Source of the DNA: Bacteroidia bacterium
GTDB taxonomy: Bacteria; Bacteroidota; Bacteroidia; J057
Direction: 5' to 3'
Assembly: GCA_033391075.1 (NCBI GenBank)
Contig: JAWPMV010000003.1
Span: 1-64,000, forward strand
DNA length: 64,000 nucleotides
Of the stretch, positions 1-64,000 are shown in pieces. Each line of letters begins with the position of its first letter. Within the stretch, counting starts at the first letter, position 1. The notes under the pieces were generated by a model. It was not told where the DNA came from and did not search any database. It worked only from the letters and a program-made list of their open reading frames with translations. The translations under genes were made by a program, and so were the position numbers.

Positions 1-34
1 CTTGAAAAAATTAGTTGAAAAGCTGTATCTTTTG
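1..34 (+). promoter_or_regulatory. Possible Bacteroidota-type promoter
   Basis: A TTG at 2-4 is followed after 21 bases by TATCTTTT at 26-33, close to the Bacteroidota -33 (TTTG) and -7 (TAnnTTTG) elements. Transcription would begin near 40, leaving about 50 bases before the ATG at 94. The window edge cuts the upstream context, so this is tentative. Confidence 0.3.
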
Positions 35-93
35 ACTCTAAGGCCTTCATGAGCCTTCATTTACTACTATTACTAAACTTAGCTCCTCCAGCG

Positions 94-1338
94 ATGCTAT
101 CACCTCCTCATTCCATAGCTGAGAAAACGGTTTTGATGCTTGGTTGCTTTGATACCAAAGCTGAAGATTTTGCCTATCTGAGGTCCTCTTTGATTGCCTT
201 CGGAACAAAGGTGATCTCCCTAAACACAGGAGTTAGAGGTAGTGGAGATTTTCCAGTAGAATTTGAGGCTGAAGCCGTAGCACAAAAAACGGACATGAGC
301 CTTGACGAATTAAAAGAAAGTTCCGATAGAAGCCTTGTCATAGAAAAAATGGGGAAAGGGGCTGCACATATCATAGCAAGCTTGTTGGCAGAAGGAAAAG
401 TTGATGGGGCAATTGGTATGGGCGGCGGCGGTGGAACCTATATCACCTTATTGGCTATGCAGGCCATCCCGATTGGAGTTCCTAAATTTTGCCTGAGTAC
501 CATCGCCTCCAAAGATCTTTCCCGTCAGGTCGGCAATAAAGATGTCGTTCTGATGCCTTCTATAGTAGATATAGCTGGATTAAATTCAATCAGTCGATTG
601 CTGATCAAACAAGCCGCAGGAGCTATCTGTGGAATGCTTCAAGCCGGTGCAGCTGCCCCACAAAAAAATATAAAAGGCAGCATAGCCATCAGCATGTTTG
701 GCAATACTACCGCTTGTGTCGAAAAATGTACGGACCTTTTAAAAGCAGAGGGCTATGAAGTCCTGGCTTTCCATGCTGTCGGTGTAGGTGGAAAGACCAT
801 GGAATCTCTCATTTCTGATGGCTTTTTTGATGCTGTATTAGATATCACAACTACCGAACTGGCGGACGAACTCTGCGATGGGATTTGCAGCGCAGGACCG
901 GATCGACTGACAGCAGCCTCGAAAATGGGAATCCCTCAAGTGGTTGTCCCTGGCTGTCTGGACATGGTCAATTATGGGCACCTGGATACAGTCCCCGAAC
1001 GCTTCAAATCCCGCCAACTATTTAGTTGGGCACCTGATGTGACCCTCATGCGAACCAATGAAGAAGAAAACAGAATTCTGGCCAGTACTATGGCAGAAAA
1101 ACTGAATGCTTCTCAGGGAGAAGTTGCGGTATTATTACCCAAAAAGGGAATCTCTAAAGTGAGTAGTGAAGGAGGAGTATTCTATAAGCCAGCCGTCGAT
1201 CAATTGCTCTTTGACAGCCTGAAAGATCAGCTTCTGCCTCATATCCCCGTAGAGGAAATGGACACCCACATCAATGATGAAGCTTTTGCCACAAAAGCTG
1301 TCCACACTATATTAAATATGCTTAATCACTCAAAATAA
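94..1338 (+). CDS. Tm-1-like ATP-binding protein (UPF0261 family)
   Basis: A 414-residue protein of the UPF0261/Tm-1-like ATP-binding family, which in plants forms the N-terminal half of the tomato antiviral protein Tm-1. Family hallmarks visible are GCFDTKAEDF near the N-terminus, a glycine-rich IGMGGGGGTY segment, a DITTTELADEL-SAGPDRL block and VVPGCLDMVNYG. An upstream in-frame ATG at 49 adds 15 residues (a Leu run, then LAPPA) not typical of the family, so I prefer the ATG at 94, which puts the conserved KTVLMLG strand close to the N-terminus. It is followed after 8 bases by the TIM-barrel partner, so the two are almost surely co-transcribed. The bacterial role is not established; an enzymatic role for the pair is inference. 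Confidence 0.85.
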   Translation: MLSPPHSIAEKTVLMLGCFDTKAEDFAYLRSSLIAFGTKVISLNTGVRGSGDFPVEFEAEAVAQKTDMSLDELKESSDRSLVIEKMGKGAAHIIASLLAEGKVDGAIGMGGGGGTYITLLAMQAIPIGVPKFCLSTIASKDLSRQVGNKDVVLMPSIVDIAGLNSISRLLIKQAAGAICGMLQAGAAAPQKNIKGSIAISMFGNTTACVEKCTDLLKAEGYEVLAFHAVGVGGKTMESLISDGFFDAVLDITTTELADELCDGICSAGPDRLTAASKMGIPQVVVPGCLDMVNYGHLDTVPERFKSRQLFSWAPDVTLMRTNEEENRILASTMAEKLNASQGEVAVLLPKKGISKVSSEGGVFYKPAVDQLLFDSLKDQLLPHIPVEEMDTHINDEAFATKAVHTILNMLNHSK

Positions 1339-1346
1339 TTTCTCAT

Positions 1347-2210
1347 ATGCCAAATCCCTGGACAGGAATAGGAAATCCTTATACCAAGCAAGAAGTAAGA
1401 GATCGTTTGCAGGCCACCCTGGATAAAAACAAAGCCATCATTGGTGCAGGAGCAGGTACCGGTATCAGTGCTAAATTCATCGAAAAAGGCGGAGCGGACC
1501 TGATTATCATTTACAATTCAGGACGTTTTCGTATGTCGGGACATGGTTCGACCGCAGGTATGATGGCCTATGGTGATGCCAATGCCGTGGCTATGGAAAT
1601 CGGGGAGTTTGAAGTCTTGCCAGTAGTAGAAGAAGTTCCCGTTATATGCGGAGTACATGGAAGCGATCCTCGCAGGAGGATGTGGCACTTTCTGCTACAA
1701 GTCAAAGACATGGGATTTTCGGGTGTCAATAATTTCCCTACTCACTCTATCGTTGATGGCCACTTTAGAAATGTCCTGGAAGAAACCGGTATGAGTTTTC
1801 AAAAGGAAGTTGAAATGATTCGTCTGGCTAGCAAAATGGACCTATTCTCTATCGTATATGTAGCCAAACCAGAAGAGGCGGTTCAAATGGCTGATGCAGG
1901 TGCGGATGCCATCATTGCTCATGTTGGTACAACCGTCGGAGGCTCGATAGGAGTGGTCGGTGCAAGCTGCACCATGGATGATGCGATTGAACGAACACAG
2001 ACCATCATAGATGCGGTAAAGAAAGCCAATCACGATACTTTCTTTTTGGCGCATGGAGGTCCGATCAATACCCCCGAAGATGTACGTATCATTTTAGATA
2101 AGACCGATGCACATGGATTTGTCGGAGCCTCCTCTCTTGAAAGAATGGGCGTAGAACAATCCCTGCTTAAGCTGACCCAAGAATTTAAATCCCTGACTCT
2201 TTCTAAATAA
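1347..2210 (+). CDS. PEP-hydrolase-family TIM-barrel protein
   Basis: A 287-residue TIM-barrel protein of the phosphoenolpyruvate-hydrolase-like family. Visible landmarks are IGAGAGTGISAKFIEKGGADLII (beta-1/alpha-1), NSGRFRMSGHGS, VCGVHGSDPRRRMW, GVNNFPTHSIVDG, and C-terminal FFLAHGGPINTPED and GFVGASSLER, typical of late barrel strands that bind phosphate. In plant Tm-1 a domain of this type is fused C-terminal to the ATP-binding domain; here the two are separate genes 8 bases apart, in the same order. The cupin gene follows after 7 bases. The family name comes from annotation practice; the true substrate is unknown. Confidence 0.85.
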   Translation: MPNPWTGIGNPYTKQEVRDRLQATLDKNKAIIGAGAGTGISAKFIEKGGADLIIIYNSGRFRMSGHGSTAGMMAYGDANAVAMEIGEFEVLPVVEEVPVICGVHGSDPRRRMWHFLLQVKDMGFSGVNNFPTHSIVDGHFRNVLEETGMSFQKEVEMIRLASKMDLFSIVYVAKPEEAVQMADAGADAIIAHVGTTVGGSIGVVGASCTMDDAIERTQTIIDAVKKANHDTFFLAHGGPINTPEDVRIILDKTDAHGFVGASSLERMGVEQSLLKLTQEFKSLTLSK

Positions 2211-2217
2211 GTTAGAC

Positions 2218-2625
2218 ATGGAGAAATACTGGAAATTTGTCAAAGAACAGGATATCCTCAAAGAGAAGGCCTTTGGCAGGGAAAATCATTGGCACTATCA
2301 TGCTGAGATCAGCAAAGCAGCCAATACCTATCTGGTAAAAGTAATTGTCCCGCAAGGAGGAGGTCATGACTTTCATAGACATCCGGAAATGAATGAGATT
2401 TTATACATCCTCAAGGGAAGTGCCGAACAATGGGTTGAGGACGAGAAACAGATACTGGGTCCCGGCGATTCTGTTTATATAGATCCAAATGTCGTGCATG
2501 CCACGATAAATGCAGGAGAAGGAGAACTGGAATTTCTTGCCATCCTCGCTCCGGCAGAGGGATGGGAGGCAGGTACCATTGATGAATCCGAGAATTTGCC
2601 TTATACTGAATACAGAAAGGCTTGA
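2218..2625 (+). CDS. Small cupin-domain protein
   Basis: A 135-residue single-domain cupin. The first cupin motif is clear: GGGHDFHRHPEMNEILYILKG contributes His, His and Glu metal ligands, and the second, GPGDSVYIDPNVVHATIN, contributes the last His. Single cupins of this size bind a divalent metal and act as isomerases, dioxygenases or small-molecule sensors. It begins 7 bases after the TIM-barrel gene and closes the compact three-gene unit. Its position suggests it acts on, or senses, the same metabolite as the Tm-1-like pair, but the sequence does not identify the substrate. Confidence 0.85.
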   Translation: MEKYWKFVKEQDILKEKAFGRENHWHYHAEISKAANTYLVKVIVPQGGGHDFHRHPEMNEILYILKGSAEQWVEDEKQILGPGDSVYIDPNVVHATINAGEGELEFLAILAPAEGWEAGTIDESENLPYTEYRKA

Positions 2626-2765
2626 TTTATACCTAATGAAGAGAACATAGAAATCAAAAATCAAGAATTGCAATAGCCTGGATGCAGCAAGCTCCCCGTT
2701 CCATTTGCCAATTCCTTTATTCTTTTTCTCTTCTACCCTACTTACTACTACTTAATCCCAAACAC

Positions 2766-5700
2766 ATGAAAAATCATGTAGCCCAATTGGGAGGCATATT
2801 GCTACTACTGTTCATTTGCATTGCCTGCCGTACGGAAAAAAAGAACCTTCCAGAACTGACTTATGCCGGAGAAGAACCTCGGGTTCAGCTTCCCCTCAGT
2901 CCAGAAGAATCCAAAGAACATATCCAGCTTCCGGATGGTTTCGAAGCTTTTCTATATGCTTCAGAACCGGAGATTATCAATCCTATTGCTTTTGCCTGGG
3001 ATGAAAGAGGCAGATTATGGGTCGTTCAATCTCAGGACTATCCCCATGGACTTGCCAATGATGTAGGGGGAGACAGAATTACCATTTGTGAGGATACGGA
3101 TGGAGATGGTAAAGCGGATAGCTTTACTGATTTTGCTACAGAGCAAAGTCTGAGTACCGGAATTGTCATAGTAAAAGGAGGAGCAATAGTAGCCCAGGCA
3201 CCGGAGATGGTCTTTCTGGAAGATACCGATGGAGACGACAAAATGGATAAAAGAACGGTATTATTCGATGGTTTTGGAACCTGGGATACACATGCAGGTC
3301 CTGCTAACCTCAAATATGGAACCGACAATCAGATTTGGGGCAGCGTAGGCTATTCTGGTTTTGAAAATACTTTCGAAGGAAAAAACGTCAGCTTTACCCG
3401 AGGTGTATATCGATTCTCCCAGGACGGAAAATCCTTTGAACCCATCGGCCAGTTCAACAATAATACCTGGGGTCTGGGTATCACCCAGGACTTCCAAATT
3501 TTTGGCTCAACCGCCAATAACAATCACGCTTGTTATATCGGCATTCCTTTGCGCTACTATGAGCATTTGCCCAAACGCCCAAGCTGGGCCCTGAATGCTG
3601 ATTTTATCCAGGGTCATTATGAGATTTCTTCTCCCGATCCTATCCCGCTTCAACAAGTCGATGTACGAGGAGGATATACGGCAGCAGCGGGAGCCAATTT
3701 TTATACAGCCGCAAACTACCCTGCCGAATACCAAAACCAAATGTATGTCAATGAACCTACAGGACATTTGGTACATCTCGCAAAGATCGTCCCCGAGGGA
3801 GCAGGATTTAAAGAAATTGATGGAGGAAATATTTTCGCCAGTACGGATGCCTGGACAGCTCCAGTCTATACGGAAACAGGCCCCGACGGCAATCTATGGG
3901 TAGCTGATTGGTACAATCCCGTTATCCAGCACAATCCCGATAAACGAGGCATGGAAAATCAGATATGGAATGCGGATAAAGGAGAGGGAAATGCTCACCT
4001 GAATCCTCTCAGGGACAAAGGCCATGGCAGAATCTATATCATTAAACATAAAAATGGAGATCCTTCAGAAATTAAAAAGCTCGATCCAGCAGACAGCAAA
4101 GGATTATTGGCTGGACTGGAAAGTGATAATATGTTCTGGCGAATAACTGCCCAACGCCTTATCGTTGAAAATGAACATACAGACCTTATTCCCGACCTAT
4201 TGGCTTTGGCAGGAGAGGATGAAAGCGGACTCAATGCTCCTGCCATTCATGCCCTTTGGAGTCTTCATGCTTTGGGTGCATTAGATGGATCAAATGAGGA
4301 TGCCAATAGTCTTTTGGAGAAGACCCTTGCCTATGCTTCCAGTGGAGTAAAAAGGTCTGCCTTGTCCCTATTACCCGCTGACGCAAAAGGAAGTGAACTT
4401 CTGCTTCAATCAGGATTACTGGAAAGTGATGATCCACAATTGAAACTCGCTGCTATACTCAAGGCAAGCGAATTGCCAGAAACAGATCAGCTATTTCAAA
4501 TCATGGAAAAGTTATCTCAGGAAGAAAGCAATTTTTCTGATCCCTGGTTGAAAGCTGCCATCAAAATCTATTTCCGCGAGCAGAATTATGAAGACATTAG
4601 AGAAGAAGAAGTTGCCATGCTGATTCCAGCATCCGATGAAGGAGGAAGTCACTGGCAATACACAGAAAGTGAACCAAAGGAGAATTGGAACAGCCTGGAC
4701 TTTGATGATTCAAACTGGAAATCCGGCGAAGGAGTATTTGGCACTGCGGATCGGGGCCCTGCTATAAAAACAAGCTGGTCCTCAGATGATATTTGGATGC
4801 GAAAAACTATCCAGTTGGAAGGCGAAATATCAGATCCAGTCCTTAAAATCTGGCACGATGACAATTATGAAGTCTATGTAAATGGAAAGCTTTTGTTTGC
4901 CGAAAAAGGAGCTACGGGCACCTACAAATTCATTCGACTAGACCCGGAACTGGGAAGTTTCTTCAAAAAAGGGGAGAATGTGCTGGCGGTTTATTGTCAC
5001 AATGGAGGAGGGCTTCAATTCATTGACACGGGGATCGGAAAGGTCGCGGAATTTAGAGCCGACAAAAGCATCGACTTACATACGGTTTCTCAAAAAATGG
5101 CTTATGACAAAACCGTGCTGCATGCAATGGCTGGAGAGAATCTGGAAATCAGGCTAAACAATAAAGATGAAATGCCCCATAATCTGGTCCTCATTGAAGA
5201 AGGCAAACTGGAGGACTTCGGGAAACTGGTCGACAAGTTTCTGCAAAGCCCGGATGCTGCAGAAAGTGAATATGTACCCCAATCGCGCTATGTGATTGCC
5301 GCTACGGAAATGCTGGATCCGGAAGAAGTGGGAGTGATTCGGATTAAAGTACCGGATAAACCCGGAGATTATCCCTTCCTATGTACCTTCCCCGGACACT
5401 GGAGATTGATGCAGGGTATCCTAAAGGTTAGTCCAAAAGGCACCTATATTTCAGATAATAAATCTGCCCCGGAAATTGCCCTTATGGGAGGAGGAGGCTC
5501 CCATAATTTTGAAAAATTCTTCGGAGTGGCTGATGGAAAAATCATGAGCCAAGAAGGAAAAAACACGGTAAACTATACAGAGAGTCCTGCCTTTTTACGC
5601 AGCCTTCTTCCATCAGCTGACATCCTCTGCATTTCCAATAATAAAGCTTATGATGCCGAGACGAAGCAAGCCATTATCTCACATGTAAATAACGGTAAAT

Positions 5701-6107
5701 CCATGATGATCTACCATCCAAGCACCTGGTACAATTGGGAAGACTGGCCCGAATACAATCAGCAATTGGTGGGCGGAGGTTCTCGCTCGCATGAAAAGTT
5801 GCAGGAATTTGAAGTGAAGGTTGTCAAGCCCAATCATCCCATTATGAAAGGGGTTCTTGCCAGCTTCCGGATTGTAGATGAATTGTACCGCTGGGAAAAA
5901 GACCCCAATGGAACAGATATAGAGGTACTGGCCATAGGGAAAGGTCTCGAATCTGGAGAAGAATATCCGGTCGTATGGATCGTCAAACATCCTAAGGCCA
6001 AAATTGTAGGAAATACCCTGGGGCATGATGAGAGGGCTCACGATCTTCCGCCCTACCAGACGATTTTAAACAATAGTTTAAATTGGGTAAAACGAAAATC
6101 TTTGTAA
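2766..6107 (+). CDS. Multidomain lipoprotein: PVC-type dehydrogenase, HEAT, azurin, ThuA
   Basis: A 1113-residue exported lipoprotein. An upstream in-frame ATG at 2682 gives a poor leader, while the ATG at 2766 gives a classical signal peptide with lipobox ICIAC (Cys21). In order: a PVC-type membrane-bound dehydrogenase propeller (about 52-427) with two DTDGDxKxD calcium-loop motifs; a HEAT-like helical region (about 447-592); a galactose-binding-like beta domain (about 617-762); an azurin/plastocyanin domain (about 772-889) with copper ligands His805, Cys873, His878 and Met882 in CTFPGHWRLM; and a ThuA-like C-terminus (about 902-1113). There is no CxxCH haem motif, so copper may take electrons where relatives use cytochrome c. 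It starts 140 bases after the cupin gene and may share its transcript. Likely a periplasmic sugar or sugar-acid oxidoreductase; substrate unknown. Confidence 0.8.
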   Translation: MKNHVAQLGGILLLLFICIACRTEKKNLPELTYAGEEPRVQLPLSPEESKEHIQLPDGFEAFLYASEPEIINPIAFAWDERGRLWVVQSQDYPHGLANDVGGDRITICEDTDGDGKADSFTDFATEQSLSTGIVIVKGGAIVAQAPEMVFLEDTDGDDKMDKRTVLFDGFGTWDTHAGPANLKYGTDNQIWGSVGYSGFENTFEGKNVSFTRGVYRFSQDGKSFEPIGQFNNNTWGLGITQDFQIFGSTANNNHACYIGIPLRYYEHLPKRPSWALNADFIQGHYEISSPDPIPLQQVDVRGGYTAAAGANFYTAANYPAEYQNQMYVNEPTGHLVHLAKIVPEGAGFKEIDGGNIFASTDAWTAPVYTETGPDGNLWVADWYNPVIQHNPDKRGMENQIWNADKGEGNAHLNPLRDKGHGRIYIIKHKNGDPSEIKKLDPADSKGLLAGLESDNMFWRITAQRLIVENEHTDLIPDLLALAGEDESGLNAPAIHALWSLHALGALDGSNEDANSLLEKTLAYASSGVKRSALSLLPADAKGSELLLQSGLLESDDPQLKLAAILKASELPETDQLFQIMEKLSQEESNFSDPWLKAAIKIYFREQNYEDIREEEVAMLIPASDEGGSHWQYTESEPKENWNSLDFDDSNWKSGEGVFGTADRGPAIKTSWSSDDIWMRKTIQLEGEISDPVLKIWHDDNYEVYVNGKLLFAEKGATGTYKFIRLDPELGSFFKKGENVLAVYCHNGGGLQFIDTGIGKVAEFRADKSIDLHTVSQKMAYDKTVLHAMAGENLEIRLNNKDEMPHNLVLIEEGKLEDFGKLVDKFLQSPDAAESEYVPQSRYVIAATEMLDPEEVGVIRIKVPDKPGDYPFLCTFPGHWRLMQGILKVSPKGTYISDNKSAPEIALMGGGGSHNFEKFFGVADGKIMSQEGKNTVNYTESPAFLRSLLPSADILCISNNKAYDAETKQAIISHVNNGKSMMIYHPSTWYNWEDWPEYNQQLVGGGSRSHEKLQEFEVKVVKPNHPIMKGVLASFRIVDELYRWEKDPNGTDIEVLAIGKGLESGEEYPVVWIVKHPKAKIVGNTLGHDERAHDLPPYQTILNNSLNWVKRKSL

Positions 6108-6156
6108 TAAAATGGAAGCCTGAAGGGGAATTCATCTAGGCCTCATGCTGACCAAC

Positions 6157-7068
6157 TCAAAAGTATAGCCAATGCCCCTTTAGTCTTCCTAAGCCGTCAA
6201 TCTCTAAAGCAGGAGCAGGAATCTTAATGAAATTCAGCGCTTGAAATACGCCTTTCAGGAACCTGGATTTGGTTGGGATTCCTGTCCAATCTATATCGGG
6301 CGAAAGCAAAAATTGCCGATACCTTCTACTCTGGGGCAGCTCAACTCCTCCCCAGTATCTGCGGTTTTCAAATTCCCCAAACATCCCATTGGCACTGTAT
6401 CCAACGGCTATACTTAGCCAATCGGGAAGCTTGTCCTTCAAAACAAAATTATTGAGTCGGGTACTCAACCAATAGCTATGTCCATTGTAATCTAGGAACA
6501 AACTTTCCAGGGCATCGTCTCCCAGATATCCATTTGCCTGTTTTGCATAGATAGATCTGGAAAAGCTGAATTTATATTGAAATAGTTGTTTGTCGAATAA
6601 TAATTCCTGCCCGATGACTAAAAAGGAACCTGCTGTATTGGCTGCCATATCACTCCAGGAAAATCCCCATCCTTCATACAGGCCATCAAAAATCTCAATG
6701 GGCGTTTGCAAAATGATTCCAGCAGTTCCTCCAAATAGTAGAGCCTTGTTCTTACTCAGACCCGCACTTCTCAGCCATTTATAACTCAGATAACTCTCCA
6801 AATACGCGCCATAGGCATGGCCCATTTTATCCATCTGCAGATAGCCTTTACTATCATCGAAGAAATGGAAAGGAACTCTCTCCTTATCATTATACCAAAT
6901 GAATTGAAGGTAGGCCATGCTACCCAAATAGAGTGCAGATTCGGTGATGATGGCCGTGCGGAGTTTGGCTTTATTGATTCCACTACTTGCTGTTTTCAGG
7001 CTGTCTTGACCCAAAACCTGCATGCCTACCAGGAGACAGATGCAGCATAGGCCTATTATTTTTCTCAT
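6157..7068 (-). CDS. DUF2279 (YfiM-like) exported protein
   Basis: A 303-residue protein with a signal peptide (cleavage expected after VLG-Q). The central part carries the DUF2279 pattern: MDKMGHAYGAYLESYLSYKW, then GLSKNKALLFGGTAGIILQTPIEIFDG and EGWGFSWSDMAANTAGS. The rest is rich in aromatic residues (for example YNGHSYWLSTRLNNF) and could form beta-hairpins at the envelope. Function is unknown for the family. It converges on the dehydrogenase gene (49-base gap) and diverges from the small membrane-protein gene at 7205, sharing a dyad-containing intergenic region. Confidence 0.75.
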   Translation of the reverse strand: MRKIIGLCCICLLVGMQVLGQDSLKTASSGINKAKLRTAIITESALYLGSMAYLQFIWYNDKERVPFHFFDDSKGYLQMDKMGHAYGAYLESYLSYKWLRSAGLSKNKALLFGGTAGIILQTPIEIFDGLYEGWGFSWSDMAANTAGSFLVIGQELLFDKQLFQYKFSFSRSIYAKQANGYLGDDALESLFLDYNGHSYWLSTRLNNFVLKDKLPDWLSIAVGYSANGMFGEFENRRYWGGVELPQSRRYRQFLLSPDIDWTGIPTKSRFLKGVFQALNFIKIPAPALEIDGLGRLKGHWLYF

Positions 7069-7082
7069 TTTAAGTCTTGATC

Positions 7083-7108
7083 ACTTAATTATAAGTACTA
7101 AATTAAGT
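7083..7108. promoter_or_regulatory. Dyad between divergent genes
   Basis: ACTTAATT (7083-7090) and AATTAAGT (7101-7108) form perfect 8-base arms around a 10-base spacer, 15 bases upstream of the minus-strand DUF2279 gene and about 100 bases upstream of the plus-strand gene at 7205. It could be an operator for either gene; AT-rich dyads also arise by chance. Confidence 0.3.
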
Positions 7109-7204
7109 CTCAGCCGAAGCAATTACTTAGGCAAAAAAATTACTCCCAAATGGATCAGAGTACTTCCGCTTAGCTTCAATTCCCCTGAGTCGCAAATTAT
7201 TCCC

Positions 7205-7474
7205 ATGTCAGATACTTCCCCAGGTCCCATATACAAACAGGATAACATCCGAATGGATTACCTTTCAGCCATTATCGGAATTTTCGGCCTGACCGTCTCC
7301 TTCATTCCCTACCTAAGTCCCGGGGGAATATTCTTGGGCTTATCTGCTATTTTTCTGGGCATAAAAGCCATGAGAAGCGGGCTGAAAAAGTTTTGGGCTG
7401 GGCTGGGAATCCTGACGGGAAGCCTGTCAATCATATCCCTGGTCCTGGTCGTATTTTTACTCATATTCTTCTGA
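7205..7474 (+). CDS. Small two-helix membrane protein
   Basis: An 89-residue protein with two hydrophobic segments: SAIIGIFGLTVSFIPYLSPGG, with a following GLSAIFLGIKA, and GLGILTGSLSIISLVLVVFLLIFF at the C-terminus. The layout resembles DUF4190-type small membrane proteins, but I cannot name the family with certainty. The ATG at 7205 is chosen because a longer frame reading back to 7022 would overlap the start of the divergent gene. Its stop TGA shares one base with the ATG of the downstream lipoprotein gene, so the two are probably translationally coupled. Confidence 0.6.
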   Translation: MSDTSPGPIYKQDNIRMDYLSAIIGIFGLTVSFIPYLSPGGIFLGLSAIFLGIKAMRSGLKKFWAGLGILTGSLSIISLVLVVFLLIFF

Positions 7475-8364
7475 TGTCTAACTATCTTCCAATCCTCTCT
7501 ATTTCCCTATACCTGATGGTGGCATGTGTTCCCAAACAGGAAGCGGTAAGCATCAATCCCTATAAAATAAAAAAAAATGAGGCTCCCTGGATCATTGCAC
7601 ATGGGGGTGCAAAAAAACTGTATCCCGGCAATAGCTTATTGGCGTTTCGCTCTTCAGCAACTTTAGGAGTAGATATGCTGGAAATGGATGTACGGATGAC
7701 GAAAGACGGAATCCTCCTTACCCATCACGACCATAACATCGATCGAATGAGCAATGGGAAAGGAGATCTCATTGATTATACCTATAAAGAATTACTGACC
7801 TTCAACTTTGGCTACAATTTTCAGGATGAAAAAGGGAATTATCCCTACAGAAATGACAGCATTCCTCCCTGCAAACTATCTGAGGTTTTTGAAGCATTTT
7901 CTCATATGCCCTTAATGGTTGAATTGAAGGACCGGGGAGAAAATGGAAAAAAAGCTGCTCATATCCTGAAAGACATGATTTCCAAATACAAACTTCAGGA
8001 TAAGATTGTGGTAGTGGCTTTCGATGAAAACATATTAAGTTATTTCCAGGAAATAACGGCTGGCAACATCCAGATCGGCACCTCTCAGGAACAAACCAAA
8101 GATTTCGTAATAACGGCCCTCTCTGCCATGGAATTTCTGTATCGCCCAAAAGCGACTGTAGTAGCAATCCCCAGCCAAAATTCGGGCATCAATTTGGCTT
8201 CAAGACGCCTCATCAATTCTGCTCATCGACGCAACATGGCCGTTCACTACTGGACCATCGATGATCCGGCAGAAATGAAGAAGCTTATATCTCTGGGGGC
8301 AGATGGATTGATTACGGACAGACCTGATCTAATGAAAAAAGTCTTAGCCGAAATGGGATATTAA
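7474..8364 (+). CDS. Glycerophosphodiester phosphodiesterase lipoprotein
   Basis: A 296-residue GDPD-family enzyme that would cleave glycerophosphodiesters to glycerol-3-phosphate and an alcohol. The lipobox MVAC near residue 18 makes it a lipoprotein facing the periplasm. Recognisable GDPD blocks are AHGG near the N-terminus, LEMDVRMTKDG, HHDHNIDR, MVELKD, and C-terminal HYWTIDDPAEMKKLISLGADGLITDRPD. Two deviations: the usual HRG reads HGG, and the usual PENT reads PGNS; the acidic metal ligands in LEMDV and VELK remain. The start overlaps the previous stop by one base (TGATG). Activity is probable; the altered phosphate-binding Arg makes the substrate uncertain. Confidence 0.85.
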   Translation: MSNYLPILSISLYLMVACVPKQEAVSINPYKIKKNEAPWIIAHGGAKKLYPGNSLLAFRSSATLGVDMLEMDVRMTKDGILLTHHDHNIDRMSNGKGDLIDYTYKELLTFNFGYNFQDEKGNYPYRNDSIPPCKLSEVFEAFSHMPLMVELKDRGENGKKAAHILKDMISKYKLQDKIVVVAFDENILSYFQEITAGNIQIGTSQEQTKDFVITALSAMEFLYRPKATVVAIPSQNSGINLASRRLINSAHRRNMAVHYWTIDDPAEMKKLISLGADGLITDRPDLMKKVLAEMGY

Positions 8365-8407
8365 ACCTAGGTTTCTTTTATTTCTTCTACTATAGCTTTC
8401 CAGACCT

Positions 8408-9745
8408 TCATTCTCGCTTCCCTTCGAATGACCGCCCATCATTGTTTATCCAAAGAATCTTATTGATGGAATTCTGTTCCCCTTTCTCAAATTTAATGAA
8501 GGCATACAGGGTTCTGCTAAAGTATTTTCCTCCTTCCACAGGAACTAGTTCAGTATAAGCTCCCTCATTCGCTCGAGCATGCAGCTGACCATCTATTTCG
8601 TCTATATACACTTGAAAATTGGGTCCAAAAGCATATACGCCAATGGCATCCTCAAAAGCCAGATGTTGATCTGAAGAAGCGGAAACTGTCTTTGCGCGGC
8701 TTTCATAGGGCTCATCAAAAACAATTGCGGCCAGATCTCTTCGTATGAAATCCGCAACCCCCGTTTGGATGTTTCCCAAAATTATGATGGAAATATCCTC
8801 TTCCTCATAGTGCAGGTAATCGGCAATGAATCCGTTTATTCTTCCATCGTGCCCAAATACCTTTCTATCGAATACTTTATACAATGAAACTCCCAACCCA
8901 TAGTTATTGCCATAATTATTAAAGAGTTTCTGATAAGATGCTTCGGAAAGTAAGGACTTCTCCTTCAAGGAACTGATCCATGTAGAAAGGTCATAAACAT
9001 TACTGTATAGTGATCCCGATCCTTTCAATAATTCCATGGGTAGTTCCACACTCTCAATCCGCTGCTTAAATCCTTTAGGTTCATAACCTTTAGCCATCTT
9101 CAATCTTTGACTCGCTTTCACATCCTGACCGCTTTGTTCCATGCCCAGCGGAGAAAAAATCTCTTGTTGAATAAAACTCTGATAGCTCATGCCACTGAGG
9201 TCTTCAATGATTTGAGCAAGTAGAGCATAAGCACCGTTTGAGTATTGATAACGACTTCCCGGTTCAAATTCCATCTCGGCTTCAAGCAGGGACTTTGACA
9301 AGGCCCCGAGCTTACTATCTCGGCTAACTAATTCTTGAAAATTATCCAGAGCAAATATATCTGGTATGCCCGAGCGGTGGGTTAACAGTTGCTCAATACT
9401 AATTTTAGCCACTTTTGGATAGGCAGGGAAAAAGCGATACAAGGGATCGCTGGTGGAAAGTAAGCCCTCTTCTTCTAATAATAGAATTGCAGCTGCTGTG
9501 AATTGTTTGGAAATGGAGCCTATGCGAAAGGCCGTCTGAGGACTATTTTTTTCATTATTTTCATCATCCAACTTGCCCACGCATTTTTCATACAGAACTT
9601 TTTCTCCTTTAACAATACGAACACAACCGGAAAAGTCCCCGGTATTTGCATAGGTATTCAAGTAGCTATCGATTTTATCAATATGATCCTGACTGAAAAG
9701 GAAAGAAGTGTTTAGCAACAGAAAAAGGAGTACAATAGCTTTCAT
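8408..9745 (-). CDS. Secreted serine hydrolase, class C beta-lactamase fold
   Basis: A 445-residue exported protein of the beta-lactamase class C / penicillin-binding / esterase superfamily. The signal peptide ends near FLFSQD. Catalytic motifs: Ser77-x-x-Lys80 in RIGSISKQF, the Tyr motif in YQYSNGAY, and HDG in FGHDGRINGF. The last hundred or so residues form a small beta domain common in such periplasmic hydrolases. Members include D-aminopeptidases, esterases and peptidoglycan-modifying enzymes, and motifs alone do not separate them. It is the first of three in this window. Confidence 0.85.
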   Translation of the reverse strand: MKAIVLLFLLLNTSFLFSQDHIDKIDSYLNTYANTGDFSGCVRIVKGEKVLYEKCVGKLDDENNEKNSPQTAFRIGSISKQFTAAAILLLEEEGLLSTSDPLYRFFPAYPKVAKISIEQLLTHRSGIPDIFALDNFQELVSRDSKLGALSKSLLEAEMEFEPGSRYQYSNGAYALLAQIIEDLSGMSYQSFIQQEIFSPLGMEQSGQDVKASQRLKMAKGYEPKGFKQRIESVELPMELLKGSGSLYSNVYDLSTWISSLKEKSLLSEASYQKLFNNYGNNYGLGVSLYKVFDRKVFGHDGRINGFIADYLHYEEEDISIIILGNIQTGVADFIRRDLAAIVFDEPYESRAKTVSASSDQHLAFEDAIGVYAFGPNFQVYIDEIDGQLHARANEGAYTELVPVEGGKYFSRTLYAFIKFEKGEQNSINKILWINNDGRSFEGKRE

Positions 9746-9983
9746 AGCAGCAGATGATTTTGAAATTCAAAGCTGAGGCTTTGTATTCGGGAATACCGAA
9801 GTTTTCAATTTTCGTTTCACAGAAGAGGAGAATTATTACGACCATCAAGCAGCCATGTCCCTAAAATTTGAAAGCCATAGCGATTCGAATACTTATTTCG
9901 CAAAAGCATAAGTCTTTTCTTTTACAATTTTTATAAATTCAGCCTACTTAATAAAATCGTCTACTCATAAAGTAAATTTTCAC

Positions 9984-11129
9984 ATGGGGTCTATTAAAGA
10001 CAAACTCATTGCATTCTGTATTATTCTCACGCTGGCCTTCATGATTTCATGTGAAGGTGACGAACCCGTTAATCCTAACCCTCCTCCCCCACCACCGCCT
10101 CCGGTAGAAGATCCTGAAGGTTCAGGAATCGGAGAAGCTCGTGATATCAGTTCTTTTGATTTAGTAGCTGAAATGGGTGTTGGCTGGAATTTGGGTAATA
10201 GTTTTGATGTTACTTCAAGAGATAAGACTTTTTGGGGGAATCCACTTCCTTCTCCAGCTGTAATAAATGCAGTAAAACAAATGGGCTTCAAAACTCTGCG
10301 AATCCCCATAACCTGGGGCTATAACCAAAGTGCTTCTGCCCCTTATACTATAGAATCCAATTACTTGAATGAAGTCAAAAAAGTCGTTGACTATGGCTTC
10401 AAAAACAGCATGCACGTCATCATCAATGTGCATCACGATAATGAATGGGTGAAACCCAATGCCACAGAAGCAGAAAGAACCAAAGATCGACTGGGCAGCC
10501 TATGGACCCAGGTCTCTGAATTCTTCAAAGAATATAATGACTCGCTCATTTTTGAGACCCTAAATGAACCAAGACTGGAAGGCATTCCCCAGGAATGGTC
10601 AGGAGGCACTCCGGAAGGACGAGGCTTTATCAATGACTTTAACAAAGTCGCCGTAGATGCCATACGTGCTACAGGAGGAAATAACGAAAAAAGGCATATC
10701 ATGATTCCTAGCTGGGCAGCCAGTACGGTTACTAATGCTATGAACGATCTAGTCATCCCCAATGATGATCCCAAAATCATTATTTCGCTACACACCTATT
10801 TCCCCTGGCCTTTCGCAGGAGAAGCCTCTGTATCCTGGGGTTCAGATCAGGATAAAGCCGACCTGGAGGGAGAGCTTGATCGCATCCGACAAAAGTGGAT
10901 CGTTGAAGAAGGCAGACCCGTTATCCTGGGTGAATGGGGAACGATCGATCAGAATCCTTTGCAATCCAGAATTCAGTATGCCGAATTTTATGCCCGGGAA
11001 GCTGCCGAAAGAGACTTGTTGACAGTAGTTTGGGATGATGGAGGCATGTTCAGATTATTTGATCGAAGAAATCTTAGCTGGCCCTTCAGTGGCATAGCAT
11101 CTACTATTGTGAATGCTTCGCAAAAGTAA
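9984..11129 (+). CDS. GH5-family glycoside hydrolase (endoglucanase-like) lipoprotein
   Basis: A 381-residue glycosidase. The signal peptide ends in lipobox FMISC (Cys23), and an unbroken run of eight prolines (33-40, within NPNP-P8) then makes a stiff linker holding the catalytic domain off the membrane. GH5 landmarks: GWNLGNSFD, TLRIPITWG, VIINVHHD, the acid/base Glu195 in ETLNEP, SLHTYFPWPFAG, and the nucleophile Glu317 in VILGEWGT. It should cleave internal beta-1,4 bonds in glucans or mannans. It stands alone, not in a SusC/SusD polysaccharide locus. Its 3' end overlaps that of the convergent serine hydrolase gene by 26 bases. Confidence 0.88.
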   Translation: MGSIKDKLIAFCIILTLAFMISCEGDEPVNPNPPPPPPPPVEDPEGSGIGEARDISSFDLVAEMGVGWNLGNSFDVTSRDKTFWGNPLPSPAVINAVKQMGFKTLRIPITWGYNQSASAPYTIESNYLNEVKKVVDYGFKNSMHVIINVHHDNEWVKPNATEAERTKDRLGSLWTQVSEFFKEYNDSLIFETLNEPRLEGIPQEWSGGTPEGRGFINDFNKVAVDAIRATGGNNEKRHIMIPSWAASTVTNAMNDLVIPNDDPKIIISLHTYFPWPFAGEASVSWGSDQDKADLEGELDRIRQKWIVEEGRPVILGEWGTIDQNPLQSRIQYAEFYAREAAERDLLTVVWDDGGMFRLFDRRNLSWPFSGIASTIVNASQK

Positions 11130-12843
11130 GGCTTACCCCTATGACCCATAGGCTAAGCCCTAAATATAGTATCCGCTGAATCAGTCCGAAATATTCTGCT
11201 ACAAATTGGGGATTCGAGGATCTACTCAGCAGTACACCAAAAGAAACCAACATCAGGATGAGGCTTATCATAGAGATAAGCCTCATTTGTCTTAGTTCTT
11301 TTTTCCTCCATAGAATGAGTGCCAGCAAAGGACCAAGGGCTGAAAAAACTATGATATTGGCAAAGAGGGTGTAAAGCTTATGGGGATGGGGAAACAAACT
11401 CGATCCAGCCATAGAAATCGTAACTAGTAGTAGGGGGAAAAGCGGGATCGAAGAAATACCTGATCTTTTACCTATGCGATACAGACTTATAAACAAGAGG
11501 GCCATAAGACCCGCCAGCAAAAAATTCAGACCTCCCATGAAGGTTCCGGAACTACTATAAAAGGCTTCCAGACTCCCGATCCCCTCTCGGATGTGATCAT
11601 AGGCTCCTGCTAAATATCCTCCTATAAAAGTCCCTCCCCATAATAAGGCTACAAAGAAGTACCCACAAAGAAGCATAGACCGGTCTCTCCATTTTCCTCG
11701 AATATAAATCAGACCAAAAAGCAAGGAAATAAAGCCAAGAATGAAAAAGGCTTGCAATTCTCTATTCATGGAAATACCGAATGCCTGGCCTAAGTAAATC
11801 TTGCGGACATTTCGGAGAATTTCTCCTTTCCAAATGAGGATTCCATTGCTACAATACGCAATACTCAAACTATCATCTGGATAATAGAAAAGACTGGACT
11901 CCGAAGCGATATTTCCTCCGGTATGCCCAAATCCCTTTCCTAATTCATCTGCCATTTGCATTAGCCCTAATCCATAAAAGCCCTCGGCTTCCATCATCTT
12001 TTTCAGGCTGCTATCAGAAAGCAATTTCCCTCCAAAAAGAGCTTCTATAAATTTATTGAGATCTGCTGTGGTCGAAACTATGCCTCCTGCACCGCCTGGA
12101 ATATTTCCACTAAAACTACCTTCATCTACCTCATTCCACTCTCCTTCCCAGCGATAGGAATAGGCCTTGTTCTCCAGATCATCCAGTCCCTCAACTTTGA
12201 AATACGTATCCCTTAGCTCGGCTTTTGCAGCGATCCTTTTAGCCAAAGAAGATTCATAATTCCCGCTATCCAGCCTACCAATGATATACCCCAAAAGCAG
12301 GTAATTTGAATTGCTGTATCGAAAGTCTTCATCCGGTTCAAAGTCGGGTGCATATTCGGCGATATGCGGAAGCATAAATGCCTCATCCCTGGGCTCGTCT
12401 ATATAGGTATCCCATTCCTCTTCCGTATCATTTTGGATAAAGTCGTGGATACCACTCCTGTGCCTGAGCATCTGTTCTATGGTGATTTTTTCTGCATGGG
12501 GAATTTGAGGATAGAAGTCCTTCAGCCTGGTCTCCAAGGAAAGCTTGCCCTCCTCTACCAATTGCAGGACCATGGTCGCCGTATAGGTTTTGGTGATGGA
12601 CCAGATTCGATAGTGGGTGTTGGCATCAGCTGCCCTTTCCTCATCCCCCTGAATATAACTTTTCCCAAATGCCCGCTGGTAGATGAGTTTCCCATTTTTG
12701 GAAAGGGTCAGGCTACCCATCGCTTCATTTCTCTCCTCTAGAGAATTGAAATAAGCATCCAGCTCGGCATGATTGAGCTCCTGGCTAAAAACGGAAAGGC
12801 CTGTAAAAAGGCATAGACAAGCGATACTAAGGATTGACTTCAT
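11104..12843 (-). CDS. Membrane-anchored serine hydrolase, class C beta-lactamase fold
   Basis: A 579-residue protein: a signal peptide (about 1-20, ending VFSQ), a beta-lactamase-like catalytic domain to about residue 350, and a C-terminal region with several hydrophobic helices (such as FFILGFISLLFGLIYI, LLCGYFFVALLWGG, FLLAGLMALLFISLY, IIVFSALGPLLALILW). Motifs: Ser-x-x-Lys in RIWSITKTYTA, Tyr in YSNSNYLLL, and GHTGG. This layout of periplasmic hydrolase plus membrane domain is common in Bacteroidota and may act on peptidoglycan or small peptides. The XRE regulator gene lies 107 bases upstream on the same strand and might control it. Confidence 0.85.
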   Translation of the reverse strand: MKSILSIACLCLFTGLSVFSQELNHAELDAYFNSLEERNEAMGSLTLSKNGKLIYQRAFGKSYIQGDEERAADANTHYRIWSITKTYTATMVLQLVEEGKLSLETRLKDFYPQIPHAEKITIEQMLRHRSGIHDFIQNDTEEEWDTYIDEPRDEAFMLPHIAEYAPDFEPDEDFRYSNSNYLLLGYIIGRLDSGNYESSLAKRIAAKAELRDTYFKVEGLDDLENKAYSYRWEGEWNEVDEGSFSGNIPGGAGGIVSTTADLNKFIEALFGGKLLSDSSLKKMMEAEGFYGLGLMQMADELGKGFGHTGGNIASESSLFYYPDDSLSIAYCSNGILIWKGEILRNVRKIYLGQAFGISMNRELQAFFILGFISLLFGLIYIRGKWRDRSMLLCGYFFVALLWGGTFIGGYLAGAYDHIREGIGSLEAFYSSSGTFMGGLNFLLAGLMALLFISLYRIGKRSGISSIPLFPLLLVTISMAGSSLFPHPHKLYTLFANIIVFSALGPLLALILWRKKELRQMRLISMISLILMLVSFGVLLSRSSNPQFVAEYFGLIQRILYLGLSLWVIGVSLTFAKHSQ

Positions 12844-12950
12844 ATGATTAGCTATTTCGGGATAAAGCTAATTGCCCCGAAAGCCATAGACCAAAAGAAG
12901 ACAGGGATGTTTTTACGCCATTTCTATGACAGGCAATGTCATAAGCTGCC

Positions 12951-13532
12951 TTATAGGATATTGGGGATACTCATAAGGATCTCTCTTTCCTCCCCCAAAC
13001 TGACGGCAACTCTCATGGTGATACATATATTGATCAGTACACTCAGGAAATAAAGCGGTACAAAAATGGGAACCTGACTTCCCCTTAAGCCTTCAAATAG
13101 CAGAAGCATAATCACTGATGCTACTGCGATAAAAACCAGGGTGCTCAGGGTATACAGAATTTGGAAGCTCAATATCTTTCGCCCTTTCGTTTCTACCTCC
13201 TTGTGTTCAGATTTATTGAGGAAAATGAGGAGAGGCAGGAGAATATTTCCCAAAGGGAGGATGATCATAGAGAGGGCACTAAGATTCATCAGTTTTACCG
13301 GATGAAAACGGGCTTCCTCTAAAACTGGGTTTTCTAATTCCTCCTTAAAGAGATAATCTGTAGGAATTTCCAGAACCTTCGACAATACTTTTAACGTATG
13401 GGGACTGCCCGCAGACAAGCCTTTTTCAATTCTTTGAATGGTACGAATAGAAATGGCCGAAGCTTCTGAAAGCCCTTCCTGGGTCAATCCGCTTCGCTTT
13501 CGGTAGTAATGGAGTTTTTCTGGAGAGATCAT
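12951..13532 (-). CDS. XRE-family regulator with membrane domain
   Basis: A 193-residue protein with an N-terminal helix-turn-helix (about 4-62: KLHYYRKRSGLTQEGLSEA, then SIRTIQRIEKG) and a C-terminal half of hydrophobic helices (LSALSMIILPLGNILLPLLIF, LSFQILYTLSTLVFIAVASVIMLLLF, VPLYFLSVLINICITM). This one-component layout, DNA-binding head on a small integral-membrane tail, is common in Bacteroidota. Its target is unknown; the serine hydrolase gene directly downstream is the obvious candidate. Confidence 0.8.
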   Translation of the reverse strand: MISPEKLHYYRKRSGLTQEGLSEASAISIRTIQRIEKGLSAGSPHTLKVLSKVLEIPTDYLFKEELENPVLEEARFHPVKLMNLSALSMIILPLGNILLPLLIFLNKSEHKEVETKGRKILSFQILYTLSTLVFIAVASVIMLLLFEGLRGSQVPIFVPLYFLSVLINICITMRVAVSLGEEREILMSIPNIL

Positions 13533-13651
13533 ATACCAATTGGTTTTATACGACTATCTTACTTTAGCCATCTATGAGTACGGAGAATATGGGCATCCGT
13601 TAGTTTCTGATTTTCCTGAATGTGGATGAATACCGTATTTGTACAGAATAT

Positions 13652-14728
13652 TTATTCTCTCTTGAAAGCCCTTTCCATTTGTGTAGCTACCGAAGCAGCT
13701 GATCTAATCGCCCCTTCCATATAACCAGGGTATGCAGCAGCGGTTTCTGTTCCGGCTATCCATAATTTCCCTTGCATATAAGGCGCTTGAAATACAGCAT
13801 GTCCATTGTGTTGGTGGGGTAAGACATGGCTGCTATATGGAGCATAGGTAAAGGGCTCTTGCAGCCAAACAAGCTCTTCATAGGAGCTAAAGTCTTTTAC
13901 CTTATTCCCATAATATTTACGCAATTGTCCCAAGACCATTTCGAGTCGGTCAGTTTTTGAGACCGAATAATAAGAACCATTGAAGAAACCTTTCAAAGCA
14001 TGATGCGTTCCTTCTACATCGCTGTGATCATACATTTCGGGTATCGGCCCTACACTGCTGAAAATAGTCGCGCTGGACTTCCCATTGTCCCAGAAGGCTT
14101 TATCAAATCGAAGTCCCACTTTTATCGATTCTCCCATCCAGGTATGGGTTTCATCCGCAATGCTAGCAAAAGATTCTGGCAACGCAGGCAGACATTGAAT
14201 TCGGGAGGAAAAAAGTCGGGGAGGTAAGGTAGAAACTACATATTTACTAAAGAAGCTTTGACCTTTGCATTGGACCTTCAATCCTCCTGCCTCCTCTTCT
14301 ATCCGTTCCACAATTTGTTCTCTATAGATTTGGCCAGGGGAAAGTTTGGAGGCCAAAGTGTCAATCAGGATAGATGATCCCCCTTTGATTCGATAACTGG
14401 GTTCATTATTAGGAGGGAGCTTAACAAGCTGAGGAGGACTGGTAGAAATCGGTTCGTAAATCGCCCGTTCTCCCAGTACCTGTTCAAATATGCCCAGGCC
14501 CAACTCTTCCAATAGCTCAAGCAAAAAAGTATGCTGCTTGCCGAGCCAGGTCGCCCCCATTTCTATCGGTGCCCCTTCATCAACATAGGCCGTAAATATT
14601 CTCCCCCCTAACCTCTCTCGGGCCTCAAGGATTTTGACATCGAGCTTTTGCTCTTTTAGGAAATAGGCTAGCGTTAAACCTGTCAATCCTCCCCCAATGA
14701 TGAGGACATCTGCCTGGATTTCATTCAT
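13652..14728 (-). CDS. FAD-dependent amine oxidase-like protein
   Basis: A 358-residue flavoprotein of the monoamine oxidase / phytoene desaturase superfamily. The N-terminal dinucleotide-binding motif is DVLIIGGGLTGLTLAYFL, followed by LEARERLGGRIFTA and EMGATWLG. The C-terminal FAD motif reads LWIAGTETAAAYPGYMEGAIRSA. It is shorter than typical flavin monoamine oxidases (about 450 residues) but both FAD ends are intact. No signal peptide is visible, so it is probably cytoplasmic. It starts 12 bases after the alpha/beta hydrolase gene and is the last gene of a four-gene minus-strand run; the amine substrate is unknown. Confidence 0.82.
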   Translation of the reverse strand: MNEIQADVLIIGGGLTGLTLAYFLKEQKLDVKILEARERLGGRIFTAYVDEGAPIEMGATWLGKQHTFLLELLEELGLGIFEQVLGERAIYEPISTSPPQLVKLPPNNEPSYRIKGGSSILIDTLASKLSPGQIYREQIVERIEEEAGGLKVQCKGQSFFSKYVVSTLPPRLFSSRIQCLPALPESFASIADETHTWMGESIKVGLRFDKAFWDNGKSSATIFSSVGPIPEMYDHSDVEGTHHALKGFFNGSYYSVSKTDRLEMVLGQLRKYYGNKVKDFSSYEELVWLQEPFTYAPYSSHVLPHQHNGHAVFQAPYMQGKLWIAGTETAAAYPGYMEGAIRSAASVATQMERAFKRE

Positions 14729-14740
14729 ACTCGAAATTAG

Positions 14741-16126
14741 CTAGAATCGCTCCTGTATCCAATGCCTGATATTCTCCATCACCTTTGGACTAAAGCTGCT
14801 CTCAAGCATAGGATATTCTGTAGGCAAGCCCGTCTTCGCTTCCTGCATCACATGATTTACCCCCTCTGGAATCCAAAAACTCGCATCCTGATTTTCCGCT
14901 TGTTCAAAATAGACTTTCATAGAAGGGAAATTCAGCTCGGGATGTTGAAAGAGATCCAGACTCCCATTGATGATCAGCGTGGGGCATTTCAGGTAGGGCA
15001 ATATATTTTTCGGATGAAAGCTGGCCTGAGCCTTATACCAGGGACTGAGGTAGAGCTTGCTTCTTTCCGCTTTTTCTTTCGGTAGAAAGAATAGTTGATG
15101 AGGAAAACCCGCTTTATCAAAGGTATTTTCTGCCGGAATATTTCCGATGGCCTCCGCTTTATCTTTTTCAGCCATTTCGCTATTCACGATCTCATCCAAT
15201 GCCTTGTAATATGCCAGTATCTCCGCTTTCTGCTTTTCACTCAGCTGGTACATCTCCTGCATTCTGTTCAGACGATCTTTCGACAAATCTCTCAAAGGAA
15301 CCCCTACAGCCCCTAGCTGAATCGTAAAGGCGACTCTTTCCTCTTCTATGGCAGCCATACTGGCAATTACCGTCCCCTCGCTATTCCCGATATAACCAAT
15401 CTTTGTGGGATCTATCTCCTTGCGCTGAGCCAGATAAGCAAAAGCAGCCAGGGCATCTTCTGTAAAATCTGTAAAATCACTTTCCAATAAATTCCCCTCA
15501 GACTCCCCTACCCCACGATCATCGTATCGAAGCACTGCTATCCCTGATTTGCTCAAATGATCCGCCAGCACTAAAAAAGGTTTGTGGCCCATGCTATGAC
15601 TTTGATCCCGATCATTGGCTCCTGCCACCGTAAGTAGAATAGCTGCAGGGAAAGGACCTTCCCCTTCTGGCAAAGTCAGCGTCCCGGCCATTTGAATATT
15701 ATCCTCAAGAGACTTAAATCGAAGCTCTTCTGATGTATAGCCCTGCTCTTGTTTGGGTGTCTGAGGCCGAGCTTTTGTTGTCTGTTCCTTTCGCCCGAAA
15801 ATCAGTTCTACTCTTTGAGGACCTTGTTGCCAATGGCCCCGGATTTCATCTTTATTCGCTCGACCTTCATAAGTAGCAGCAAAAGCAGGTAAACGAAATG
15901 AGAATTGCCCTTCCTCAGATTTCAAATCCTCAAGTTTCATTCCTGCTATTCCGGAGGAAGTAGAAAGCTTGCCGGCGAAAGGTTTGGCTTCAAGCTCGAG
16001 TTCCACAACGATTTCTCCCATGGCTGATTGGAGTTTCCCATACCATTTCCCTGCTAATGCTTCCTGAGCAGATAAACAAAAGGGAAAAAGAATCCATAAA
16101 ATGGATAGATAAATGCTTTTTTGCAT
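14741..16126 (-). CDS. Exported alpha/beta hydrolase
   Basis: A 461-residue exported hydrolase. After the signal peptide (about 1-20, ending LSAQ) come a beta-rich N-terminal domain of about 100 residues and an alpha/beta-hydrolase domain. The nucleophile elbow is GYIGNSEG with Ser249; RYDDRGVGESEG lies upstream, LIINGSLDLFQHPE supplies the Asp region, and GVNHVMQ the His. Comparable proteins are esterases or peptidases of the dienelactone-hydrolase/S9 type with a prefixed domain. It lies between the AraC regulator (67-base gap) and the amine oxidase (12-base gap). Confidence 0.85.
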   Translation of the reverse strand: MQKSIYLSILWILFPFCLSAQEALAGKWYGKLQSAMGEIVVELELEAKPFAGKLSTSSGIAGMKLEDLKSEEGQFSFRLPAFAATYEGRANKDEIRGHWQQGPQRVELIFGRKEQTTKARPQTPKQEQGYTSEELRFKSLEDNIQMAGTLTLPEGEGPFPAAILLTVAGANDRDQSHSMGHKPFLVLADHLSKSGIAVLRYDDRGVGESEGNLLESDFTDFTEDALAAFAYLAQRKEIDPTKIGYIGNSEGTVIASMAAIEEERVAFTIQLGAVGVPLRDLSKDRLNRMQEMYQLSEKQKAEILAYYKALDEIVNSEMAEKDKAEAIGNIPAENTFDKAGFPHQLFFLPKEKAERSKLYLSPWYKAQASFHPKNILPYLKCPTLIINGSLDLFQHPELNFPSMKVYFEQAENQDASFWIPEGVNHVMQEAKTGLPTEYPMLESSFSPKVMENIRHWIQERF

Positions 16127-16193
16127 AGGTATTACTTTTAGGCAAATATGGCCCTTAGGAAAGCTTCGAAGCGTCCGAATTCAGGTATTCAGA

Positions 16194-17336
16194 CTACTTT
16201 CCCTGAGATTCGAGCATTTTTCGGTAGGCTGCGGGAGTGCTCCCTGTCATTTTTTTGAAGGCTGTGTAAAAGGAAGACTTGGAGGAAAAGCCTACTTCAT
16301 AGGCAATTCCTGTCACAGAGAGTTTTTCGCCCAGACCTTCTTTAAATAATCGCTCGGCTTCCCGGATGCGATAGCTATTGATAAACTCATAGAAGTTCTG
16401 TCCAAAAGCTTCATTGATCAATTGGGATAATTGTCGAGCAGGCATCTCCAAAGAATTTGCCAGTTCCTTGATACTTAATTTATCCTGTAAAAAAGGTTTT
16501 TCCTCCTCCATATAGTTTTTCAGGATATGCAGAGCCTCTTCTTTCTTCTGATTGGGTAAACGAGAAGAACTATACTTGAGAACTGCCTTTTCAAATACCT
16601 CCGGATTCAAGACTACGAAATAGGCGAGGTAAAAAAGGTATAAAGAAATCAACACCAGTATCCATAGACCGATATCTATGCCGCTAAGTGAAAAGACGAG
16701 ATAGCGAAGGTTCAAATTTACTAGTAAGAGGAGAATAATGATTCCTGCCAGGGAGTAATAAAAGCGTTTTAGTTTCGTGGGACTGAGGGGATTTTGCACA
16801 GTAGATGAGCTCCCATAATTCTTACTCAACTGAAATGCATAATAGAGGTAGAGTAAGACCTGGATAATAAAGATGGCATTGAATATCAAATAGAGGGGAT
16901 TTGCCCCCCATTGACCCGGGCCGGATTGCTGTATCAGTTGATCGATATAGGCTTCTTTATAAGATAGAGCTTGAAAGTGATAGCTAAATAATCCGACGCC
17001 TATATGGATGAGTGCCGGCAGAAAATGAAGGAGATCTTTTTGCCGAAAGTCTTGTTGGGGAAAGACGATAGCCCGAATCAGGAGAAAGCTTGCCGGGGCA
17101 TATACCAACTGAAACATATAGCTCAGCAAGAGAAAATAGCCTACTGCCTCCTGGAGTTGGTTTCGCAGGATAAAATAATCATAGAGGGTACAAAATAGTC
17201 CCAATATGATGAGGGATAAATAGAGAGAAATCCGGGGACTCTTATTTTTTCGGAGAAAGAGATATAGAATGATAAACCATACCTGGATGCCTCCAAGTAA
17301 GAAGAGAAAACTCGATGCCTGGATTTCGAGGGTCAT
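16194..17336 (-). CDS. Membrane-spanning AraC-family regulator
   Basis: A 380-residue protein with about seven hydrophobic helices in the first 250 residues and a C-terminal AraC DNA-binding domain (about 275-375). In it, KLSIKELANSLEMPARQLSQLINEAFGQNF is the first helix-turn-helix and SVTGIAYEVGFSSKSSFYTAFKKMTGSTPAAYRK the second, the latter close to the AraC consensus. Membrane-embedded AraC regulators of this build are frequent in Bacteroidota and presumably sense an envelope or lipid-soluble signal. It begins 4 bases after the aldo/keto reductase gene ends, so the two are co-transcribed. Confidence 0.88.
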   Translation of the reverse strand: MTLEIQASSFLFLLGGIQVWFIILYLFLRKNKSPRISLYLSLIILGLFCTLYDYFILRNQLQEAVGYFLLLSYMFQLVYAPASFLLIRAIVFPQQDFRQKDLLHFLPALIHIGVGLFSYHFQALSYKEAYIDQLIQQSGPGQWGANPLYLIFNAIFIIQVLLYLYYAFQLSKNYGSSSTVQNPLSPTKLKRFYYSLAGIIILLLLVNLNLRYLVFSLSGIDIGLWILVLISLYLFYLAYFVVLNPEVFEKAVLKYSSSRLPNQKKEEALHILKNYMEEEKPFLQDKLSIKELANSLEMPARQLSQLINEAFGQNFYEFINSYRIREAERLFKEGLGEKLSVTGIAYEVGFSSKSSFYTAFKKMTGSTPAAYRKMLESQGK

Positions 17337-17340
17337 AATT

Positions 17341-18339
<999 letters not shown>

Positions 18340-18421
18340 CTATATATAGCTAGTTAAATTAGTAAGGCACAACCAAAATTCAGAACCAAGATCAAATAAG
18401 CAAATCCGTAAGCATATTGAA

Positions 18422-19285
18422 TCAGTACCTCCCCGGAATCCATTCGGGTTCTCCATGATAAGCATCTACCTGGCTTAGTTGTCGTTCATTCTTTCCATCA
18501 ATATCCATGATGAAAATATGATCCTTCCCCTCTCTCTTGCCATGAAAAGCAATTTTATCTCCTTTGGGGGAAACGGCTATTTCCTGATAAAATGTGAGAT
18601 CATCGGTGATCTGACGTATGGCACCGCTTTCAATATCAACTGAAAAAATATCATTGTGCTCTTTATCCTTTTCATCCGAATAATGATAGGTATAAAAAAT
18701 GCGTTTCCCATCCGGATGCCAGGAGGTATACTTCTCTCTTTTCTCGCTCTCCGTCAAACGTATGCTTTCTCCACTTTCCAGTTTGTATACATAAAGTTCC
18801 GTATTGCCCGATCTATCAGAAAGGAAGCTGAATGTTTGGGAATCCGGCGACCACATAGGGCGGCCATTATAGGAAGGAGTCTGAATTAAAACTTCGCTAC
18901 TTCCATCAATGATTCTAAAAATTGAGATATAGCGGAAGTCTCCCTGCGCATGGGTATAAAGTACTTTTTGACCATCAGGAGAAAGAACATATTCTTTCAA
19001 ATCCTGCGGCTGATATGGGAGGGCTTTCCCTTTAATTGTCATCATCCGAATACTGAAATTCCGGGCGGTATCATTTGAATAGTAGAGGATAGATTTTAAG
19101 CCCGGAATCCACTTGGGGTTCCAGTCCCAGCCCGGATTATCGGTAAGCCGGTGAGCCATCGCTTCCCCTTCTTCCATAATATAAATATCAAAGTTCCCTC
19201 CCTGATTACTTAAATAGGCAATTCTGTCCTGAGCATTTAAGAGAAAAGTTCCCTGGAGTATCAGTAAAAAAACAAAGCTTCTCAT
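18422..19285 (-). CDS. Secreted TolB-like PD40 propeller protein
   Basis: A 287-residue exported protein. I take the ATG at 19285, which begins a clean signal peptide (MRSFVFLLILQGTFLLNAQ), over an in-frame ATG 57 bases upstream. The mature part is a run of WD40-like/PD40 blades: IAYLSNQGGNFDIYIME, WDWNPKWIPG, GRPMWSPDSQTFSFLSDRSGNTELYV, YTSWHPDGKRIFYT, ISVSPKGDKIAFHG and GEPEWIPGRY. Such beta-propellers bind proteins or sugars and need not be enzymes. It is divergent from the BTRD/serine hydrolase gene at 19459. A second PD40 protein lies at 32043. Confidence 0.82.
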   Translation of the reverse strand: MRSFVFLLILQGTFLLNAQDRIAYLSNQGGNFDIYIMEEGEAMAHRLTDNPGWDWNPKWIPGLKSILYYSNDTARNFSIRMMTIKGKALPYQPQDLKEYVLSPDGQKVLYTHAQGDFRYISIFRIIDGSSEVLIQTPSYNGRPMWSPDSQTFSFLSDRSGNTELYVYKLESGESIRLTESEKREKYTSWHPDGKRIFYTYHYSDEKDKEHNDIFSVDIESGAIRQITDDLTFYQEIAVSPKGDKIAFHGKREGKDHIFIMDIDGKNERQLSQVDAYHGEPEWIPGRY

Positions 19286-19458
19286 GCGGTCTTTTTCTTT
19301 AAAATAACAAGGCCATAGCGGCAAATGAAATAGGATTCTCATATATCAAAAAGTATTCATATAAGGAAAAAATATATTGCCTTAGCTGTTGATTGCTCCT
19401 CCCTCTTCTTCGACAAAAAGGGTAGTTCAAATAATTCAAGACTATCAATAATAATCAA

Positions 19459-21429
19459 ATGGGAAATCATCACAACAAACACAGAAGAAGAATTCACAAG
19501 TGCTTCTCGTTCTTTATGTTTTTTTTGCTTTTTGGAGGAATTAGCTTCGCCCAGGCTCCAAAAAAGCTAAAAACATGGGCAGTACTGGCTGATATGGATG
19601 GGGAAAGATATCAACAGAAATACGAAGCCTACAAAAACTCAGGATTCCGACTTGCTGGAATAGATGGCTATGCTGTCAAAGGGAAAATCAAATTTACGGC
19701 GATATGGAAGAAAGGGAAAGTCTCTGACTTTACAGCCAGACATGGCATGAGTGGAGCTGAATATTCAAGCGAGTTCAAGAAGAAAAAAGAAGCAGGCTTT
19801 CGACTCATTCACATCGATGGTTACAATGCCAACGGAAAGGCAGCTTACGCAGCTATATGGAAGAGATTCAAAAACAAGCCTGGTCCCAGGCCCACTTTCC
19901 ACGGCATGAGTGAAGAGGATTTTTTCATCGAATTGAGAAAGCAACAAAAGGCGGGATTTCGTATGCTTCAAGCCAGTGTCTTTAGCCTTAATGGAAAGCC
20001 TGTCTATTCCGCAATTTGGGGGAAGGGCAATGCTAAAGCTCAAAGCATCCGACACAAAATTCCAGAAAATAAATACCAATTACATGTAAATAATATGGCA
20101 AAAGAAGGTGCCAAGCTCATTTATGCGGAAAGCTACAGTGTGGGAGGAAAAGTCTTTTATCTCAGCATCCACGACAAGGTCAAAGGCTTATATGCTGCCA
20201 GGCATTTGCTCAATATCAAAAATCTGAGCCTGCAAACAGACAATCACTACTTTCAGGGCTATGCACCCGTATCTATCAGGGCCCATCAAAAAAATGGTCG
20301 TTCTCAATTCACGGCCATCTACAAAAATGTCAGTGGATGGAAACTGGCGGATACTCGTCAGCTGGATAAGAAGGTTTGCAAAGTTATGGATGATTTCAAC
20401 ATTCCCGGAGCTTCAATCGCCATTGTGAAAGACGGCAGGCTGGTCTATGCCAAGGGTTATGGATATGGAAACCGGGAAAAGAAAGAGATCGCATCTGCCA
20501 GCAGCTTGTACCGCATAGCCAGTATTAGCAAACCTATTACGGCAGCAGCCATCTTGAAATTGACGGAGGATACAAATTTGACTTTACAAAGTAAGGTTTT
20601 TGGCCGAGGGGCAGTATTGGGCAATACCTATGGCAGTGAGGCTTATGGCAAAAGGGAAAAGGAGATCAATGTACAGAACTTGCTTGAGCATAGAGCCGGA
20701 GCAAATAGTTGGGATAATAATCTGGATCCCAATCCCAGCGATGGGCCGGAGGATAGCTGGGGAGCTCCCATGTTTCAGGAGTTTGATAAGAATAAAAAAG
20801 AATTGATCGGATGGGTACTGGACACACGAAATCCCAGCCATCAGGTCAATACCGTTACAGCCTATTCCAACTTTGCCTATTGTGTATTGGGGAGAATCAT
20901 CGAAAAGAAATCCGGTATGGGCTATGAAAAGTATGTAAAAAACAAGATCCTCAAGCCTTGCGGGATCACGGATATGCAGATTGCTTCCAATTCCAAAGAA
21001 AAGAGGGCTTACAAAGAGGTCGTCTATTATGATGCAGATGGCGATCCTTATAGTCTAAGACCTCGTCGGATGGATAGTCATGGAGGTTGGATAGCAAGTA
21101 CGGTGGATCTGGCTCGATTTGCGGTGCGGGTTGATGGTCAGGCGGGGAAAAAAGATATCCTATCCAGAAGCAGTACTACAGCCATGCAAAGCTCTTCTTA
21201 TGGAGGTATTTTTGGTAAAGGCTGGAATTTGAGTGATGGAAATGTTCAGCATGGCGGGAGAATGTCTGGCACCAGAGCCAATCTGAAAATGATGAGCAAT
21301 GGGGTCTACTATGTTTTTCTCGTAAATCGATACGACGAGCCAGACAAAGATCCTATCAATAGAATGAATAATGCCATCGAGAAGGGTATTTCCGAAATCA
21401 AGGAATGGCCGAATATAGATCTCTTTTAA
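19459..21429 (+). CDS. Secreted serine hydrolase with five N-terminal BTRD repeats
   Basis: A 656-residue exported protein. After a basic N-terminus and signal peptide (about 1-32) come five degenerate repeats of about 50 residues (roughly 37-85, 87-135, 140-190, 192-238, 240-290) with a pattern of M...Y...F...K..GFRL..IDGY...GK..YAAIW, matching the bacterial tandem repeat domain 1 family. From about 300 follows a class C beta-lactamase-like catalytic domain: Ser-x-x-Lys in RIASISKPITAAA, Tyr in TAYSNFAY, and HGG in VQHGGRMSG. The same combination of repeats plus beta-lactamase domain is known in fungal polyglycine hydrolases. A strong bidirectional terminator follows the stop. Confidence 0.82.
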   Translation: MGNHHNKHRRRIHKCFSFFMFFLLFGGISFAQAPKKLKTWAVLADMDGERYQQKYEAYKNSGFRLAGIDGYAVKGKIKFTAIWKKGKVSDFTARHGMSGAEYSSEFKKKKEAGFRLIHIDGYNANGKAAYAAIWKRFKNKPGPRPTFHGMSEEDFFIELRKQQKAGFRMLQASVFSLNGKPVYSAIWGKGNAKAQSIRHKIPENKYQLHVNNMAKEGAKLIYAESYSVGGKVFYLSIHDKVKGLYAARHLLNIKNLSLQTDNHYFQGYAPVSIRAHQKNGRSQFTAIYKNVSGWKLADTRQLDKKVCKVMDDFNIPGASIAIVKDGRLVYAKGYGYGNREKKEIASASSLYRIASISKPITAAAILKLTEDTNLTLQSKVFGRGAVLGNTYGSEAYGKREKEINVQNLLEHRAGANSWDNNLDPNPSDGPEDSWGAPMFQEFDKNKKELIGWVLDTRNPSHQVNTVTAYSNFAYCVLGRIIEKKSGMGYEKYVKNKILKPCGITDMQIASNSKEKRAYKEVVYYDADGDPYSLRPRRMDSHGGWIASTVDLARFAVRVDGQAGKKDILSRSSTTAMQSSSYGGIFGKGWNLSDGNVQHGGRMSGTRANLKMMSNGVYYVFLVNRYDEPDKDPINRMNNAIEKGISEIKEWPNIDLF

Positions 21430-21432
21430 ATG

Positions 21433-21463
21433 AAAAAAGGGCCGAAGATTTCGGCCCTTTTTT
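21433..21463. terminator. Bidirectional rho-independent terminator
   Basis: GGGCCGA and TCGGCCC make a perfect 7-bp stem around a 4-5 base loop, flanked by AAAAAA on the left and TTTTTT on the right, so it can end transcription in both directions. It sits in the 38-base gap between two convergent genes. Confidence 0.9.
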
Positions 21464-21467
21464 CTTA

Positions 21468-23174
21468 TTACTTTGCACATCCTTTAGCCAGCAACTTCAT
21501 CGCTGCCACCATAGCTCTGGCAGATTCAATATCTGAACAAAGAATTTTGAAGCTTCTCTCATAATCATCTACTTCTCCATCCTCTGCAACTTCGATCAAC
21601 TCTTTCTTCCCTTTGGTTTCCCCGCTAACATAGACCTCCTTACCTTTGGTACTAAAACTGATCTTGCTGGGATTGATGTCCTGCCAGTTAAACAGATAGC
21701 CTGTGGTCTCCCCTTTATCAATATTTTCTACCTCTATTTCAGCCAGACATTCTCCTTCCTCTCCGACTTCATAGGTCTGTCCGAAACTCTTATCATCGAT
21801 GGCAATCTTTTTGATATGTTCTTTACAATAAGCTATGGCATCTCCGACTTCAGCATCGGGATAGTTTAGTTCGAAATTATTGGTGCGATTTTCCCGGTAG
21901 TGCTTTACGGCCTGATATAAATTGGCCTGAAGGGCACGGGCCGATTCTATATCACTTACTCTAATCGATAGGGTATTTTTGAAGCCGCTAAGTGCATTAT
22001 TCTTTTCCTCACGAATGAGCCGATCATTGCCAGAGGTTTTAGCTGTAACAAAAACAGCATTTCTCTTTACATCAAAATCAACGGAAGAAGGATCCATATC
22101 TGATAGGTTCATTTGGAAGTTCAGAACATCCTCTGAACCTTCTTCCTGTAATTCATAGTTCACGATATAAGGAAGATCAGCATCCTGACTAAAGGATTGA
22201 TCATAGCCATCTTCATTGATGATGACTTTTTCGACCTTTTCACTTAAAAACTCTAAAGCCGCTTCAGGACTGGTATCTGACCTCAAGGTTGCCATATTGC
22301 CTTGCTCATCTTCACTGATTCGTGCCAAATCTTTGAGTACCAAAGCCAAGTTTCTTGCACTCTCAATATCAGGAGCCAGGAATCGCATTTTACTGGCATA
22401 GTTTTTCAACTCTCCATTTTCTTCTACCTGCACAAGATTTCTCTTTCCTTTAATCTCTGTATCAATCACCACTAGCTTCTTATCCGTATCAAAGTCTATA
22501 CGGGCGACATTGAAATCCATGGCATTTATTTTATACACCATGACTTTATCATCTGCAATATCACTGAGGGTATAGGTGATCAGAGAACTATTATCTCCAT
22601 CATAGGCGAATTTCTGCTCATAGCGATCATCATTGATCTGAATTTCTCCTATATTTTCTTCCAAATAACTTAGGACCTGATCCTTTTCCGGATCTTCTCC
22701 CAGGCCTGCATTTGTGTCCATTCTTTCCCCACAAGAAGCAGCCAGACTTTTCAATTCCTCTACCAGCTTACGGGCATCCTCGACAGAAGAAGCATACATC
22801 TCAACTTCATCTGTATATCCTGTAACCTCTCCATTCTCGTAGGTCCGAATCAAATCCTTTTTCCCTTTTGCTGCTGCAGTAAGGATCACCAGGTCTTTTC
22901 GTGTGTTGAACTGGATACGATTTTCATTCAGGTCTGCAGCATTGAAGGCAAAACGCTCTTCGTCGCCTTTTCCAAAAGGAGTTTTCTGGTACCAAACCAT
23001 GCAGGCTTCATCTACCCCATCCTGCATACCAAAACTCTGACCAAATTCAGATTTTTTGGTTTGTATTTTGCCGAGATTGGAAGAGAGGTACTCTATATGT
23101 TCGCTTACCTCCTGAGCAGAAAGGCCCAGAGTAACAAAAATGAGTAAAAACAGAACTGTAATGTGACGGAACAT
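21468..23174 (-). CDS. Exported protein of four ~122-residue repeats, function unknown
   Basis: A 568-residue protein with a signal peptide (about 1-20, ending LSAQ). The mature part is four related units at about 25-148, 165-286, 303-424 and 443-566. Each opens with a Y/FL..x.(I/V)..I pattern and an FGQSF or YDQSF-like motif, passes through a beta-rich core containing an INAxDFNxxRIDFDT-like strand, and closes on DIESAR-L...LK.LA. Acidic residues are abundant. I do not recognise the family. Four intact repeat units with conserved ends suggest a binding or scaffold role in the periplasm or outer membrane. It ends at the bidirectional terminator and has its own 261-base upstream region. Confidence 0.7.
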   Translation of the reverse strand: MFRHITVLFLLIFVTLGLSAQEVSEHIEYLSSNLGKIQTKKSEFGQSFGMQDGVDEACMVWYQKTPFGKGDEERFAFNAADLNENRIQFNTRKDLVILTAAAKGKKDLIRTYENGEVTGYTDEVEMYASSVEDARKLVEELKSLAASCGERMDTNAGLGEDPEKDQVLSYLEENIGEIQINDDRYEQKFAYDGDNSSLITYTLSDIADDKVMVYKINAMDFNVARIDFDTDKKLVVIDTEIKGKRNLVQVEENGELKNYASKMRFLAPDIESARNLALVLKDLARISEDEQGNMATLRSDTSPEAALEFLSEKVEKVIINEDGYDQSFSQDADLPYIVNYELQEEGSEDVLNFQMNLSDMDPSSVDFDVKRNAVFVTAKTSGNDRLIREEKNNALSGFKNTLSIRVSDIESARALQANLYQAVKHYRENRTNNFELNYPDAEVGDAIAYCKEHIKKIAIDDKSFGQTYEVGEEGECLAEIEVENIDKGETTGYLFNWQDINPSKISFSTKGKEVYVSGETKGKKELIEVAEDGEVDDYERSFKILCSDIESARAMVAAMKLLAKGCAK

Positions 23175-23435
23175 GCTTTATTCAGGTTTAATGATTGAAA
23201 TGTCGGGAAGACTCAGTGTTTGCAAGAAACGATTATCTGGACGCTTTTCCAGAGAAAACGGTAGAAATAATGGAAAATTGGGTAAAGGGACGTTTGGATA
23301 GGAATGTTAACCTAAGGGTTTTCCTGAGTATTTTTTCTCCGATTTTATGTACTATGTATAAAAATAAAACGCTTAATATTAATTAAAGCTTATCTTCATA
23401 AATGAAGACCCACATAAACGAAAAAATCTCTCGCC

Positions 23436-23867
23436 ATGAGTAATCAGCTAGGACTACACGATCCAACAAAAACTCGCGTATTTAAACTGAGTGCAGCAGA
23501 ATCCGCTAAAACTGAATTAAGAAATTTCCTGGCAGGACATATCTCATTGATTATCCTGGGGGAATTTAACAGAAGTTCCCTGCACCTCACTTCTGCTAAT
23601 AAACTATGCCTGGATGGCCCCGATTCTCAGGCTGTTCTTTGGATCAAGGATGCTGCGCTTCTAGAGGCTGTGAAGCCTTACCTGACAAACCAGCTTTCCG
23701 CCTTCACAAACCTGGATTATGATAAAATACTCGCCTTGAGTTTTAGAAAGAATGGAGAAGAGGTCGTTTATACCATAGAAAAGAATCCTTCCAGCATCTT
23801 GAAGAAAATGTCTAAGGTGGAAATGTTTAAAGCCTTTGCAGAAGCAGCCAAAGTCATTCAAAGCTAA
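23436..23867 (+). CDS. Hypothetical protein
   Basis: A 143-residue soluble protein with no signal peptide or membrane helix and no motif I recognise. It has an alternating strand/helix composition and a Lys-rich C-terminal helix (ILKKMSKVEMFKAFAEAAKVI). It starts after an AT-rich 261-base region and ends 7 bases before the next gene's ATG, so the two are probably co-transcribed. Confidence 0.65.
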   Translation: MSNQLGLHDPTKTRVFKLSAAESAKTELRNFLAGHISLIILGEFNRSSLHLTSANKLCLDGPDSQAVLWIKDAALLEAVKPYLTNQLSAFTNLDYDKILALSFRKNGEEVVYTIEKNPSSILKKMSKVEMFKAFAEAAKVIQS

Positions 23868-23874
23868 TCGAATT

Positions 23875-25737
23875 ATGAAAAAATTATCCTGCTTTCTCTT
23901 ATTCCTATGCTGTCTGGGCTTATTTCTTTCTCAAGCACAAAACGGACTTATAAGGCTTACCGAATTAAGTAGTTCGGGGAAAAAGGCTATCAAAATAGAC
24001 GAAACATCTTCTGGCATCATCGACATAAATTCGAGCATTGACCTTCAGCTACAACTGGATCTGATCGAAACAGCAATCCTGAATTTTCAGGGGCTTGCCA
24101 GTAATGATAGTCGACTCCTCCGCCTTCAGGAATTGAATCGCATGTTGAAAGCAGAAGTGGCCATCAATAATTATATCAATACCGGATATAAAGAGGCACA
24201 GAATGACCCGGATGCACAATTGGCTTATTTTCAAGGGCTCAATCAACTGGGACTAGACCTATTGACAGCCATAGCAGCCGACACCGCTCTTTATCTGGAA
24301 CTCTTAGAGCCTGAAACCGATGCAGCTTCAAACGCCTTTGATGGAAACTACGTCCAGTTTATGCTATTTTTTCTCAATCAAAAAGCCGATGAACTCCGCC
24401 AGGAAATTCTAGCCAGTCTCGGATTATCAGAAGGAGATAGCACCTTCCAGGTTTACTTTCGACTAGGGGCCTTCCTCAGAGACAGAGATGGAGGCCGACC
24501 TATCCATGTCGAGAACTTTGACGATTATGATAAAGAATCCTACCAGGAAATTGCTCGCTTTGGAAAGCCTATTAGCGATAAAGAACAGGTAGAACTGAGA
24601 GAGAATGCAAAACTCAACAATCAGTTGGGTGCTGGTATAGACCAAAGTATCAATCAAATGAAAGGGGCTATATCCGCTTACAAAAAACAGATGTTTGGCT
24701 TTCGGGAGAAATTCAGAAATCTGAATTCTACCTATAAAGCAAATTTGCTCCTGCTTCGCTCTTCCCCTAATACCCTCCCCGCAGCAGATGTCCTTATGGA
24801 TAATTCTTTGGGATTAAACCTGGTAGAATCTGTATATGCGACCCTTTTCTCTCAATATGAAGAAATCCTTCAACTCTTCTCGCCGGATGTAGATAAAAAC
24901 AAACGAATAGACGCTACCCTTAGCCAATTGGAGAAAGTTATCCTCAAAGGTTATGAGGAATTTAGCGGAGACATCCAGGCATATCTGATACAACCTCAAG
25001 GTCAAAAATGGGGAAAGAATGAACTCGAACTGGTAAGGGGAGAATACAAAGCCTATGTAGATACTGCCCAAAGCAATATTTCCAACATCCGGTCATTCAT
25101 GCAAAATCTGCGTAATGCCATTCGCCCTTTCCGCAAAGCTTATCTGGAAAATGAGAAGTTCAGTGATCAGGTAAAAAGATATAAGCCGGGAGAGATTCCT
25201 GCCTCCGGCTTGATTGAGTTAAATTACATCGGTTCGCGAAGCCCCGGTGATGAGATATTGATCAAAGCAAGCCTGGAAAGAGGTACCAATGAGAACGATC
25301 CCAATTTTGAAAGCAAACAAGTATATCGGAAAGTTCTGAAGATACAGCGGATCAACCCCTATATCCGTATGAGCGGCTCCATCATCCTTGCCAATCCTTA
25401 TACAAGAGATGAGATACCTGCCATTGATCTGGAAAACAACTTCCAATTTGCACCTACCTATGGTATTATCCTCAAATGGGGCAGTCGAAAGAATAATTTC
25501 TATAATAATTTCGTCAACCTGGGTCTAGGTTTTGCCTTTTCCTCTCCCGATTTCAATACCGATGGCACCCCTGAGTTTGGAGCTGGGGTAATGGTCACGG
25601 CTTTTCGAGATATCCTAAGTGCGGGCTGGGGATGGAACTTTGGAATGGATGCTCCCTATAGCTTTGTGGGATTCAATATTCCTTTTAATATCGGAGGGCT
25701 TCCTTCGGGGAATAATAATGATCGATTAGGGAATTAG
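23875..25737 (+). CDS. Exported protein, helical body and beta-barrel-like C-terminus
   Basis: A 620-residue protein of unknown family. The ATG at 23875 gives a good signal peptide (MKKLSCFLLFLCCLGLFLSQAQ), whereas an upstream in-frame start at 23836 does not and would overlap the previous gene. Residues about 40-440 look mostly helical (for example KLNNQLGAGIDQSINQMKGAISAYKKQ). The last hundred or so are beta-rich with alternating aromatic and small residues (NNFYNNFVNLGLGFAFSS, FGAGVMVTAF, GWGWNFGMDAPYSFVGFNI), resembling outer-membrane strands. It could be a surface or outer-membrane protein. Its stop TAG lies inside a short tandem repeat. Confidence 0.7.
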   Translation: MKKLSCFLLFLCCLGLFLSQAQNGLIRLTELSSSGKKAIKIDETSSGIIDINSSIDLQLQLDLIETAILNFQGLASNDSRLLRLQELNRMLKAEVAINNYINTGYKEAQNDPDAQLAYFQGLNQLGLDLLTAIAADTALYLELLEPETDAASNAFDGNYVQFMLFFLNQKADELRQEILASLGLSEGDSTFQVYFRLGAFLRDRDGGRPIHVENFDDYDKESYQEIARFGKPISDKEQVELRENAKLNNQLGAGIDQSINQMKGAISAYKKQMFGFREKFRNLNSTYKANLLLLRSSPNTLPAADVLMDNSLGLNLVESVYATLFSQYEEILQLFSPDVDKNKRIDATLSQLEKVILKGYEEFSGDIQAYLIQPQGQKWGKNELELVRGEYKAYVDTAQSNISNIRSFMQNLRNAIRPFRKAYLENEKFSDQVKRYKPGEIPASGLIELNYIGSRSPGDEILIKASLERGTNENDPNFESKQVYRKVLKIQRINPYIRMSGSIILANPYTRDEIPAIDLENNFQFAPTYGIILKWGSRKNNFYNNFVNLGLGFAFSSPDFNTDGTPEFGAGVMVTAFRDILSAGWGWNFGMDAPYSFVGFNIPFNIGGLPSGNNNDRLGN

Positions 25738-25748
25738 GGAATTAGGGA
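25724..25748. repeat. AATTAGGG tandem repeat over the stop codon
   Basis: Three copies of an 8-base unit (GATTAGGG, AATTAGGG, AATTAGGG), followed by AA, cover the last codons and stop of the gene ending at 25737. The second unit supplies the in-frame TAG. It looks like slippage expansion. Confidence 0.6.
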
Positions 25749-25750
25749 AA

Positions 25751-25848
25751 GAAGGCAGAATAAAAAACAAGGAATGGAGAAGATAAAAGGATATGCCTAT
25801 TTTAATTCCTTCTCATTTCTACATTCCTTGTTCCATGTTCTGCATTTC
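25751..25848. repeat. 98-base imperfect palindrome
   Basis: The intergenic region between two convergent genes folds on itself almost end to end. The outer arms are 25751-25776 and 25822-25848: GCAGAA pairs with TTCTGC, and AACAAGGAATG with CATTCCTTGTT. The inner arms are GAGAAG (25777-25782) with CTTCTC (25809-25814), then AAAAGG with CCTATTTT less perfectly. It may serve as a terminator for both genes, or be a member of a dispersed repeat family. Confidence 0.65.
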
Positions 25849-25861
25849 CTATTCTCCTCTC

Positions 25862-26530
25862 CTATTCCAGTAACTCATAGGCAAAGGCTTCCGTAGCGCC
25901 GATGGATTTATAATAGGCCTGATTCATTTCAAAATGCATCTCCATATAGCCATTGAGGTAGGCTTCGATGCTTTCCAGACCGATGGCCTCACGTCGCGGA
26001 TTTACCGAGAGACTATCTGCAAGGGGCTTGGGAATGGCCCACATATTTTCCGCATGTGTAAGTTGGGTGCCATACCATTGCTTTTCGCCAGCATTTACCC
26101 GTACCCGATCATACAAATAAGCATAATCCTCTGAACTGGCATTTTCTTGCTCTACTTCTCCCTTCATTGCCTCTAGGACATTCTTTTGAAAAGCAGGATC
26201 ATAATCACAATGCTGAACCAATAGCCAGAAATTTTTCGCCCCTTTCTCCCCTACTCTATCGATGCCGGGAAAACCCAGACTACTGAAGATCTCTTTGCAT
26301 CGCTCTCCATTAGCTTTAAAAACACTGTCTCGTTTATGAGCCAGAATTTCCTCGGGTACTACATCCATATTCTGGAGAATATTCATTTGAACTTCCTGAT
26401 CAACTTTGGCCATTTCAGCCAACTCCTTTTGAAGTTCAGCAAAGTTGTAAGAGGACGTTTCTTCCTTTTGGGGTTTTTGCCCACAAGAAAAAAGAAAAAT
26501 GAGGATAAACGGGATAAGTAGATTTTTCAT
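25862..26530 (-). CDS. DUF6624-type lipoprotein
   Basis: A 222-residue lipoprotein. The ATG at 26530 opens a signal peptide with lipobox LFSC near residue 15. A longer frame from 26581 would read across a perfect palindrome and lacks a signal peptide at its start. The body resembles the DUF6624 family: ELQKELAEMAKVDQEVQ, SLGFPGIDRVGEKGAKNFWLLVQHCDYDPAFQ, YLYDRVRVNAGEKQWYGTQ. No enzyme activity is known. The palindrome at 26539-26560 sits 9 bases before the start and is likely the operator. Confidence 0.75.
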   Translation of the reverse strand: MKNLLIPFILIFLFSCGQKPQKEETSSYNFAELQKELAEMAKVDQEVQMNILQNMDVVPEEILAHKRDSVFKANGERCKEIFSSLGFPGIDRVGEKGAKNFWLLVQHCDYDPAFQKNVLEAMKGEVEQENASSEDYAYLYDRVRVNAGEKQWYGTQLTHAENMWAIPKPLADSLSVNPRREAIGLESIEAYLNGYMEMHFEMNQAYYKSIGATEAFAYELLE

Positions 26531-26538
26531 TAGGATTA

Positions 26539-26560
26539 ATTTACGACACTTGTCGTAAAT
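26539..26560. promoter_or_regulatory. Perfect 22-base operator-like palindrome
   Basis: ATTTACGACA and TGTCGTAAAT are perfect 10-base arms around a 2-base CT spacer, immediately upstream of the DUF6624 lipoprotein start. Half-sites of the TACGACA/TGTCGTA type resemble operators bound by BlaI/MecI/CopY-family winged-helix repressors. No such repressor is encoded in this window, so the regulator is inferred. Confidence 0.6.
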
Positions 26561-26593
26561 ACATACGCCATAATTCTCCAAAAGTTATCCTGC

Positions 26594-29512
26594 TTATTTT
26601 TGCTCGGATAGATACTGGACCAAATCCCGAAATTCATTCGCAGTCATACGTAGATGTTGATTAGCCGGCATCAAAGAAGTTTCCAACATCTTTTGCTCTT
26701 CGATTTCATCATAAGCCACCGCAGCACGTTCCCCATTGACCAGGATCATTTGCAAGCTTCGTTTGGAATCCAAATCTTTATCCAGCCTACCCACAGTTAC
26801 GTTTCCACTTTTATCCCTAACCGCATATCCGGTATAGGTCGGTGTAACGATATCACTGGGATCAAGGATACCTTCTATGATGCGGTTTCGATCAGCATTG
26901 CTACCCACTTTCGATAAGTCCGGACCAAAGATTCCCCCTCGCCCATTTATTCGATGACAGGAACTGCATTCGTATCGGCTACTAAAGAATATTCTTTCTC
27001 CGGCAGTCGCTTTTCCTTCTTTATTCCCTTGCTCCCTCCAAAAGTCAGCTGATGAGCGTTGTTCCTCATTTGGTAAAAACTTTTGATAATCCGCTATCCA
27101 TACTTTTGCATCCGGATCATCCCCCAAAGCTTCGATGCTTCGCAAGGCTTCTTTCCTGATAGCTATACTTTCCCGTTTATCAAGCAGTATATTGAGCAAA
27201 GTCTTTTTACTCTTTTCATCTATTTTTGCCGATCTTGCAAGGCCTCCTATTGCCTCCAGTCGTACCTCTTCCTTTTTCTGTTTATTTCCTGCTATTCCCT
27301 GAATTAAGGAACGCGCATTTCTATCTTCCACTTTAGCTGCGAGAGAACGAACAGCCTCAACCGCAAAATCTGTATCTCCTTCTACCGAAAATGCTTGCAA
27401 TGATTTTACACCAAGATTTGGATGATCAGGATTTACTCCGGACAAAGCCCTGCTGCGAATGGTATAATTTAGCTTGCGATTCTTGGCAGCAGCCAGGAGG
27501 AATTTCTGCCTTTTGTAAAAGCTTCTACTTACGTGCTCGTCCCCTTCCATGAAATGACTTTTCTGATTGAAGTTTCCATCCAGATACTGAAAGCACACAA
27601 CATAGGCATCAAAGAGAGTTGAACTTATATCTTTCTCCTGCCCCAGAGCTTCTTCTACCTCTTGTCGAAAGTCTCCGAGTTTGTCCTCAGCTATCCATTT
27701 CAAAGCTATCAGACGATTTTCCGACTCAGCATCTTTGAGAAAAGCGGGTAAAACTTCTTTCGCTGATTCTGCTCCTGATTTCCGGAGACACAAAAGAGCG
27801 CCCAATCTGATCTCTGAAGCAGAATTCTTCGCATACTTCTTTAGCAATTCTATGTGTTCTGATTTTCCAAAAGTCTCCATGATGGCTGTATGGATGAATG
27901 GGTCTTTTTCGGAGAATAAGGAAATGACTTTCCCAAATGCCTCAGCAGAACTCAATCCGTAAATAGCTTCTCGTTTTACATAAGCAGAAGGATCCTCCTC
28001 CAGCAAGCCGAGGTAAAATGATTCATCCTCCTGATAGCTATGGTCTACCATCATTCGAACTGCCGCTGCACGCAGGAGTTCATCTTCTGACTTTAACGCT
28101 TCCTCTAACAAAAATTCGGTTTCACTCATGACAGCATTATGAGCTGCCCAGATCAGGTTCAATTTAGCAGGTGGGGATATCTTGGATGAAAAAAACGAAG
28201 CTAATTCGTCTGCCTTTTTTTGGACGACGAAATCCGCTGACTCCTGTCTCAGGCGCGGATCGGGACTGTTGAGTAAGTTGATAAGTTCGCCTTTGTTTGG
28301 GGAATTGGATAAACCCACTTGTTTCTCTTCGTTTTGTGGATTGGTAATTCGCCAGATCCTGCCTTGTCCATGTACTGCATAAGATACATCCGCCCAATCG
28401 CTAGCTATTACTGCTCCTCTGTCATCCATCGCTAATCCAACGGGATAGAAATTGCGTTCTCCCTTTACAAATGATCCTGCTTCAGAGCGAAAAGAGCTTC
28501 CGTTTTTTTCCAGCGGAAAGTATTGAATCTCATTATCCCCCCAGGCTGTTACAAGTAGAGAGCCCTTAGCCTCTTTCCCCAATCTGTCCTGATTATAGTA
28601 AATCAATCCGCTTGGCGCTTCTCCCGTCCCGGCTACCATGGGCAGGGTTCCCGGCAATTGACCGAACCAACTGGTCAGGGGACTCAGGCCGTCTCTCCCA
28701 TGCTGAAACTGAAATCCATAGTTTCCTCCTCGCACAATATGAAGTAGTCGGCAAGGAGGACGAGAATCGGGATCATTTTCAACCGCGAATAGATTCCCAT
28801 AATCGTCAAAACTCATCGCAAAACAATTCCAGACGGCTGTCCCTATTCTCTCTAATCCCGAGCCATCCAGATTACATCTATACAGACTACCTCCTTCTCG
28901 TTCTTTTCCTTTCAGACTTATTCCATCTGTACCCCGTATCAAATAATTGGCCCCAAAATTCTCCCCACATTGAAAGTATAGTTTATGATCCGGGCTCACC
29001 ACCAAACCTGACATCCCATTATGAGGAAAACGCTCCGTAGTTTCCAGAGAAATAAGGGTATCTCTTTTATCTGCGACCCTGTCCCCATCCACATCCTCAA
29101 AAGAGATGATCGCAGCACGGGTAGAAAGCAGAACCTTTCCCTCCGGGCTGAAAGAAAGAGACATTCCATCCACAAAATCTGTCGCGAATTCTGTTATTGT
29201 TTTCTCTTCTCCCCCATCGATATAAGCAGTGAAAACTAAAATCCGGTCCACTTCAGGACCTGGATAATCTTCCTGACGGACATGGGTATGGTTTTCAATG
29301 ACCCAAATTCGATTTTCACGATCTATCTGCAAACCGGTAGGAGTCACAATATCAGGCTCTTTTGTAAGCAGCTGAAGAGAGGCACCTTCTATCTGCATTT
29401 CCGGCGCATCAGGAGGGAGTACTTCGCTTGAAGCGACGGGTACCTGAGGTTTACAGGCAAAGAGGAGAGCTGACAAAATAATCCAGCTCAATTGTTGAGT
29501 AGTAGGTTTCAT
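26594..29512 (-). CDS. PVC-type dehydrogenase with HEAT repeats and C-terminal cytochrome c, lipoprotein
   Basis: A 972-residue lipoprotein; the ATG at 29512 gives a signal peptide ending in lipobox LLFAC (an in-frame start 54 bases upstream is less typical). Residues about 45-400 form the PVC-type dehydrogenase propeller (VTPTGLQIDRENRIWVIEN, EDVDGDRVADKRD, MSGLVVSPDHKLYFQCGENFG, GGNYGFQFQHGRDG, GTGEAPSGLIYY). HEAT-like repeats follow (about 420-800), then a cytochrome c domain with haem motif Cys849-Ser-Ser-Cys852-His853 and GIFGPDLSKVG. It should oxidise a sugar or similar substrate in the periplasm and pass electrons to its own haem. The DUF6624 gene lies 64 bases downstream. The substrate cannot be read from sequence. 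Confidence 0.87.
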   Translation of the reverse strand: MKPTTQQLSWIILSALLFACKPQVPVASSEVLPPDAPEMQIEGASLQLLTKEPDIVTPTGLQIDRENRIWVIENHTHVRQEDYPGPEVDRILVFTAYIDGGEEKTITEFATDFVDGMSLSFSPEGKVLLSTRAAIISFEDVDGDRVADKRDTLISLETTERFPHNGMSGLVVSPDHKLYFQCGENFGANYLIRGTDGISLKGKEREGGSLYRCNLDGSGLERIGTAVWNCFAMSFDDYGNLFAVENDPDSRPPCRLLHIVRGGNYGFQFQHGRDGLSPLTSWFGQLPGTLPMVAGTGEAPSGLIYYNQDRLGKEAKGSLLVTAWGDNEIQYFPLEKNGSSFRSEAGSFVKGERNFYPVGLAMDDRGAVIASDWADVSYAVHGQGRIWRITNPQNEEKQVGLSNSPNKGELINLLNSPDPRLRQESADFVVQKKADELASFFSSKISPPAKLNLIWAAHNAVMSETEFLLEEALKSEDELLRAAAVRMMVDHSYQEDESFYLGLLEEDPSAYVKREAIYGLSSAEAFGKVISLFSEKDPFIHTAIMETFGKSEHIELLKKYAKNSASEIRLGALLCLRKSGAESAKEVLPAFLKDAESENRLIALKWIAEDKLGDFRQEVEEALGQEKDISSTLFDAYVVCFQYLDGNFNQKSHFMEGDEHVSRSFYKRQKFLLAAAKNRKLNYTIRSRALSGVNPDHPNLGVKSLQAFSVEGDTDFAVEAVRSLAAKVEDRNARSLIQGIAGNKQKKEEVRLEAIGGLARSAKIDEKSKKTLLNILLDKRESIAIRKEALRSIEALGDDPDAKVWIADYQKFLPNEEQRSSADFWREQGNKEGKATAGERIFFSSRYECSSCHRINGRGGIFGPDLSKVGSNADRNRIIEGILDPSDIVTPTYTGYAVRDKSGNVTVGRLDKDLDSKRSLQMILVNGERAAVAYDEIEEQKMLETSLMPANQHLRMTANEFRDLVQYLSEQK

Positions 29513-29688
29513 TTTCAATAGATTTCCTACAAAATATAAGAAATGAGATACAAAAAGGGAATGCAATGCAGGGAAAGGCCCTTATAGCAAAGCAGAAGGG
29601 TCTCTAAGCTTCGACATTCTCCTTCTTGGGGCATTTTGAACTTCTGCCAAATATGCTGAACTTTCCCTGACACACTAAAACCCTTGCC

Positions 29689-30789
29689 ATGAAAATTTTG
29701 GTGTACAATGATATTTCCTGCCATGTAGGTGGCGCTGAGACCTTTGCCTACAAACTGATGGAAGGAGCAAATAAACAAGGTCATAAAACGCGTTTTTTTT
29801 CTTTCCACTCCAAGCCCCTCTCCCGCAAAAAATTTCATAATAAGGTTTACTACGTCGCTTGCAACCAGATCAAATATCCCCGTATCCAGGGAGCTTTTAC
29901 TCGCCTGCTTAAAGAATTCAAGCCGGACGTTATCCACTGCCACAACAATTATTATTATACCTCCAGTATTTGCGATGCTATCCTGAAAAGTGGCATCCCT
30001 TCGGTAGCAACTATCCACGATTACGACTTGATCTCCCCTTTCCTTCACCCCTCTTCCTCCCCGCTCCAGGAATTGAAAAGGAGGCAGTTTCGCCAAATCA
30101 TGCGCGCCTCTTTTAGGATCACCTCTCCGACACATAAACTTATTCGGGAACTTTCCTTCCTGGATAAAGAGAAATTCTCCTACCTCCCGCTCTATGTAGA
30201 TCTGGATTCCTGGAACTTCCATCCTGAAACCTGTAAAAACCCGGCTCAAATCACCTTTCTGGGAAGATTGATTCAGGATAAAGGCATATTCATTTTATTA
30301 GAAGCCTTCCGATTATTGTTGAAAGGGCATCCGGACTGCAGATTGTGCTACATAGGTTCGGGACATCAGGAGGAAAAGCTTCGAAAACAGATACGAGCGT
30401 ATGGACTTGAAAACCAGGTAAGACTTAGCGGCTATATTTCTTTGGGAAAAGTTCAGGAAATCATGCGCAATTCGCGGCTTCATGTCTTAAGCTCTACTTA
30501 TGAGGAGCTTTTCGGTTTGGTAGGAATAGAAGCTCAGGCTATAGGTTTACCGGTTCTTGCTGCAGATGTAGGAGGAGTTTCTGAATGGTGCAAAGAAGGA
30601 GAAACAGGCTACCTCTATGAAGCACAAAATCCCCGGATGCTGGCAGAAAAAATGGCTTACCTGATCCAGCATCCTTTAGAGGGAAAACGAATCGCAGGAA
30701 ACGCTTACGAACAGCTTAAAAAAGAATATAGCAAGGAAAGAAGTATCCAACTTCTCCTCTCAACTTACCAAAAGAGCATAGAAGCCTGA
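29689..30789 (+). CDS. Glycosyltransferase family 4
   Basis: A 366-residue GT-B fold glycosyltransferase. The N-terminal domain has VYNDISCHVGGAETFAYKL (acceptor side) and DVIHCHNNYYYTS. The C-terminal nucleotide-sugar domain has ITFLGRLIQDKGIFILLEAF, LCYIGSGHQEEKLRKQI, and the E-x7-E motif in EELFGLVGIEAQAIGLPVLAADVGG. It would transfer a sugar to a glycan or lipid carrier at the inner membrane. It is isolated from other polysaccharide genes. A long antisense frame over its first half (29527-30249) is not a gene. Confidence 0.92.
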   Translation: MKILVYNDISCHVGGAETFAYKLMEGANKQGHKTRFFSFHSKPLSRKKFHNKVYYVACNQIKYPRIQGAFTRLLKEFKPDVIHCHNNYYYTSSICDAILKSGIPSVATIHDYDLISPFLHPSSSPLQELKRRQFRQIMRASFRITSPTHKLIRELSFLDKEKFSYLPLYVDLDSWNFHPETCKNPAQITFLGRLIQDKGIFILLEAFRLLLKGHPDCRLCYIGSGHQEEKLRKQIRAYGLENQVRLSGYISLGKVQEIMRNSRLHVLSSTYEELFGLVGIEAQAIGLPVLAADVGGVSEWCKEGETGYLYEAQNPRMLAEKMAYLIQHPLEGKRIAGNAYEQLKKEYSKERSIQLLLSTYQKSIEA

Positions 30790-30866
30790 GAGAATTTACC
30801 TCATATGAGGGATTTCCAGGAGCTATCATTAGCCAGAACTTTGGGTTCATTCCAATACTAATAGCT

Positions 30867-31985
30867 ATGAACGCAAATTTTACCTTATCTCATGTGTATT
30901 CCTTGCGAATACTATTGATCCTAAGTTTATTCGGTACAAGCAGTATGTTATCTGCGCAGATCACGATAAATGAAAATATCGTTACAGATAATTTCAACAA
31001 GCGCTTTCGCAATGTCCTTTATGAAACCAATCTTGACATTGATGCTCAACTTCAAACAATCCTGGCAGATACAGGAGCGAATAAAACCTGGGACTTTGCT
31101 AATCTGAATTACATAGATTCCACCGTAGTCATTGAAGAGTACATGCCCACAGACCCTAATGATCCTCTGCTACAGGACCCCAACTTTTCCAACTCAACCT
31201 TTATTCGCAAAGCGACTCTTTATCCCGTAGATGGCGGCAATCCCGATACCACCTTTCTCTATGAATATGCTCGGCTGGATAATGGAAGCTGGACTACAAA
31301 CGGAACCCTTAGCATTTCTGATTTAGATATGGATGGAATTCGAGATACTTTCCTCCAATGGTTTTCTCCTCCTCGCCTGGAAGTAAACTTTCCCGTAAGC
31401 AGCAATTCTCAATGGTCCGACTCTAGCGACCTGGTTCAGAAGTTTCAGGGCATGACTTTCATTTCATCCACCTTTCTGGATTCAAATTGGGTTGAAGGAT
31501 GGGGCACGCTCATCACTCCCAGAGGAAGTGCTCCCGCTCTCAGAGTTCGCAACAAACTCATCACGAAAAATCCTGCCTTGCCCAATGATGAGCTTGGAAC
31601 CGATATAGATTTTGTAACGGCTATGGATGAAATTGGCGCTTCTATTGTTGTCGAAGATGGAAGGGCTTTTCATTCGGTCAGAACCTTATTGGATGGAGCG
31701 ACCTCCATATATGATTGGGAACTCTTTGACTTTCGCTTGAAGCAAAATTATCCCAACCCTTTTAAGCAAGAAACGCTCATCAGTTTTGAACTGGACAAAG
31801 CAGCCGAGATTGATATGCAATTGCTGGACATTCAGGGGAAAAGTCTAAAAGCCTTTCCCAGACAAAGGTATTTGCCGGGTTCGCATGAGGTGATTTTGGA
31901 AGCTTCAGACCTAAGCCCTGGTATCTACCTTGTACAGATGAGAATAGGAAATCAAATACAGCTGAGGCGCATACAAAAATTGTAG
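30867..31985 (+). CDS. T9SS-secreted protein of unknown function
   Basis: A 372-residue protein with a signal peptide (about 1-31, ending MLSAQ) and a T9SS type A sorting domain in the last 80 residues: LKQNYPNPFKQETLISFEL, a beta-rich middle with MQLLDIQGK, then LSPGIYLVQMRIGNQIQLRRIQKL. Such a domain sends the protein through the type IX system to the cell surface or medium. The 290 residues between are beta-rich and acidic with no recognised catalytic motif. A terminator follows. Confidence 0.88.
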   Translation: MNANFTLSHVYSLRILLILSLFGTSSMLSAQITINENIVTDNFNKRFRNVLYETNLDIDAQLQTILADTGANKTWDFANLNYIDSTVVIEEYMPTDPNDPLLQDPNFSNSTFIRKATLYPVDGGNPDTTFLYEYARLDNGSWTTNGTLSISDLDMDGIRDTFLQWFSPPRLEVNFPVSSNSQWSDSSDLVQKFQGMTFISSTFLDSNWVEGWGTLITPRGSAPALRVRNKLITKNPALPNDELGTDIDFVTAMDEIGASIVVEDGRAFHSVRTLLDGATSIYDWELFDFRLKQNYPNPFKQETLISFELDKAAEIDMQLLDIQGKSLKAFPRQRYLPGSHEVILEASDLSPGIYLVQMRIGNQIQLRRIQKL

Positions 31986-32000
31986 ATAGATCTTTAAGAG

Positions 32001-32035
32001 TCCAGACCTGCTAAGGTTCTGGATTCTTTCTTTTA
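32001..32035 (+). terminator. Rho-independent terminator
   Basis: TCCAGA-CCT pairs with AGG-T-TCTGGA (one bulged T) and is followed by TTCTTTCTTTT, 16 bases after the stop of the T9SS protein gene. Confidence 0.75.
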
Positions 32036-32042
32036 AATAAGC

Positions 32043-32963
32043 CTACCATTTTGCTGACTCCCGATATCTTGTCAAAAGCCTGGTGTTTTTCACCCGATAA
32101 ATCTGGGTAGTAGTACTGGCCAAACTATCGCTGCTGCTGTAATACAGATATTTACTCGAAAACTCAGGACTTAAATCACTCCCACTGCTATTGAGTTCCT
32201 GCATATTTTGAGGGAAACTCCATATCCCTTCCTTACGAAAGCTTATATAAAGATCTCCATATGGACTTTTGTTTTCTGCTCGTTCTGAGGCTTCGAAAAT
32301 CATGACGTCTCCACTTTCATCAAAGCCCAGATTCCACTCCCCTTTCTCCGAATTAATCCTCGCACCCAAATTGATCACCGAATCCCCACCCTGCAGAAAA
32401 TCAGGAATGACATATATATCTCCCTGTCCCAGGCCTCCTTCCCGATCCGAAATAAAATAGAAATCTCCATCCGAATTGATTTTCGGACTGTATTCTCTTG
32501 CAGGGGAGTTGATGCCTATTGGCAAAGGCCTAGCTTCCCCCCAATTTCCTTCCTCATCCCTTACTATCATCCAAATGTCTTGAGAAACTTCTTGCTCCGC
32601 CCAGGGACGTTTTGAAGTAAAGAAGAGGCTATCTCCACCCCGGCTCAAATAAGGCTCACCATCATCTTCCTGTGCTGAAAATGAAAGCATTTCGGGGTCA
32701 GTCCAGTTTGTGCCCATTTTATTACTCCAATATATGCTACTCACTACCGGACCTCTTCCCCATGCCCCATCACTCCTTGCAAAAAAAAGCTCCTTCCCAT
32801 CAAAAGAAATATCCAATGCATAATCAATCAGTGGGCCTGATACCTTGCCGGCTTCAAATACATGAGGAACAAAATCCTCTAAGTCAGAACTTGATTCGGA
32901 ACAAGCCGAATAGAAAAAAAACAGCAAAGCCGTGATATTCAGGAATATAAATTTACCGTTCAT
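32043..32963 (-). CDS. PD40/TolB-like propeller lipoprotein
   Basis: A 306-residue lipoprotein; the ATG at 32963 gives a signal peptide ending in lipobox YSAC. The mature part is made of PD40-type blades: ALDISFDGKELFFARSDG, EPYLSRGGDSLFFTSKRP, SPKINSDGDFYFISDREGGLGQGDIYV, NLGFDESGDVMIFEAS and LSPEFSSKYLYYSSS. This resembles the Bacteroidota outer-membrane-associated propeller family (OmpA/PD40-linked) but lacks an OmpA domain. A binding or sensing role is likely; no ligand can be proposed. It converges on the T9SS gene with a terminator between. Confidence 0.82.
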   Translation of the reverse strand: MNGKFIFLNITALLFFFYSACSESSSDLEDFVPHVFEAGKVSGPLIDYALDISFDGKELFFARSDGAWGRGPVVSSIYWSNKMGTNWTDPEMLSFSAQEDDGEPYLSRGGDSLFFTSKRPWAEQEVSQDIWMIVRDEEGNWGEARPLPIGINSPAREYSPKINSDGDFYFISDREGGLGQGDIYVIPDFLQGGDSVINLGARINSEKGEWNLGFDESGDVMIFEASERAENKSPYGDLYISFRKEGIWSFPQNMQELNSSGSDLSPEFSSKYLYYSSSDSLASTTTQIYRVKNTRLLTRYRESAKW

Positions 32964-33128
32964 GATATATCTATGGATAATTGACTTTTTTTTACCTACC
33001 ATAAGATAATTTATTAGGGGGCACTCTCACATTAGTTGGTAGAGAAAACACATAGATAGGATGGAAAAAGGCCTCCTCAGTCGTTTTGAAAGAAGCAGAT
33101 AGCTTCACACACAGAATTTGGTTGAAAC

Positions 33129-34646
33129 ATGGTACTAGAAGGTAAAAAAACAACTAAACCTCAAGCTCGCCCTAGCAATATTTCTCTGGAAGAATGGTTC
33201 AAGCCCTTTGCAGAGAAAATCATTGGTAAGGATCAACTTTTCCATTCTCCCTACGGAAAGAAAAAGATCATTTATGCAGACTGGACAGCCAGTGGCAGAC
33301 TTTACAAAAGCATAGAAGACAAAATGCTACATGAGATCGGACCTTATGTAGCTAATACGCATACGGAAACCTCTATCACAGGAGCATGTATGACACAAGC
33401 TTACCATGAAGCACGTGAAATTATCAAACAACATGTGCATGCAGGTGGAGATGATGTCTTGATCTCTGTAGGTTCTGGAATGACGGGGGCAGTAAATAAA
33501 TTTCAGAGAATCCTGGGCTTTAAAGTATCAGAAAGCCTAAAAGATTTCTCCGATGTTCCCAAAATAATTAAGCCTATAGTCTTTGTCTCTCATATGGAAC
33601 ATCATTCCAATCAGATCTCCTGGATGGAAACCATTGCTGATGTAGAAGTTGTGCCCTGCAATGAAGATGGCTTGATTTGCATGGATCAGTTTGAAAAAAT
33701 GATCCGTAAATATGCAGATCGAAAATTCAAGATCGCCTCTATTACAGCAGCCTCAAATGTTACAGGTATAAAGACCGATTATCATGCGGTTGCGAAACTG
33801 ATCCATAGTTATGGAGGGCTTTGCTTTGTAGACTTCGCATGTTCTGCACCTTATGTCGAGATCAATATGCATCCGGAAGATCCTCAAGCATATCTCGATG
33901 CAATTTTCTTTTCACCTCACAAATTTCTGGGAGGTCCGGGTTCTTCGGGAATTCTGGTTTTCAATAAAAAACTGTATAGCAATCATATCCCTGACAATCC
34001 CGGAGGAGGAACCGTAACCTTTACCAATCCCTGGGGGGGAAGGTTTTACATCAGTGATATCGAAGTCAGAGAAGACGGGGGAACACCCGCCTTTCTCCAA
34101 ACCATCAGAGTAGCCCTCGCCATGAAACTCAAAGAGCAGATGGGAGTTGAAAATATTCATGCGCGAGAAGCCGAGATTAATGCCCTCATGTTTGAGCGTC
34201 TTTCGAATATGAAAGGAGTAAAGATATTTGGGGCCCGACATAGAGATCGACTGAGTATTTTCTCCATTCAAATCTCAGGGATTCACTACAATCTCGTAGC
34301 CAAATTACTCAATGACAGATATGGAATACAGAGTCGAGGAGGTTGTTCATGTGCAGGAACTTATGGGCATTATCTTTTTGAGATAGACCAGGAAAATTCA
34401 CAAGTAATTCATCAACAAATTGAAGCAGGTTTATACAACAAAAAACCTGGCTGGATACGTATCTCTTTACATCCTACCGCAAGTAATAAAGAAGTGGAAT
34501 ATATCTGTAGTGCCCTCGAAGAAATCATTCAACATCATAAAGAATGGGCCAGGGATTATGAGTATAATTTACTCAGCAATGATTTTGACTTCAAAGGAGA
34601 ATATGAATCTATGGAAGCAGTCGTTTCTGGCTGGTTCGCAAGCTAA
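33129..34646 (+). CDS. Class V aminotransferase-fold PLP enzyme
   Basis: A 505-residue PLP-dependent enzyme of the class V aminotransferase / cysteine desulfurase fold. The N-terminal IIYADWTASGRLYKSIED and NTHTETSITGACMTQAYHEAR shape the active site; VFVSHMEHHSN carries the conserved His region; FVDFACSAPY supplies the Asp that holds the PLP ring; and SPHKFLGGPGSSG contains the Schiff-base Lys265. RGGCSCAGTYGHYLF has Cys406/Cys408 near the site where cysteine desulfurases carry their persulfide Cys. It could be a desulfurase-like lyase or epimerase-like enzyme. There is no neighbouring iron-sulfur cluster gene. A terminator follows. Confidence 0.85.
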   Translation: MVLEGKKTTKPQARPSNISLEEWFKPFAEKIIGKDQLFHSPYGKKKIIYADWTASGRLYKSIEDKMLHEIGPYVANTHTETSITGACMTQAYHEAREIIKQHVHAGGDDVLISVGSGMTGAVNKFQRILGFKVSESLKDFSDVPKIIKPIVFVSHMEHHSNQISWMETIADVEVVPCNEDGLICMDQFEKMIRKYADRKFKIASITAASNVTGIKTDYHAVAKLIHSYGGLCFVDFACSAPYVEINMHPEDPQAYLDAIFFSPHKFLGGPGSSGILVFNKKLYSNHIPDNPGGGTVTFTNPWGGRFYISDIEVREDGGTPAFLQTIRVALAMKLKEQMGVENIHAREAEINALMFERLSNMKGVKIFGARHRDRLSIFSIQISGIHYNLVAKLLNDRYGIQSRGGCSCAGTYGHYLFEIDQENSQVIHQQIEAGLYNKKPGWIRISLHPTASNKEVEYICSALEEIIQHHKEWARDYEYNLLSNDFDFKGEYESMEAVVSGWFAS

Positions 34647-34667
34647 TAAAATGCAAAATTTAAGCGA

Positions 34668-34702
34668 GGGCAGGATCAGGAATCTGGTTCTGCCCTGTTT
34701 TT
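34668..34702 (+). terminator. Rho-independent terminator
   Basis: GGGCAGGATC (34668-34677) pairs with GGTTCTGCCC (34686-34695) including two G-T wobbles, then TGTTTTT. It lies 21 bases after the aminotransferase gene. Confidence 0.75.
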
Positions 34703-34816
34703 ACATAGACATAATAAAAAGAGATTCCCATCTACTCTATCAAGGGTGTAAAAAAATTACATACTTTAGCGAGTAATCTCCCTAAATATGTAATGTACCA
34801 AGCGGACTCTTAGCTC

Positions 34817-35662
34817 ATGAAAACCTGGCACACGCTCCTTTTAATAATCCTCTTCCCTTCAATCCTTTCCTGTGAAGAGAAAGCAGCTACATATCCTGAG
34901 CAAAGTACCATTGATCAGAAAGCTTTTGTTGAATGGGTACAGCATCAGGATTCTGTTCTGGATCTGCAGGAAGTCCTCAAAACCATCCCCCCGGAATTTT
35001 TAGAAGAAGTAGAACTCACAGACAAAGCCTTTAAGAAGAAGCTGAGGTATCAGGCCATTTCGCTGGAATTTTTGTTTGGTATGTGGCAGGATAGCGGGAA
35101 ACTGGATATCTCCAATACTTCTCTGATTTTTCCGTGTAAAGATGGTTATAGTCCTTCTATGCCTCTGGCCAATATGTATGGAAAAGGAGGTTTCATCACC
35201 CTGGGAATAAAAACTCCCTCGGGCTCCTATGCCTGGCCTGATAGCGTAGCAGAGAAGTTTGCCCCTTTATACCTGGTTTGGAAAGATTTAGATCCTGGCG
35301 TCTATGGCTATCCCTGGCCCTATGGGCTGACAAACATAAAGCTAAAAAATACCCAAAATACCTTTGCTGCAGCTTTGCCTGAGGCACATGCAGGTTTTGA
35401 TAAAGGTTATAAGAGTTTTAAACTCTATTGTATGAAATGCCATCAAATCAATAAAGTTGGGGGGGAAATGGGACCGGAATTGAATTATCCTAAAAGCATT
35501 ACCGATTATATGGACAAAGAAGATATCTGGGGCTTCATCAAAAATCCACAATCCTACCGCTACAATAGTAAGATGCCTGCCATAAAGCCTCTAAGCCGGG
35601 ATGAATTTGAAGAGATATACAAATACCTTTCGCATATGAAAAGCCGTACAAAAGCCTCCTGA
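34817..35662 (+). CDS. c-type cytochrome lipoprotein
   Basis: A 281-residue lipoprotein (lipobox ILSC, Cys19) with one haem-binding motif Cys205-Met-Lys-Cys208-His209 preceded by KLYC and followed by INKVGGEMGPELNYPKSIT. The axial Met is probably in SKMPAIKPLSRDEFEEIYKYL, the usual class I ending. The N-terminal 190 residues are an unrecognised domain. It should carry electrons in the periplasm. It is a possible partner for the PVC-type dehydrogenases in this window, none of which is adjacent. It converges on the LytTR regulator gene with a 19-base gap. Confidence 0.88.
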   Translation: MKTWHTLLLIILFPSILSCEEKAATYPEQSTIDQKAFVEWVQHQDSVLDLQEVLKTIPPEFLEEVELTDKAFKKKLRYQAISLEFLFGMWQDSGKLDISNTSLIFPCKDGYSPSMPLANMYGKGGFITLGIKTPSGSYAWPDSVAEKFAPLYLVWKDLDPGVYGYPWPYGLTNIKLKNTQNTFAAALPEAHAGFDKGYKSFKLYCMKCHQINKVGGEMGPELNYPKSITDYMDKEDIWGFIKNPQSYRYNSKMPAIKPLSRDEFEEIYKYLSHMKSRTKAS

Positions 35663-35681
35663 TGGCTTTGGAAGCTCTTAA

Positions 35682-36401
35682 TTAGAGGAGTTTGATCCGC
35701 TCGAAGAATTTTTTCTTATAACTGGCTCCTATGGGAATTTCTTGCTCTCCGATTCTGACAGTATTTCCACTGATGGTATGGACATGATCCATATTTATGA
35801 TAAAGGATCTATGTACGCGCATAAATCTATCTCCGCCCAATTCATCTTCCATTTTGTTGAGGGTTTGGTTGATGAGAAATTTTCGCTCATCTGTATGAAC
35901 GGATACATATTCTCTTTCCCCTTTCACAAATAAAATGTTTAGCGGATCAACCTTTTCCATTTTATAGTTGGTCCTGAGAAAAAGTTGTTCATTACTTTCG
36001 GCAGAAACTGGCTCAGGCACTATGGAAGCAGCTTTTTCTTTGGGCTGCATGAGACCTACCGCCTTATTGACTGCTTGCATAAATCTCTCAAAGGAGAAGG
36101 GCTTTAGCAAATAGTCTGTTACATCCAGTTCAAAGCCTTCTACTGCAAAGTCTCTGTAGGCTGTGGTAAGAATTACCTGTGGCCTTTTTCGCAAGGATCT
36201 GAGTAACTCGAGTCCCGTCAGTTCCGGCATCTGGATGTCCAGGAAGAACAGATCAATTTCCTCCTGCTGGAGTACTGCCAAAGCATCCAAACCGCTTTCA
36301 CAAGCTGCCTTAAGTTCCAAATGAGGAAGCTTATTTATATAAGCCTCCAGCAATTTTAAAGCGGGTCGTTCGTCATCTACTATCAAACAAGAATAAGGCA
36401 T
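35682..36401 (-). CDS. LytTR response regulator
   Basis: A 239-residue two-component regulator. The receiver domain has acidic residues at 9-11 (VDDE), the phospho-acceptor Asp55 in LFFLDIQMPELTG, Thr in ILTTAYRDFA and Lys in DYLLKPFSFERF. The LytTR DNA-binding domain covers about 140-239 (ILFVKGEREYVSVHTDER, LINQTLNKMEDELGGDRFMRVHRSFIIN). It lies 3 bases downstream of its kinase gene, so they are a cognate pair. Such regulators usually bind paired imperfect repeats upstream of targets; the 339-base region upstream of the kinase gene is a candidate place. Confidence 0.93.
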   Translation of the reverse strand: MPYSCLIVDDERPALKLLEAYINKLPHLELKAACESGLDALAVLQQEEIDLFFLDIQMPELTGLELLRSLRKRPQVILTTAYRDFAVEGFELDVTDYLLKPFSFERFMQAVNKAVGLMQPKEKAASIVPEPVSAESNEQLFLRTNYKMEKVDPLNILFVKGEREYVSVHTDERKFLINQTLNKMEDELGGDRFMRVHRSFIINMDHVHTISGNTVRIGEQEIPIGASYKKKFFERIKLL

Positions 36402-36404
36402 AGC

Positions 36405-37430
36405 TTAGATCTTTATACTCAGGTCCACACGATATATATTTTCATTTTGTTGAATATCCAGCTCATGCTTCTCAGGAAATAAGAGCGCCAGTCTTTCACG
36501 AATATTCTCCAGGCCTACTCCTCCTTTTTCTGACTCCTTCTTCCCCGGACAATAGCTATTACTCATATGAAACTTCAGGCCTTCTTTCTCTATCTTCAGA
36601 TGACCTTTCATCCATCCATGCTCCAGGTCCTCCAGATTGCCATGTTTAAACGAATTTTCGAAAAAAGGGATAAATAACATAGGCGTAATCAGTAAGCCTC
36701 CCGGATCACCCATTAGCTTGAACTCAATATTCAACTCACCATCCTTCTTCAATTGCTGCAATTCGATATAGTTTCGCAAATATGCCAGTTCAGCACTTAA
36801 GAGAACTTGTTCACTTTTGCAATCATAGAGCATATAGCTCATCATATCAGACAATTTCAGAATCATTTCCGGAGCTTTGTCTGAGCCCGTAAAAGAAAGG
36901 GAGTAAATATTATTTAAGGCATTGAATAGGAAATGCGGATTCACTTGCGCTTTCAGAAATCTAAGTTCTGCTTCCAACTGCTGTGTTTTAATTTCCTGTT
37001 CCAATTCTTTTCTTTTTATCCAGGTACCAACCATCCTCAAAGGAATACTCACAAATAAGAGAAAGGCTCCATTGACGATCATTGAACCAAAAAACTTGGG
37101 ATCAAATATTTTAAGCAGCTCAGAATCCATCCAACTCATAAGGCCCCAGCCTATATAGAAGCGAATAACAGCTGAGACAATTAAAAGTACCAATAACCAC
37201 AATGCATATTCCCTGTATAGCTCTTTATCAAAAAAACGAGGGAGTAACAGGTAGAGATTCACATAAACCAGCAAAATAAAACCAATCAGGTTTATGCTAA
37301 CTGACCAAATTAGAATTCCTATATCCTCTACAAAGCCGTTAAAAATAAAGGAAATCAATACCGTCAACATCACCCAGAAACTCAGGTGTATGATCAGGAT
37401 CCAGGGATTATATGTTTTCTCTTCGGTCAA
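36405..37430 (-). CDS. LytS-type sensor histidine kinase
   Basis: A 341-residue membrane kinase of the His_kinase/LytS class. Four hydrophobic helices lie in about 10-135, followed by a short coiled coil (KRKELEQEIKTQQLEAELRFLKAQ) and the phospho-acceptor His166 in QVNPHFLFNALNNIYSLSF. The ATPase domain has PMLFIPFFENSFKHG (N box) and GGVGLENIRERLALLFP (G box). No periplasmic sensor domain of note, so the signal may be sensed within the membrane. It is immediately upstream of the LytTR regulator. Confidence 0.93.
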   Translation of the reverse strand: MTEEKTYNPWILIIHLSFWVMLTVLISFIFNGFVEDIGILIWSVSINLIGFILLVYVNLYLLLPRFFDKELYREYALWLLVLLIVSAVIRFYIGWGLMSWMDSELLKIFDPKFFGSMIVNGAFLLFVSIPLRMVGTWIKRKELEQEIKTQQLEAELRFLKAQVNPHFLFNALNNIYSLSFTGSDKAPEMILKLSDMMSYMLYDCKSEQVLLSAELAYLRNYIELQQLKKDGELNIEFKLMGDPGGLLITPMLFIPFFENSFKHGNLEDLEHGWMKGHLKIEKEGLKFHMSNSYCPGKKESEKGGVGLENIRERLALLFPEKHELDIQQNENIYRVDLSIKI

Positions 37431-37769
37431 TCAGGAATTCTATGGGCCAATTTTACCCTTCGGACAATAAGATCAGCATAATTGTAGAAAATCGGTAAGA
37501 AAAACTACAAACAACGGATTGGATTTCACCAATCGCCCTATTTTCCCTGTTAAGCTATTTTTTGCTGAGGAGATCTATTCATAGGAAAGTCAGGAAGGTT
37601 CGTCCTATTAAAATGGAGATTCGCAAAATAAATTGGGCTTTTCGCCAGGAGGAAAATATTATAGGATCAGACTCTCGACACTTTCACATTTCCTATAAAG
37701 GAAAATACTCCTATGGGAATAAAAGCTAAATAATTTAAAACTTCTCACATACACAAAACGCAAATAGCC
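37431..37769. other. Intergenic region between divergent genes, with a dyad
   Basis: This 339-base gap holds the promoters for the kinase gene (minus) and the small membrane-protein gene (plus). A short dyad TTTCCT-ATAA-AGGAAA lies at 37689-37704, 65 bases upstream of 37770. I found no further gene or RNA in it. Confidence 0.5.
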
Positions 37770-38090
37770 ATGCGCCAGTATCCTAAGAAACTCTTAGCCC
37801 TGATTATCGGGATGATCGTCTTATTGGGCTTGCAAAGCTTTGCTTCATATCGATCCTTTGAACCCTCCATTTTATCAGAAAAGGGAAATGCCTGGACCAC
37901 CTCATTTGATGGCCCGGCAAATATTGAAAAGCTTATTCATTATTCAGACAAAATTGTAGCTGAAATTTTTCGCATTGAGGGGATGATTCTTCTTCCCATA
38001 TTACTCATGAGCACTGCCTTTGTATTCCTGCTGGGAACAGGACTCATACTGTTTATCTATCGACATAAAGAAAGAGATTCCTCCTTCTAA
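37770..38090 (+). CDS. Small two-helix membrane protein
   Basis: A 106-residue protein with an N-terminal helix (LLALIIGMIVLLGLQSFASY), a polar 40-residue loop probably outside the membrane, and a C-terminal helix (MILLPILLMSTAFVFLLGTGLILFIY) followed by a basic tail. No family recognised. It is divergent from the LytS/LytTR pair across 339 bases and might be its target. Its 3' end overlaps the convergent gene by 4 bases. Confidence 0.55.
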   Translation: MRQYPKKLLALIIGMIVLLGLQSFASYRSFEPSILSEKGNAWTTSFDGPANIEKLIHYSDKIVAEIFRIEGMILLPILLMSTAFVFLLGTGLILFIYRHKERDSSF

Positions 38091-39199
38091 TTAGGCCGTA
38101 TTCCCTTCGTGTCCACCAGACGGGCATTGAGGGCCCAGCCTCCCATATTATCACTGAGGGCAAAAACAATCTCATTTTCGCCAGGCTCCAGTTCTACAAA
38201 GATGCTGTCAAAAAATCCGATGGTTCCCAGATAGCGGTAATCTCGGGATCTGAAGTTGCGTTGGCCGGCATAGATGGCCTTGCCTTTTGAAAAAGCTACT
38301 ACTCTATCGCTATAGGCTAGCTCTATTTTTTTGCTTTGCTTGCGATCGGAATAAATACGGGTTTTGATCAGGACAGTATTTGCTTCCTGAGAAAGGGCAT
38401 ATAATTCAGAAACATTTACCAAACCCGTATACTCCTGATCTGCCTTTTTCCAATTTGTACTTGTATAATCAGTTAGTTCGTCAAGGCTACTTACTCCCTC
38501 TAGTTGTTTTTCTGAAAAGGCAGAACTCACTTCCCAATTTTTCAGAATTCCCGCTTCCATAGGCGGCAAGTCTTTTACTTCGCTAATCAGTCGTGGTTGA
38601 GCAATTTCCTGATAGGAAAGATTGGCATACCAGGCAGGACCGAGTGAGGTTCCGAGACCAATCATACCCGAGACTTCCTCTTGTTTCAAGTCGTGCACAT
38701 GGATAAAGGGCTGGGACATATCATTGATGAAAATGTCCATGCGGTCTCCTGCTACAATCATGCGAACATGAATCCATTCCCCAAAATTGAAATGGTAGGG
38801 ATTGGCATAGCCTTCTCCCTGATACAGCTGCCAACCCGCTACTCCATTGAAAACAGGAGTATATTGAGTGGCATCCGGATTGCCAGATTGGTGAGGCCTC
38901 AGGTAGAACTCCTCATAGTTTTTATTATCCTGTATCCGAAAATGAAAACTGAGGAACTTGCGTCCAGCCTCAAAATTGATATCATAATCAATGATACCAT
39001 TTTTAAATTGAGAGCCCTTCAGTCGAGCAATTCCATTTTCGAGATAGAGGGCTTCTTTTCCCTTATAAGTTTTGAATTCATGGGCTTTGGCTGAAACCTC
39101 CCAGGCTGAGGGAGTGAATTTCGCCTTTACGCTTGATTGGGAGAAAGTCTGGATATAGCACAGACTTGCTACTAAAAAAACTGTGATACGATTAGGCAT
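38087..39199 (-). CDS. Exported protein with concanavalin-like N-terminal domain
   Basis: A 370-residue exported protein (signal peptide about 1-20, ending TFSQ). Residues about 25-200 look like a concanavalin/LamG-like jelly roll of the type seen in DUF1080 proteins: LENGIARLKGSQFKNGIIDYDI, FLSFHFRIQDNKNYEEFYLRPHQSG, EWIHVRMIVAGDRMDIFINDMSQPFI, SGMIGLGTSLGPAWYANL. The C-terminal 150 residues form another beta-rich domain. It probably binds or acts on carbohydrate, but no catalytic residue can be pointed to. Confidence 0.75.
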   Translation of the reverse strand: MPNRITVFLVASLCYIQTFSQSSVKAKFTPSAWEVSAKAHEFKTYKGKEALYLENGIARLKGSQFKNGIIDYDINFEAGRKFLSFHFRIQDNKNYEEFYLRPHQSGNPDATQYTPVFNGVAGWQLYQGEGYANPYHFNFGEWIHVRMIVAGDRMDIFINDMSQPFIHVHDLKQEEVSGMIGLGTSLGPAWYANLSYQEIAQPRLISEVKDLPPMEAGILKNWEVSSAFSEKQLEGVSSLDELTDYTSTNWKKADQEYTGLVNVSELYALSQEANTVLIKTRIYSDRKQSKKIELAYSDRVVAFSKGKAIYAGQRNFRSRDYRYLGTIGFFDSIFVELEPGENEIVFALSDNMGGWALNARLVDTKGIRPN

Positions 39200-39295
39200 A
39201 GGTTTTTAATGAATAAATGATATTCAATACTCCTAAATCCTGCTCGATCAAGCCTTAACAAAGCTAAACAAGCTCAAACAAGTCTGTACAAGGGC

Positions 39296-39838
39296 TTAAG
39301 ACTGGCTTAATTCCTTCAATTTGAGCACCGTTTTCCAATTTCGAGTGGTGGCTCCAACTTTGAGTTTTTTCTCAAAGAAATTGTTGCTCAATTTCGACTT
39401 GTGATATTTGCCTTCACAATAGATGAATACATCTTGTCCCTGCAGCACAAACTCATCAGGTTCATAATTATAGCTCAGTAGGATTTCCTGATTCTCTTTC
39501 GCTGGCTCCTCTTTCAGAAAGGTTAGATGTAATTGACTGATATCCCGGCCTTCCTCATAGAAAGAATTCTGCGCGATCGAATTGGAAAGTTCCTTTGCTG
39601 TCCGGACAATGACCGGGACTTCAAATCCAAATTTTTCCAGTATTCCTTTCGCCAGTTTATCTCCCAGTTCCCGATTGCTCTGATTTTTACTGTCCTCAAA
39701 TATGACATTCCCACTTTGGATATATGTCAAGGGATTTTCAAAGCTCAACTTCTCGCATAATGCTTTGAGGTCATTCATGAGGATTTTCCGCTTTCCCCCA
39801 ACATTTATTCCTCTGAGGATGGCAATTTTCTTTTCCAT
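39296..39838 (-). CDS. DUF1697 protein
   Basis: A 180-residue cytoplasmic protein matching the DUF1697 family: IAILRGINVGGKRKILMNDLKALCEKLSF at the N-terminus, then YIQSGNVIFED and a C-terminal VGATTRNWKTVLKL. The family is widespread with no established function. It is 50 bases downstream of the SRPBCC gene on the same strand and may belong to the same transcript. Confidence 0.88.
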   Translation of the reverse strand: MEKKIAILRGINVGGKRKILMNDLKALCEKLSFENPLTYIQSGNVIFEDSKNQSNRELGDKLAKGILEKFGFEVPVIVRTAKELSNSIAQNSFYEEGRDISQLHLTFLKEEPAKENQEILLSYNYEPDEFVLQGQDVFIYCEGKYHKSKLSNNFFEKKLKVGATTRNWKTVLKLKELSQS

Positions 39839-39888
39839 ATCAATTGTAGATGAAGGCTAATTTACAAGATATTCTAGCTCTCATAGGA

Positions 39889-40389
39889 TTATTCTCCCAG
39901 GAGTTCTTTCATCATAGGAATCACCAGGGCTCTCCAGCCTTCCCGCGATTCTTCAAATCTCGCCTGAGCATTTTCCCCCTTTGAAAAATCTCCCTGTACA
40001 ATTTTAAGCAAACAGCCTTCCCCTCTGCTTTCGACTTCATAGCTGAGCTGAACATAATTATCTGGTATATCAGCCATCCCGGCATGTGGATCGAAGGTCG
40101 TAGATACCACTTTTTTGCCTGCTTCATATTCCAGTACCTCGCCTTTCACATAAATCATTTCTTGCCCATCCTCCGTTTTCCCTTTCCACAAAACCGGACT
40201 CCCAATCTCCCAATCGGAAATCAGTTCGCAGCCAAACATATACTGTTTTGTCATGGCAGGATTGGTGAGTAAATCCCAGACTTTTTCTGCTGCTGCTTTG
40301 AATAATACTTCTTCCGTAATGATCATGGACTCTTTCATCTTATTAATAGGTTTAACATAAAAACCCAAGATCAAAAAAATGCTCCTCAT
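39889..40389 (-). CDS. SRPBCC (AHSA1-like) small-molecule binding protein
   Basis: A 166-residue START-like protein: EEVLFKAAAEKVWDLLTNPAMTKQYMFGCELISDWEIGSPVLWKG is the typical AHSA1/SRPBCC opening, and ESREGWRALVIPMMKELL the closing helix that covers the ligand cavity. The start is uncertain: the ATG at 40389 overlaps the AraC stop by 4 bases (ATGA), which supports coupled translation, while the ATG at 40338 (or 40326) matches the family's usual N-terminus better. Coupling to an AraC regulator suggests the regulator and binding protein respond to the same signal. Confidence 0.85.
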   Translation of the reverse strand: MRSIFLILGFYVKPINKMKESMIITEEVLFKAAAEKVWDLLTNPAMTKQYMFGCELISDWEIGSPVLWKGKTEDGQEMIYVKGEVLEYEAGKKVVSTTFDPHAGMADIPDNYVQLSYEVESRGEGCLLKIVQGDFSKGENAQARFEESREGWRALVIPMMKELLGE

Positions 40390-41282
40390 CGAATTGCAGA
40401 ATCGGGATTTTTTCTCACACTATTGGGAGTGACACCAAATGTTTTTTTAAAGGCGTGGGAAAAGTGTTGGGGGGAACTATAGCCAGTTTCATAGGCAATC
40501 TCTTTGGCGGATTTACTGCTTCCCAGTAGGAGTTTCTTTGCGAGTTCCATTCTTTGTGCATGGATGTAGCCGAAAATCGTTGTGCCAAAGAGTTCCTTAA
40601 ATCCTCGTTTTAATTTATACTCATTGATCCCCATGAGCTTCGAAAGTTCAATGATAGTTGGGGGATCATCCAGCCGGGTAGAAAGTACTTCTTTAGCTTC
40701 GATGAGTTTTTTGCGATCCTTTTCTGATTTGATAAAATTGCCCGCCTGATCCTCTTCATAAAGTTTCGCCTGCAATACGAGAAGTTCTATACTTTTCGAA
40801 TGGAGAAATAATCGCTGCAGATCTTCGGAATAGGGACAGTGGATAATGTCCTGGATAACCTGCTGCATGTAGAGATTGGTAGTCTTCCATTTGGGAGAGA
40901 GAATGCTATTTTTCCCCTGAATCACATTATCAGTAAACCGTTTTAAAACCTCATTTCCATTCTGTCCGATCTCAATGAAGGCAGCCGTCTGAAAATCTAC
41001 CCCAAAGGTCTCAATCCGCTTACTGCTATTCTGCACCTCCAGTTCCAGACCTTTGCTGTACATGATATTGTTGTGATGCCCCGATAAGACAAAAGAGCTA
41101 TTTAATTGCGCAAAACTGAATTCATAGCTTCCTGCAAGGCCGAAATGGAGACGTACATAGTCGGTCTCATTACTTGCATGCATGGAGCCGTAATCGTAAA
41201 AATCGATTATGTTATGGGAGATGCTGATATTTTTCAACTCCCATTTTTTAGACTTTCGATCTGCTATATGGCTGTTATTCAT
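40386..41282 (-). CDS. AraC-family transcriptional regulator
   Basis: A 298-residue soluble regulator with a C-terminal AraC domain (about 195-295): PTIIELSKLMGINEYKLKRGFKELFGTTIFGYI is the first helix-turn-helix and SAKEIAYETGYSSPQHFSHAFKKTFGVTPNSVRK the second, close to consensus. The N-terminal part resembles no sugar-binding cupin I can name with certainty. It overlaps the SRPBCC gene by 4 bases and leads the minus-strand run through DUF1697. Confidence 0.9.
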   Translation of the reverse strand: MNNSHIADRKSKKWELKNISISHNIIDFYDYGSMHASNETDYVRLHFGLAGSYEFSFAQLNSSFVLSGHHNNIMYSKGLELEVQNSSKRIETFGVDFQTAAFIEIGQNGNEVLKRFTDNVIQGKNSILSPKWKTTNLYMQQVIQDIIHCPYSEDLQRLFLHSKSIELLVLQAKLYEEDQAGNFIKSEKDRKKLIEAKEVLSTRLDDPPTIIELSKLMGINEYKLKRGFKELFGTTIFGYIHAQRMELAKKLLLGSSKSAKEIAYETGYSSPQHFSHAFKKTFGVTPNSVRKNPDSAIR

Positions 41283-41460
41283 CTTCTTCCCTTGAAAGAT
41301 AAGTTATTGAATTAGCTCTTGTCAATATTATTAAATTATTAGGATCTGATTTTTTGTTTGGAAATCTGCAGTACTTAGATTTTCTTAAGAACGCGTCAGG
41401 GAAATATTTTTTGGATCGAAATATTTACTAACACTTCTACCCATACGTAATACAAACTAC

Positions 41461-44400
41461 ATGAGAAAGCAACTACTATCTACAGGATTAGTCCTTCTAT
41501 TCCTTGGACTCAATTCTCTTTTTGCCCAAACTCCTCCTCCCGGAATAAGCGGGCAGGCATTTCGAGACTGGATCAAGACAAATTTTTATGACGGTTTCCA
41601 TACGACTCTTGGCTATTCTACTGCCCGGGGATATATGTATGGGTACATAGACAATGACAATGGTACCCTTACGGGAGTTTACAGCGGATACCAGCTCTCA
41701 TGGGCTTATGGGAATACAGGAACAAATCCTGCCCCAATCAATGCAGAACATACAGTCCCTCAAAGTTTTTTCGGAAGCGCAGAACCGATGCGCTCAGATA
41801 TACATCATTTGTTTCCTACCTATGGTAACTGGAATAGCACCCGATCAAACTATCCTTTCGCAGATATAGATGATAATACTACGACCAAATGGATGTACCT
41901 GGATCAGGAACAAACGAGCATCCCCAGCAGCAATATTGACTTTTATAGCGAGTACGCCAATCAGGAATTTGAGCCTCGGGAAGACCATAAGGGAGATTGT
42001 GCCAGGGCTATTTTTTATTTCTATACGATGTATCCCACACAAGCTGGGGCAATTGCTTCCGTTGGAGATTTAAATATGCTTTATCAATGGCACCTTCAGG
42101 ATCCTCCGGACACAGATGAAATTATGAGAAATATTTCCATTGAAACCTATCAGGGAAATCGAAATCCTTTTGTGGATAATCCTGATTGGGTAGCGGATGC
42201 ATGGGAAATATCTACTTCCGGCCCTGCCACTCCTGGCAATTTCCAATTGGTCGCCGGAGCATCCAGTCTGAATCTGAGCTGGACAGACGTGGCCAATGAG
42301 ACGGGTTACAATCTCTATAGATCTACCGATAACGTGAATTTCAGTTTGCTTGCAAATCCAGCTGCAGATGCAGTATCCTATAGCGATGGAAATGTAAGTC
42401 AGGGAAGCACATACTACTATTATATCGAAGCCTTCAATGCCACTGGAACAAGTAGTGGTAGCAATATCATCAGCGGACAAACTCAGGGAGGAAGCGGAGG
42501 AAGCGCCACAGATTTGCTGATTTCAGAATATATAGAGGGTTCCTCATTTAATAAGGCGCTGGAAGTAGCCAATTTTACCGGATCCACGGTATCGCTTTCT
42601 GGCTATGTGTTGAAGAAACAAACCAATGGTGCAGGGGCATGGGGCAGTGATTATGCCTTGAGTGGTAGCCTTGCACAGGGAGATGTATTTGTGATAGCAA
42701 ACAGCTCTGCAGATCCAACGATATTGGCTCAAGCGGATGTAAACACCGGAAGTGGAATTGTAACCTTCAATGGAAATGATGCCATCGGTCTCTTCAAAAA
42801 CGGGACTTTGATTGATATTCTTGGAACATTTAACAGTGCTTCAAATTATGCTCAGGATGTAACTTTGGTCAGGAAATCGAGCATTGATAGCCCCAATAAC
42901 ATCTATACTACTTCCGAGTGGGACAGCTATGCTAGCAATACCTTTACAGATTTAGGTAGTCATACCTTTAATGGAGGAAGCGGAACAAACCCACCAGCTG
43001 CTCCTGCCAATGTTCAGCTTGTAGCAACTACTACTTCTCTGGATTTAAGTTGGGATGACCTGAGTGATGAAACGGGATATACCCTTTACAGAAGTACCGA
43101 TAATGTAAACTTCTCCAGCCTTGCCAGTCTGGGCGCCAATGTAGTAAGTTATTCAGATGCAGGCCTAAGTCTTGAAACGACTTATTATTACTACCTGGAA
43201 GCTTTTAACAGTGCAGGAAGTAGTCCGGCAAGCAGTACCGTCAGTGGTGCGACCCTACCACAAGCACCTGCTGCACCTGCAAATGTAGACCTGATTGCGA
43301 CCACAATAGATTTGAATATTTCCTGGGATGATTTGGCAAATGAGGATGGATACCTGATTTATCGCTCTGATGATAACAGCAACTTCTCTCAAATAGCCAG
43401 CCTTGCTGCTGATGAAATAGGCTATACAGATAATACCATCCAGCTCCTGACAACTTACTACTATTATGTAGTTGCCTTTAATGCAGGAGGAAATAGCCCT
43501 AATAGCAGCACTGTCAGTGGCCAAACTGAATTCAGCGGTCCAGCTGCAAGCGATCTGCTTATTTCTGAATATATCGAAGGTTCTTCTTTCAACAAGGCCC
43601 TCGAGATTGCCAACAATACTGGAGCGACGGTTGACATGAGTGCTTATGTATTGAAAAAACAAACCAACGGTTCAGGTGCCTGGGGTAGCGATTATGCCCT
43701 GAGTGGAAACCTGTCTCAAGGTTCAGTATTCGTAATTGCAAACAGTTCGGCCAATGCTTCCATACTCGCAGAAGCAGATATAAGTACCGGCAGCGGGATT
43801 GTCACCTTCAATGGCAATGATGCAATCGGTCTCTTTAAAAACGGAATTCTAATCGACATGCTGGGTACCTTCAATAGTGCCGCTACCTATGCCCAGGATG
43901 TCACCCTGGTAAGAAAAGCTTCAGTAGACAGCCCGGTCGATGTGTACAATTCTGGCGAATGGGACGTATTCGCAACCGACAACTCCAGTGATCTGGGAAG
44001 TCATACCTTCAACGGAGGTGGGCTCAATCCACCTGCAAGTCCTGCGAATATTGCTCTGACTGCGACTACAAGTGACTTAAGCCTTAGTTGGGATGATGTG
44101 ACAAATGAGGACGGATATATTGTTTATCGTTCTTCGGACAACCTAAACTTTAGCCAGCTTGCCTCTCTTGCTTCCAATGCTACTTCCTATACAGATAATA
44201 GTATTACTCTGCTTACTACCTATTACTATTACCTGGTCGCCTTTAATGCAGACGGAAATAGTGCGAATAGTAGCACGGTCAGCGGACAAACCGAGGACAA
44301 TTCTCCTACTGCTTCCGAAGTATTCATCTCTGAGTACGTTGAGGGTAGTCAAAGGAACCGTGCCATTGAAATTGCAAATTTCACCGGTGCTTCAGTTGAT

Positions 44401-45084
44401 CTTGGCCAATATAGTCTTAAGCGTCAAGCCAACGGTGGCGGAAATTGGAGAAATACCTTTAGCCTAAGTGGAACTCTGCAAGATGGCGAAGTATTTGTTT
44501 TAGGACATTCTTCGGCAAGTTCCGGTATAACAAGTGTAGCAGACCAACTGACCAGTTCAGGTATTATGAACTTCTCAGGCAATGATCCCATAGGTCTGTT
44601 TAAAAATAACGTACTGATTGACATTGTAGGAACCTTCAATGGAGGAAATGGAAACTTTGCCAGAAATACCACGCTTGTCAGGAAGGCATCTGTTACCGAT
44701 CCAACTACCAATTATACGCTTGCTGAATGGGATGCTTATGGAAGTAATACCTTCTCCTTCCTGGGAGCGCATACTTTCGGGAATCCTCCTGCACGTTTAG
44801 CTGAAGAAAACATTTCAGCCATCCTTATCCAGGAAGTAAAGGCCTGGCCAAATCCCTTCTATGATCAGCTTATAGTGAATTATGAAATCAGCGGAGATAC
44901 GGAAGTGGAAATGGATATTTACAGCCTGACGGGCCAAAGGGTAAAACTTCTGAAGAGCCCTGGCTTTATAATGGCAGGCCAACATCAGCAAAAACTGGAT
45001 CTTGGTGAAATACCTGCGGGCATTTACCTGCTTCGCCTCAGAAGCAGTACGGATCAGAAAGTAATTAGAATTGTAAAACGATAA
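41461..45084 (+). CDS. T9SS-secreted endonuclease I with FN3 and lamin-tail repeats
   Basis: A 1207-residue secreted protein. Signal peptide about 1-22 (LFAQ). Endonuclease I domain (about 25-250): catalytic His97 in EHTVPQSFF, DIHHLFPTYGNWNSTRSNYPFADID, and EPREDHKGDCARAIFYF. Then FN3 (256-342), lamin-tail domain LTD (349-510), FN3 (511-600), FN3 (602-690), LTD (696-855), FN3 (858-945), LTD (952-1105) and a T9SS sorting domain (1127-1207: VKAWPNPFYDQ to LRLRSSTDQKVIRIVKR). It should cut extracellular DNA or RNA at the surface, for nutrient scavenging or biofilm turnover. The LTD pair is nearly identical in protein but diverged in codons. A perfect terminator hairpin follows. Confidence 0.92.
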   Translation: MRKQLLSTGLVLLFLGLNSLFAQTPPPGISGQAFRDWIKTNFYDGFHTTLGYSTARGYMYGYIDNDNGTLTGVYSGYQLSWAYGNTGTNPAPINAEHTVPQSFFGSAEPMRSDIHHLFPTYGNWNSTRSNYPFADIDDNTTTKWMYLDQEQTSIPSSNIDFYSEYANQEFEPREDHKGDCARAIFYFYTMYPTQAGAIASVGDLNMLYQWHLQDPPDTDEIMRNISIETYQGNRNPFVDNPDWVADAWEISTSGPATPGNFQLVAGASSLNLSWTDVANETGYNLYRSTDNVNFSLLANPAADAVSYSDGNVSQGSTYYYYIEAFNATGTSSGSNIISGQTQGGSGGSATDLLISEYIEGSSFNKALEVANFTGSTVSLSGYVLKKQTNGAGAWGSDYALSGSLAQGDVFVIANSSADPTILAQADVNTGSGIVTFNGNDAIGLFKNGTLIDILGTFNSASNYAQDVTLVRKSSIDSPNNIYTTSEWDSYASNTFTDLGSHTFNGGSGTNPPAAPANVQLVATTTSLDLSWDDLSDETGYTLYRSTDNVNFSSLASLGANVVSYSDAGLSLETTYYYYLEAFNSAGSSPASSTVSGATLPQAPAAPANVDLIATTIDLNISWDDLANEDGYLIYRSDDNSNFSQIASLAADEIGYTDNTIQLLTTYYYYVVAFNAGGNSPNSSTVSGQTEFSGPAASDLLISEYIEGSSFNKALEIANNTGATVDMSAYVLKKQTNGSGAWGSDYALSGNLSQGSVFVIANSSANASILAEADISTGSGIVTFNGNDAIGLFKNGILIDMLGTFNSAATYAQDVTLVRKASVDSPVDVYNSGEWDVFATDNSSDLGSHTFNGGGLNPPASPANIALTATTSDLSLSWDDVTNEDGYIVYRSSDNLNFSQLASLASNATSYTDNSITLLTTYYYYLVAFNADGNSANSSTVSGQTEDNSPTASEVFISEYVEGSQRNRAIEIANFTGASVDLGQYSLKRQANGGGNWRNTFSLSGTLQDGEVFVLGHSSASSGITSVADQLTSSGIMNFSGNDPIGLFKNNVLIDIVGTFNGGNGNFARNTTLVRKASVTDPTTNYTLAEWDAYGSNTFSFLGAHTFGNPPARLAEENISAILIQEVKAWPNPFYDQLIVNYEISGDTEVEMDIYSLTGQRVKLLKSPGFIMAGQHQQKLDLGEIPAGIYLLRLRSSTDQKVIRIVKR
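42508..44022 (+). repeat. Duplicated lamin-tail coding segments
   Basis: Two copies of a segment of about 470 bases (about 42508-42978 and 43546-44022) encode lamin-tail domains sharing runs such as LLISEYIEGSSFNKALE, GSDYALSG and TFNGNDAIGLFKNG. The DNA differs mainly at third codon positions, indicating an old duplication held by selection. A third, more diverged copy starts near 44317. Confidence 0.8.
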
Positions 45085-45091
45085 ATGATTT

Positions 45092-45127
45092 GAGGGAGCA
45101 AATTTCTTTTGCTCCCTCCTCTTTCTT
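45092..45127 (+). terminator. Rho-independent terminator directly before the LRR gene
   Basis: GAGGGAGCAAA (45092-45102) and TTTGCTCCCTC (45108-45118) form a perfect 11-bp stem with a TTTCT loop, followed by CTCTTTCTT. It fills the gap between the nuclease gene and the ATG at 45128. Confidence 0.88.
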
Positions 45128-45760
45128 ATGAATAAATCAGATTTATTAGCTGAAGCGTTAAGGCGAATAGAGGTAACTTTTGAGAAGAAATTAACTGCCC
45201 TCAATCTGAATGATCTTCAGTTGGACGAAATACCGGAGAGATTACTCCAGGCAAGCCACTTGAAGGTCCTGGGGCTGGACAATAACCGCTTCGAGACACT
45301 GCCGGAAGAAATTGCCCGCTTGAAACAGTTGAGGGTTTTGGACTTGTCTGCAAATCGACTGAAGCATCTCCCTTCCAGTATTGGACAGTTTGCGGATCTC
45401 CGAGTTTTAAACCTCAAAAACAACCGCTTAAAATCCTTGCCTGAAGAAATAGGAGGGTTATCTTCCCTTATGATGCTGGAACTACGGGATAACCAACTCA
45501 AGGAGCTACCCGCTTCTATCACCCAACTACCCAAACTTCGTGAGCTATACCTAAAGGCGAATAAACTGAGGACCTTTCCTGTCGGCATAGAGAATCTTTC
45601 TCTATTGATAAAACTTGACCTTAGTGAGAATAAACTGGCAGAAGTTCCGAAAAATCTGAGTAGACTTTCGGAATTGCGTATGCTTTGGTTAATGGGAAAT
45701 AAATTTGAAAGTGTCCCTGAAGAATTACTTCCTATTTGTGACCTGGGAAGCTTAAATTAG
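45128..45760 (+). CDS. Leucine-rich repeat protein
   Basis: A 210-residue cytoplasmic LRR protein. About seven repeats of 23 residues follow the LxxLxLxxNxLxxLPxxI pattern typical of bacterial and plant intracellular LRRs, from LTALNLNDLQLDEIPERL (about residue 21) to LRMLWLMGNKFESVPEELL. There is no signal peptide and no catalytic domain, so it is a protein-binding scaffold. Its ATG begins right at the end of the preceding terminator T-run, so transcription must come from read-through or a promoter inside the nuclease gene. Confidence 0.88.
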   Translation: MNKSDLLAEALRRIEVTFEKKLTALNLNDLQLDEIPERLLQASHLKVLGLDNNRFETLPEEIARLKQLRVLDLSANRLKHLPSSIGQFADLRVLNLKNNRLKSLPEEIGGLSSLMMLELRDNQLKELPASITQLPKLRELYLKANKLRTFPVGIENLSLLIKLDLSENKLAEVPKNLSRLSELRMLWLMGNKFESVPEELLPICDLGSLN

Positions 45761-45801
45761 GGAAAGGCAGCAAAAAAAAATACTCATCCCAACTCAGGGT
45801 T

Positions 45802-47082
45802 TTATTTCAACCTACCCTCATAATAGAGTTTGTCCTCAGACTCAAGACGCAGCGCTCGTACCTCTCCGGTTCCGTGAAATTGATATCGTATTCCTGCAAT
45901 TACTCCCGGATCACGGCTGAGTTTATGTTCGAATACCTTTTCCCCATTCATCCAAACCTCTAGCTGCCTATCCTCCATTTCAATTTCCATTTTTGTCCAC
46001 TGGCTCACATCAAGTCCAAATCCCGAGAGATCAGAGGATGAGCCTTCCATACTTTCTCCCGGTAAATACATCGCTAATTCACCAACACAACCTTTGATAG
46101 AAAAAGGAATAATGATAGGCCCTCGGGAACAAATCAGGTGAAGTCTTCCTTTCTGACAAATCGCCTCTCCCTCTTTCATGCTATGTCGAAATTCCGTTTC
46201 AAAGAGAAAATTACTGGCCGAGAGATCTCCAAAGTCTTTGACGAAATGTAGTTCGGTATAAGGGATGCTTTGGGTCAGGTCAAAACCCGCTTCTACAAGA
46301 TGTTCCCTTCGTATACCCAAAGCAGTCTCACCCAACATCTCCTCTCTTGTCAAATAAACGGGAACCGGATCTTTCTCAATGGTCCCCATCCAACCGTTGG
46401 AGGGAATATGCAGATCTTTTTCTATAACGACTTCCTCATTGAGGATCAGTTTAGCCTGATAGAAACCTGGGTAATAATATGTACTGGCGAAATAGTCCTG
46501 ATCTTTTTCCACTCTATGTCTGAGGCGGGGGTCCCAGGATTGCTGGATGAAAACAGAATCGGCCTGAGAGCGGGCAGCATCATAGCGGAAAATTACCGTA
46601 TTCGGGATACCAGTGGTCAAAGGTTCGAACTCAAAACTAATCCCACTGCTGTCTATCCTGGAAATCCCTGCTTCTTTTTTGGGAGTATCCGGCCAAAGTA
46701 TATAGGAAAGCAGGGCCAAAGACACAACTCCTAAAGCGGGGATCAATAGGCGTTTCAGGGGAATGGATATGGCCTGGATTTCGCCAGACCGTTTTTGTTC
46801 TTTTTTCTTCTCCCCTTCACATTTCTCTAAGTCAATCCAGTTTTTATAACCTATAAACTGAGCCAGGGTATCCAGAGTGTTTGGAGACGGAAGGGAATGA
46901 TACTGTACTTTCCCCCACACCCGCTTCAAGGTCATGGCACTCAGCTGAACCCGGGTTTCTTCCCAGATCCTCTGAGCCAGTTCTTCGAAATGACTATTCC
47001 TCCAGCCGGCAGAATCCGGCCAGTCCATTTTTTGCTCGATCAAAACGAGACAGCGTTTCAGCAATAACTCCTGATCTATCAT
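45802..47082 (-). CDS. Membrane-anchored protein with HTH-like N-terminus and concanavalin-like C-terminus
   Basis: A 426-residue protein. The ATG at 47082 (MIDQELLLKRC) is preferred over one 33 bases upstream. Residues about 32-85 (HFEELAQRIWEETRVQLSAMTLKRVWGK, then NTLDTLAQFIGYKNWIDLE) form a helical domain recurring at N-termini of Bacteroidota proteins and resembling an XRE-like helix-turn-helix. A single membrane helix follows (about 112-131, LLIPALGVVSLALLSYILW), then a beta-rich periplasmic part whose end (MEIEMEDRQLEVWMNGEKVFEHKL) looks like a concanavalin-type fold. A one-component sensor with a cytoplasmic DNA- or protein-binding head is the best guess. Confidence 0.6.
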   Translation of the reverse strand: MIDQELLLKRCLVLIEQKMDWPDSAGWRNSHFEELAQRIWEETRVQLSAMTLKRVWGKVQYHSLPSPNTLDTLAQFIGYKNWIDLEKCEGEKKKEQKRSGEIQAISIPLKRLLIPALGVVSLALLSYILWPDTPKKEAGISRIDSSGISFEFEPLTTGIPNTVIFRYDAARSQADSVFIQQSWDPRLRHRVEKDQDYFASTYYYPGFYQAKLILNEEVVIEKDLHIPSNGWMGTIEKDPVPVYLTREEMLGETALGIRREHLVEAGFDLTQSIPYTELHFVKDFGDLSASNFLFETEFRHSMKEGEAICQKGRLHLICSRGPIIIPFSIKGCVGELAMYLPGESMEGSSSDLSGFGLDVSQWTKMEIEMEDRQLEVWMNGEKVFEHKLSRDPGVIAGIRYQFHGTGEVRALRLESEDKLYYEGRLK

Positions 47083-47158
47083 AACAAATTGAGAGCCTGT
47101 GATACAAAGATACACAAGCCCTCTCGAACCGCCTTATTAAGTCGTAGATTATCCCTTA

Positions 47159-48577
47159 TTATTGAAGATCTGATAGAAGTCCCAGGCTGTATCGGCTTTC
47201 TAATTCTGCTTTGCGGTTCTTCACCAGGATATCCAAATACTTCACCTGCGCTTGTACATAACTACTCTCCCGGGAGTTGACGAGAAAGAGCGAACTTTCC
47301 CCTGCACGAAACATCCTCCGCTCTGCTTCAAGCAAACGCGAGTAGCCCTCTACCCTATCGCGGGCCAGACCACTTTGGCGAAAACTGTTATTGACTTTAT
47401 TGAGGGCAATCTGCGCTTTCGTAGAAATTCCTTCCTGCTTTCCCGAGATATCGTAACGGAGAGACTCCATCTTAAGTCGATTCAGATTGATGGCTGCTCG
47501 TTCCTTTCTCAAAAACAAGGGCATGCTAAAGCTAAAACCCCAGGCATAATTGTTTGTATTGAAATTTGATACCCAGCTGTTCCCGACGGGTTCTGTGAGG
47601 AAATTGTACTTCAAATCGAGTTTGGGTTTCAATTGCTCTCGCTTCAATCTTTGTTCGATCCCCAATTGTTCAAGTTTAAATCTGGATTGAGCTAAATTTG
47701 GATGGAGGTAAGCCAAAGAATCTATTTCTTGGAGAAAACGCTGGTCAGGAAGTATGGCATCTACCTCTGTGTTTGCTAGCGGTATTGTTTCGCTTGCAAG
47801 CTCCAAAGGAATTATCCCATCCCTCCATAGAAAAAGTTCGAGCAGGGTGCGAGCATTTTCCAGTTCCAACAAGGCTTCCTGAGCACTAAGTTGGCGGTTT
47901 TGTACCTGAATTTCTGCTTCCAGTGTATCGATAAAGGCCCGGTCTCCCAGTTCTGCTCCCTGTTGCACTGCCCTCAACCTGACCTCTGCAAGGCTTTGGG
48001 CATCCCGATAAACCTCTAATACATGATAAGCCTTAAACCAGTCCCAATAGGCTTTAGCAGCCTCGTAGAAGACCTGATTGCGAAGTTCGCGTCTTTCCTC
48101 CAGGCTACTTCTCTGTGCGATTTGGGCCTTGCGAAGACTGGCTCTACGTTTATCGATAAATAAGCCTCGCCCTACAGGAAGGGAAACTCCAGCATGGGCC
48201 AAACCTCCATCCGGAACCGTTCGCTCGGGATTTAAAAAGACTCCCTGATTTTGTTCAAATCCTCCATAAAACTCCAGCCCAAACCAGGTGGGTATTTTCA
48301 TCCCTCCTTCAAAGACATCATAATAGGTCTTGCCATCAAAGTTCTTGTTCGCCAGATCTGAAATCAGTTTGGGATCAAAAGCGCCCCTGGCTGCCTTAAC
48401 TCCCTGGCGTCCTTGTTCCGGGAATAGTTCCGCCTGAAGAGACAGGGGATGATGCTCCTCTACGATTTCCATGAAGCTATCAAAGCTCATGACTTTCTTT
48501 TCCTGTCCCAGTATAGGAAGACTCAAGCAAACGGAGAGCAGGATGTATAATAAGAAGACTTTACTCAGCTTCATCAT
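47159..48577 (-). CDS. TolC-family outer-membrane efflux protein
   Basis: A 472-residue exported protein (signal peptide about 1-24, ending ILGQ) with the long helical TolC pattern and internal duplication: EIVEEHHPLSLQAELFPEQGRQGVKAARGAFDPKL, EARNQVFYEAAKAYWDWFKAYHVLEVYRDAQSLAEVRLRAVQQGAELGDRAFIDTLEAEIQVQNRQL, and the second half ending YVQAQVKYLDILVKNRKAELE. It provides the outer-membrane duct. It overlaps the HlyD gene by 4 bases (ATGA) and is the last gene of the export operon. Confidence 0.9.
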   Translation of the reverse strand: MMKLSKVFLLYILLSVCLSLPILGQEKKVMSFDSFMEIVEEHHPLSLQAELFPEQGRQGVKAARGAFDPKLISDLANKNFDGKTYYDVFEGGMKIPTWFGLEFYGGFEQNQGVFLNPERTVPDGGLAHAGVSLPVGRGLFIDKRRASLRKAQIAQRSSLEERRELRNQVFYEAAKAYWDWFKAYHVLEVYRDAQSLAEVRLRAVQQGAELGDRAFIDTLEAEIQVQNRQLSAQEALLELENARTLLELFLWRDGIIPLELASETIPLANTEVDAILPDQRFLQEIDSLAYLHPNLAQSRFKLEQLGIEQRLKREQLKPKLDLKYNFLTEPVGNSWVSNFNTNNYAWGFSFSMPLFLRKERAAINLNRLKMESLRYDISGKQEGISTKAQIALNKVNNSFRQSGLARDRVEGYSRLLEAERRMFRAGESSLFLVNSRESSYVQAQVKYLDILVKNRKAELESRYSLGLLSDLQ

Positions 48578-49941
48578 TTCAGTTTGATCGGTGCTTTAAC
48601 TTTCTCTTTCTTCTTTTTATCGATATCGTAGAAATCCGGTGGAAAATCATTGATCTGACGCCAGAGTTCATACCAAACGGGAACCTCATTTAAGAGGATC
48701 ATACTTTGGGTACCTGCACCAACTCTCAAGGCATTGGGCCAGATGTGTTCATCCTCATCTGGAGCTACCAACACCCGGTACATCCCATTATCGCTGATGA
48801 AATTGTCTATGGCGAATACCTTCCCTCCATAGGTTCCTACACTGGTATTGGGCCAACCGGAGAATACGATGGCTGGCCAGCCGTCAAACATAATTCTGAC
48901 TTTCTGTTCCTTATTGAGTAATGGCAAATCGAGAGGTTTGACATACATCTCTACTGCCAGTTCATATTTGGATGGCATGATGCTCATCATTTCTTCTCCG
49001 GCTTTTACTGTTTCCCCTAATCCTGACTGAATGGCCTTGGTAATAAAGCCATTTTGCGGAGCGGTGATGTAGTATAAACCTTGTCTGACGCTGTAATTTG
49101 CGTACTGATTCTGGAGTTTGCTCAAAGTTGCCTCTGCATCATACTTACCTGAAAGGGCACTAAATTTATCCGATTCTGATTTGGCGATTTTATCCTGGTA
49201 TTGCGCTTCTATGGAGGAAAGTTCCACATGCGCATTTATGACTTCATTACGGCTTCCCAGAACTTTGTTTTCCGCCGAAATCTTCTCTGCCTGTGCCTTC
49301 TGCCATTTCAGTTTGCGACTTTCATACTCTGTCAATGATTTTAAGCCATCTTTGTACAAAGAATCAATACGATCCAGCTGCCTTTGTGCGATTTCCAGAT
49401 TGATGCGCTTAGCCACCAAATCAATACTATCCGTTTTCAATTTAAATTGAGATTGCTGGAACTTGTTTTCAGCTTGCTGCAATTTTAGTCGGGAGGTTTC
49501 TCCCAGAACTTTGATCTGATTGTTCAGGGCGTTTACCTTGCCGTCATAAGAACGGATAGCAGATGCTTTGGCATTTACCTGCTCCTGTGTTCTTTGGAGT
49601 AAATCAGGATCCCAATAGGCATCCTTGATCTCGGAAATAAAGAGAATGGTATCTCCTTTTTCCACAAAATCACCCTCTCTTACATACCAGGCTTCTATCC
49701 TTCCATCAATGATCGAATGAATGGTTTGTGGTCTTTGGTCTGGCATTAAGGTTGTAATGTAGCCATCCGAACGAATATTCTGGGTCCAGGGCAAAAACAT
49801 CAAGCCAAAAAGCAGGATAAAGAAAATCAGAATCAAGCGAATAAGGCCTTTACCCGATTCCCAGTTCTCCACCTGGGAAAGGGCCTCGAACTTATCAAAG
49901 TCGATTTCCTTACTGACACTTTTCGGAGAAATATTCAACAT
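48574..49941 (-). CDS. HlyD-family membrane-fusion protein
   Basis: A 455-residue adaptor with one N-terminal membrane helix (about 37-57, LIRLILIFFILLFGLMFLP), a split lipoyl-like domain (IIDGRIEAWYVREGDFVEKGDTILFIS and, later, YYITAPQNGFITKAIQSGLGETVKAGEEMMSI) and a long coiled coil between (about 115-280). It links the ABC protein to the TolC duct. It begins 2 bases after the ABC gene and overlaps the TolC gene by 4 bases. Confidence 0.9.
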   Translation of the reverse strand: MLNISPKSVSKEIDFDKFEALSQVENWESGKGLIRLILIFFILLFGLMFLPWTQNIRSDGYITTLMPDQRPQTIHSIIDGRIEAWYVREGDFVEKGDTILFISEIKDAYWDPDLLQRTQEQVNAKASAIRSYDGKVNALNNQIKVLGETSRLKLQQAENKFQQSQFKLKTDSIDLVAKRINLEIAQRQLDRIDSLYKDGLKSLTEYESRKLKWQKAQAEKISAENKVLGSRNEVINAHVELSSIEAQYQDKIAKSESDKFSALSGKYDAEATLSKLQNQYANYSVRQGLYYITAPQNGFITKAIQSGLGETVKAGEEMMSIMPSKYELAVEMYVKPLDLPLLNKEQKVRIMFDGWPAIVFSGWPNTSVGTYGGKVFAIDNFISDNGMYRVLVAPDEDEHIWPNALRVGAGTQSMILLNEVPVWYELWRQINDFPPDFYDIDKKKKEKVKAPIKLK

Positions 49942-49943
49942 AA

Positions 49944-51653
49944 TTATACGCTTAATGGTGCTGATTGAGATAAATGATTGTCTGCATTATCGTCCACGAT
50001 TCGTCCATCTTCCATGATGAGGATTCGGTCGAGTTTTTGGGCGAAATAGGGATCAGAGGAAACTGCTATCAGGGTCCATGGATTAACAGGGTCTGTGAGA
50101 AAATCAATGATCTTTTTACGCTCGATGATATCCAGTTGCTCCAGGGCATTTTCCAGGAGCAGGATACGTGGTTTGTGGGCAATACTTCTTGCCAGCAAAA
50201 GTCGTTGGATGATTCCTCTCGAGAGTTTCTTCCCCAGTGGATCAAGCATGCTGTCATAGCCATTGGGTTGAGCGCGTATGAAGCTTTCAAGTCCCATGGC
50301 TTTGGCGGCCCATTGTACATTTTCGAAGCTGGCTGATTCACGACCAATGGCAATATTTTCCAATATGGTCCCTTGAAAAATCTGCTCGTCTGACATATAA
50401 TCACCTGTCAAATCTCTCAGAGAGGTCATGGTTAGATTTCCCTTCGGCAAACCATTGTAGCTGACGCTGCCCGTATTCACATCATACAGACCCGCAATGA
50501 CCTGAAGGAGGGTGCTTTTTCCCGCGCCATTAGGACCGGCAACAAGTACCTTTTCCCCTGGCCCTATTCTCAAGTCCAGATCAGAAAGGGTATTTCGTGG
50601 ATACTCAGGATAAGCAAAGGCCACTTTTTCCAGAGATATTTCAATCCCTCCCTCATCACAGGCATCGAGAAGTTCAATTCCTTCCCTTTTTTCCATATTC
50701 ATATCTGTAACCTGCCCAATCTTTTCCAGAGAGGTTAGCACATCATAAATCGTTTCAAGGCTCATGATCATTTTTTCTACCGAGCCCATGATCAAAAGGA
50801 TGATAATCTCTGCGGCAACGAACTGTCCGATGTTCATCTGTTGTTGCATCACAAGTATGCCACCAATAGCCAGGAGGCCCATTGCCATAAGAACTTTAAA
50901 TGCGATCATCCAGCCAAACTGATTGACGACGATGCGGAAGTGCTTATTTCTTGCCTCCAGATAATTACCTACTTCTTGATCTGTGCGCTCCAGGTGAAGA
51001 TCTGTTCTTCCTGCCAGCTTGAAAGTCATATTCGTTCTGGCGAGTTCTTCCAGCCAGTGAGCCACTTTATATTTATACTTGGATTCATCCAAACTGGTAT
51101 CCAAACCCCTGCGTCCCAGAAAAAGGAAAATAATGTAGACGAGCAGGATCAAGGCTACACTAAAGAGAATAAAGAAGGAGTGATAGAAAGAGAGCAGCAA
51201 GAGTCCAAAGATCAATTGGATGGCTGCGGTAGAAAAATCGATGAGAATTTTTGACATTCCTTTCTGCAAAGAAATAGTATCAAAAAATCGGTTCATCAAT
51301 TCCGGAGCATAGTGCTTGTACAGAGTCTCCATCCGTATACGTGGAACCCGATAGGCAAATTCAAAAGCAGCCCGTGAGAATATCTTTTGTTGCAGGTTCT
51401 CCACGATATACATCTGGTAGATTTGCAAAACACCAGAGAATGCGATACCCAGCAGAACAATACTTACCAAAATTACCCATGAGGAGTTTATCTGTCCGCC
51501 CTGGATCAGGTTTACTATTGCCTGAATACCCAGCGGAAGAGAAAGCCCAATGAGGCCATTGAAAATGGCATAGATATATACATTTCTAATCTCGGTCTTG
51601 TCTGGTTTAAGCATGCGCCAGAAACGCTTGACCGGAGTCAGTGTTGTTGTCAT
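49944..51653 (-). CDS. ABC exporter subunit with degenerate ATPase motifs
   Basis: A 569-residue half-transporter: six hydrophobic segments in about 25-300 and a nucleotide-binding domain in about 336-555, without an N-terminal C39 peptidase domain. Walker A is intact (GPNGAGKST, 373-381), but the other signatures are not: the Q-loop Gln position reads Ser (YMSDEQIF, 419-426), LSGGQ reads LSRGI (477-481), Walker B reads ILLLEN (497-502) where Asp-Glu is expected, and the H-loop His position is Ser533 (VSSDP). It probably still binds ATP, but hydrolysis as a homodimer is doubtful. It heads the ABC/HlyD/TolC set; the small gene at 51756 lies 102 bases upstream. Confidence 0.85.
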   Translation of the reverse strand: MTTTLTPVKRFWRMLKPDKTEIRNVYIYAIFNGLIGLSLPLGIQAIVNLIQGGQINSSWVILVSIVLLGIAFSGVLQIYQMYIVENLQQKIFSRAAFEFAYRVPRIRMETLYKHYAPELMNRFFDTISLQKGMSKILIDFSTAAIQLIFGLLLLSFYHSFFILFSVALILLVYIIFLFLGRRGLDTSLDESKYKYKVAHWLEELARTNMTFKLAGRTDLHLERTDQEVGNYLEARNKHFRIVVNQFGWMIAFKVLMAMGLLAIGGILVMQQQMNIGQFVAAEIIILLIMGSVEKMIMSLETIYDVLTSLEKIGQVTDMNMEKREGIELLDACDEGGIEISLEKVAFAYPEYPRNTLSDLDLRIGPGEKVLVAGPNGAGKSTLLQVIAGLYDVNTGSVSYNGLPKGNLTMTSLRDLTGDYMSDEQIFQGTILENIAIGRESASFENVQWAAKAMGLESFIRAQPNGYDSMLDPLGKKLSRGIIQRLLLARSIAHKPRILLLENALEQLDIIERKKIIDFLTDPVNPWTLIAVSSDPYFAQKLDRILIMEDGRIVDDNADNHLSQSAPLSV

Positions 51654-51755
51654 GAAAATTTGTTTTGCTTAATCTGCTTAAACAGAATAAAGGATGATTG
51701 ATTCGGATGTTTAGGACCCGTAATTGCGTGTATGTGTAATGTAATGGAGTGTTAT

Positions 51756-52073
51756 TCAGATACGCTCAGGAGGGGGATCGATACTTATAAGTTCTCGGGC
51801 GGTAAGAGAGAAAAATCGGGTGTACCCATAGGCTGTTTTGGATTGTACAAATTCAGCGCCCATGCCTATGCCCACATACTCCTTTTCCAACTCATTTTCT
51901 TCCTGTTCTTCAGTTTCTTCTTGGGATTCCAGGCTTTCAACTTCTTCTGCCAGATCGGCTGTTAGCTCTGTATTCTGAGCATGAAGTATCCCTGTTCCAT
52001 TCATTCCCAAAATGGAGATGATTAAAAATGAGAGTAAGGAATTCGATAATTTATATAGCATAGAAATTTTCAT
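51756..52073 (-). CDS. Small acidic exported protein in the export operon
   Basis: A 105-residue protein of unknown family. A signal-like N-terminus (LLSFLIISILGMNGTGILHAQ, cleavage near residue 33) precedes a very acidic stretch (EEVESLESQEETEEQEENELEKE) and a C-terminal EYVGIGMGAEFVQSKTAYGYTRFFS that ends IDPPPERI. It lies 8 bases after the TetR gene and 102 bases before the ABC gene, so it is in the same operon. It could be the substrate of the exporter, an accessory periplasmic subunit, or an unrelated passenger; I cannot tell which. Confidence 0.6.
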   Translation of the reverse strand: MKISMLYKLSNSLLSFLIISILGMNGTGILHAQNTELTADLAEEVESLESQEETEEQEENELEKEYVGIGMGAEFVQSKTAYGYTRFFSLTARELISIDPPPERI

Positions 52074-52081
52074 CTCAAAAG

Positions 52082-52756
52082 CTATTTGAGGGCTTTAAAA
52101 ACCATTTCCTTATAAAACTCTGAAATAGAATCTTCCCCTTTAATGGTATCAGTAAGTCGAGGAAGGTGCTCAGCAAAATACCGTTGATGATGAGCTCCTT
52201 CGATTACTGTGGAAACCATCATACGTGGATATTTGAAAGTAGGATCTATTTCCAGGATAATTTCACTTACCCTTAGTACCAATTGCTTATAACCGAGAAA
52301 CATACCTTCCTTATTATCTGCATCTACTTCCTTGGTCAAATAGGCTTTGGAAGATTCGGAAATGATGATTCGATGCAACTTGATTTCATTGATATGGGTA
52401 AAAGCATTGTCTTCCTGTACTTCTTTGGTCAACAAGGCCAGGGCTTTCTTCAAGCGTTCTATGGGTGAATCAATATTGGCCAGGGCAAAGACAAGTTGAT
52501 ACTCCATCCAGGCCCAGTACCATGAGCTCAAGTAAAGCAGTAATTTGTGTTTATTCTCAAAATAGCGGTAAACAGAGGCTTCCGTCGAAGAGATTTCCCG
52601 GGCAAGTTTGCGGAAGGTAAAATCTTCAAATCCCATGGCCTCGATCATCTCAATACTATTGGAAATGATCTTCTGCCCCAACTCACTGGATTCAGGATGC
52701 TTGAGATAAATTTTCTCATGGACCTGAAGGCTGATATTTGAAAGAAGTCTATGCAC
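52082..52756 (-). CDS. TetR-family transcriptional regulator
   Basis: A 224-residue TetR regulator. The helix-turn-helix is at about 30-75: NSIEMIEAMGFEDFTFRKLAREISSTEASVYRYFENKHKLLLYL, with the usual ASVYRYFENKHKLL recognition region. The C-terminal ligand and dimer domain has no family-specific motif I can name. It is the first gene of the unit TetR / small acidic protein / ABC / HlyD / TolC and should control it, probably through the palindrome at 52783-52795, 27 bases upstream of its start. Confidence 0.88.
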   Translation of the reverse strand: MHRLLSNISLQVHEKIYLKHPESSELGQKIISNSIEMIEAMGFEDFTFRKLAREISSTEASVYRYFENKHKLLLYLSSWYWAWMEYQLVFALANIDSPIERLKKALALLTKEVQEDNAFTHINEIKLHRIIISESSKAYLTKEVDADNKEGMFLGYKQLVLRVSEIILEIDPTFKYPRMMVSTVIEGAHHQRYFAEHLPRLTDTIKGEDSISEFYKEMVFKALK

Positions 52757-52782
52757 CTGTTAAATAGTTACAAACATTTATG

Positions 52783-52795
52783 ATAGTATTACTAT
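52783..52795. promoter_or_regulatory. Candidate TetR operator
   Basis: ATAGTA-T-TACTAT is a perfect 13-base palindrome starting 27 bases upstream of the TetR gene. A weak Bacteroidota -7 element (AATGTTTG on the minus strand) lies between it and the start, so a repressor here would block the promoter. The position fits autoregulation. Confidence 0.45.
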
Positions 52796-52870
52796 TGTTC
52801 TTGCATAGAGAACGATCATAGCTGCATAGTGTTTCGATCTAATACATATTCTAATGATCTTTTAATCTGA

Positions 52871-53252
52871 TCAACTTATTTGTATCAGATAGAGATAAAC
52901 AGGCATACCCAGGGTTATGTTAAAGGGGAAGGTTATTCCCAAGGCCATAGGAAGATATAATCCAGGATTGGCTTTGGGAGCTGCTATCCGCATCGCAGCA
53001 GGAATAGCAATATAAGATGCACTGGCAGCCAGGATCGCCAGCAGAAAACTTCCCTGCAAGATCAGTGAAATAAGTACTTATATAGGCCGTCAGCAATCCA
53101 TTGAAAAGGGGTACAAGGATTGCGAAGGCCAGGGCAAAGCCACCTTGCTTGAAAAAGGAATCAATCTTCTTTCCATTGCTTATCCTCATATCCAATAAAA
53201 AAACTGCCAGAAATCCCTGAAATAGATCTGTGGTGGAAGCTTTAGCCCCAGG
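52871..53252 (-). pseudogene. Decayed SbtA-type sodium-dependent bicarbonate permease
   Basis: Two reading frames together give the C-terminal part of a sodium-dependent bicarbonate transporter (SbtA-like). The upstream frame reads TDLFQGFLAVFLLDMR, then GGFALAFAILVPLFNGLLTAYI. After a frame change near 53060 the other frame continues LLAILAASASYIAIPAAMRIAAPKANPGLYLPMALGITFPFNI, a near-consensus ending. An in-frame TAG at 53253-53255 blocks reading further upstream, and I see no N-terminal half of the gene in the preceding 300 bases. A single frameshift could be a sequencing error; the stop together with the missing N-terminus argues for real decay. Confidence 0.75.
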
Positions 53253-53557
53253 CTAACTGTAAGATTTTCTGAAAATCGGATCTGGCTTCCTTCATGCCGA
53301 GAGATCCAGGTACAAAGCCTTTCCCATATTTGCAGACCTTTATAGATAAAGTTGAGTAATTCCTCTTAATCATTTCTTTACTATTGGCACGGAAATGATC
53401 CCTCCATCAGACGAAAGAATGTTTCTTACATAGATTTTTACCTCCGCTTTCCTCTAACTAGCTTCGCAAAAAGATACTTCTTGAAAAAAAATTAAAGAAA
53501 AGTGAAGGATTTGAGAATCAATGACATCTAATGAAACATAGATCTTAAGCGAAGAAC
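53253..53557. other. Intergenic region after the pseudogene
   Basis: About 305 bases with no supported gene. It contains whatever remains of the deleted permease N-terminus, though I recognise nothing further, and the likely promoter for the YHYH gene near the end. Confidence 0.5.
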
Positions 53558-54328
53558 ATGAAAAAGATGAACTTTATGACAAATCTCCTGGCACTTTTGC
53601 TACTTATTTTTTCGGGCCTGGCCTGTGAAGAAAGTGAAGCTCCGCCGGAAGAGCCCCCTACAAATAATGATGAGCTTCCAGCCGTTTATGAAAAAATATA
53701 CGGAGCCTCCGATATCTACCTTGATGGGGAGTTTGTTGTAATTAAAACAGAAGGAATCCCTGATCATAATAGTCCTTATTATCAGGATACTGAATGGGAG
53801 AATGATCGCTATGAAGCGTACAATGGATCAAATAGTGACTTTCGCCTGAATCCTAACAGAATCAGCTCCACAGAAGTTACCTACAGAATTCCTTTGAATC
53901 CGACCGAAGCTTCAAACAAAAGCGCAACAGCTCTGGGTTCTATGGGTGTTGCTCTCAATGGAGTGGCTTTTTTCAATCAGTACGCAGGGCCAAATAATGA
54001 GCCTTTGACTTTTGAAATAAATTCATTCGATCAGTATGCGGGCCACCCTCAACAACAGGGAACCTATCACTATCACGTAGAACCTTTTTGGCTCACGCAA
54101 GAGAAAGGGCAGGAAGCCTTGATGGGTTTCTTACTGGATGGTTTTCCAGTTTATGGCCCTATGGAAGATGGAAATGCTGTCAGTAATTCTGATTTGGATG
54201 AATTTCACGGGCACGAACATCCCACCGAAGATTTTCCTGATGGAATCTATCACTACCATATAACCGATGCCGATCCTTATATAAACGGAAGTGGATATTA
54301 TGGAAATCCTGGTACGCTTACTCGTTAA
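53558..54328 (+). CDS. YHYH-domain lipoprotein
   Basis: A 256-residue lipoprotein (lipobox GLAC near residue 22) with the YHYH domain: NAFFNQ-like start (GVALNGVAFFNQYAG), GTYHYHVEP, ALMGFLLDGFPVYGP, and DGIYHYHITDADPYI. The paired His/Tyr motifs suggest metal binding in the periplasm. The next gene overlaps its 3' end by 29-38 bases, and a SCO-family copper chaperone gene follows, so copper handling is a reasonable hypothesis for this operon. Confidence 0.88.
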   Translation: MKKMNFMTNLLALLLLIFSGLACEESEAPPEEPPTNNDELPAVYEKIYGASDIYLDGEFVVIKTEGIPDHNSPYYQDTEWENDRYEAYNGSNSDFRLNPNRISSTEVTYRIPLNPTEASNKSATALGSMGVALNGVAFFNQYAGPNNEPLTFEINSFDQYAGHPQQQGTYHYHVEPFWLTQEKGQEALMGFLLDGFPVYGPMEDGNAVSNSDLDEFHGHEHPTEDFPDGIYHYHITDADPYINGSGYYGNPGTLTR

Positions 54329-54887
54329 TTTTTTGTTATTCAGTTGGCTTGCCTTTTCGTCCTGCAGTTCGCAGGAAGGAAAGGTGAGTTTGTCTATACT
54401 AAATGAAGAAGGCAAAGAGATCAAAACCAAAGGAGGCATAACCTATGTAGAGCAAAAACCTTATTCGGGCATGCTTTACAAACTTTATCCCGCTACCACA
54501 GATACTCTTTATATCAAAAACTATCTAAGGGGAAAAGAGCATGGGAAATGGACACGATTTCATCCCGGAAATGAATTGAAAGAGCGGCGCTTTTTTCGAA
54601 ATGGCCGAAAAGAGGGAGAACATATTGCCTATTATCCAGGAGGGCAAATCCGTTTTAGCTATCAACTCGCCAATGATGTTTATGAGGGAAATAATCGGGA
54701 ATGGAATGCTAAAGGGAGATTGATTTTGGATATGAATTATGTCGCTGGACAGGAAGAAGGCTCTCAAAAGGTTTGGTATGACAATGGAAAGGTAAAGGCC
54801 AATTATATCATCCGAAAAGGGAGAAGATTTGGATTATTGGGGACTAAAAACTGCGTAAATGTTTCAGACAGTATTTTCAAGAATTAG
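54300..54887 (+). CDS. MORN-repeat (YwqK-like) lipoprotein
   Basis: A 195-residue lipoprotein: start at 54300 (a second in-frame ATG at 54291 adds three residues), lipobox FSSC. The middle is a run of MORN-like beta-hairpin repeats: KEHGKWTRFHPGNELKERRFFRNGRKEGEHIAYYPGGQIRFSY, EGNNREWNAKGRLILDMNYVAGQEEGSQKVWYDNGKVKANY. Such repeats also occur in YwqK-type proteins, but nothing here supports a toxin-antitoxin role. It overlaps the YHYH gene at its start and the SCO gene at its end by 29 bases each. Confidence 0.82.
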   Translation: MEILVRLLVNFLLFSWLAFSSCSSQEGKVSLSILNEEGKEIKTKGGITYVEQKPYSGMLYKLYPATTDTLYIKNYLRGKEHGKWTRFHPGNELKERRFFRNGRKEGEHIAYYPGGQIRFSYQLANDVYEGNNREWNAKGRLILDMNYVAGQEEGSQKVWYDNGKVKANYIIRKGRRFGLLGTKNCVNVSDSIFKN

Positions 54888-55509
54888 GCTTTGCACAATC
54901 CTGTTCTTATTTGTGGGATGTAAAGAAGAAGTCTTTCACCTACCCTATTATAATGAACCCGATTTTACTCCTCATTTTATAGAGGCAGGGGAAAGTATAG
55001 AGCAAGAAATCACTCATAGAATCGGGGATTTCTCTTTCAGCAATCAAGAGGGTAAGCAAATCGATCAGGCTTATATTTCCAACCGTATCCATGTAGCCAA
55101 CTTTATCTTTACCAGTTGCCCGAGTGTTTGCCCGGTGATGACCCAGAACGTCAAAGAGTTGGAAGAAGCCTATGCAGATCGGGAGGATTTTGCCATTCTT
55201 TCTTATAGTGTTACTCCCTGGATTGATGATGTGGAAAGGCTAGCTACCTATACCAAAAATCAGGACATCCTTTCCAATAACTGGCATTTTCTGACAGGGG
55301 AAAAAGGAAAGATTTATGACCTGGCCAGGACCTCCTATTTTGCAGAGGAAGATATCGGCTTCACCAAAGACAGTACAGAATTTCTCCATACAGAACATAT
55401 TCTCCTGGTAGATAAAACACAGAGAATCCGAGGCATCTACAATGGAACGCTACAATTAGAGATCAAGCAACTGATCAAGGACGTAGAGACCCTCTTACAA
55501 GAATCCTGA
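54859..55509 (+). CDS. SCO1/SenC-family copper chaperone lipoprotein
   Basis: A 216-residue thioredoxin-fold lipoprotein (lipobox LFVGC, Cys21). The SCO signature is present: Cys87 and Cys91 in FTSCPSVCPVM and the third copper ligand His177 in FLHTEHILLVD. It should bind copper in the periplasm, as in delivery to cytochrome oxidase CuA or copper homeostasis. It overlaps the MORN gene by 29 bases. No oxidase gene is nearby, so in this operon it may serve the YHYH/MORN proteins. A strong terminator follows. Confidence 0.9.
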   Translation: MFQTVFSRIRLCTILFLFVGCKEEVFHLPYYNEPDFTPHFIEAGESIEQEITHRIGDFSFSNQEGKQIDQAYISNRIHVANFIFTSCPSVCPVMTQNVKELEEAYADREDFAILSYSVTPWIDDVERLATYTKNQDILSNNWHFLTGEKGKIYDLARTSYFAEEDIGFTKDSTEFLHTEHILLVDKTQRIRGIYNGTLQLEIKQLIKDVETLLQES

Positions 55510-55537
55510 CAATAGCTTTTCGAAGCATATTTTCAAA

Positions 55538-55567
55538 CCCGCCGGAAATCTTTCGGCGGGTATTTTT
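55538..55567 (+). terminator. Rho-independent terminator
   Basis: CCCGCCG (55538-55544) pairs with CGGCGGG (55554-55560), with AAA/TTT continuing inside past a bulged G, followed by TATTTTT. It ends the YHYH/MORN/SCO operon. Confidence 0.88.
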
Positions 55568-55709
55568 GCTTTTAGGGGAAAGCCAATCCTCAGCTCTGAA
55601 ACATTTGTGATAGCGGTCAGCCTTATTTTTCCCTTTTTTTGCGCCCAACCTAAGAAAATTTATTCATCAGCCAGAGCTGATAACGTCCAGAAGATTTATC
55701 AATGAGTTT

Positions 55710-55824
55710 AAAAGGCCCCTTTCCCTCAGCATATCCAGACAAAACAGTATAGACAGCTAGTACAAGAGATTATTTTTTTAATCATTCTGTGCCCCTGGAA
55801 GGGAAAAGCCCAGGGGCCTTTTTT
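55710..55824 (+). ncRNA. Candidate structured small RNA ending in a terminator
   Basis: No gene on this strand lies between the SCO terminator and here, yet a perfect terminator hairpin (GCCCCTGG 55791-55798, CCAGGGGC 55810-55817, then CCTTTTTT) stands at the end. The segment 55710-55726 (AAAAGGCCCCTTTCCCT) is complementary in two blocks to 55800-55806 and 55813-55822, giving a 113-base molecule closed end to end, with a small inner hairpin GATTA/TAATC. Two mutually exclusive folds therefore exist. The size and shape recall 6S-like RNAs of Bacteroidota, but I cannot show homology. It abuts the stop of the convergent amidohydrolase gene. Confidence 0.5.
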
Positions 55825-57532
55825 ATCTTTCATAAATGCGTCTGCCCTGCAAATAGGTTTCATCTACTTTAACTGATCCAATACTGTTGGCAGATATATC
55901 GAATATATTTTTATTTAGAATGATCAGATCGGCTTCTTTCCCAACTTCCAGAGAACCGACTTTTGCTTCCTGCCTCATCACATAAGCTGCATTGAGGGTA
56001 TAAGCTTTTACGGCTTCTTCCAGACTTAGGGCCTGAGGTTCTCTGTTTACCGCATGCTGGATTCCGATAAACGGATTGAGGCTACTGACATCCCAATCGC
56101 TACTCAGGCTAATCCTCGCCTGGGCCTGATATAGGCTTTTGAGGGGAATATTGTTTTGGTTTAAAGCTGCGCCGATCAGGTAATCATTATCATGCCATTG
56201 ATCAGGTTGGGTAAAGTCTCCAGCTACTTGTGCATCAGCAGTCACATTTAGTTGTGCAAACCTGCCGTAATCTGCAGGATCTACATATTCGATATGGGTA
56301 AGTCTGTGCCGCCCCTGGCTGCTTCCACTTTCTTCAATCGCATTGAGGGCCTCATGTACCCCTCGATTCCCAATGGCATGGATATGGAAGTCAAAACCGC
56401 TACTTTCAAGGGCCGCTATATAGGCTGACATTCTTTGTTGATCGAAATAATTCAATCCATTATTTGTGGGCAAGCCAAAATAGTCAATCAAATAGTCATC
56501 ATGCATAGCAGATGTTGTATTATGAATGATTCCATCTGCATAGAGTTTGATCTGGTTGATCTTCAAAAGACTGTTGGGATCATCAGAATATAAAGCATTG
56601 AGTGCCGCTATTTGGCTGAGGTCATTTTCTGTGGGATAAGCCCATAAACCCAGATTTACCCGGGCTGTTAATTTACCTTCCTCTGCTACTTTCTGCCAGC
56701 TCTTATGATGTTCTCTTTTCCAGTAGGTGCGGGCATCGCAAATCGAAGTGATCCCATGCTTCGCCAATTCTGGCAAGGCAACATTCACCAGCCCATTATA
56801 ATCCTTTTGAGCCCCTTCACTGCTAGCAGCCAAAGCAAGATCGAGCAAAAGGTTGCCAGCATTATCAATCAGCAAGCCATTAGCTTCTCCATTTTCATCC
56901 CGCATGATGATTCCGCCGGGAGGATTGGGGGTATTCGCATCTATCCCCATAAGTTCGAGGGCTTTAGAATTACACCAGACCGAATGAGAAGTTTGCTCCA
57001 TAATAGCCACGGGCCGATTTGGGGCTTCATCATCCAGAATTTCTTTGGGAAGTCGAGTAGCCGAAAGAGGAACATTTATCCAATGTCCCCATCCCAGTAG
57101 CCATCCGTTTCCGGGATTGTCTTCCATCGCATCTGCAATATCTCTGGCATAATCCTCGGGATTTTCAATATTATCATTCAGGATAAATTGGAAATTCTCA
57201 GTAGCCGCTTCCAGTGGATGAACGTGAACATCATGAATACCTGGCATCATAAAAACTCCTTTCAAATCAATCATCTCAGCATCTGCACTTGCAAGCGCTT
57301 TTCCACCTTCATCATCTCCCACATATGTTATGATTCCCTCCTTCACGTAGATCGCACTGGCCCAGGTTTGAGCAGAATTTACCGTATAAATCTCTCCATT
57401 GAAGAAGAGTTTTTCCCTCGAATTTTCACGCTGCAGTCCGGGAGTCTCATCTTCACAAGCAGTTAGCATCATGAAAACAAATAATAATAACTGAACAATC
57501 ATGATAGGTAAAATTGCATGTGATCTTTTCAT
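55823..57532 (-). CDS. Amidohydrolase family 3 (YtcJ-like) lipoprotein
   Basis: A 569-residue lipoprotein; the ATG at 57532 gives a signal peptide ending LTAC (an in-frame start 48 bases upstream lacks one). Metal-dependent amidohydrolase motifs: MPGIHDVHVHPLEA (first His pair), FHIHAIGNRGVHEALNAIE, RLTHIEYVDPADYGRFAQLNVTADAQ, ISLSSDWDVSSLNPFIGI (Asp) and AYTLNAAYVMRQEAKVGSLEVGKEADLIIL. YtcJ-like enzymes hydrolyse N-substituted amides or cyclic amides. Unusually, a lipid anchor places this one in the periplasm. Confidence 0.88.
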   Translation of the reverse strand: MKRSHAILPIMIVQLLLFVFMMLTACEDETPGLQRENSREKLFFNGEIYTVNSAQTWASAIYVKEGIITYVGDDEGGKALASADAEMIDLKGVFMMPGIHDVHVHPLEAATENFQFILNDNIENPEDYARDIADAMEDNPGNGWLLGWGHWINVPLSATRLPKEILDDEAPNRPVAIMEQTSHSVWCNSKALELMGIDANTPNPPGGIIMRDENGEANGLLIDNAGNLLLDLALAASSEGAQKDYNGLVNVALPELAKHGITSICDARTYWKREHHKSWQKVAEEGKLTARVNLGLWAYPTENDLSQIAALNALYSDDPNSLLKINQIKLYADGIIHNTTSAMHDDYLIDYFGLPTNNGLNYFDQQRMSAYIAALESSGFDFHIHAIGNRGVHEALNAIEESGSSQGRHRLTHIEYVDPADYGRFAQLNVTADAQVAGDFTQPDQWHDNDYLIGAALNQNNIPLKSLYQAQARISLSSDWDVSSLNPFIGIQHAVNREPQALSLEEAVKAYTLNAAYVMRQEAKVGSLEVGKEADLIILNKNIFDISANSIGSVKVDETYLQGRRIYER

Positions 57533-57685
57533 CTTGAATGGCTCTTTATGTGAACGTTCCCATGAAGACAGATCATACACTTTTTTCCCCTAAAGCCAGT
57601 CGAACTAAATTCAGTGTAAATCTGTGCAGGCTTCTGATCGCCGCAGATAAAATGCATATATTGCAATTCCTCAAATCTCACTACC

Positions 57686-58864
57686 ATGAAAAAATTTGGC
57701 CGCTTTTTGCTGTTATTTCTGATCTTTCTCGCCGGAGGAACTGCTGTTTTTTTCTTCCTTTTCGCAGCTCAGAAAGTCAAGCGAAAAGAAGCAGCAGAGA
57801 TCACCCAGCTCAAGATCAATAAAGCTAATACCCTTCAACTGGCAGCAAAGGCTAAGAATGTAATTCTTTTGATTGGAGATGGTATGGGACTGGCTCAGGT
57901 GAGCGCAGGAATGGCCATCAACAATAATCAGCTACAATTGGAGAGATGTACGACCGTGGGACTCAGTAAAACTACTGCCGCCAATCGCTATATCACCGAT
58001 TCAGCTTCCGCAGCTACTGCTATGTCCAGTGGAAAAAAAACCAACAATGGAGCAATAGCTGTCACCCCGGATCAGGTAGCTACAGAAACCATTCTGGAAA
58101 TGGCTGAAAAGCAGGGAATGAGTACAGGCTTGATTGCTACCTCTAAAATCACCCATGCTACTCCAGCTGCCTTCATTGCACATGAGAAAAATCGAGAGTC
58201 CTATGAAGCCATAGCAGCAGATTTTCTGGAAACAGAGGTAGATGTTGTGATTGGTGGGGGAATGAAAAACTTTGCTCAGCGTGAAGACGAACGAAACCTG
58301 ATCGACGAACTAAAAAAACTGGGCTATGAGATATTTGAAAGCATGGAATCTCTGCTACAATCTGATTCGAAAAAACTATATGCGCTATGTGCAGAAGAAG
58401 ATATGCCAACGATGATCGAAGGCCGAGGAGACTTTCTGGGAAATGCCATACAGACCGCTATTGCCAGACTTTCCCAAAATGAAAAGGGCTTTTTTCTTAT
58501 GGCTGAATCTTCCCAAATTGATTGGGGAGGTCATGACAATAATGCCGACTACGTAATCACGGAAATGCTGGATTTTGATCAGAGTATTGGGCAGGTACTG
58601 GATTTTGCAGCTCAGGATTCTCAAACCCTGGTCATCATAACGGCGGATCATGAAACCGGTGGACTTTCCATTACGGACTATGATCAGGAACTCAAGGAAT
58701 TTGATTTAAAATTCAGCACCTTCGGACATACCCCCATTATGATTCCCGTTTATGCCTATGGCCCCGGTTCGGAAGCGTTTACAGGGATCTATGAAAATAC
58801 CGAGATCTTTTTCAAAATGGTGCAGGCCTTGGGTTTGAATACCAAGCAGGCAAATTCGGACTGA
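57686..58864 (+). CDS. phoA: PhoA-family alkaline phosphatase
   Basis: A 392-residue exported phosphatase of the alkaline phosphatase superfamily; the N-terminal hydrophobic stretch (about 7-27) may stay as an anchor. Active-site features: Asp65 in IGDGMG (metal), nucleophile Ser106 in TDSASAATAMSSG, QIDWGGHDNN (metal ligands His/Asp) and TADHETGGL. It is slightly shorter than E. coli PhoA. It releases phosphate from monoesters outside the membrane. A region with a 13-bp hairpin separates it from the next gene. Confidence 0.9.
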   Translation: MKKFGRFLLLFLIFLAGGTAVFFFLFAAQKVKRKEAAEITQLKINKANTLQLAAKAKNVILLIGDGMGLAQVSAGMAINNNQLQLERCTTVGLSKTTAANRYITDSASAATAMSSGKKTNNGAIAVTPDQVATETILEMAEKQGMSTGLIATSKITHATPAAFIAHEKNRESYEAIAADFLETEVDVVIGGGMKNFAQREDERNLIDELKKLGYEIFESMESLLQSDSKKLYALCAEEDMPTMIEGRGDFLGNAIQTAIARLSQNEKGFFLMAESSQIDWGGHDNNADYVITEMLDFDQSIGQVLDFAAQDSQTLVIITADHETGGLSITDYDQELKEFDLKFSTFGHTPIMIPVYAYGPGSEAFTGIYENTEIFFKMVQALGLNTKQANSD

Positions 58865-58877
58865 TGCATCATTTCCG

Positions 58878-58912
58878 GATTCAGTTCCGTCCTTTAAGAA
58901 AGGACGCGAATC
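58878..58912 (+). promoter_or_regulatory. Hairpin abutting a start codon
   Basis: CGTCCTTT (58888-58895) and AAAGGACG (58899-58906) form a perfect 8-bp stem with a 3-base loop, extended outward by GATTC (58878-58882) and GAATC (58908-58912), and ending exactly before the ATG at 58913. There is no T-run, so it is not a terminator; it could hide the ribosome site of the downstream gene. Confidence 0.55.
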
Positions 58913-60166
58913 ATGCAACAACATTTACTACTCAAAATAGGCCTATTTTTCCTGGGTTTACAACTCCTTTCCTGTGAAGGACAAACTCCTCTTCCTCAAA
59001 GAGAACTCATTGACTCCATGGACTTCTTTTTTGAAGAAGGAAGTGGTGAAATCCCCACCTTCATCTCCATAAATTCACAGGAGGATGGAAAGCACATTTA
59101 CACATTTAGTCCTGTAGCATCTGAAACACATCAGGTTTCTATCCCGCAAAATTTTCAGGCTGAGGCTTATACGATAAGCTATATTAGTGATGCCAACTAT
59201 ACCTATTTAGGGAAAAAGGTCATGGTAAGGACCTTCCGAGATATCCGAACAAAATCTATTGTCCATTCGGCTCCGGATGAGTTTAGCTTTGATTACAAAA
59301 AACTCACCATTACTTCATCCCGGCCTATTGAAGCTTTTATAAATGGACCCGGCGGCAATTACTATAATAAAATTGCTCCGGATGGTTTATCTGCAAAACT
59401 TGAGTTGGGAGTCACAAGTCTTTCCGGGCGAGGCAGAGTAATCATTGCAAAACTTCAAGATGAGAACGCCTATCGATATTACAGTTTTGAGGACCCTATG
59501 CTCTATCCCGGCGATAGTCTGGATATCTCTACTTTCAGTACAGTTAATCAGGTTCAGGAGATAAGCCTGGATAATAAGGTGCGAAGCGGACGCATGGCTT
59601 ATTACACCCTTTATCCCAGTCAACAAAAGTTGGGAAAAATATACGATTCCTATAAAATGGGATTTACGCCCGGTTTTCCTCTGATCTCTGGGGATTTTAC
59701 CTACTTAAGTACGGGAGATTTCCTTGATGAGGATGGCAGGCGCGGAATATTTGTCTCAAAAGGAATCGAACAGAAGCTCAAACCTTTGGATTTCAATATC
59801 GATGTATCCGATCCTACTTTCTCTGGCTTTCAGCAAAATATTTCAGCCGTAGATATCCAGGCAAACTCTTTTCAGGGAGAGCATTATTTTTGGCACCATT
59901 TCGATGGGATTTGGGAAGGATTTCAAGTAATAAAGCCTGAACTTTCTCAGGAAGTTTTAGATAAATTTCCTGACTTGGCCAAAGATTCGGAGCTCTATGC
60001 CAGTACTCTTTTGCGAAAAAAGCCAGGGCCTGATATCGCTTATGATGATCTTGTCCTCCCCGGCAATCGTTTCTTTTTTAGTTTCTATCAAAGTTCACCC
60101 GCTTATCCCTACTATACAAAAGAAGGCGACTTATTTCTCATGGAAGCAACGGTCATAAAATTTTAA
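58913..60166 (+). CDS. Lipoprotein of unknown function
   Basis: A 417-residue lipoprotein (lipobox LLSC near residue 21). The mature part is beta-rich with no family I recognise; segments such as GKKVMVRTFRDIRTKSIVHSAPDEFSFDYKKL and FSGFQQNISAVDIQANSFQGEHYFWHHFDGIWEGFQVIKP look like an eight-strand or carbohydrate-binding-like fold. It follows the alkaline phosphatase after 48 bases containing the hairpin, so the two may share a transcript. A terminator follows its stop. Confidence 0.65.
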   Translation: MQQHLLLKIGLFFLGLQLLSCEGQTPLPQRELIDSMDFFFEEGSGEIPTFISINSQEDGKHIYTFSPVASETHQVSIPQNFQAEAYTISYISDANYTYLGKKVMVRTFRDIRTKSIVHSAPDEFSFDYKKLTITSSRPIEAFINGPGGNYYNKIAPDGLSAKLELGVTSLSGRGRVIIAKLQDENAYRYYSFEDPMLYPGDSLDISTFSTVNQVQEISLDNKVRSGRMAYYTLYPSQQKLGKIYDSYKMGFTPGFPLISGDFTYLSTGDFLDEDGRRGIFVSKGIEQKLKPLDFNIDVSDPTFSGFQQNISAVDIQANSFQGEHYFWHHFDGIWEGFQVIKPELSQEVLDKFPDLAKDSELYASTLLRKKPGPDIAYDDLVLPGNRFFFSFYQSSPAYPYYTKEGDLFLMEATVIKF

Positions 60167-60194
60167 TACTAAAGTGAGCCAGAATAAGAACTTT

Positions 60195-60222
60195 AGGCCC
60201 TGAAATTTCAGGGCCTTTTTTT
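60195..60222 (+). terminator. Rho-independent terminator
   Basis: AGGCCCTGA and TCAGGGCCT (60195-60216) form a perfect palindromic stem with an AATT loop, followed by TTTTTT. It ends the alkaline phosphatase / lipoprotein transcript. Confidence 0.9.
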
Positions 60223-60314
60223 CTTCCTTCACATAGTAAATATCCTTCTTCACATATAAATGACTTCTCTTAAAAAAGAATAGCATCGATTTTAGATGAA
60301 AATAAAATCACGCT

Positions 60315-61133
60315 ATGAACTTTATTCACAAATTTTCCTTTTCCCTCATCTTATTGGCCATGAGTTTTGGTCAGGCCTTTCCCCAAAAGTCCCCTAAACA
60401 TCAGGTACTCGTCCTGGGAAGCTATCACATGAACAATCCGGGCATGGATGTACACAATATCGAGGCGGATGATGTATTGGCTGAAAAACGCCAGAAAGAA
60501 ATCCAGGATTTGGTGGATATGCTTGCAAAATTTCGCCCAACAAAAATCGCTATCGAAAGGCGCTGGCAAACAAAAAGTGATACCCTGGCCCGTCAACGAT
60601 ATGCTCAGTACCTCAAGGGTGAACACACACTCAGCAAAAGTGAAACCCAGCAAGTCGGATTCCGCCTTGCCAAACAATTAGGACATGCTGATATCTATCC
60701 TATAGATGCTCCCGGCAATTTCCCTTTCAACGAACTGGTACAATATGCCAATGAAAATGGGCAGGGGGATTTCTTTCTTGAGGCTAATGCATGGATGCAA
60801 AATTTCATTCAGGAAGAACAAGAATATATGAAGAGCCATACAGTAGCCGAAATCCTGGGCAGGCATAATGATCCGGAGCGTATCAAAGAAGGTCACGGTA
60901 TGTACATCTCCATGCTGCAAATTGGGAAAAAGCATGAGTATCCAGGAGCCAATCTAGTCGCAGAATGGTATGAGCGAAACCTGAAAATCCATGCCAATCT
61001 CACCCGCATTGTAGATCAGGAAGAAGAGCGCATACTGGTAATCTTTGGCTCAGGACATGCTCCGATTTTAAGAGAGTTGGTTCAGTATGATCCGGATTAT
61101 GAATTGGTAGAATACAGCAAATTTGTAAAGTAG
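60315..61133 (+). CDS. DUF5694 exported protein (TraB/EreA-like fold)
   Basis: A 272-residue exported protein (signal peptide about 1-23, ending AFPQ). The VLVLGSYHMNNPGMDVHNIEADDVL start, PTKIAIERRW and C-terminal RILVIFGSGHAPILREL match DUF5694, related to the TraB/Tiki and erythromycin-esterase-like superfamily that uses His and Glu pairs (here the SYH and IERRW motifs and the GSGH motif). It could be a metal-dependent peptidase or hydrolase. It is 5 bases upstream of a membrane metalloprotease-like gene, in a unit with a LytS/LytTR pair. Confidence 0.82.
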   Translation: MNFIHKFSFSLILLAMSFGQAFPQKSPKHQVLVLGSYHMNNPGMDVHNIEADDVLAEKRQKEIQDLVDMLAKFRPTKIAIERRWQTKSDTLARQRYAQYLKGEHTLSKSETQQVGFRLAKQLGHADIYPIDAPGNFPFNELVQYANENGQGDFFLEANAWMQNFIQEEQEYMKSHTVAEILGRHNDPERIKEGHGMYISMLQIGKKHEYPGANLVAEWYERNLKIHANLTRIVDQEEERILVIFGSGHAPILRELVQYDPDYELVEYSKFVK

Positions 61134-61138
61134 ATCCC

Positions 61139-61834
61139 ATGCTCAAAGTCAATCTTAGTTTCAAAACCCTCTTTGCTTTTCTTGTCCTCATGCTATTGCT
61201 GGGAGAGGCCCACGAACTGGCACACATTTTCACGGGCTATGGATTTTGCGGATGTTGGGGAGAAAGAGATTTCAATGTCTGGGGACTCTGCGAAGGATGC
61301 CGAGACGCTAATCCCTGGGCCATCATTGCGACCTTTATGGGGCCCATATTTACCTTTTCTCTGATTTGGTTGGGCAGGTATTTTTTACTCACTGGAGAGG
61401 CTGATAAAAGAAGCCTGGGTTTCGTACTTATATTCGCCAATATCCCTTTCGCCCGCATACTTACGGCTGCCATGGGAGGAGGAGATGAAGTCTATGGCTT
61501 ACGGGTCATTTTTGAAAATGAAAACAACTTTACCTTGATTTGGATGATAGGATTGGCGCTCGTATTGGCAGCAGCGATTCCTCCTTTGATCACTGCATGG
61601 AAATCCCTGGCTCCAAAAGGGAGGATCTGGTACTTTCTTGCCTTTTTCCTGCTCCCCATGTTTCTCGCTTTTGGCATTATACTCATCGGGCTAAATGGTT
61701 TACTGGAACAAGGTGTTTTGGCAGATTCTCTCATTTGGGGTACGCCATTGTTGATAACAATCCATACTTTTATAGTAGCTGTTCTGGTCGCTCTAAGCTT
61801 TCGCTGGAACTACCAAATGGCGAGACCTCTTTAA
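61139..61834 (+). CDS. M50-like membrane metalloprotease
   Basis: A 231-residue membrane protein with about five helices. A zinc motif HELAH (25-29) sits in the first helix (LLLGEAHELAHIFTG). A Cys cluster follows (Cys37, Cys39, Cys51, Cys54 in CGC and CEGC), then a GP-containing helix (ATFMGPIFTFSLIWLG) and a helix with Asn-Ile-Pro and Gly-Asp (ANIPFARILTAAMGGGDE) that could supply the third ligand, as in site-2-type (M50) proteases. This is a compact member or relative of that family; the Cys cluster is unusual. It is 5 bases after DUF5694 and 12 bases before the kinase start. Confidence 0.7.
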   Translation: MLKVNLSFKTLFAFLVLMLLLGEAHELAHIFTGYGFCGCWGERDFNVWGLCEGCRDANPWAIIATFMGPIFTFSLIWLGRYFLLTGEADKRSLGFVLIFANIPFARILTAAMGGGDEVYGLRVIFENENNFTLIWMIGLALVLAAAIPPLITAWKSLAPKGRIWYFLAFFLLPMFLAFGIILIGLNGLLEQGVLADSLIWGTPLLITIHTFIVAVLVALSFRWNYQMARPL

Positions 61835-61846
61835 TTGAGAAGCAAT

Positions 61847-62914
61847 ATGTTCAAAGCAGAACAAGGCCTGGTCCGTTTACTTATCCCTTTTGTTATTGGC
61901 ACAATGCTGTATGTATTCGTGTACATCCTGCATTATTTCAATGAAATGGATTCCAGCTGGCTGGGCTTTTTTATCCTGACCTTGCCGGTAATTCTGGTGT
62001 TTGAAATTGACCACCAGATCACCCGATACTATCAAAGAAAGTATCCCAAGCCTCAAGGTTTCTTCAAGAGCATATTGCTTCCCTTTCTCCTCAGCCTGGC
62101 AATTTGCCTGGTCATAGTATTTGCCATGTATATTCCCTTTAAAAACTGGGAGATTCGCAATGGTTCAGTTGATTCTATTGGACTTTACCATATTACTTCC
62201 ATTGGAATTCAGATCTTCCTCACAGTGGTCATTGCCAATACCATTCATCAGATCATATTTCTGGTTAGACGCTGGAAGGAAGAAGCCGTAAAAAGCGAGC
62301 AATTGAAAAAGGAGAATGTAAAAGCTCGGCTGCGAACTTTAAGAAATCAGATTTCCCCACATTTCCTCTTTAATAATTTCAATACCCTATACGGTCTGAT
62401 TGATCAGGAACCTCAGCAAGCCAAAGCCTATTTGCATAAGTTATCGGAATTGTATCGGCAAGTGTTGGCGAAGCGAAATGAAGAATTGATTTCCCTGGAA
62501 GAGGAACTGGAAACCCTGGAAGCTTACCTCTACCTGATCCGGGTACGCTTTCCCCAGGATATAGAAATCGAACTTACGCTGGAAGAACAGAAGCGAGAGT
62601 ATCACATCCCTCCTATGAGCCTTCAGATGTTGGTAGAAAATGCGATCAAACACAATGCATTCGATGAGGATCACCCTCTGAAAATTCATATCGAACAAAG
62701 GGGTGATCAAATCACCGTCCACAATTCCAGGCAAGAGAAAGAAGACCATACACCTTCTATGGGCATAGGGCTTGAAAATATTGATAATCGTTATCAGCTT
62801 TTATCGGATCGTAGCATTAAAATTGAGGAAAATCCTTCCTCCTACCGAGTTATTATTCCCCTGCTAAAGATTTCAGGTATCCATGAATCGAAGTTTGCAT
62901 ATACTCATCATTGA
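61847..62914 (+). CDS. LytS-type sensor histidine kinase
   Basis: A 355-residue membrane kinase. The ATG at 61847 is chosen over an upstream TTG at 61835. Four hydrophobic helices lie in the first 140 residues, then a short coiled coil and the phospho-acceptor His172 in QISPHFLFNNFNTLYGLID. The ATPase domain shows PMSLQMLVENAIKHNAF (N box) and SMGIGLENIDNRYQLL (G box). The 3' end overlaps the response-regulator gene by 32 bases. It directly follows the M50-like gene, so that protease and the kinase are made together. Confidence 0.92.
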   Translation: MFKAEQGLVRLLIPFVIGTMLYVFVYILHYFNEMDSSWLGFFILTLPVILVFEIDHQITRYYQRKYPKPQGFFKSILLPFLLSLAICLVIVFAMYIPFKNWEIRNGSVDSIGLYHITSIGIQIFLTVVIANTIHQIIFLVRRWKEEAVKSEQLKKENVKARLRTLRNQISPHFLFNNFNTLYGLIDQEPQQAKAYLHKLSELYRQVLAKRNEELISLEEELETLEAYLYLIRVRFPQDIEIELTLEEQKREYHIPPMSLQMLVENAIKHNAFDEDHPLKIHIEQRGDQITVHNSRQEKEDHTPSMGIGLENIDNRYQLLSDRSIKIEENPSSYRVIIPLLKISGIHESKFAYTHH

Positions 62915-63653
62915 GGATGAAATCATCGCTGCCCGCAATTTGCAGCAAATCCTCAAAGACTATCCTGAACAGGTAGAGATTCTGGCAACCCTGAGAAGTG
63001 TTGCCAAAGCGACTGCCTGGTTGAAAGATCATCAGGAAAAAGTAGATTTGGTCCTGATGGATATCCAGCTGACAGATGGAATCAGCTTTGATATTTTTGA
63101 AAAAATAGAGCTGCGAAAACCCATCATTTTTACTACTGCTTTTGATGAATATGCCATACGGGCTTTTAAACTCAATAGCATTGATTATTTGCTAAAACCT
63201 GTGCTTGCCGAAGAACTCTATTCTGCCCTGGATAAATGGAAAGACATCAATCCTCCCAGTCCCCGGATTGACTACCGAAAACTGGCCGAGGAGATTCAGC
63301 TCTACCAACCCAAATACAAACATCGATTTCTGGTAAAAAGGGGAGCCTCGCTCTTTTCTATACCGACCTCTGAGATCGCTTATTTTCATGCCGATGGAAA
63401 TTTGGTCCTCCTACGTACCCTGGATAACAAAAACTATCCTGTCAGTTATTCGCTGGACCAACTAAGCCAGGAACTGGATCCCGAATTCTTCTTTCGCATC
63501 ACCCGCAATGTTCTCATCCATTTCCCGGCTATCAAAAAAGTAAACAGCTATTTCAAAGGCCGACTGAGTCTGGAAGTAGAACCTCCGGCCAAAGAAAACC
63601 TTGTGATCAGTAGTAAAAAAGCCCCTGCCTTTAAGGAATGGCTGGATCGCTAA
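62883..63653 (+). CDS. LytTR response regulator
   Basis: A 256-residue regulator: receiver domain with ILIIEDEIIAARNL, phospho-acceptor Asp60 in VLMDIQLTDG, FTTAFDEYA and YLLKPVLAEELY; LytTR DNA-binding domain at about 155-256 (LVKRGASLFSIPTSEIAYFHADGNLVLLRTLDNKN to FFRITRNVLIHFPAIK). It overlaps its kinase gene and ends the four-gene unit. A convergent gene follows with 1 base between. Confidence 0.93.
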   Translation: MNRSLHILIIEDEIIAARNLQQILKDYPEQVEILATLRSVAKATAWLKDHQEKVDLVLMDIQLTDGISFDIFEKIELRKPIIFTTAFDEYAIRAFKLNSIDYLLKPVLAEELYSALDKWKDINPPSPRIDYRKLAEEIQLYQPKYKHRFLVKRGASLFSIPTSEIAYFHADGNLVLLRTLDNKNYPVSYSLDQLSQELDPEFFFRITRNVLIHFPAIKKVNSYFKGRLSLEVEPPAKENLVISSKKAPAFKEWLDR

Positions 63654-63654
63654 T

Positions 63655-64000
63655 TTATCTCCAAAAACTCAGCTTCAAAGCCCCCCAATAATGAATGGGA
63701 TGATCTGTAGGAGCAAACTCTGCATTCCGGAGAAAAAGACTATAATCCAGCTCCCAATCTTTCCCTTGATAGCAAAGCCCAACGCTAGCCCGATATAGCC
63801 AATTATTTAGGCTTTTGTAGCTAAGTCTGTGGACCGAATACCGGAATTGACCTTGTAGCAGGGCATTGTATCCAACTAGCTCCCCTGCCAGACTGCTATG
63901 GAGGTAAATACCTGTTTTATCAGAAGCTTTATTCGGTATCCAACCGAGTTTCAACTTCAGGCCTGAACCCAGGTATGATCTGTATCCCAAACTAAGTTCA
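63655..64000 (-). CDS. C-terminal part of a probable LpxR-like outer-membrane protein
   Basis: The open frame runs off the window, so only about 114 C-terminal residues are seen. Alternating aromatic and polar residues (LSLGYRSYLGSGLKLKLGW, GYNALLQGQFRYSVHRLSY, LYRASVGLCYQGKDWELDYSLFLRNAEF, HYWGALKLSFWR) and the terminal aromatic-rich strand mark an outer-membrane beta-barrel. The layout resembles the lipid A 3'-O-deacylase LpxR/DUF2219 C-terminus (strand with E-F, then H-W-G and L-S-F), which is inference. Confidence 0.5.
   Translation of the reverse strand, partial: ELSLGYRSYLGSGLKLKLGWIPNKASDKTGIYLHSSLAGELVGYNALLQGQFRYSVHRLSYKSLNNWLYRASVGLCYQGKDWELDYSLFLRNAEFAPTDHPIHYWGALKLSFWR

Follow-up and report, generated by a model that had tools for sequence, protein, structure and literature searches.

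An ABC-exporter-derived, ATPase-dead inner-membrane component of a putative tripartite exporter in Bacteroidota

Introduction

What can drive an exporter whose ATP-binding domain no longer carries the residues for ATP hydrolysis? This question is raised by a gene in a stretch of 64,000 nucleotides from a Bacteroidia bacterium, referred to here as the window. The initial annotation of this stretch had noticed that the encoded ABC exporter keeps its Walker A motif, while the Q-loop, signature, Walker B and H-loop positions are altered, and it considered such losses hard to explain by error. Three ways out were offered, namely gating by ATP binding, powering by an unseen partner subunit, or slow export, and an alignment with homologues as well as a search for a second half-transporter gene were named as checks. 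The answer given here is that the protein derives from an ABC exporter and forms the inner-membrane part of a putative tripartite exporter, with an ATPase that is dead and, in a nested clade of its family, missing.

The exporter gene and its operon

The exporter is encoded by an intact open reading frame, and both of its halves are recognised above the Pfam cut-offs: PF00664 (ABC_membrane) at 4.7e-11 and PF00005 (ABC_tran) at 5.5e-20. Together with the AlphaFold2 model (pLDDT 88.5) and a fold search, these matches describe an ABC_membrane domain of six helices that continues into an ABC ATP-binding domain. Short helices at residues 108-111 and 208-213 of the model are named coupling helices by position only. 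The membrane domain is the conserved part of the family and carries the motifs 'PELxNRFFDxxxxQK' and 'GQFVAxE'.

The motif positions (Table 1) were set by alignment with eight exporter paralogues from the window's genome and with the best-matching exporters of solved structure. The four altered sites and the intact Walker A had been read correctly by the initial annotation, as had their placement at 50049-50537. The A-loop Tyr is also retained; of the sites that hydrolysis requires, the Q-loop, the signature, the Walker B Glu and the H-loop are not intact. Five signatures were scored for each protein: the Q-loop Gln, the S-x-G of the signature, the Walker B Asp, the catalytic Glu and the His. 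Among the eight paralogues, encoded in a genome of 9.49 Mb, seven keep all five of these and one keeps four.

Table 1. Features of the exporter gene and its operon in the window
Feature	Position	Strand	Basis
TolC-family outer-membrane channel; 4-nt overlap with the HlyD gene	47159..48577	-	profile matches
HlyD-family periplasmic adaptor, directly downstream of the exporter	48574..49941	-	profile matches
Exporter gene, 569 aa: N-terminal membrane domain and C-terminal degenerate ATP-binding domain	49944..51653	-	PF00664, PF00005
Membrane domain, residues 1-325	50679..51653	-	alignments, identity
Degenerate nucleotide-binding domain, residues 338-560	49974..50642	-	Pfam, alignment
Walker A GPNGAGKST, residues 373-381, intact	50511..50537	-	alignment
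Q-loop position: Ser421, not Gln	50391..50393	-	alignment
Signature position: LSRGI (477-481), not LSGGQ	50211..50225	-	alignment
Walker B position: Glu501-Asn502, not Asp-Glu	50148..50153	-	alignment
H-loop position: Ser533, not His	50055..50057	-	alignment
TetR-family regulator, upstream of the exporter	52082..52756	-	profile match

The arrangement of the operon recurs among the relatives. Of 80 relatives' loci, 79 contain an HlyD homologue, and in the remaining one (L128) the contig ends 216 nt downstream of the exporter gene; a TolC homologue is present in 74 and a TetR homologue in 58 of the 80. Beyond these four genes, no neighbour cluster occurs in more than 8 of 140 loci, so that a recurrent substrate gene was not found there. 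The search for a second half-transporter, as proposed in the initial annotation, gave none adjoining the exporter gene in the 80 loci, 48 of which extend for at least 5 kb on both sides. Another ABC-like frame lies 3-6 kb away in four of them; it is of exporter length and on the opposite strand in L078 and L081, and short in L055 and L082.

Two neighbouring frames of the window, both on the minus strand, have no homologue in the 80 relatives' loci. One of 105 aa (51756-52073), between the TetR gene and the exporter, begins, judged by eye, like a signal peptide and is rich in glutamate in its middle. The other, right downstream of TolC (45802-47115), encodes a protein of 437 aa with one hydrophobic stretch, again by eye, and a weak, below-cut-off match to 3-keto-disaccharide hydrolases.

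Loss of the catalytic signatures across the family

The family is widespread in Bacteroidota, the phylum that the genome searches spanned at their widest. In a panel of 60 genomes, made up of the window's genome and its relatives, a close homologue is present in 31, the window's own included. A scan of GTDB species genomes gave at least 579 matching places, and the best 80 of these loci were fetched.

Among 195 full-length Bacteroidia-type rows (191 distinct), none of the five signatures is kept in 115, one in 68, two in 9 and three in 3; no row keeps four or five. Such a pattern goes well beyond chance or error, in agreement with the initial annotation. The initial annotation had stated that canonical residues in the homologues would speak against its reading, and the canonical set is absent across all 195 rows. 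The lost positions are mostly the same, and the replacement residues differ from branch to branch. The Walker A Lys is retained in 187 and an aromatic A-loop residue (Y or F) in 158 of the 195. Walker A is also broken in L042 and L048, and L174 is without a recognisable motif. The counts of degenerate and ATPase-less members exclude L049 and L173, in which a second frame carries part of the ATPase domain, the frameshifted L093, L189, which runs into a contig end, and L234.

The usual pattern of conservation is inverted in this family. When 29 members from the panel of 60 genomes are compared in pairs, identity averages 51.8% in the membrane domain and 33.6% in the ATPase domain, and the membrane domain is the more conserved in 406 of 406 pairs. 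A canonical exporter family of 30 members from the same panel gives averages of 44.4% and 63.1%, with the membrane domain ahead in only 2 of 435 pairs. Over 29 close pairs, the membrane domain has a mean dN/dS of 0.037 and the ATPase domain one of 0.079, the latter being higher in 27 of the 29; these are Nei-Gojobori estimates with dS often above 1, so the values are rough. The ATPase domain is therefore relaxed relative to the membrane part, yet it is not free to decay. As it is under purifying selection and mostly keeps the Walker A Lys, it has some use in the full-length members, perhaps ATP binding.

In several relatives (L036-L044, L178-L185, L217 and others), an N-terminal extension of around 150-260 aa, measured in stop-to-stop frames, precedes the membrane domain and occupies the place of the C39-type domain in HlyB and PCAT. 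A C39-like peptidase was considered for it and rejected, as four scanned extensions gave no Pfam match and the PDB search gave no convincing one, its sole match below 0.01 spanning 43 residues of chain RBL7_C2_3. In L173 (genome G012), the membrane domain and the degenerate ATPase domain lie in two overlapping frames of one operon, which may be a sequencing error or a natural stage toward domain loss.

Relatives without an ATPase domain

A profile of the membrane domain only was run against 395 Bacteroidota genomes and matched at 1e-40 in 97 of them; six of those 97 had frames of just 334-360 aa. Three taxonomic families were also searched, giving matches in 39 of 101, 96 of 101 and 85 of 100 genomes. 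Among the matches listed, a frame of at most 424 aa spanning the membrane domain occurs in 11, 33 and 23 of these genomes, respectively. Apart from those fetched, these 67 genomes are counted by frame length, and the counts omit G484 (a contig-end fragment) and G640 (a split gene).

Altogether, 44 ATPase-less loci from 43 genomes were fetched, and all 44 encode the membrane domain alone, followed by HlyD and TolC. In each of them, the exporter frame stops 1-19 residues past the last membrane-domain position, and homology to HlyD sets in -7 to 119 nt past that stop. Therefore, there is no room in between for an ATPase domain, which takes around 660 nt. The lone membrane domain is under purifying selection (dN/dS 0.03-0.26 in 12 pairs), and for one member AlphaFold2 predicts a complete exporter membrane domain with a pLDDT of 88.3. 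The best Foldseek match of this model is HlyB/D (8dck), and with VIA-align the nearest are TmrAB and HlyB/D (Z 26). SbmA structures are absent among the 50 matches listed for the model by the two programs, an absence that carries no weight. Short helices persist at the coupling-helix positions (113-116 and 213-216).

A relocated ATPase domain was sought with the family's own ATPase profile, and no recognisable copy was found elsewhere in nine ATPase-less genomes. The best match in these was the domain of an ordinary full-length exporter of around 600 aa, at no more than 182 bits, as against 285 bits for the family's own ATPase domain in the control genome G245.

Two genomes, G569 and G601 (loci L303-L307), hold a full-length degenerate copy alongside an ATPase-less copy, of which G601 has two. 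Each of these exporter copies is accompanied by its own HlyD and TolC.

Deep relatives and the order of the losses

Of 28 weaker-scoring matches outside the class in the 395-genome search, 11 were fetched as a deep set. These hold the Walker A Lys, the Walker B Asp and the Walker B Glu in 11 of 11, the His in 8, the S-x-G of the signature in 4 and the Q-loop Gln in none. Hence, the degeneracy that the homologue alignment bears out for the Bacteroidia-type rows does not extend in full to the deep-branching relatives. Two of the latter, L182 and L186, have near-canonical ATPase sites (LSTGE/LSTGQ, D-E and His) without the Q-loop Gln, and their sequences make them candidate cases of continuing ATP turnover that no longer acts on the membrane domain.

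A FastTree tree of 255 rows recovered a single ATPase-less clade (46 rows, support 1.0) nested among the catalytically dead members. This tree lost five of the eight canonical paralogues to poor coverage of the membrane model; therefore, an IQ-TREE tree of the membrane domain (76 rows) was rooted on 20 other canonical exporters, and thinning by identity left 36 of the 195 degenerate rows and 9 of the 49 ATPase-less ones in it. Here, the dead rows group with the ATPase-less ones in a single clade (100/100), inside which the latter make up a clade of their own (100/100), with L217 as its sister (100/97). The deep set is a basal grade in the IQ-TREE tree, whereas FastTree makes it one clade (0.946). 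The four states require three changes on the IQ-TREE tree, which is the minimum, with the caution on this order that the branch joining the canonical outgroup is long (3.79). Our reading is that the Q-loop Gln would have been lost at the outset, along with the signature in most members, then the catalytic Glu and His, and then the domain.

Charged residues of the membrane domain

Several charges distinguish the membrane domain of this family from that of canonical exporters. K131, K135, K194 and E282 are present in all 36 degenerate, all 9 ATPase-less and all 11 deep rows and in none of the 20 canonical ones. R235 and H238 are found in 35-36 of the 36 degenerate, 9 of 9 ATPase-less and 10-11 of the 11 deep rows, and again in none of the 20. 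Position 85 is Glu in the dead and ATPase-less members, while in the deep set it is Glu in 3 and Asp in 8 of 11 rows. E118 and K311 are less telling, the former being acidic in 12 and the latter basic in 15 of the 20 canonical rows. Going by the helix boundaries in the model of the window exporter, the last helix should carry E282 within its membrane part, and the other distinctive charges should fall in the cytoplasmic extensions.

As the deep clade, where ATP hydrolysis may persist, already has most of these charges, they were not gained at the loss of the ATPase; they would be a precondition and not a consequence of it. PMC13316013 says likewise of some glutamates in YddA, the ATPase-bearing relative of SbmA. 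It describes SbmA itself as driven by protons via glutamates that are conserved and include one at the cytoplasmic gate. The charges of the window family may also serve folding.

What drives the export

We are highly confident that ATPase function has been lost in this exporter family. The losses run from near-canonical through dead to deleted, with the membrane part and the operon retained, and therefore this exporter, linked as it is to HlyD and TolC, seems able to do without ATP hydrolysis. Its energy probably comes from a source other than ATP. It is proposed that the family is related to the type I secretion and peptide (HlyB/PCAT/ComA-like) ABC exporters and that its ATPase would have been uncoupled, then catalytically dead and then deleted in one clade, whereas strong selection preserved the membrane domain and the HlyD-TolC operon throughout. 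The Q-loop Gln, as the link between the ATPase and the membrane domain, would have been the first step lost. The membrane-domain dimer would shift its conformation without ATP hydrolysis and pass the substrate on to HlyD-TolC. The drive would most likely be the proton gradient, or the substrate's own, acting above all through K131, K135, K194, R235, H238 and E282, with E85 also among the driving charges in the dead and ATPase-less members. The leftover ATP-binding domain of the window protein would then be a structural or ATP-sensing remnant. As for the substrate, a small molecule or lipid is our guess, since the operon is TetR-linked and stands alone. Taken as a whole, the statement of an ATPase-dead family with proton-coupled or gradient-driven export into HlyD-TolC is what the sequences moderately favour. 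The further proposal, that an ABC exporter has here turned into a secondary-active transporter for a second time and independently, feeding HlyD-TolC and with living intermediates, appears to us evenly balanced.

Alternatively, the full-length members may be gated by ATP binding without hydrolysis, in which case ATP would clamp the domains and open the path, its release would reset them, and the ATPase-less clade would be a later specialisation. The retained Walker A Lys and aromatic A-loop residue fit such a gate, as does the purifying selection on the ATPase domain; in some other exporters, as PMC7756269 reports, ATP stays bound at degenerate sites for minutes and is not hydrolysed. However, Walker A itself is broken in some members, and binding without hydrolysis yields no net energy. 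Because the nested clade lacks the domain altogether, a gate of this kind is not the general mechanism; this proposal of the initial annotation holds as a possibility for full-length members, and as an account of the family we consider it unlikely. Its other suggestion, slow export, would call for slow hydrolysis, which is disfavoured because Glu, Gln, His and signature have gone together.

It could also be that an ATPase or a canonical half-exporter encoded elsewhere drives the membrane domain in trans, and the unseen partner subunit of the initial annotation belongs here. The intracellular loops and invariant residues persist even in ATPase-less members, and the searched genomes (the window's own and ten others) contain many other ABC ATPases. 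The persistence of the coupling-helix positions in the ATPase-less model speaks against an SbmA-like reading and could mean that an ATPase docks in trans. Against this stand the lack of any adjoining partner in the loci read, with the few other ABC-like frames kilobases away, and the low profile scores in the nine ATPase-less genomes, where no relocated domain of the family was detected. Further, the geometry of ABC transporters is such that a canonical half paired with so degenerate a half leaves both composite sites damaged. Since the signature and the Walker B Glu/His are both lost, a heterodimer would hold no intact site. The partner subunit is thus disfavoured, and we rate driving in trans as quite improbable. 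A membrane domain that no longer transports, and serves instead as a scaffold or sensor holding HlyD and TolC in the inner membrane, would suit the facts that the three genes stay together and that no energy source has been identified. Its polar and charged residues are strongly conserved through the helices and cytoplasmic extensions, which is more like a moving transporter than an anchor, and this possibility seems to us very doubtful. A decaying pseudogene, frameshift or assembly artefact might be suspected from the few members that are broken or split (G640, L093, L173). It was rejected on the open frames in nearly every match listed, a dN/dS far below 1 and the spread over at least 579 relatives, usually with one copy per carrier genome, and its probability is close to negligible.

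Significance

No published account of this exporter family was found among the titles and opening abstracts listed in searches of open-licence papers. The conversion of a primary into a secondary transporter has an existing example in SbmA: PMC13316013 infers that it descends from an ABC transporter and speculates on the parting of the ATPase domain. The family described here is recognisable throughout by its membrane domain and operon; as it holds near-canonical, dead and ATPase-free versions, the conversion becomes testable step by step. The findings suggest that many Bacteroidota genes for which automatic annotation would give ABC transporter ATP-binding proteins do not encode ATPases, and they may point to an unrecognised class of tripartite exporter.

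Comparison with known systems

The window operon contains the exporter, HlyD adaptor and TolC channel by which a type I secretion system is recognised, and the partners are of the same kinds as those of HlyB. HlyB/LssB and PCAT/ComA share the membrane fold of the window family: the best fold-search matches of the window exporter model are PCAT1 and TM287/288, and the membrane-domain sequence profile finds ComA at 1.4e-10. None of the 25 NCBIfam matches listed reaches its cut-off; the best, TIGR03375, scores 213 of 693.1 bits, and the type I secretion models TIGR01842 and TIGR01846 score 145.8 of 510.15 and 164.4 of 725.55, respectively. Unlike those exporters, the window family has an ATPase that is dead or absent, no recurrent substrate gene was seen nearby in 140 loci, and its sequences argue against export powered by ATP hydrolysis.

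SbmA/BacA (SLiPT) is likewise an ABC-exporter membrane domain freed from its ATPase domain, as in the nested clade of this family; the window protein itself, by contrast, still has an ATP-binding domain. SbmA is proton-driven, is thought to have evolved from an ABC transporter via loss of the ATPase domain, and has lost its coupling helices, as set out in PMC13316013. The window family, on the other hand, is modelled with short helices at the coupling-helix positions. It is a separate lineage, the window exporter matching PF00664, and SbmA lost its ATPase independently. SbmA_BacA, which we take to be the Pfam name of the SbmA/BacA family, is absent from the window exporter's Pfam matches at E up to 0.001 and up to 1. 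SbmA/BacA are importers, whereas the window family presumably exports, as it is linked to HlyD-TolC, and in this family the evolutionary intermediates survive.

The heterodimeric exporters TM287/288, TmrAB and TAP have a similar fold and keep one working site, which is shared with the second subunit. In such degenerate-site exporters, the Walker B Glu is lost in one subunit, as stated in PMC7756269 and PMC8277102. The window family differs in the loss of all the signatures, and the search for an adjacent subunit found none.

EmrAB-TolC and other proton-driven tripartite pumps consist of an inner-membrane secondary transporter, an adaptor and TolC. If the proton- or gradient-driven reading holds, the layout of the window system would be the same, with an ABC-exporter fold in the place that MFS or RND proteins occupy in those pumps.
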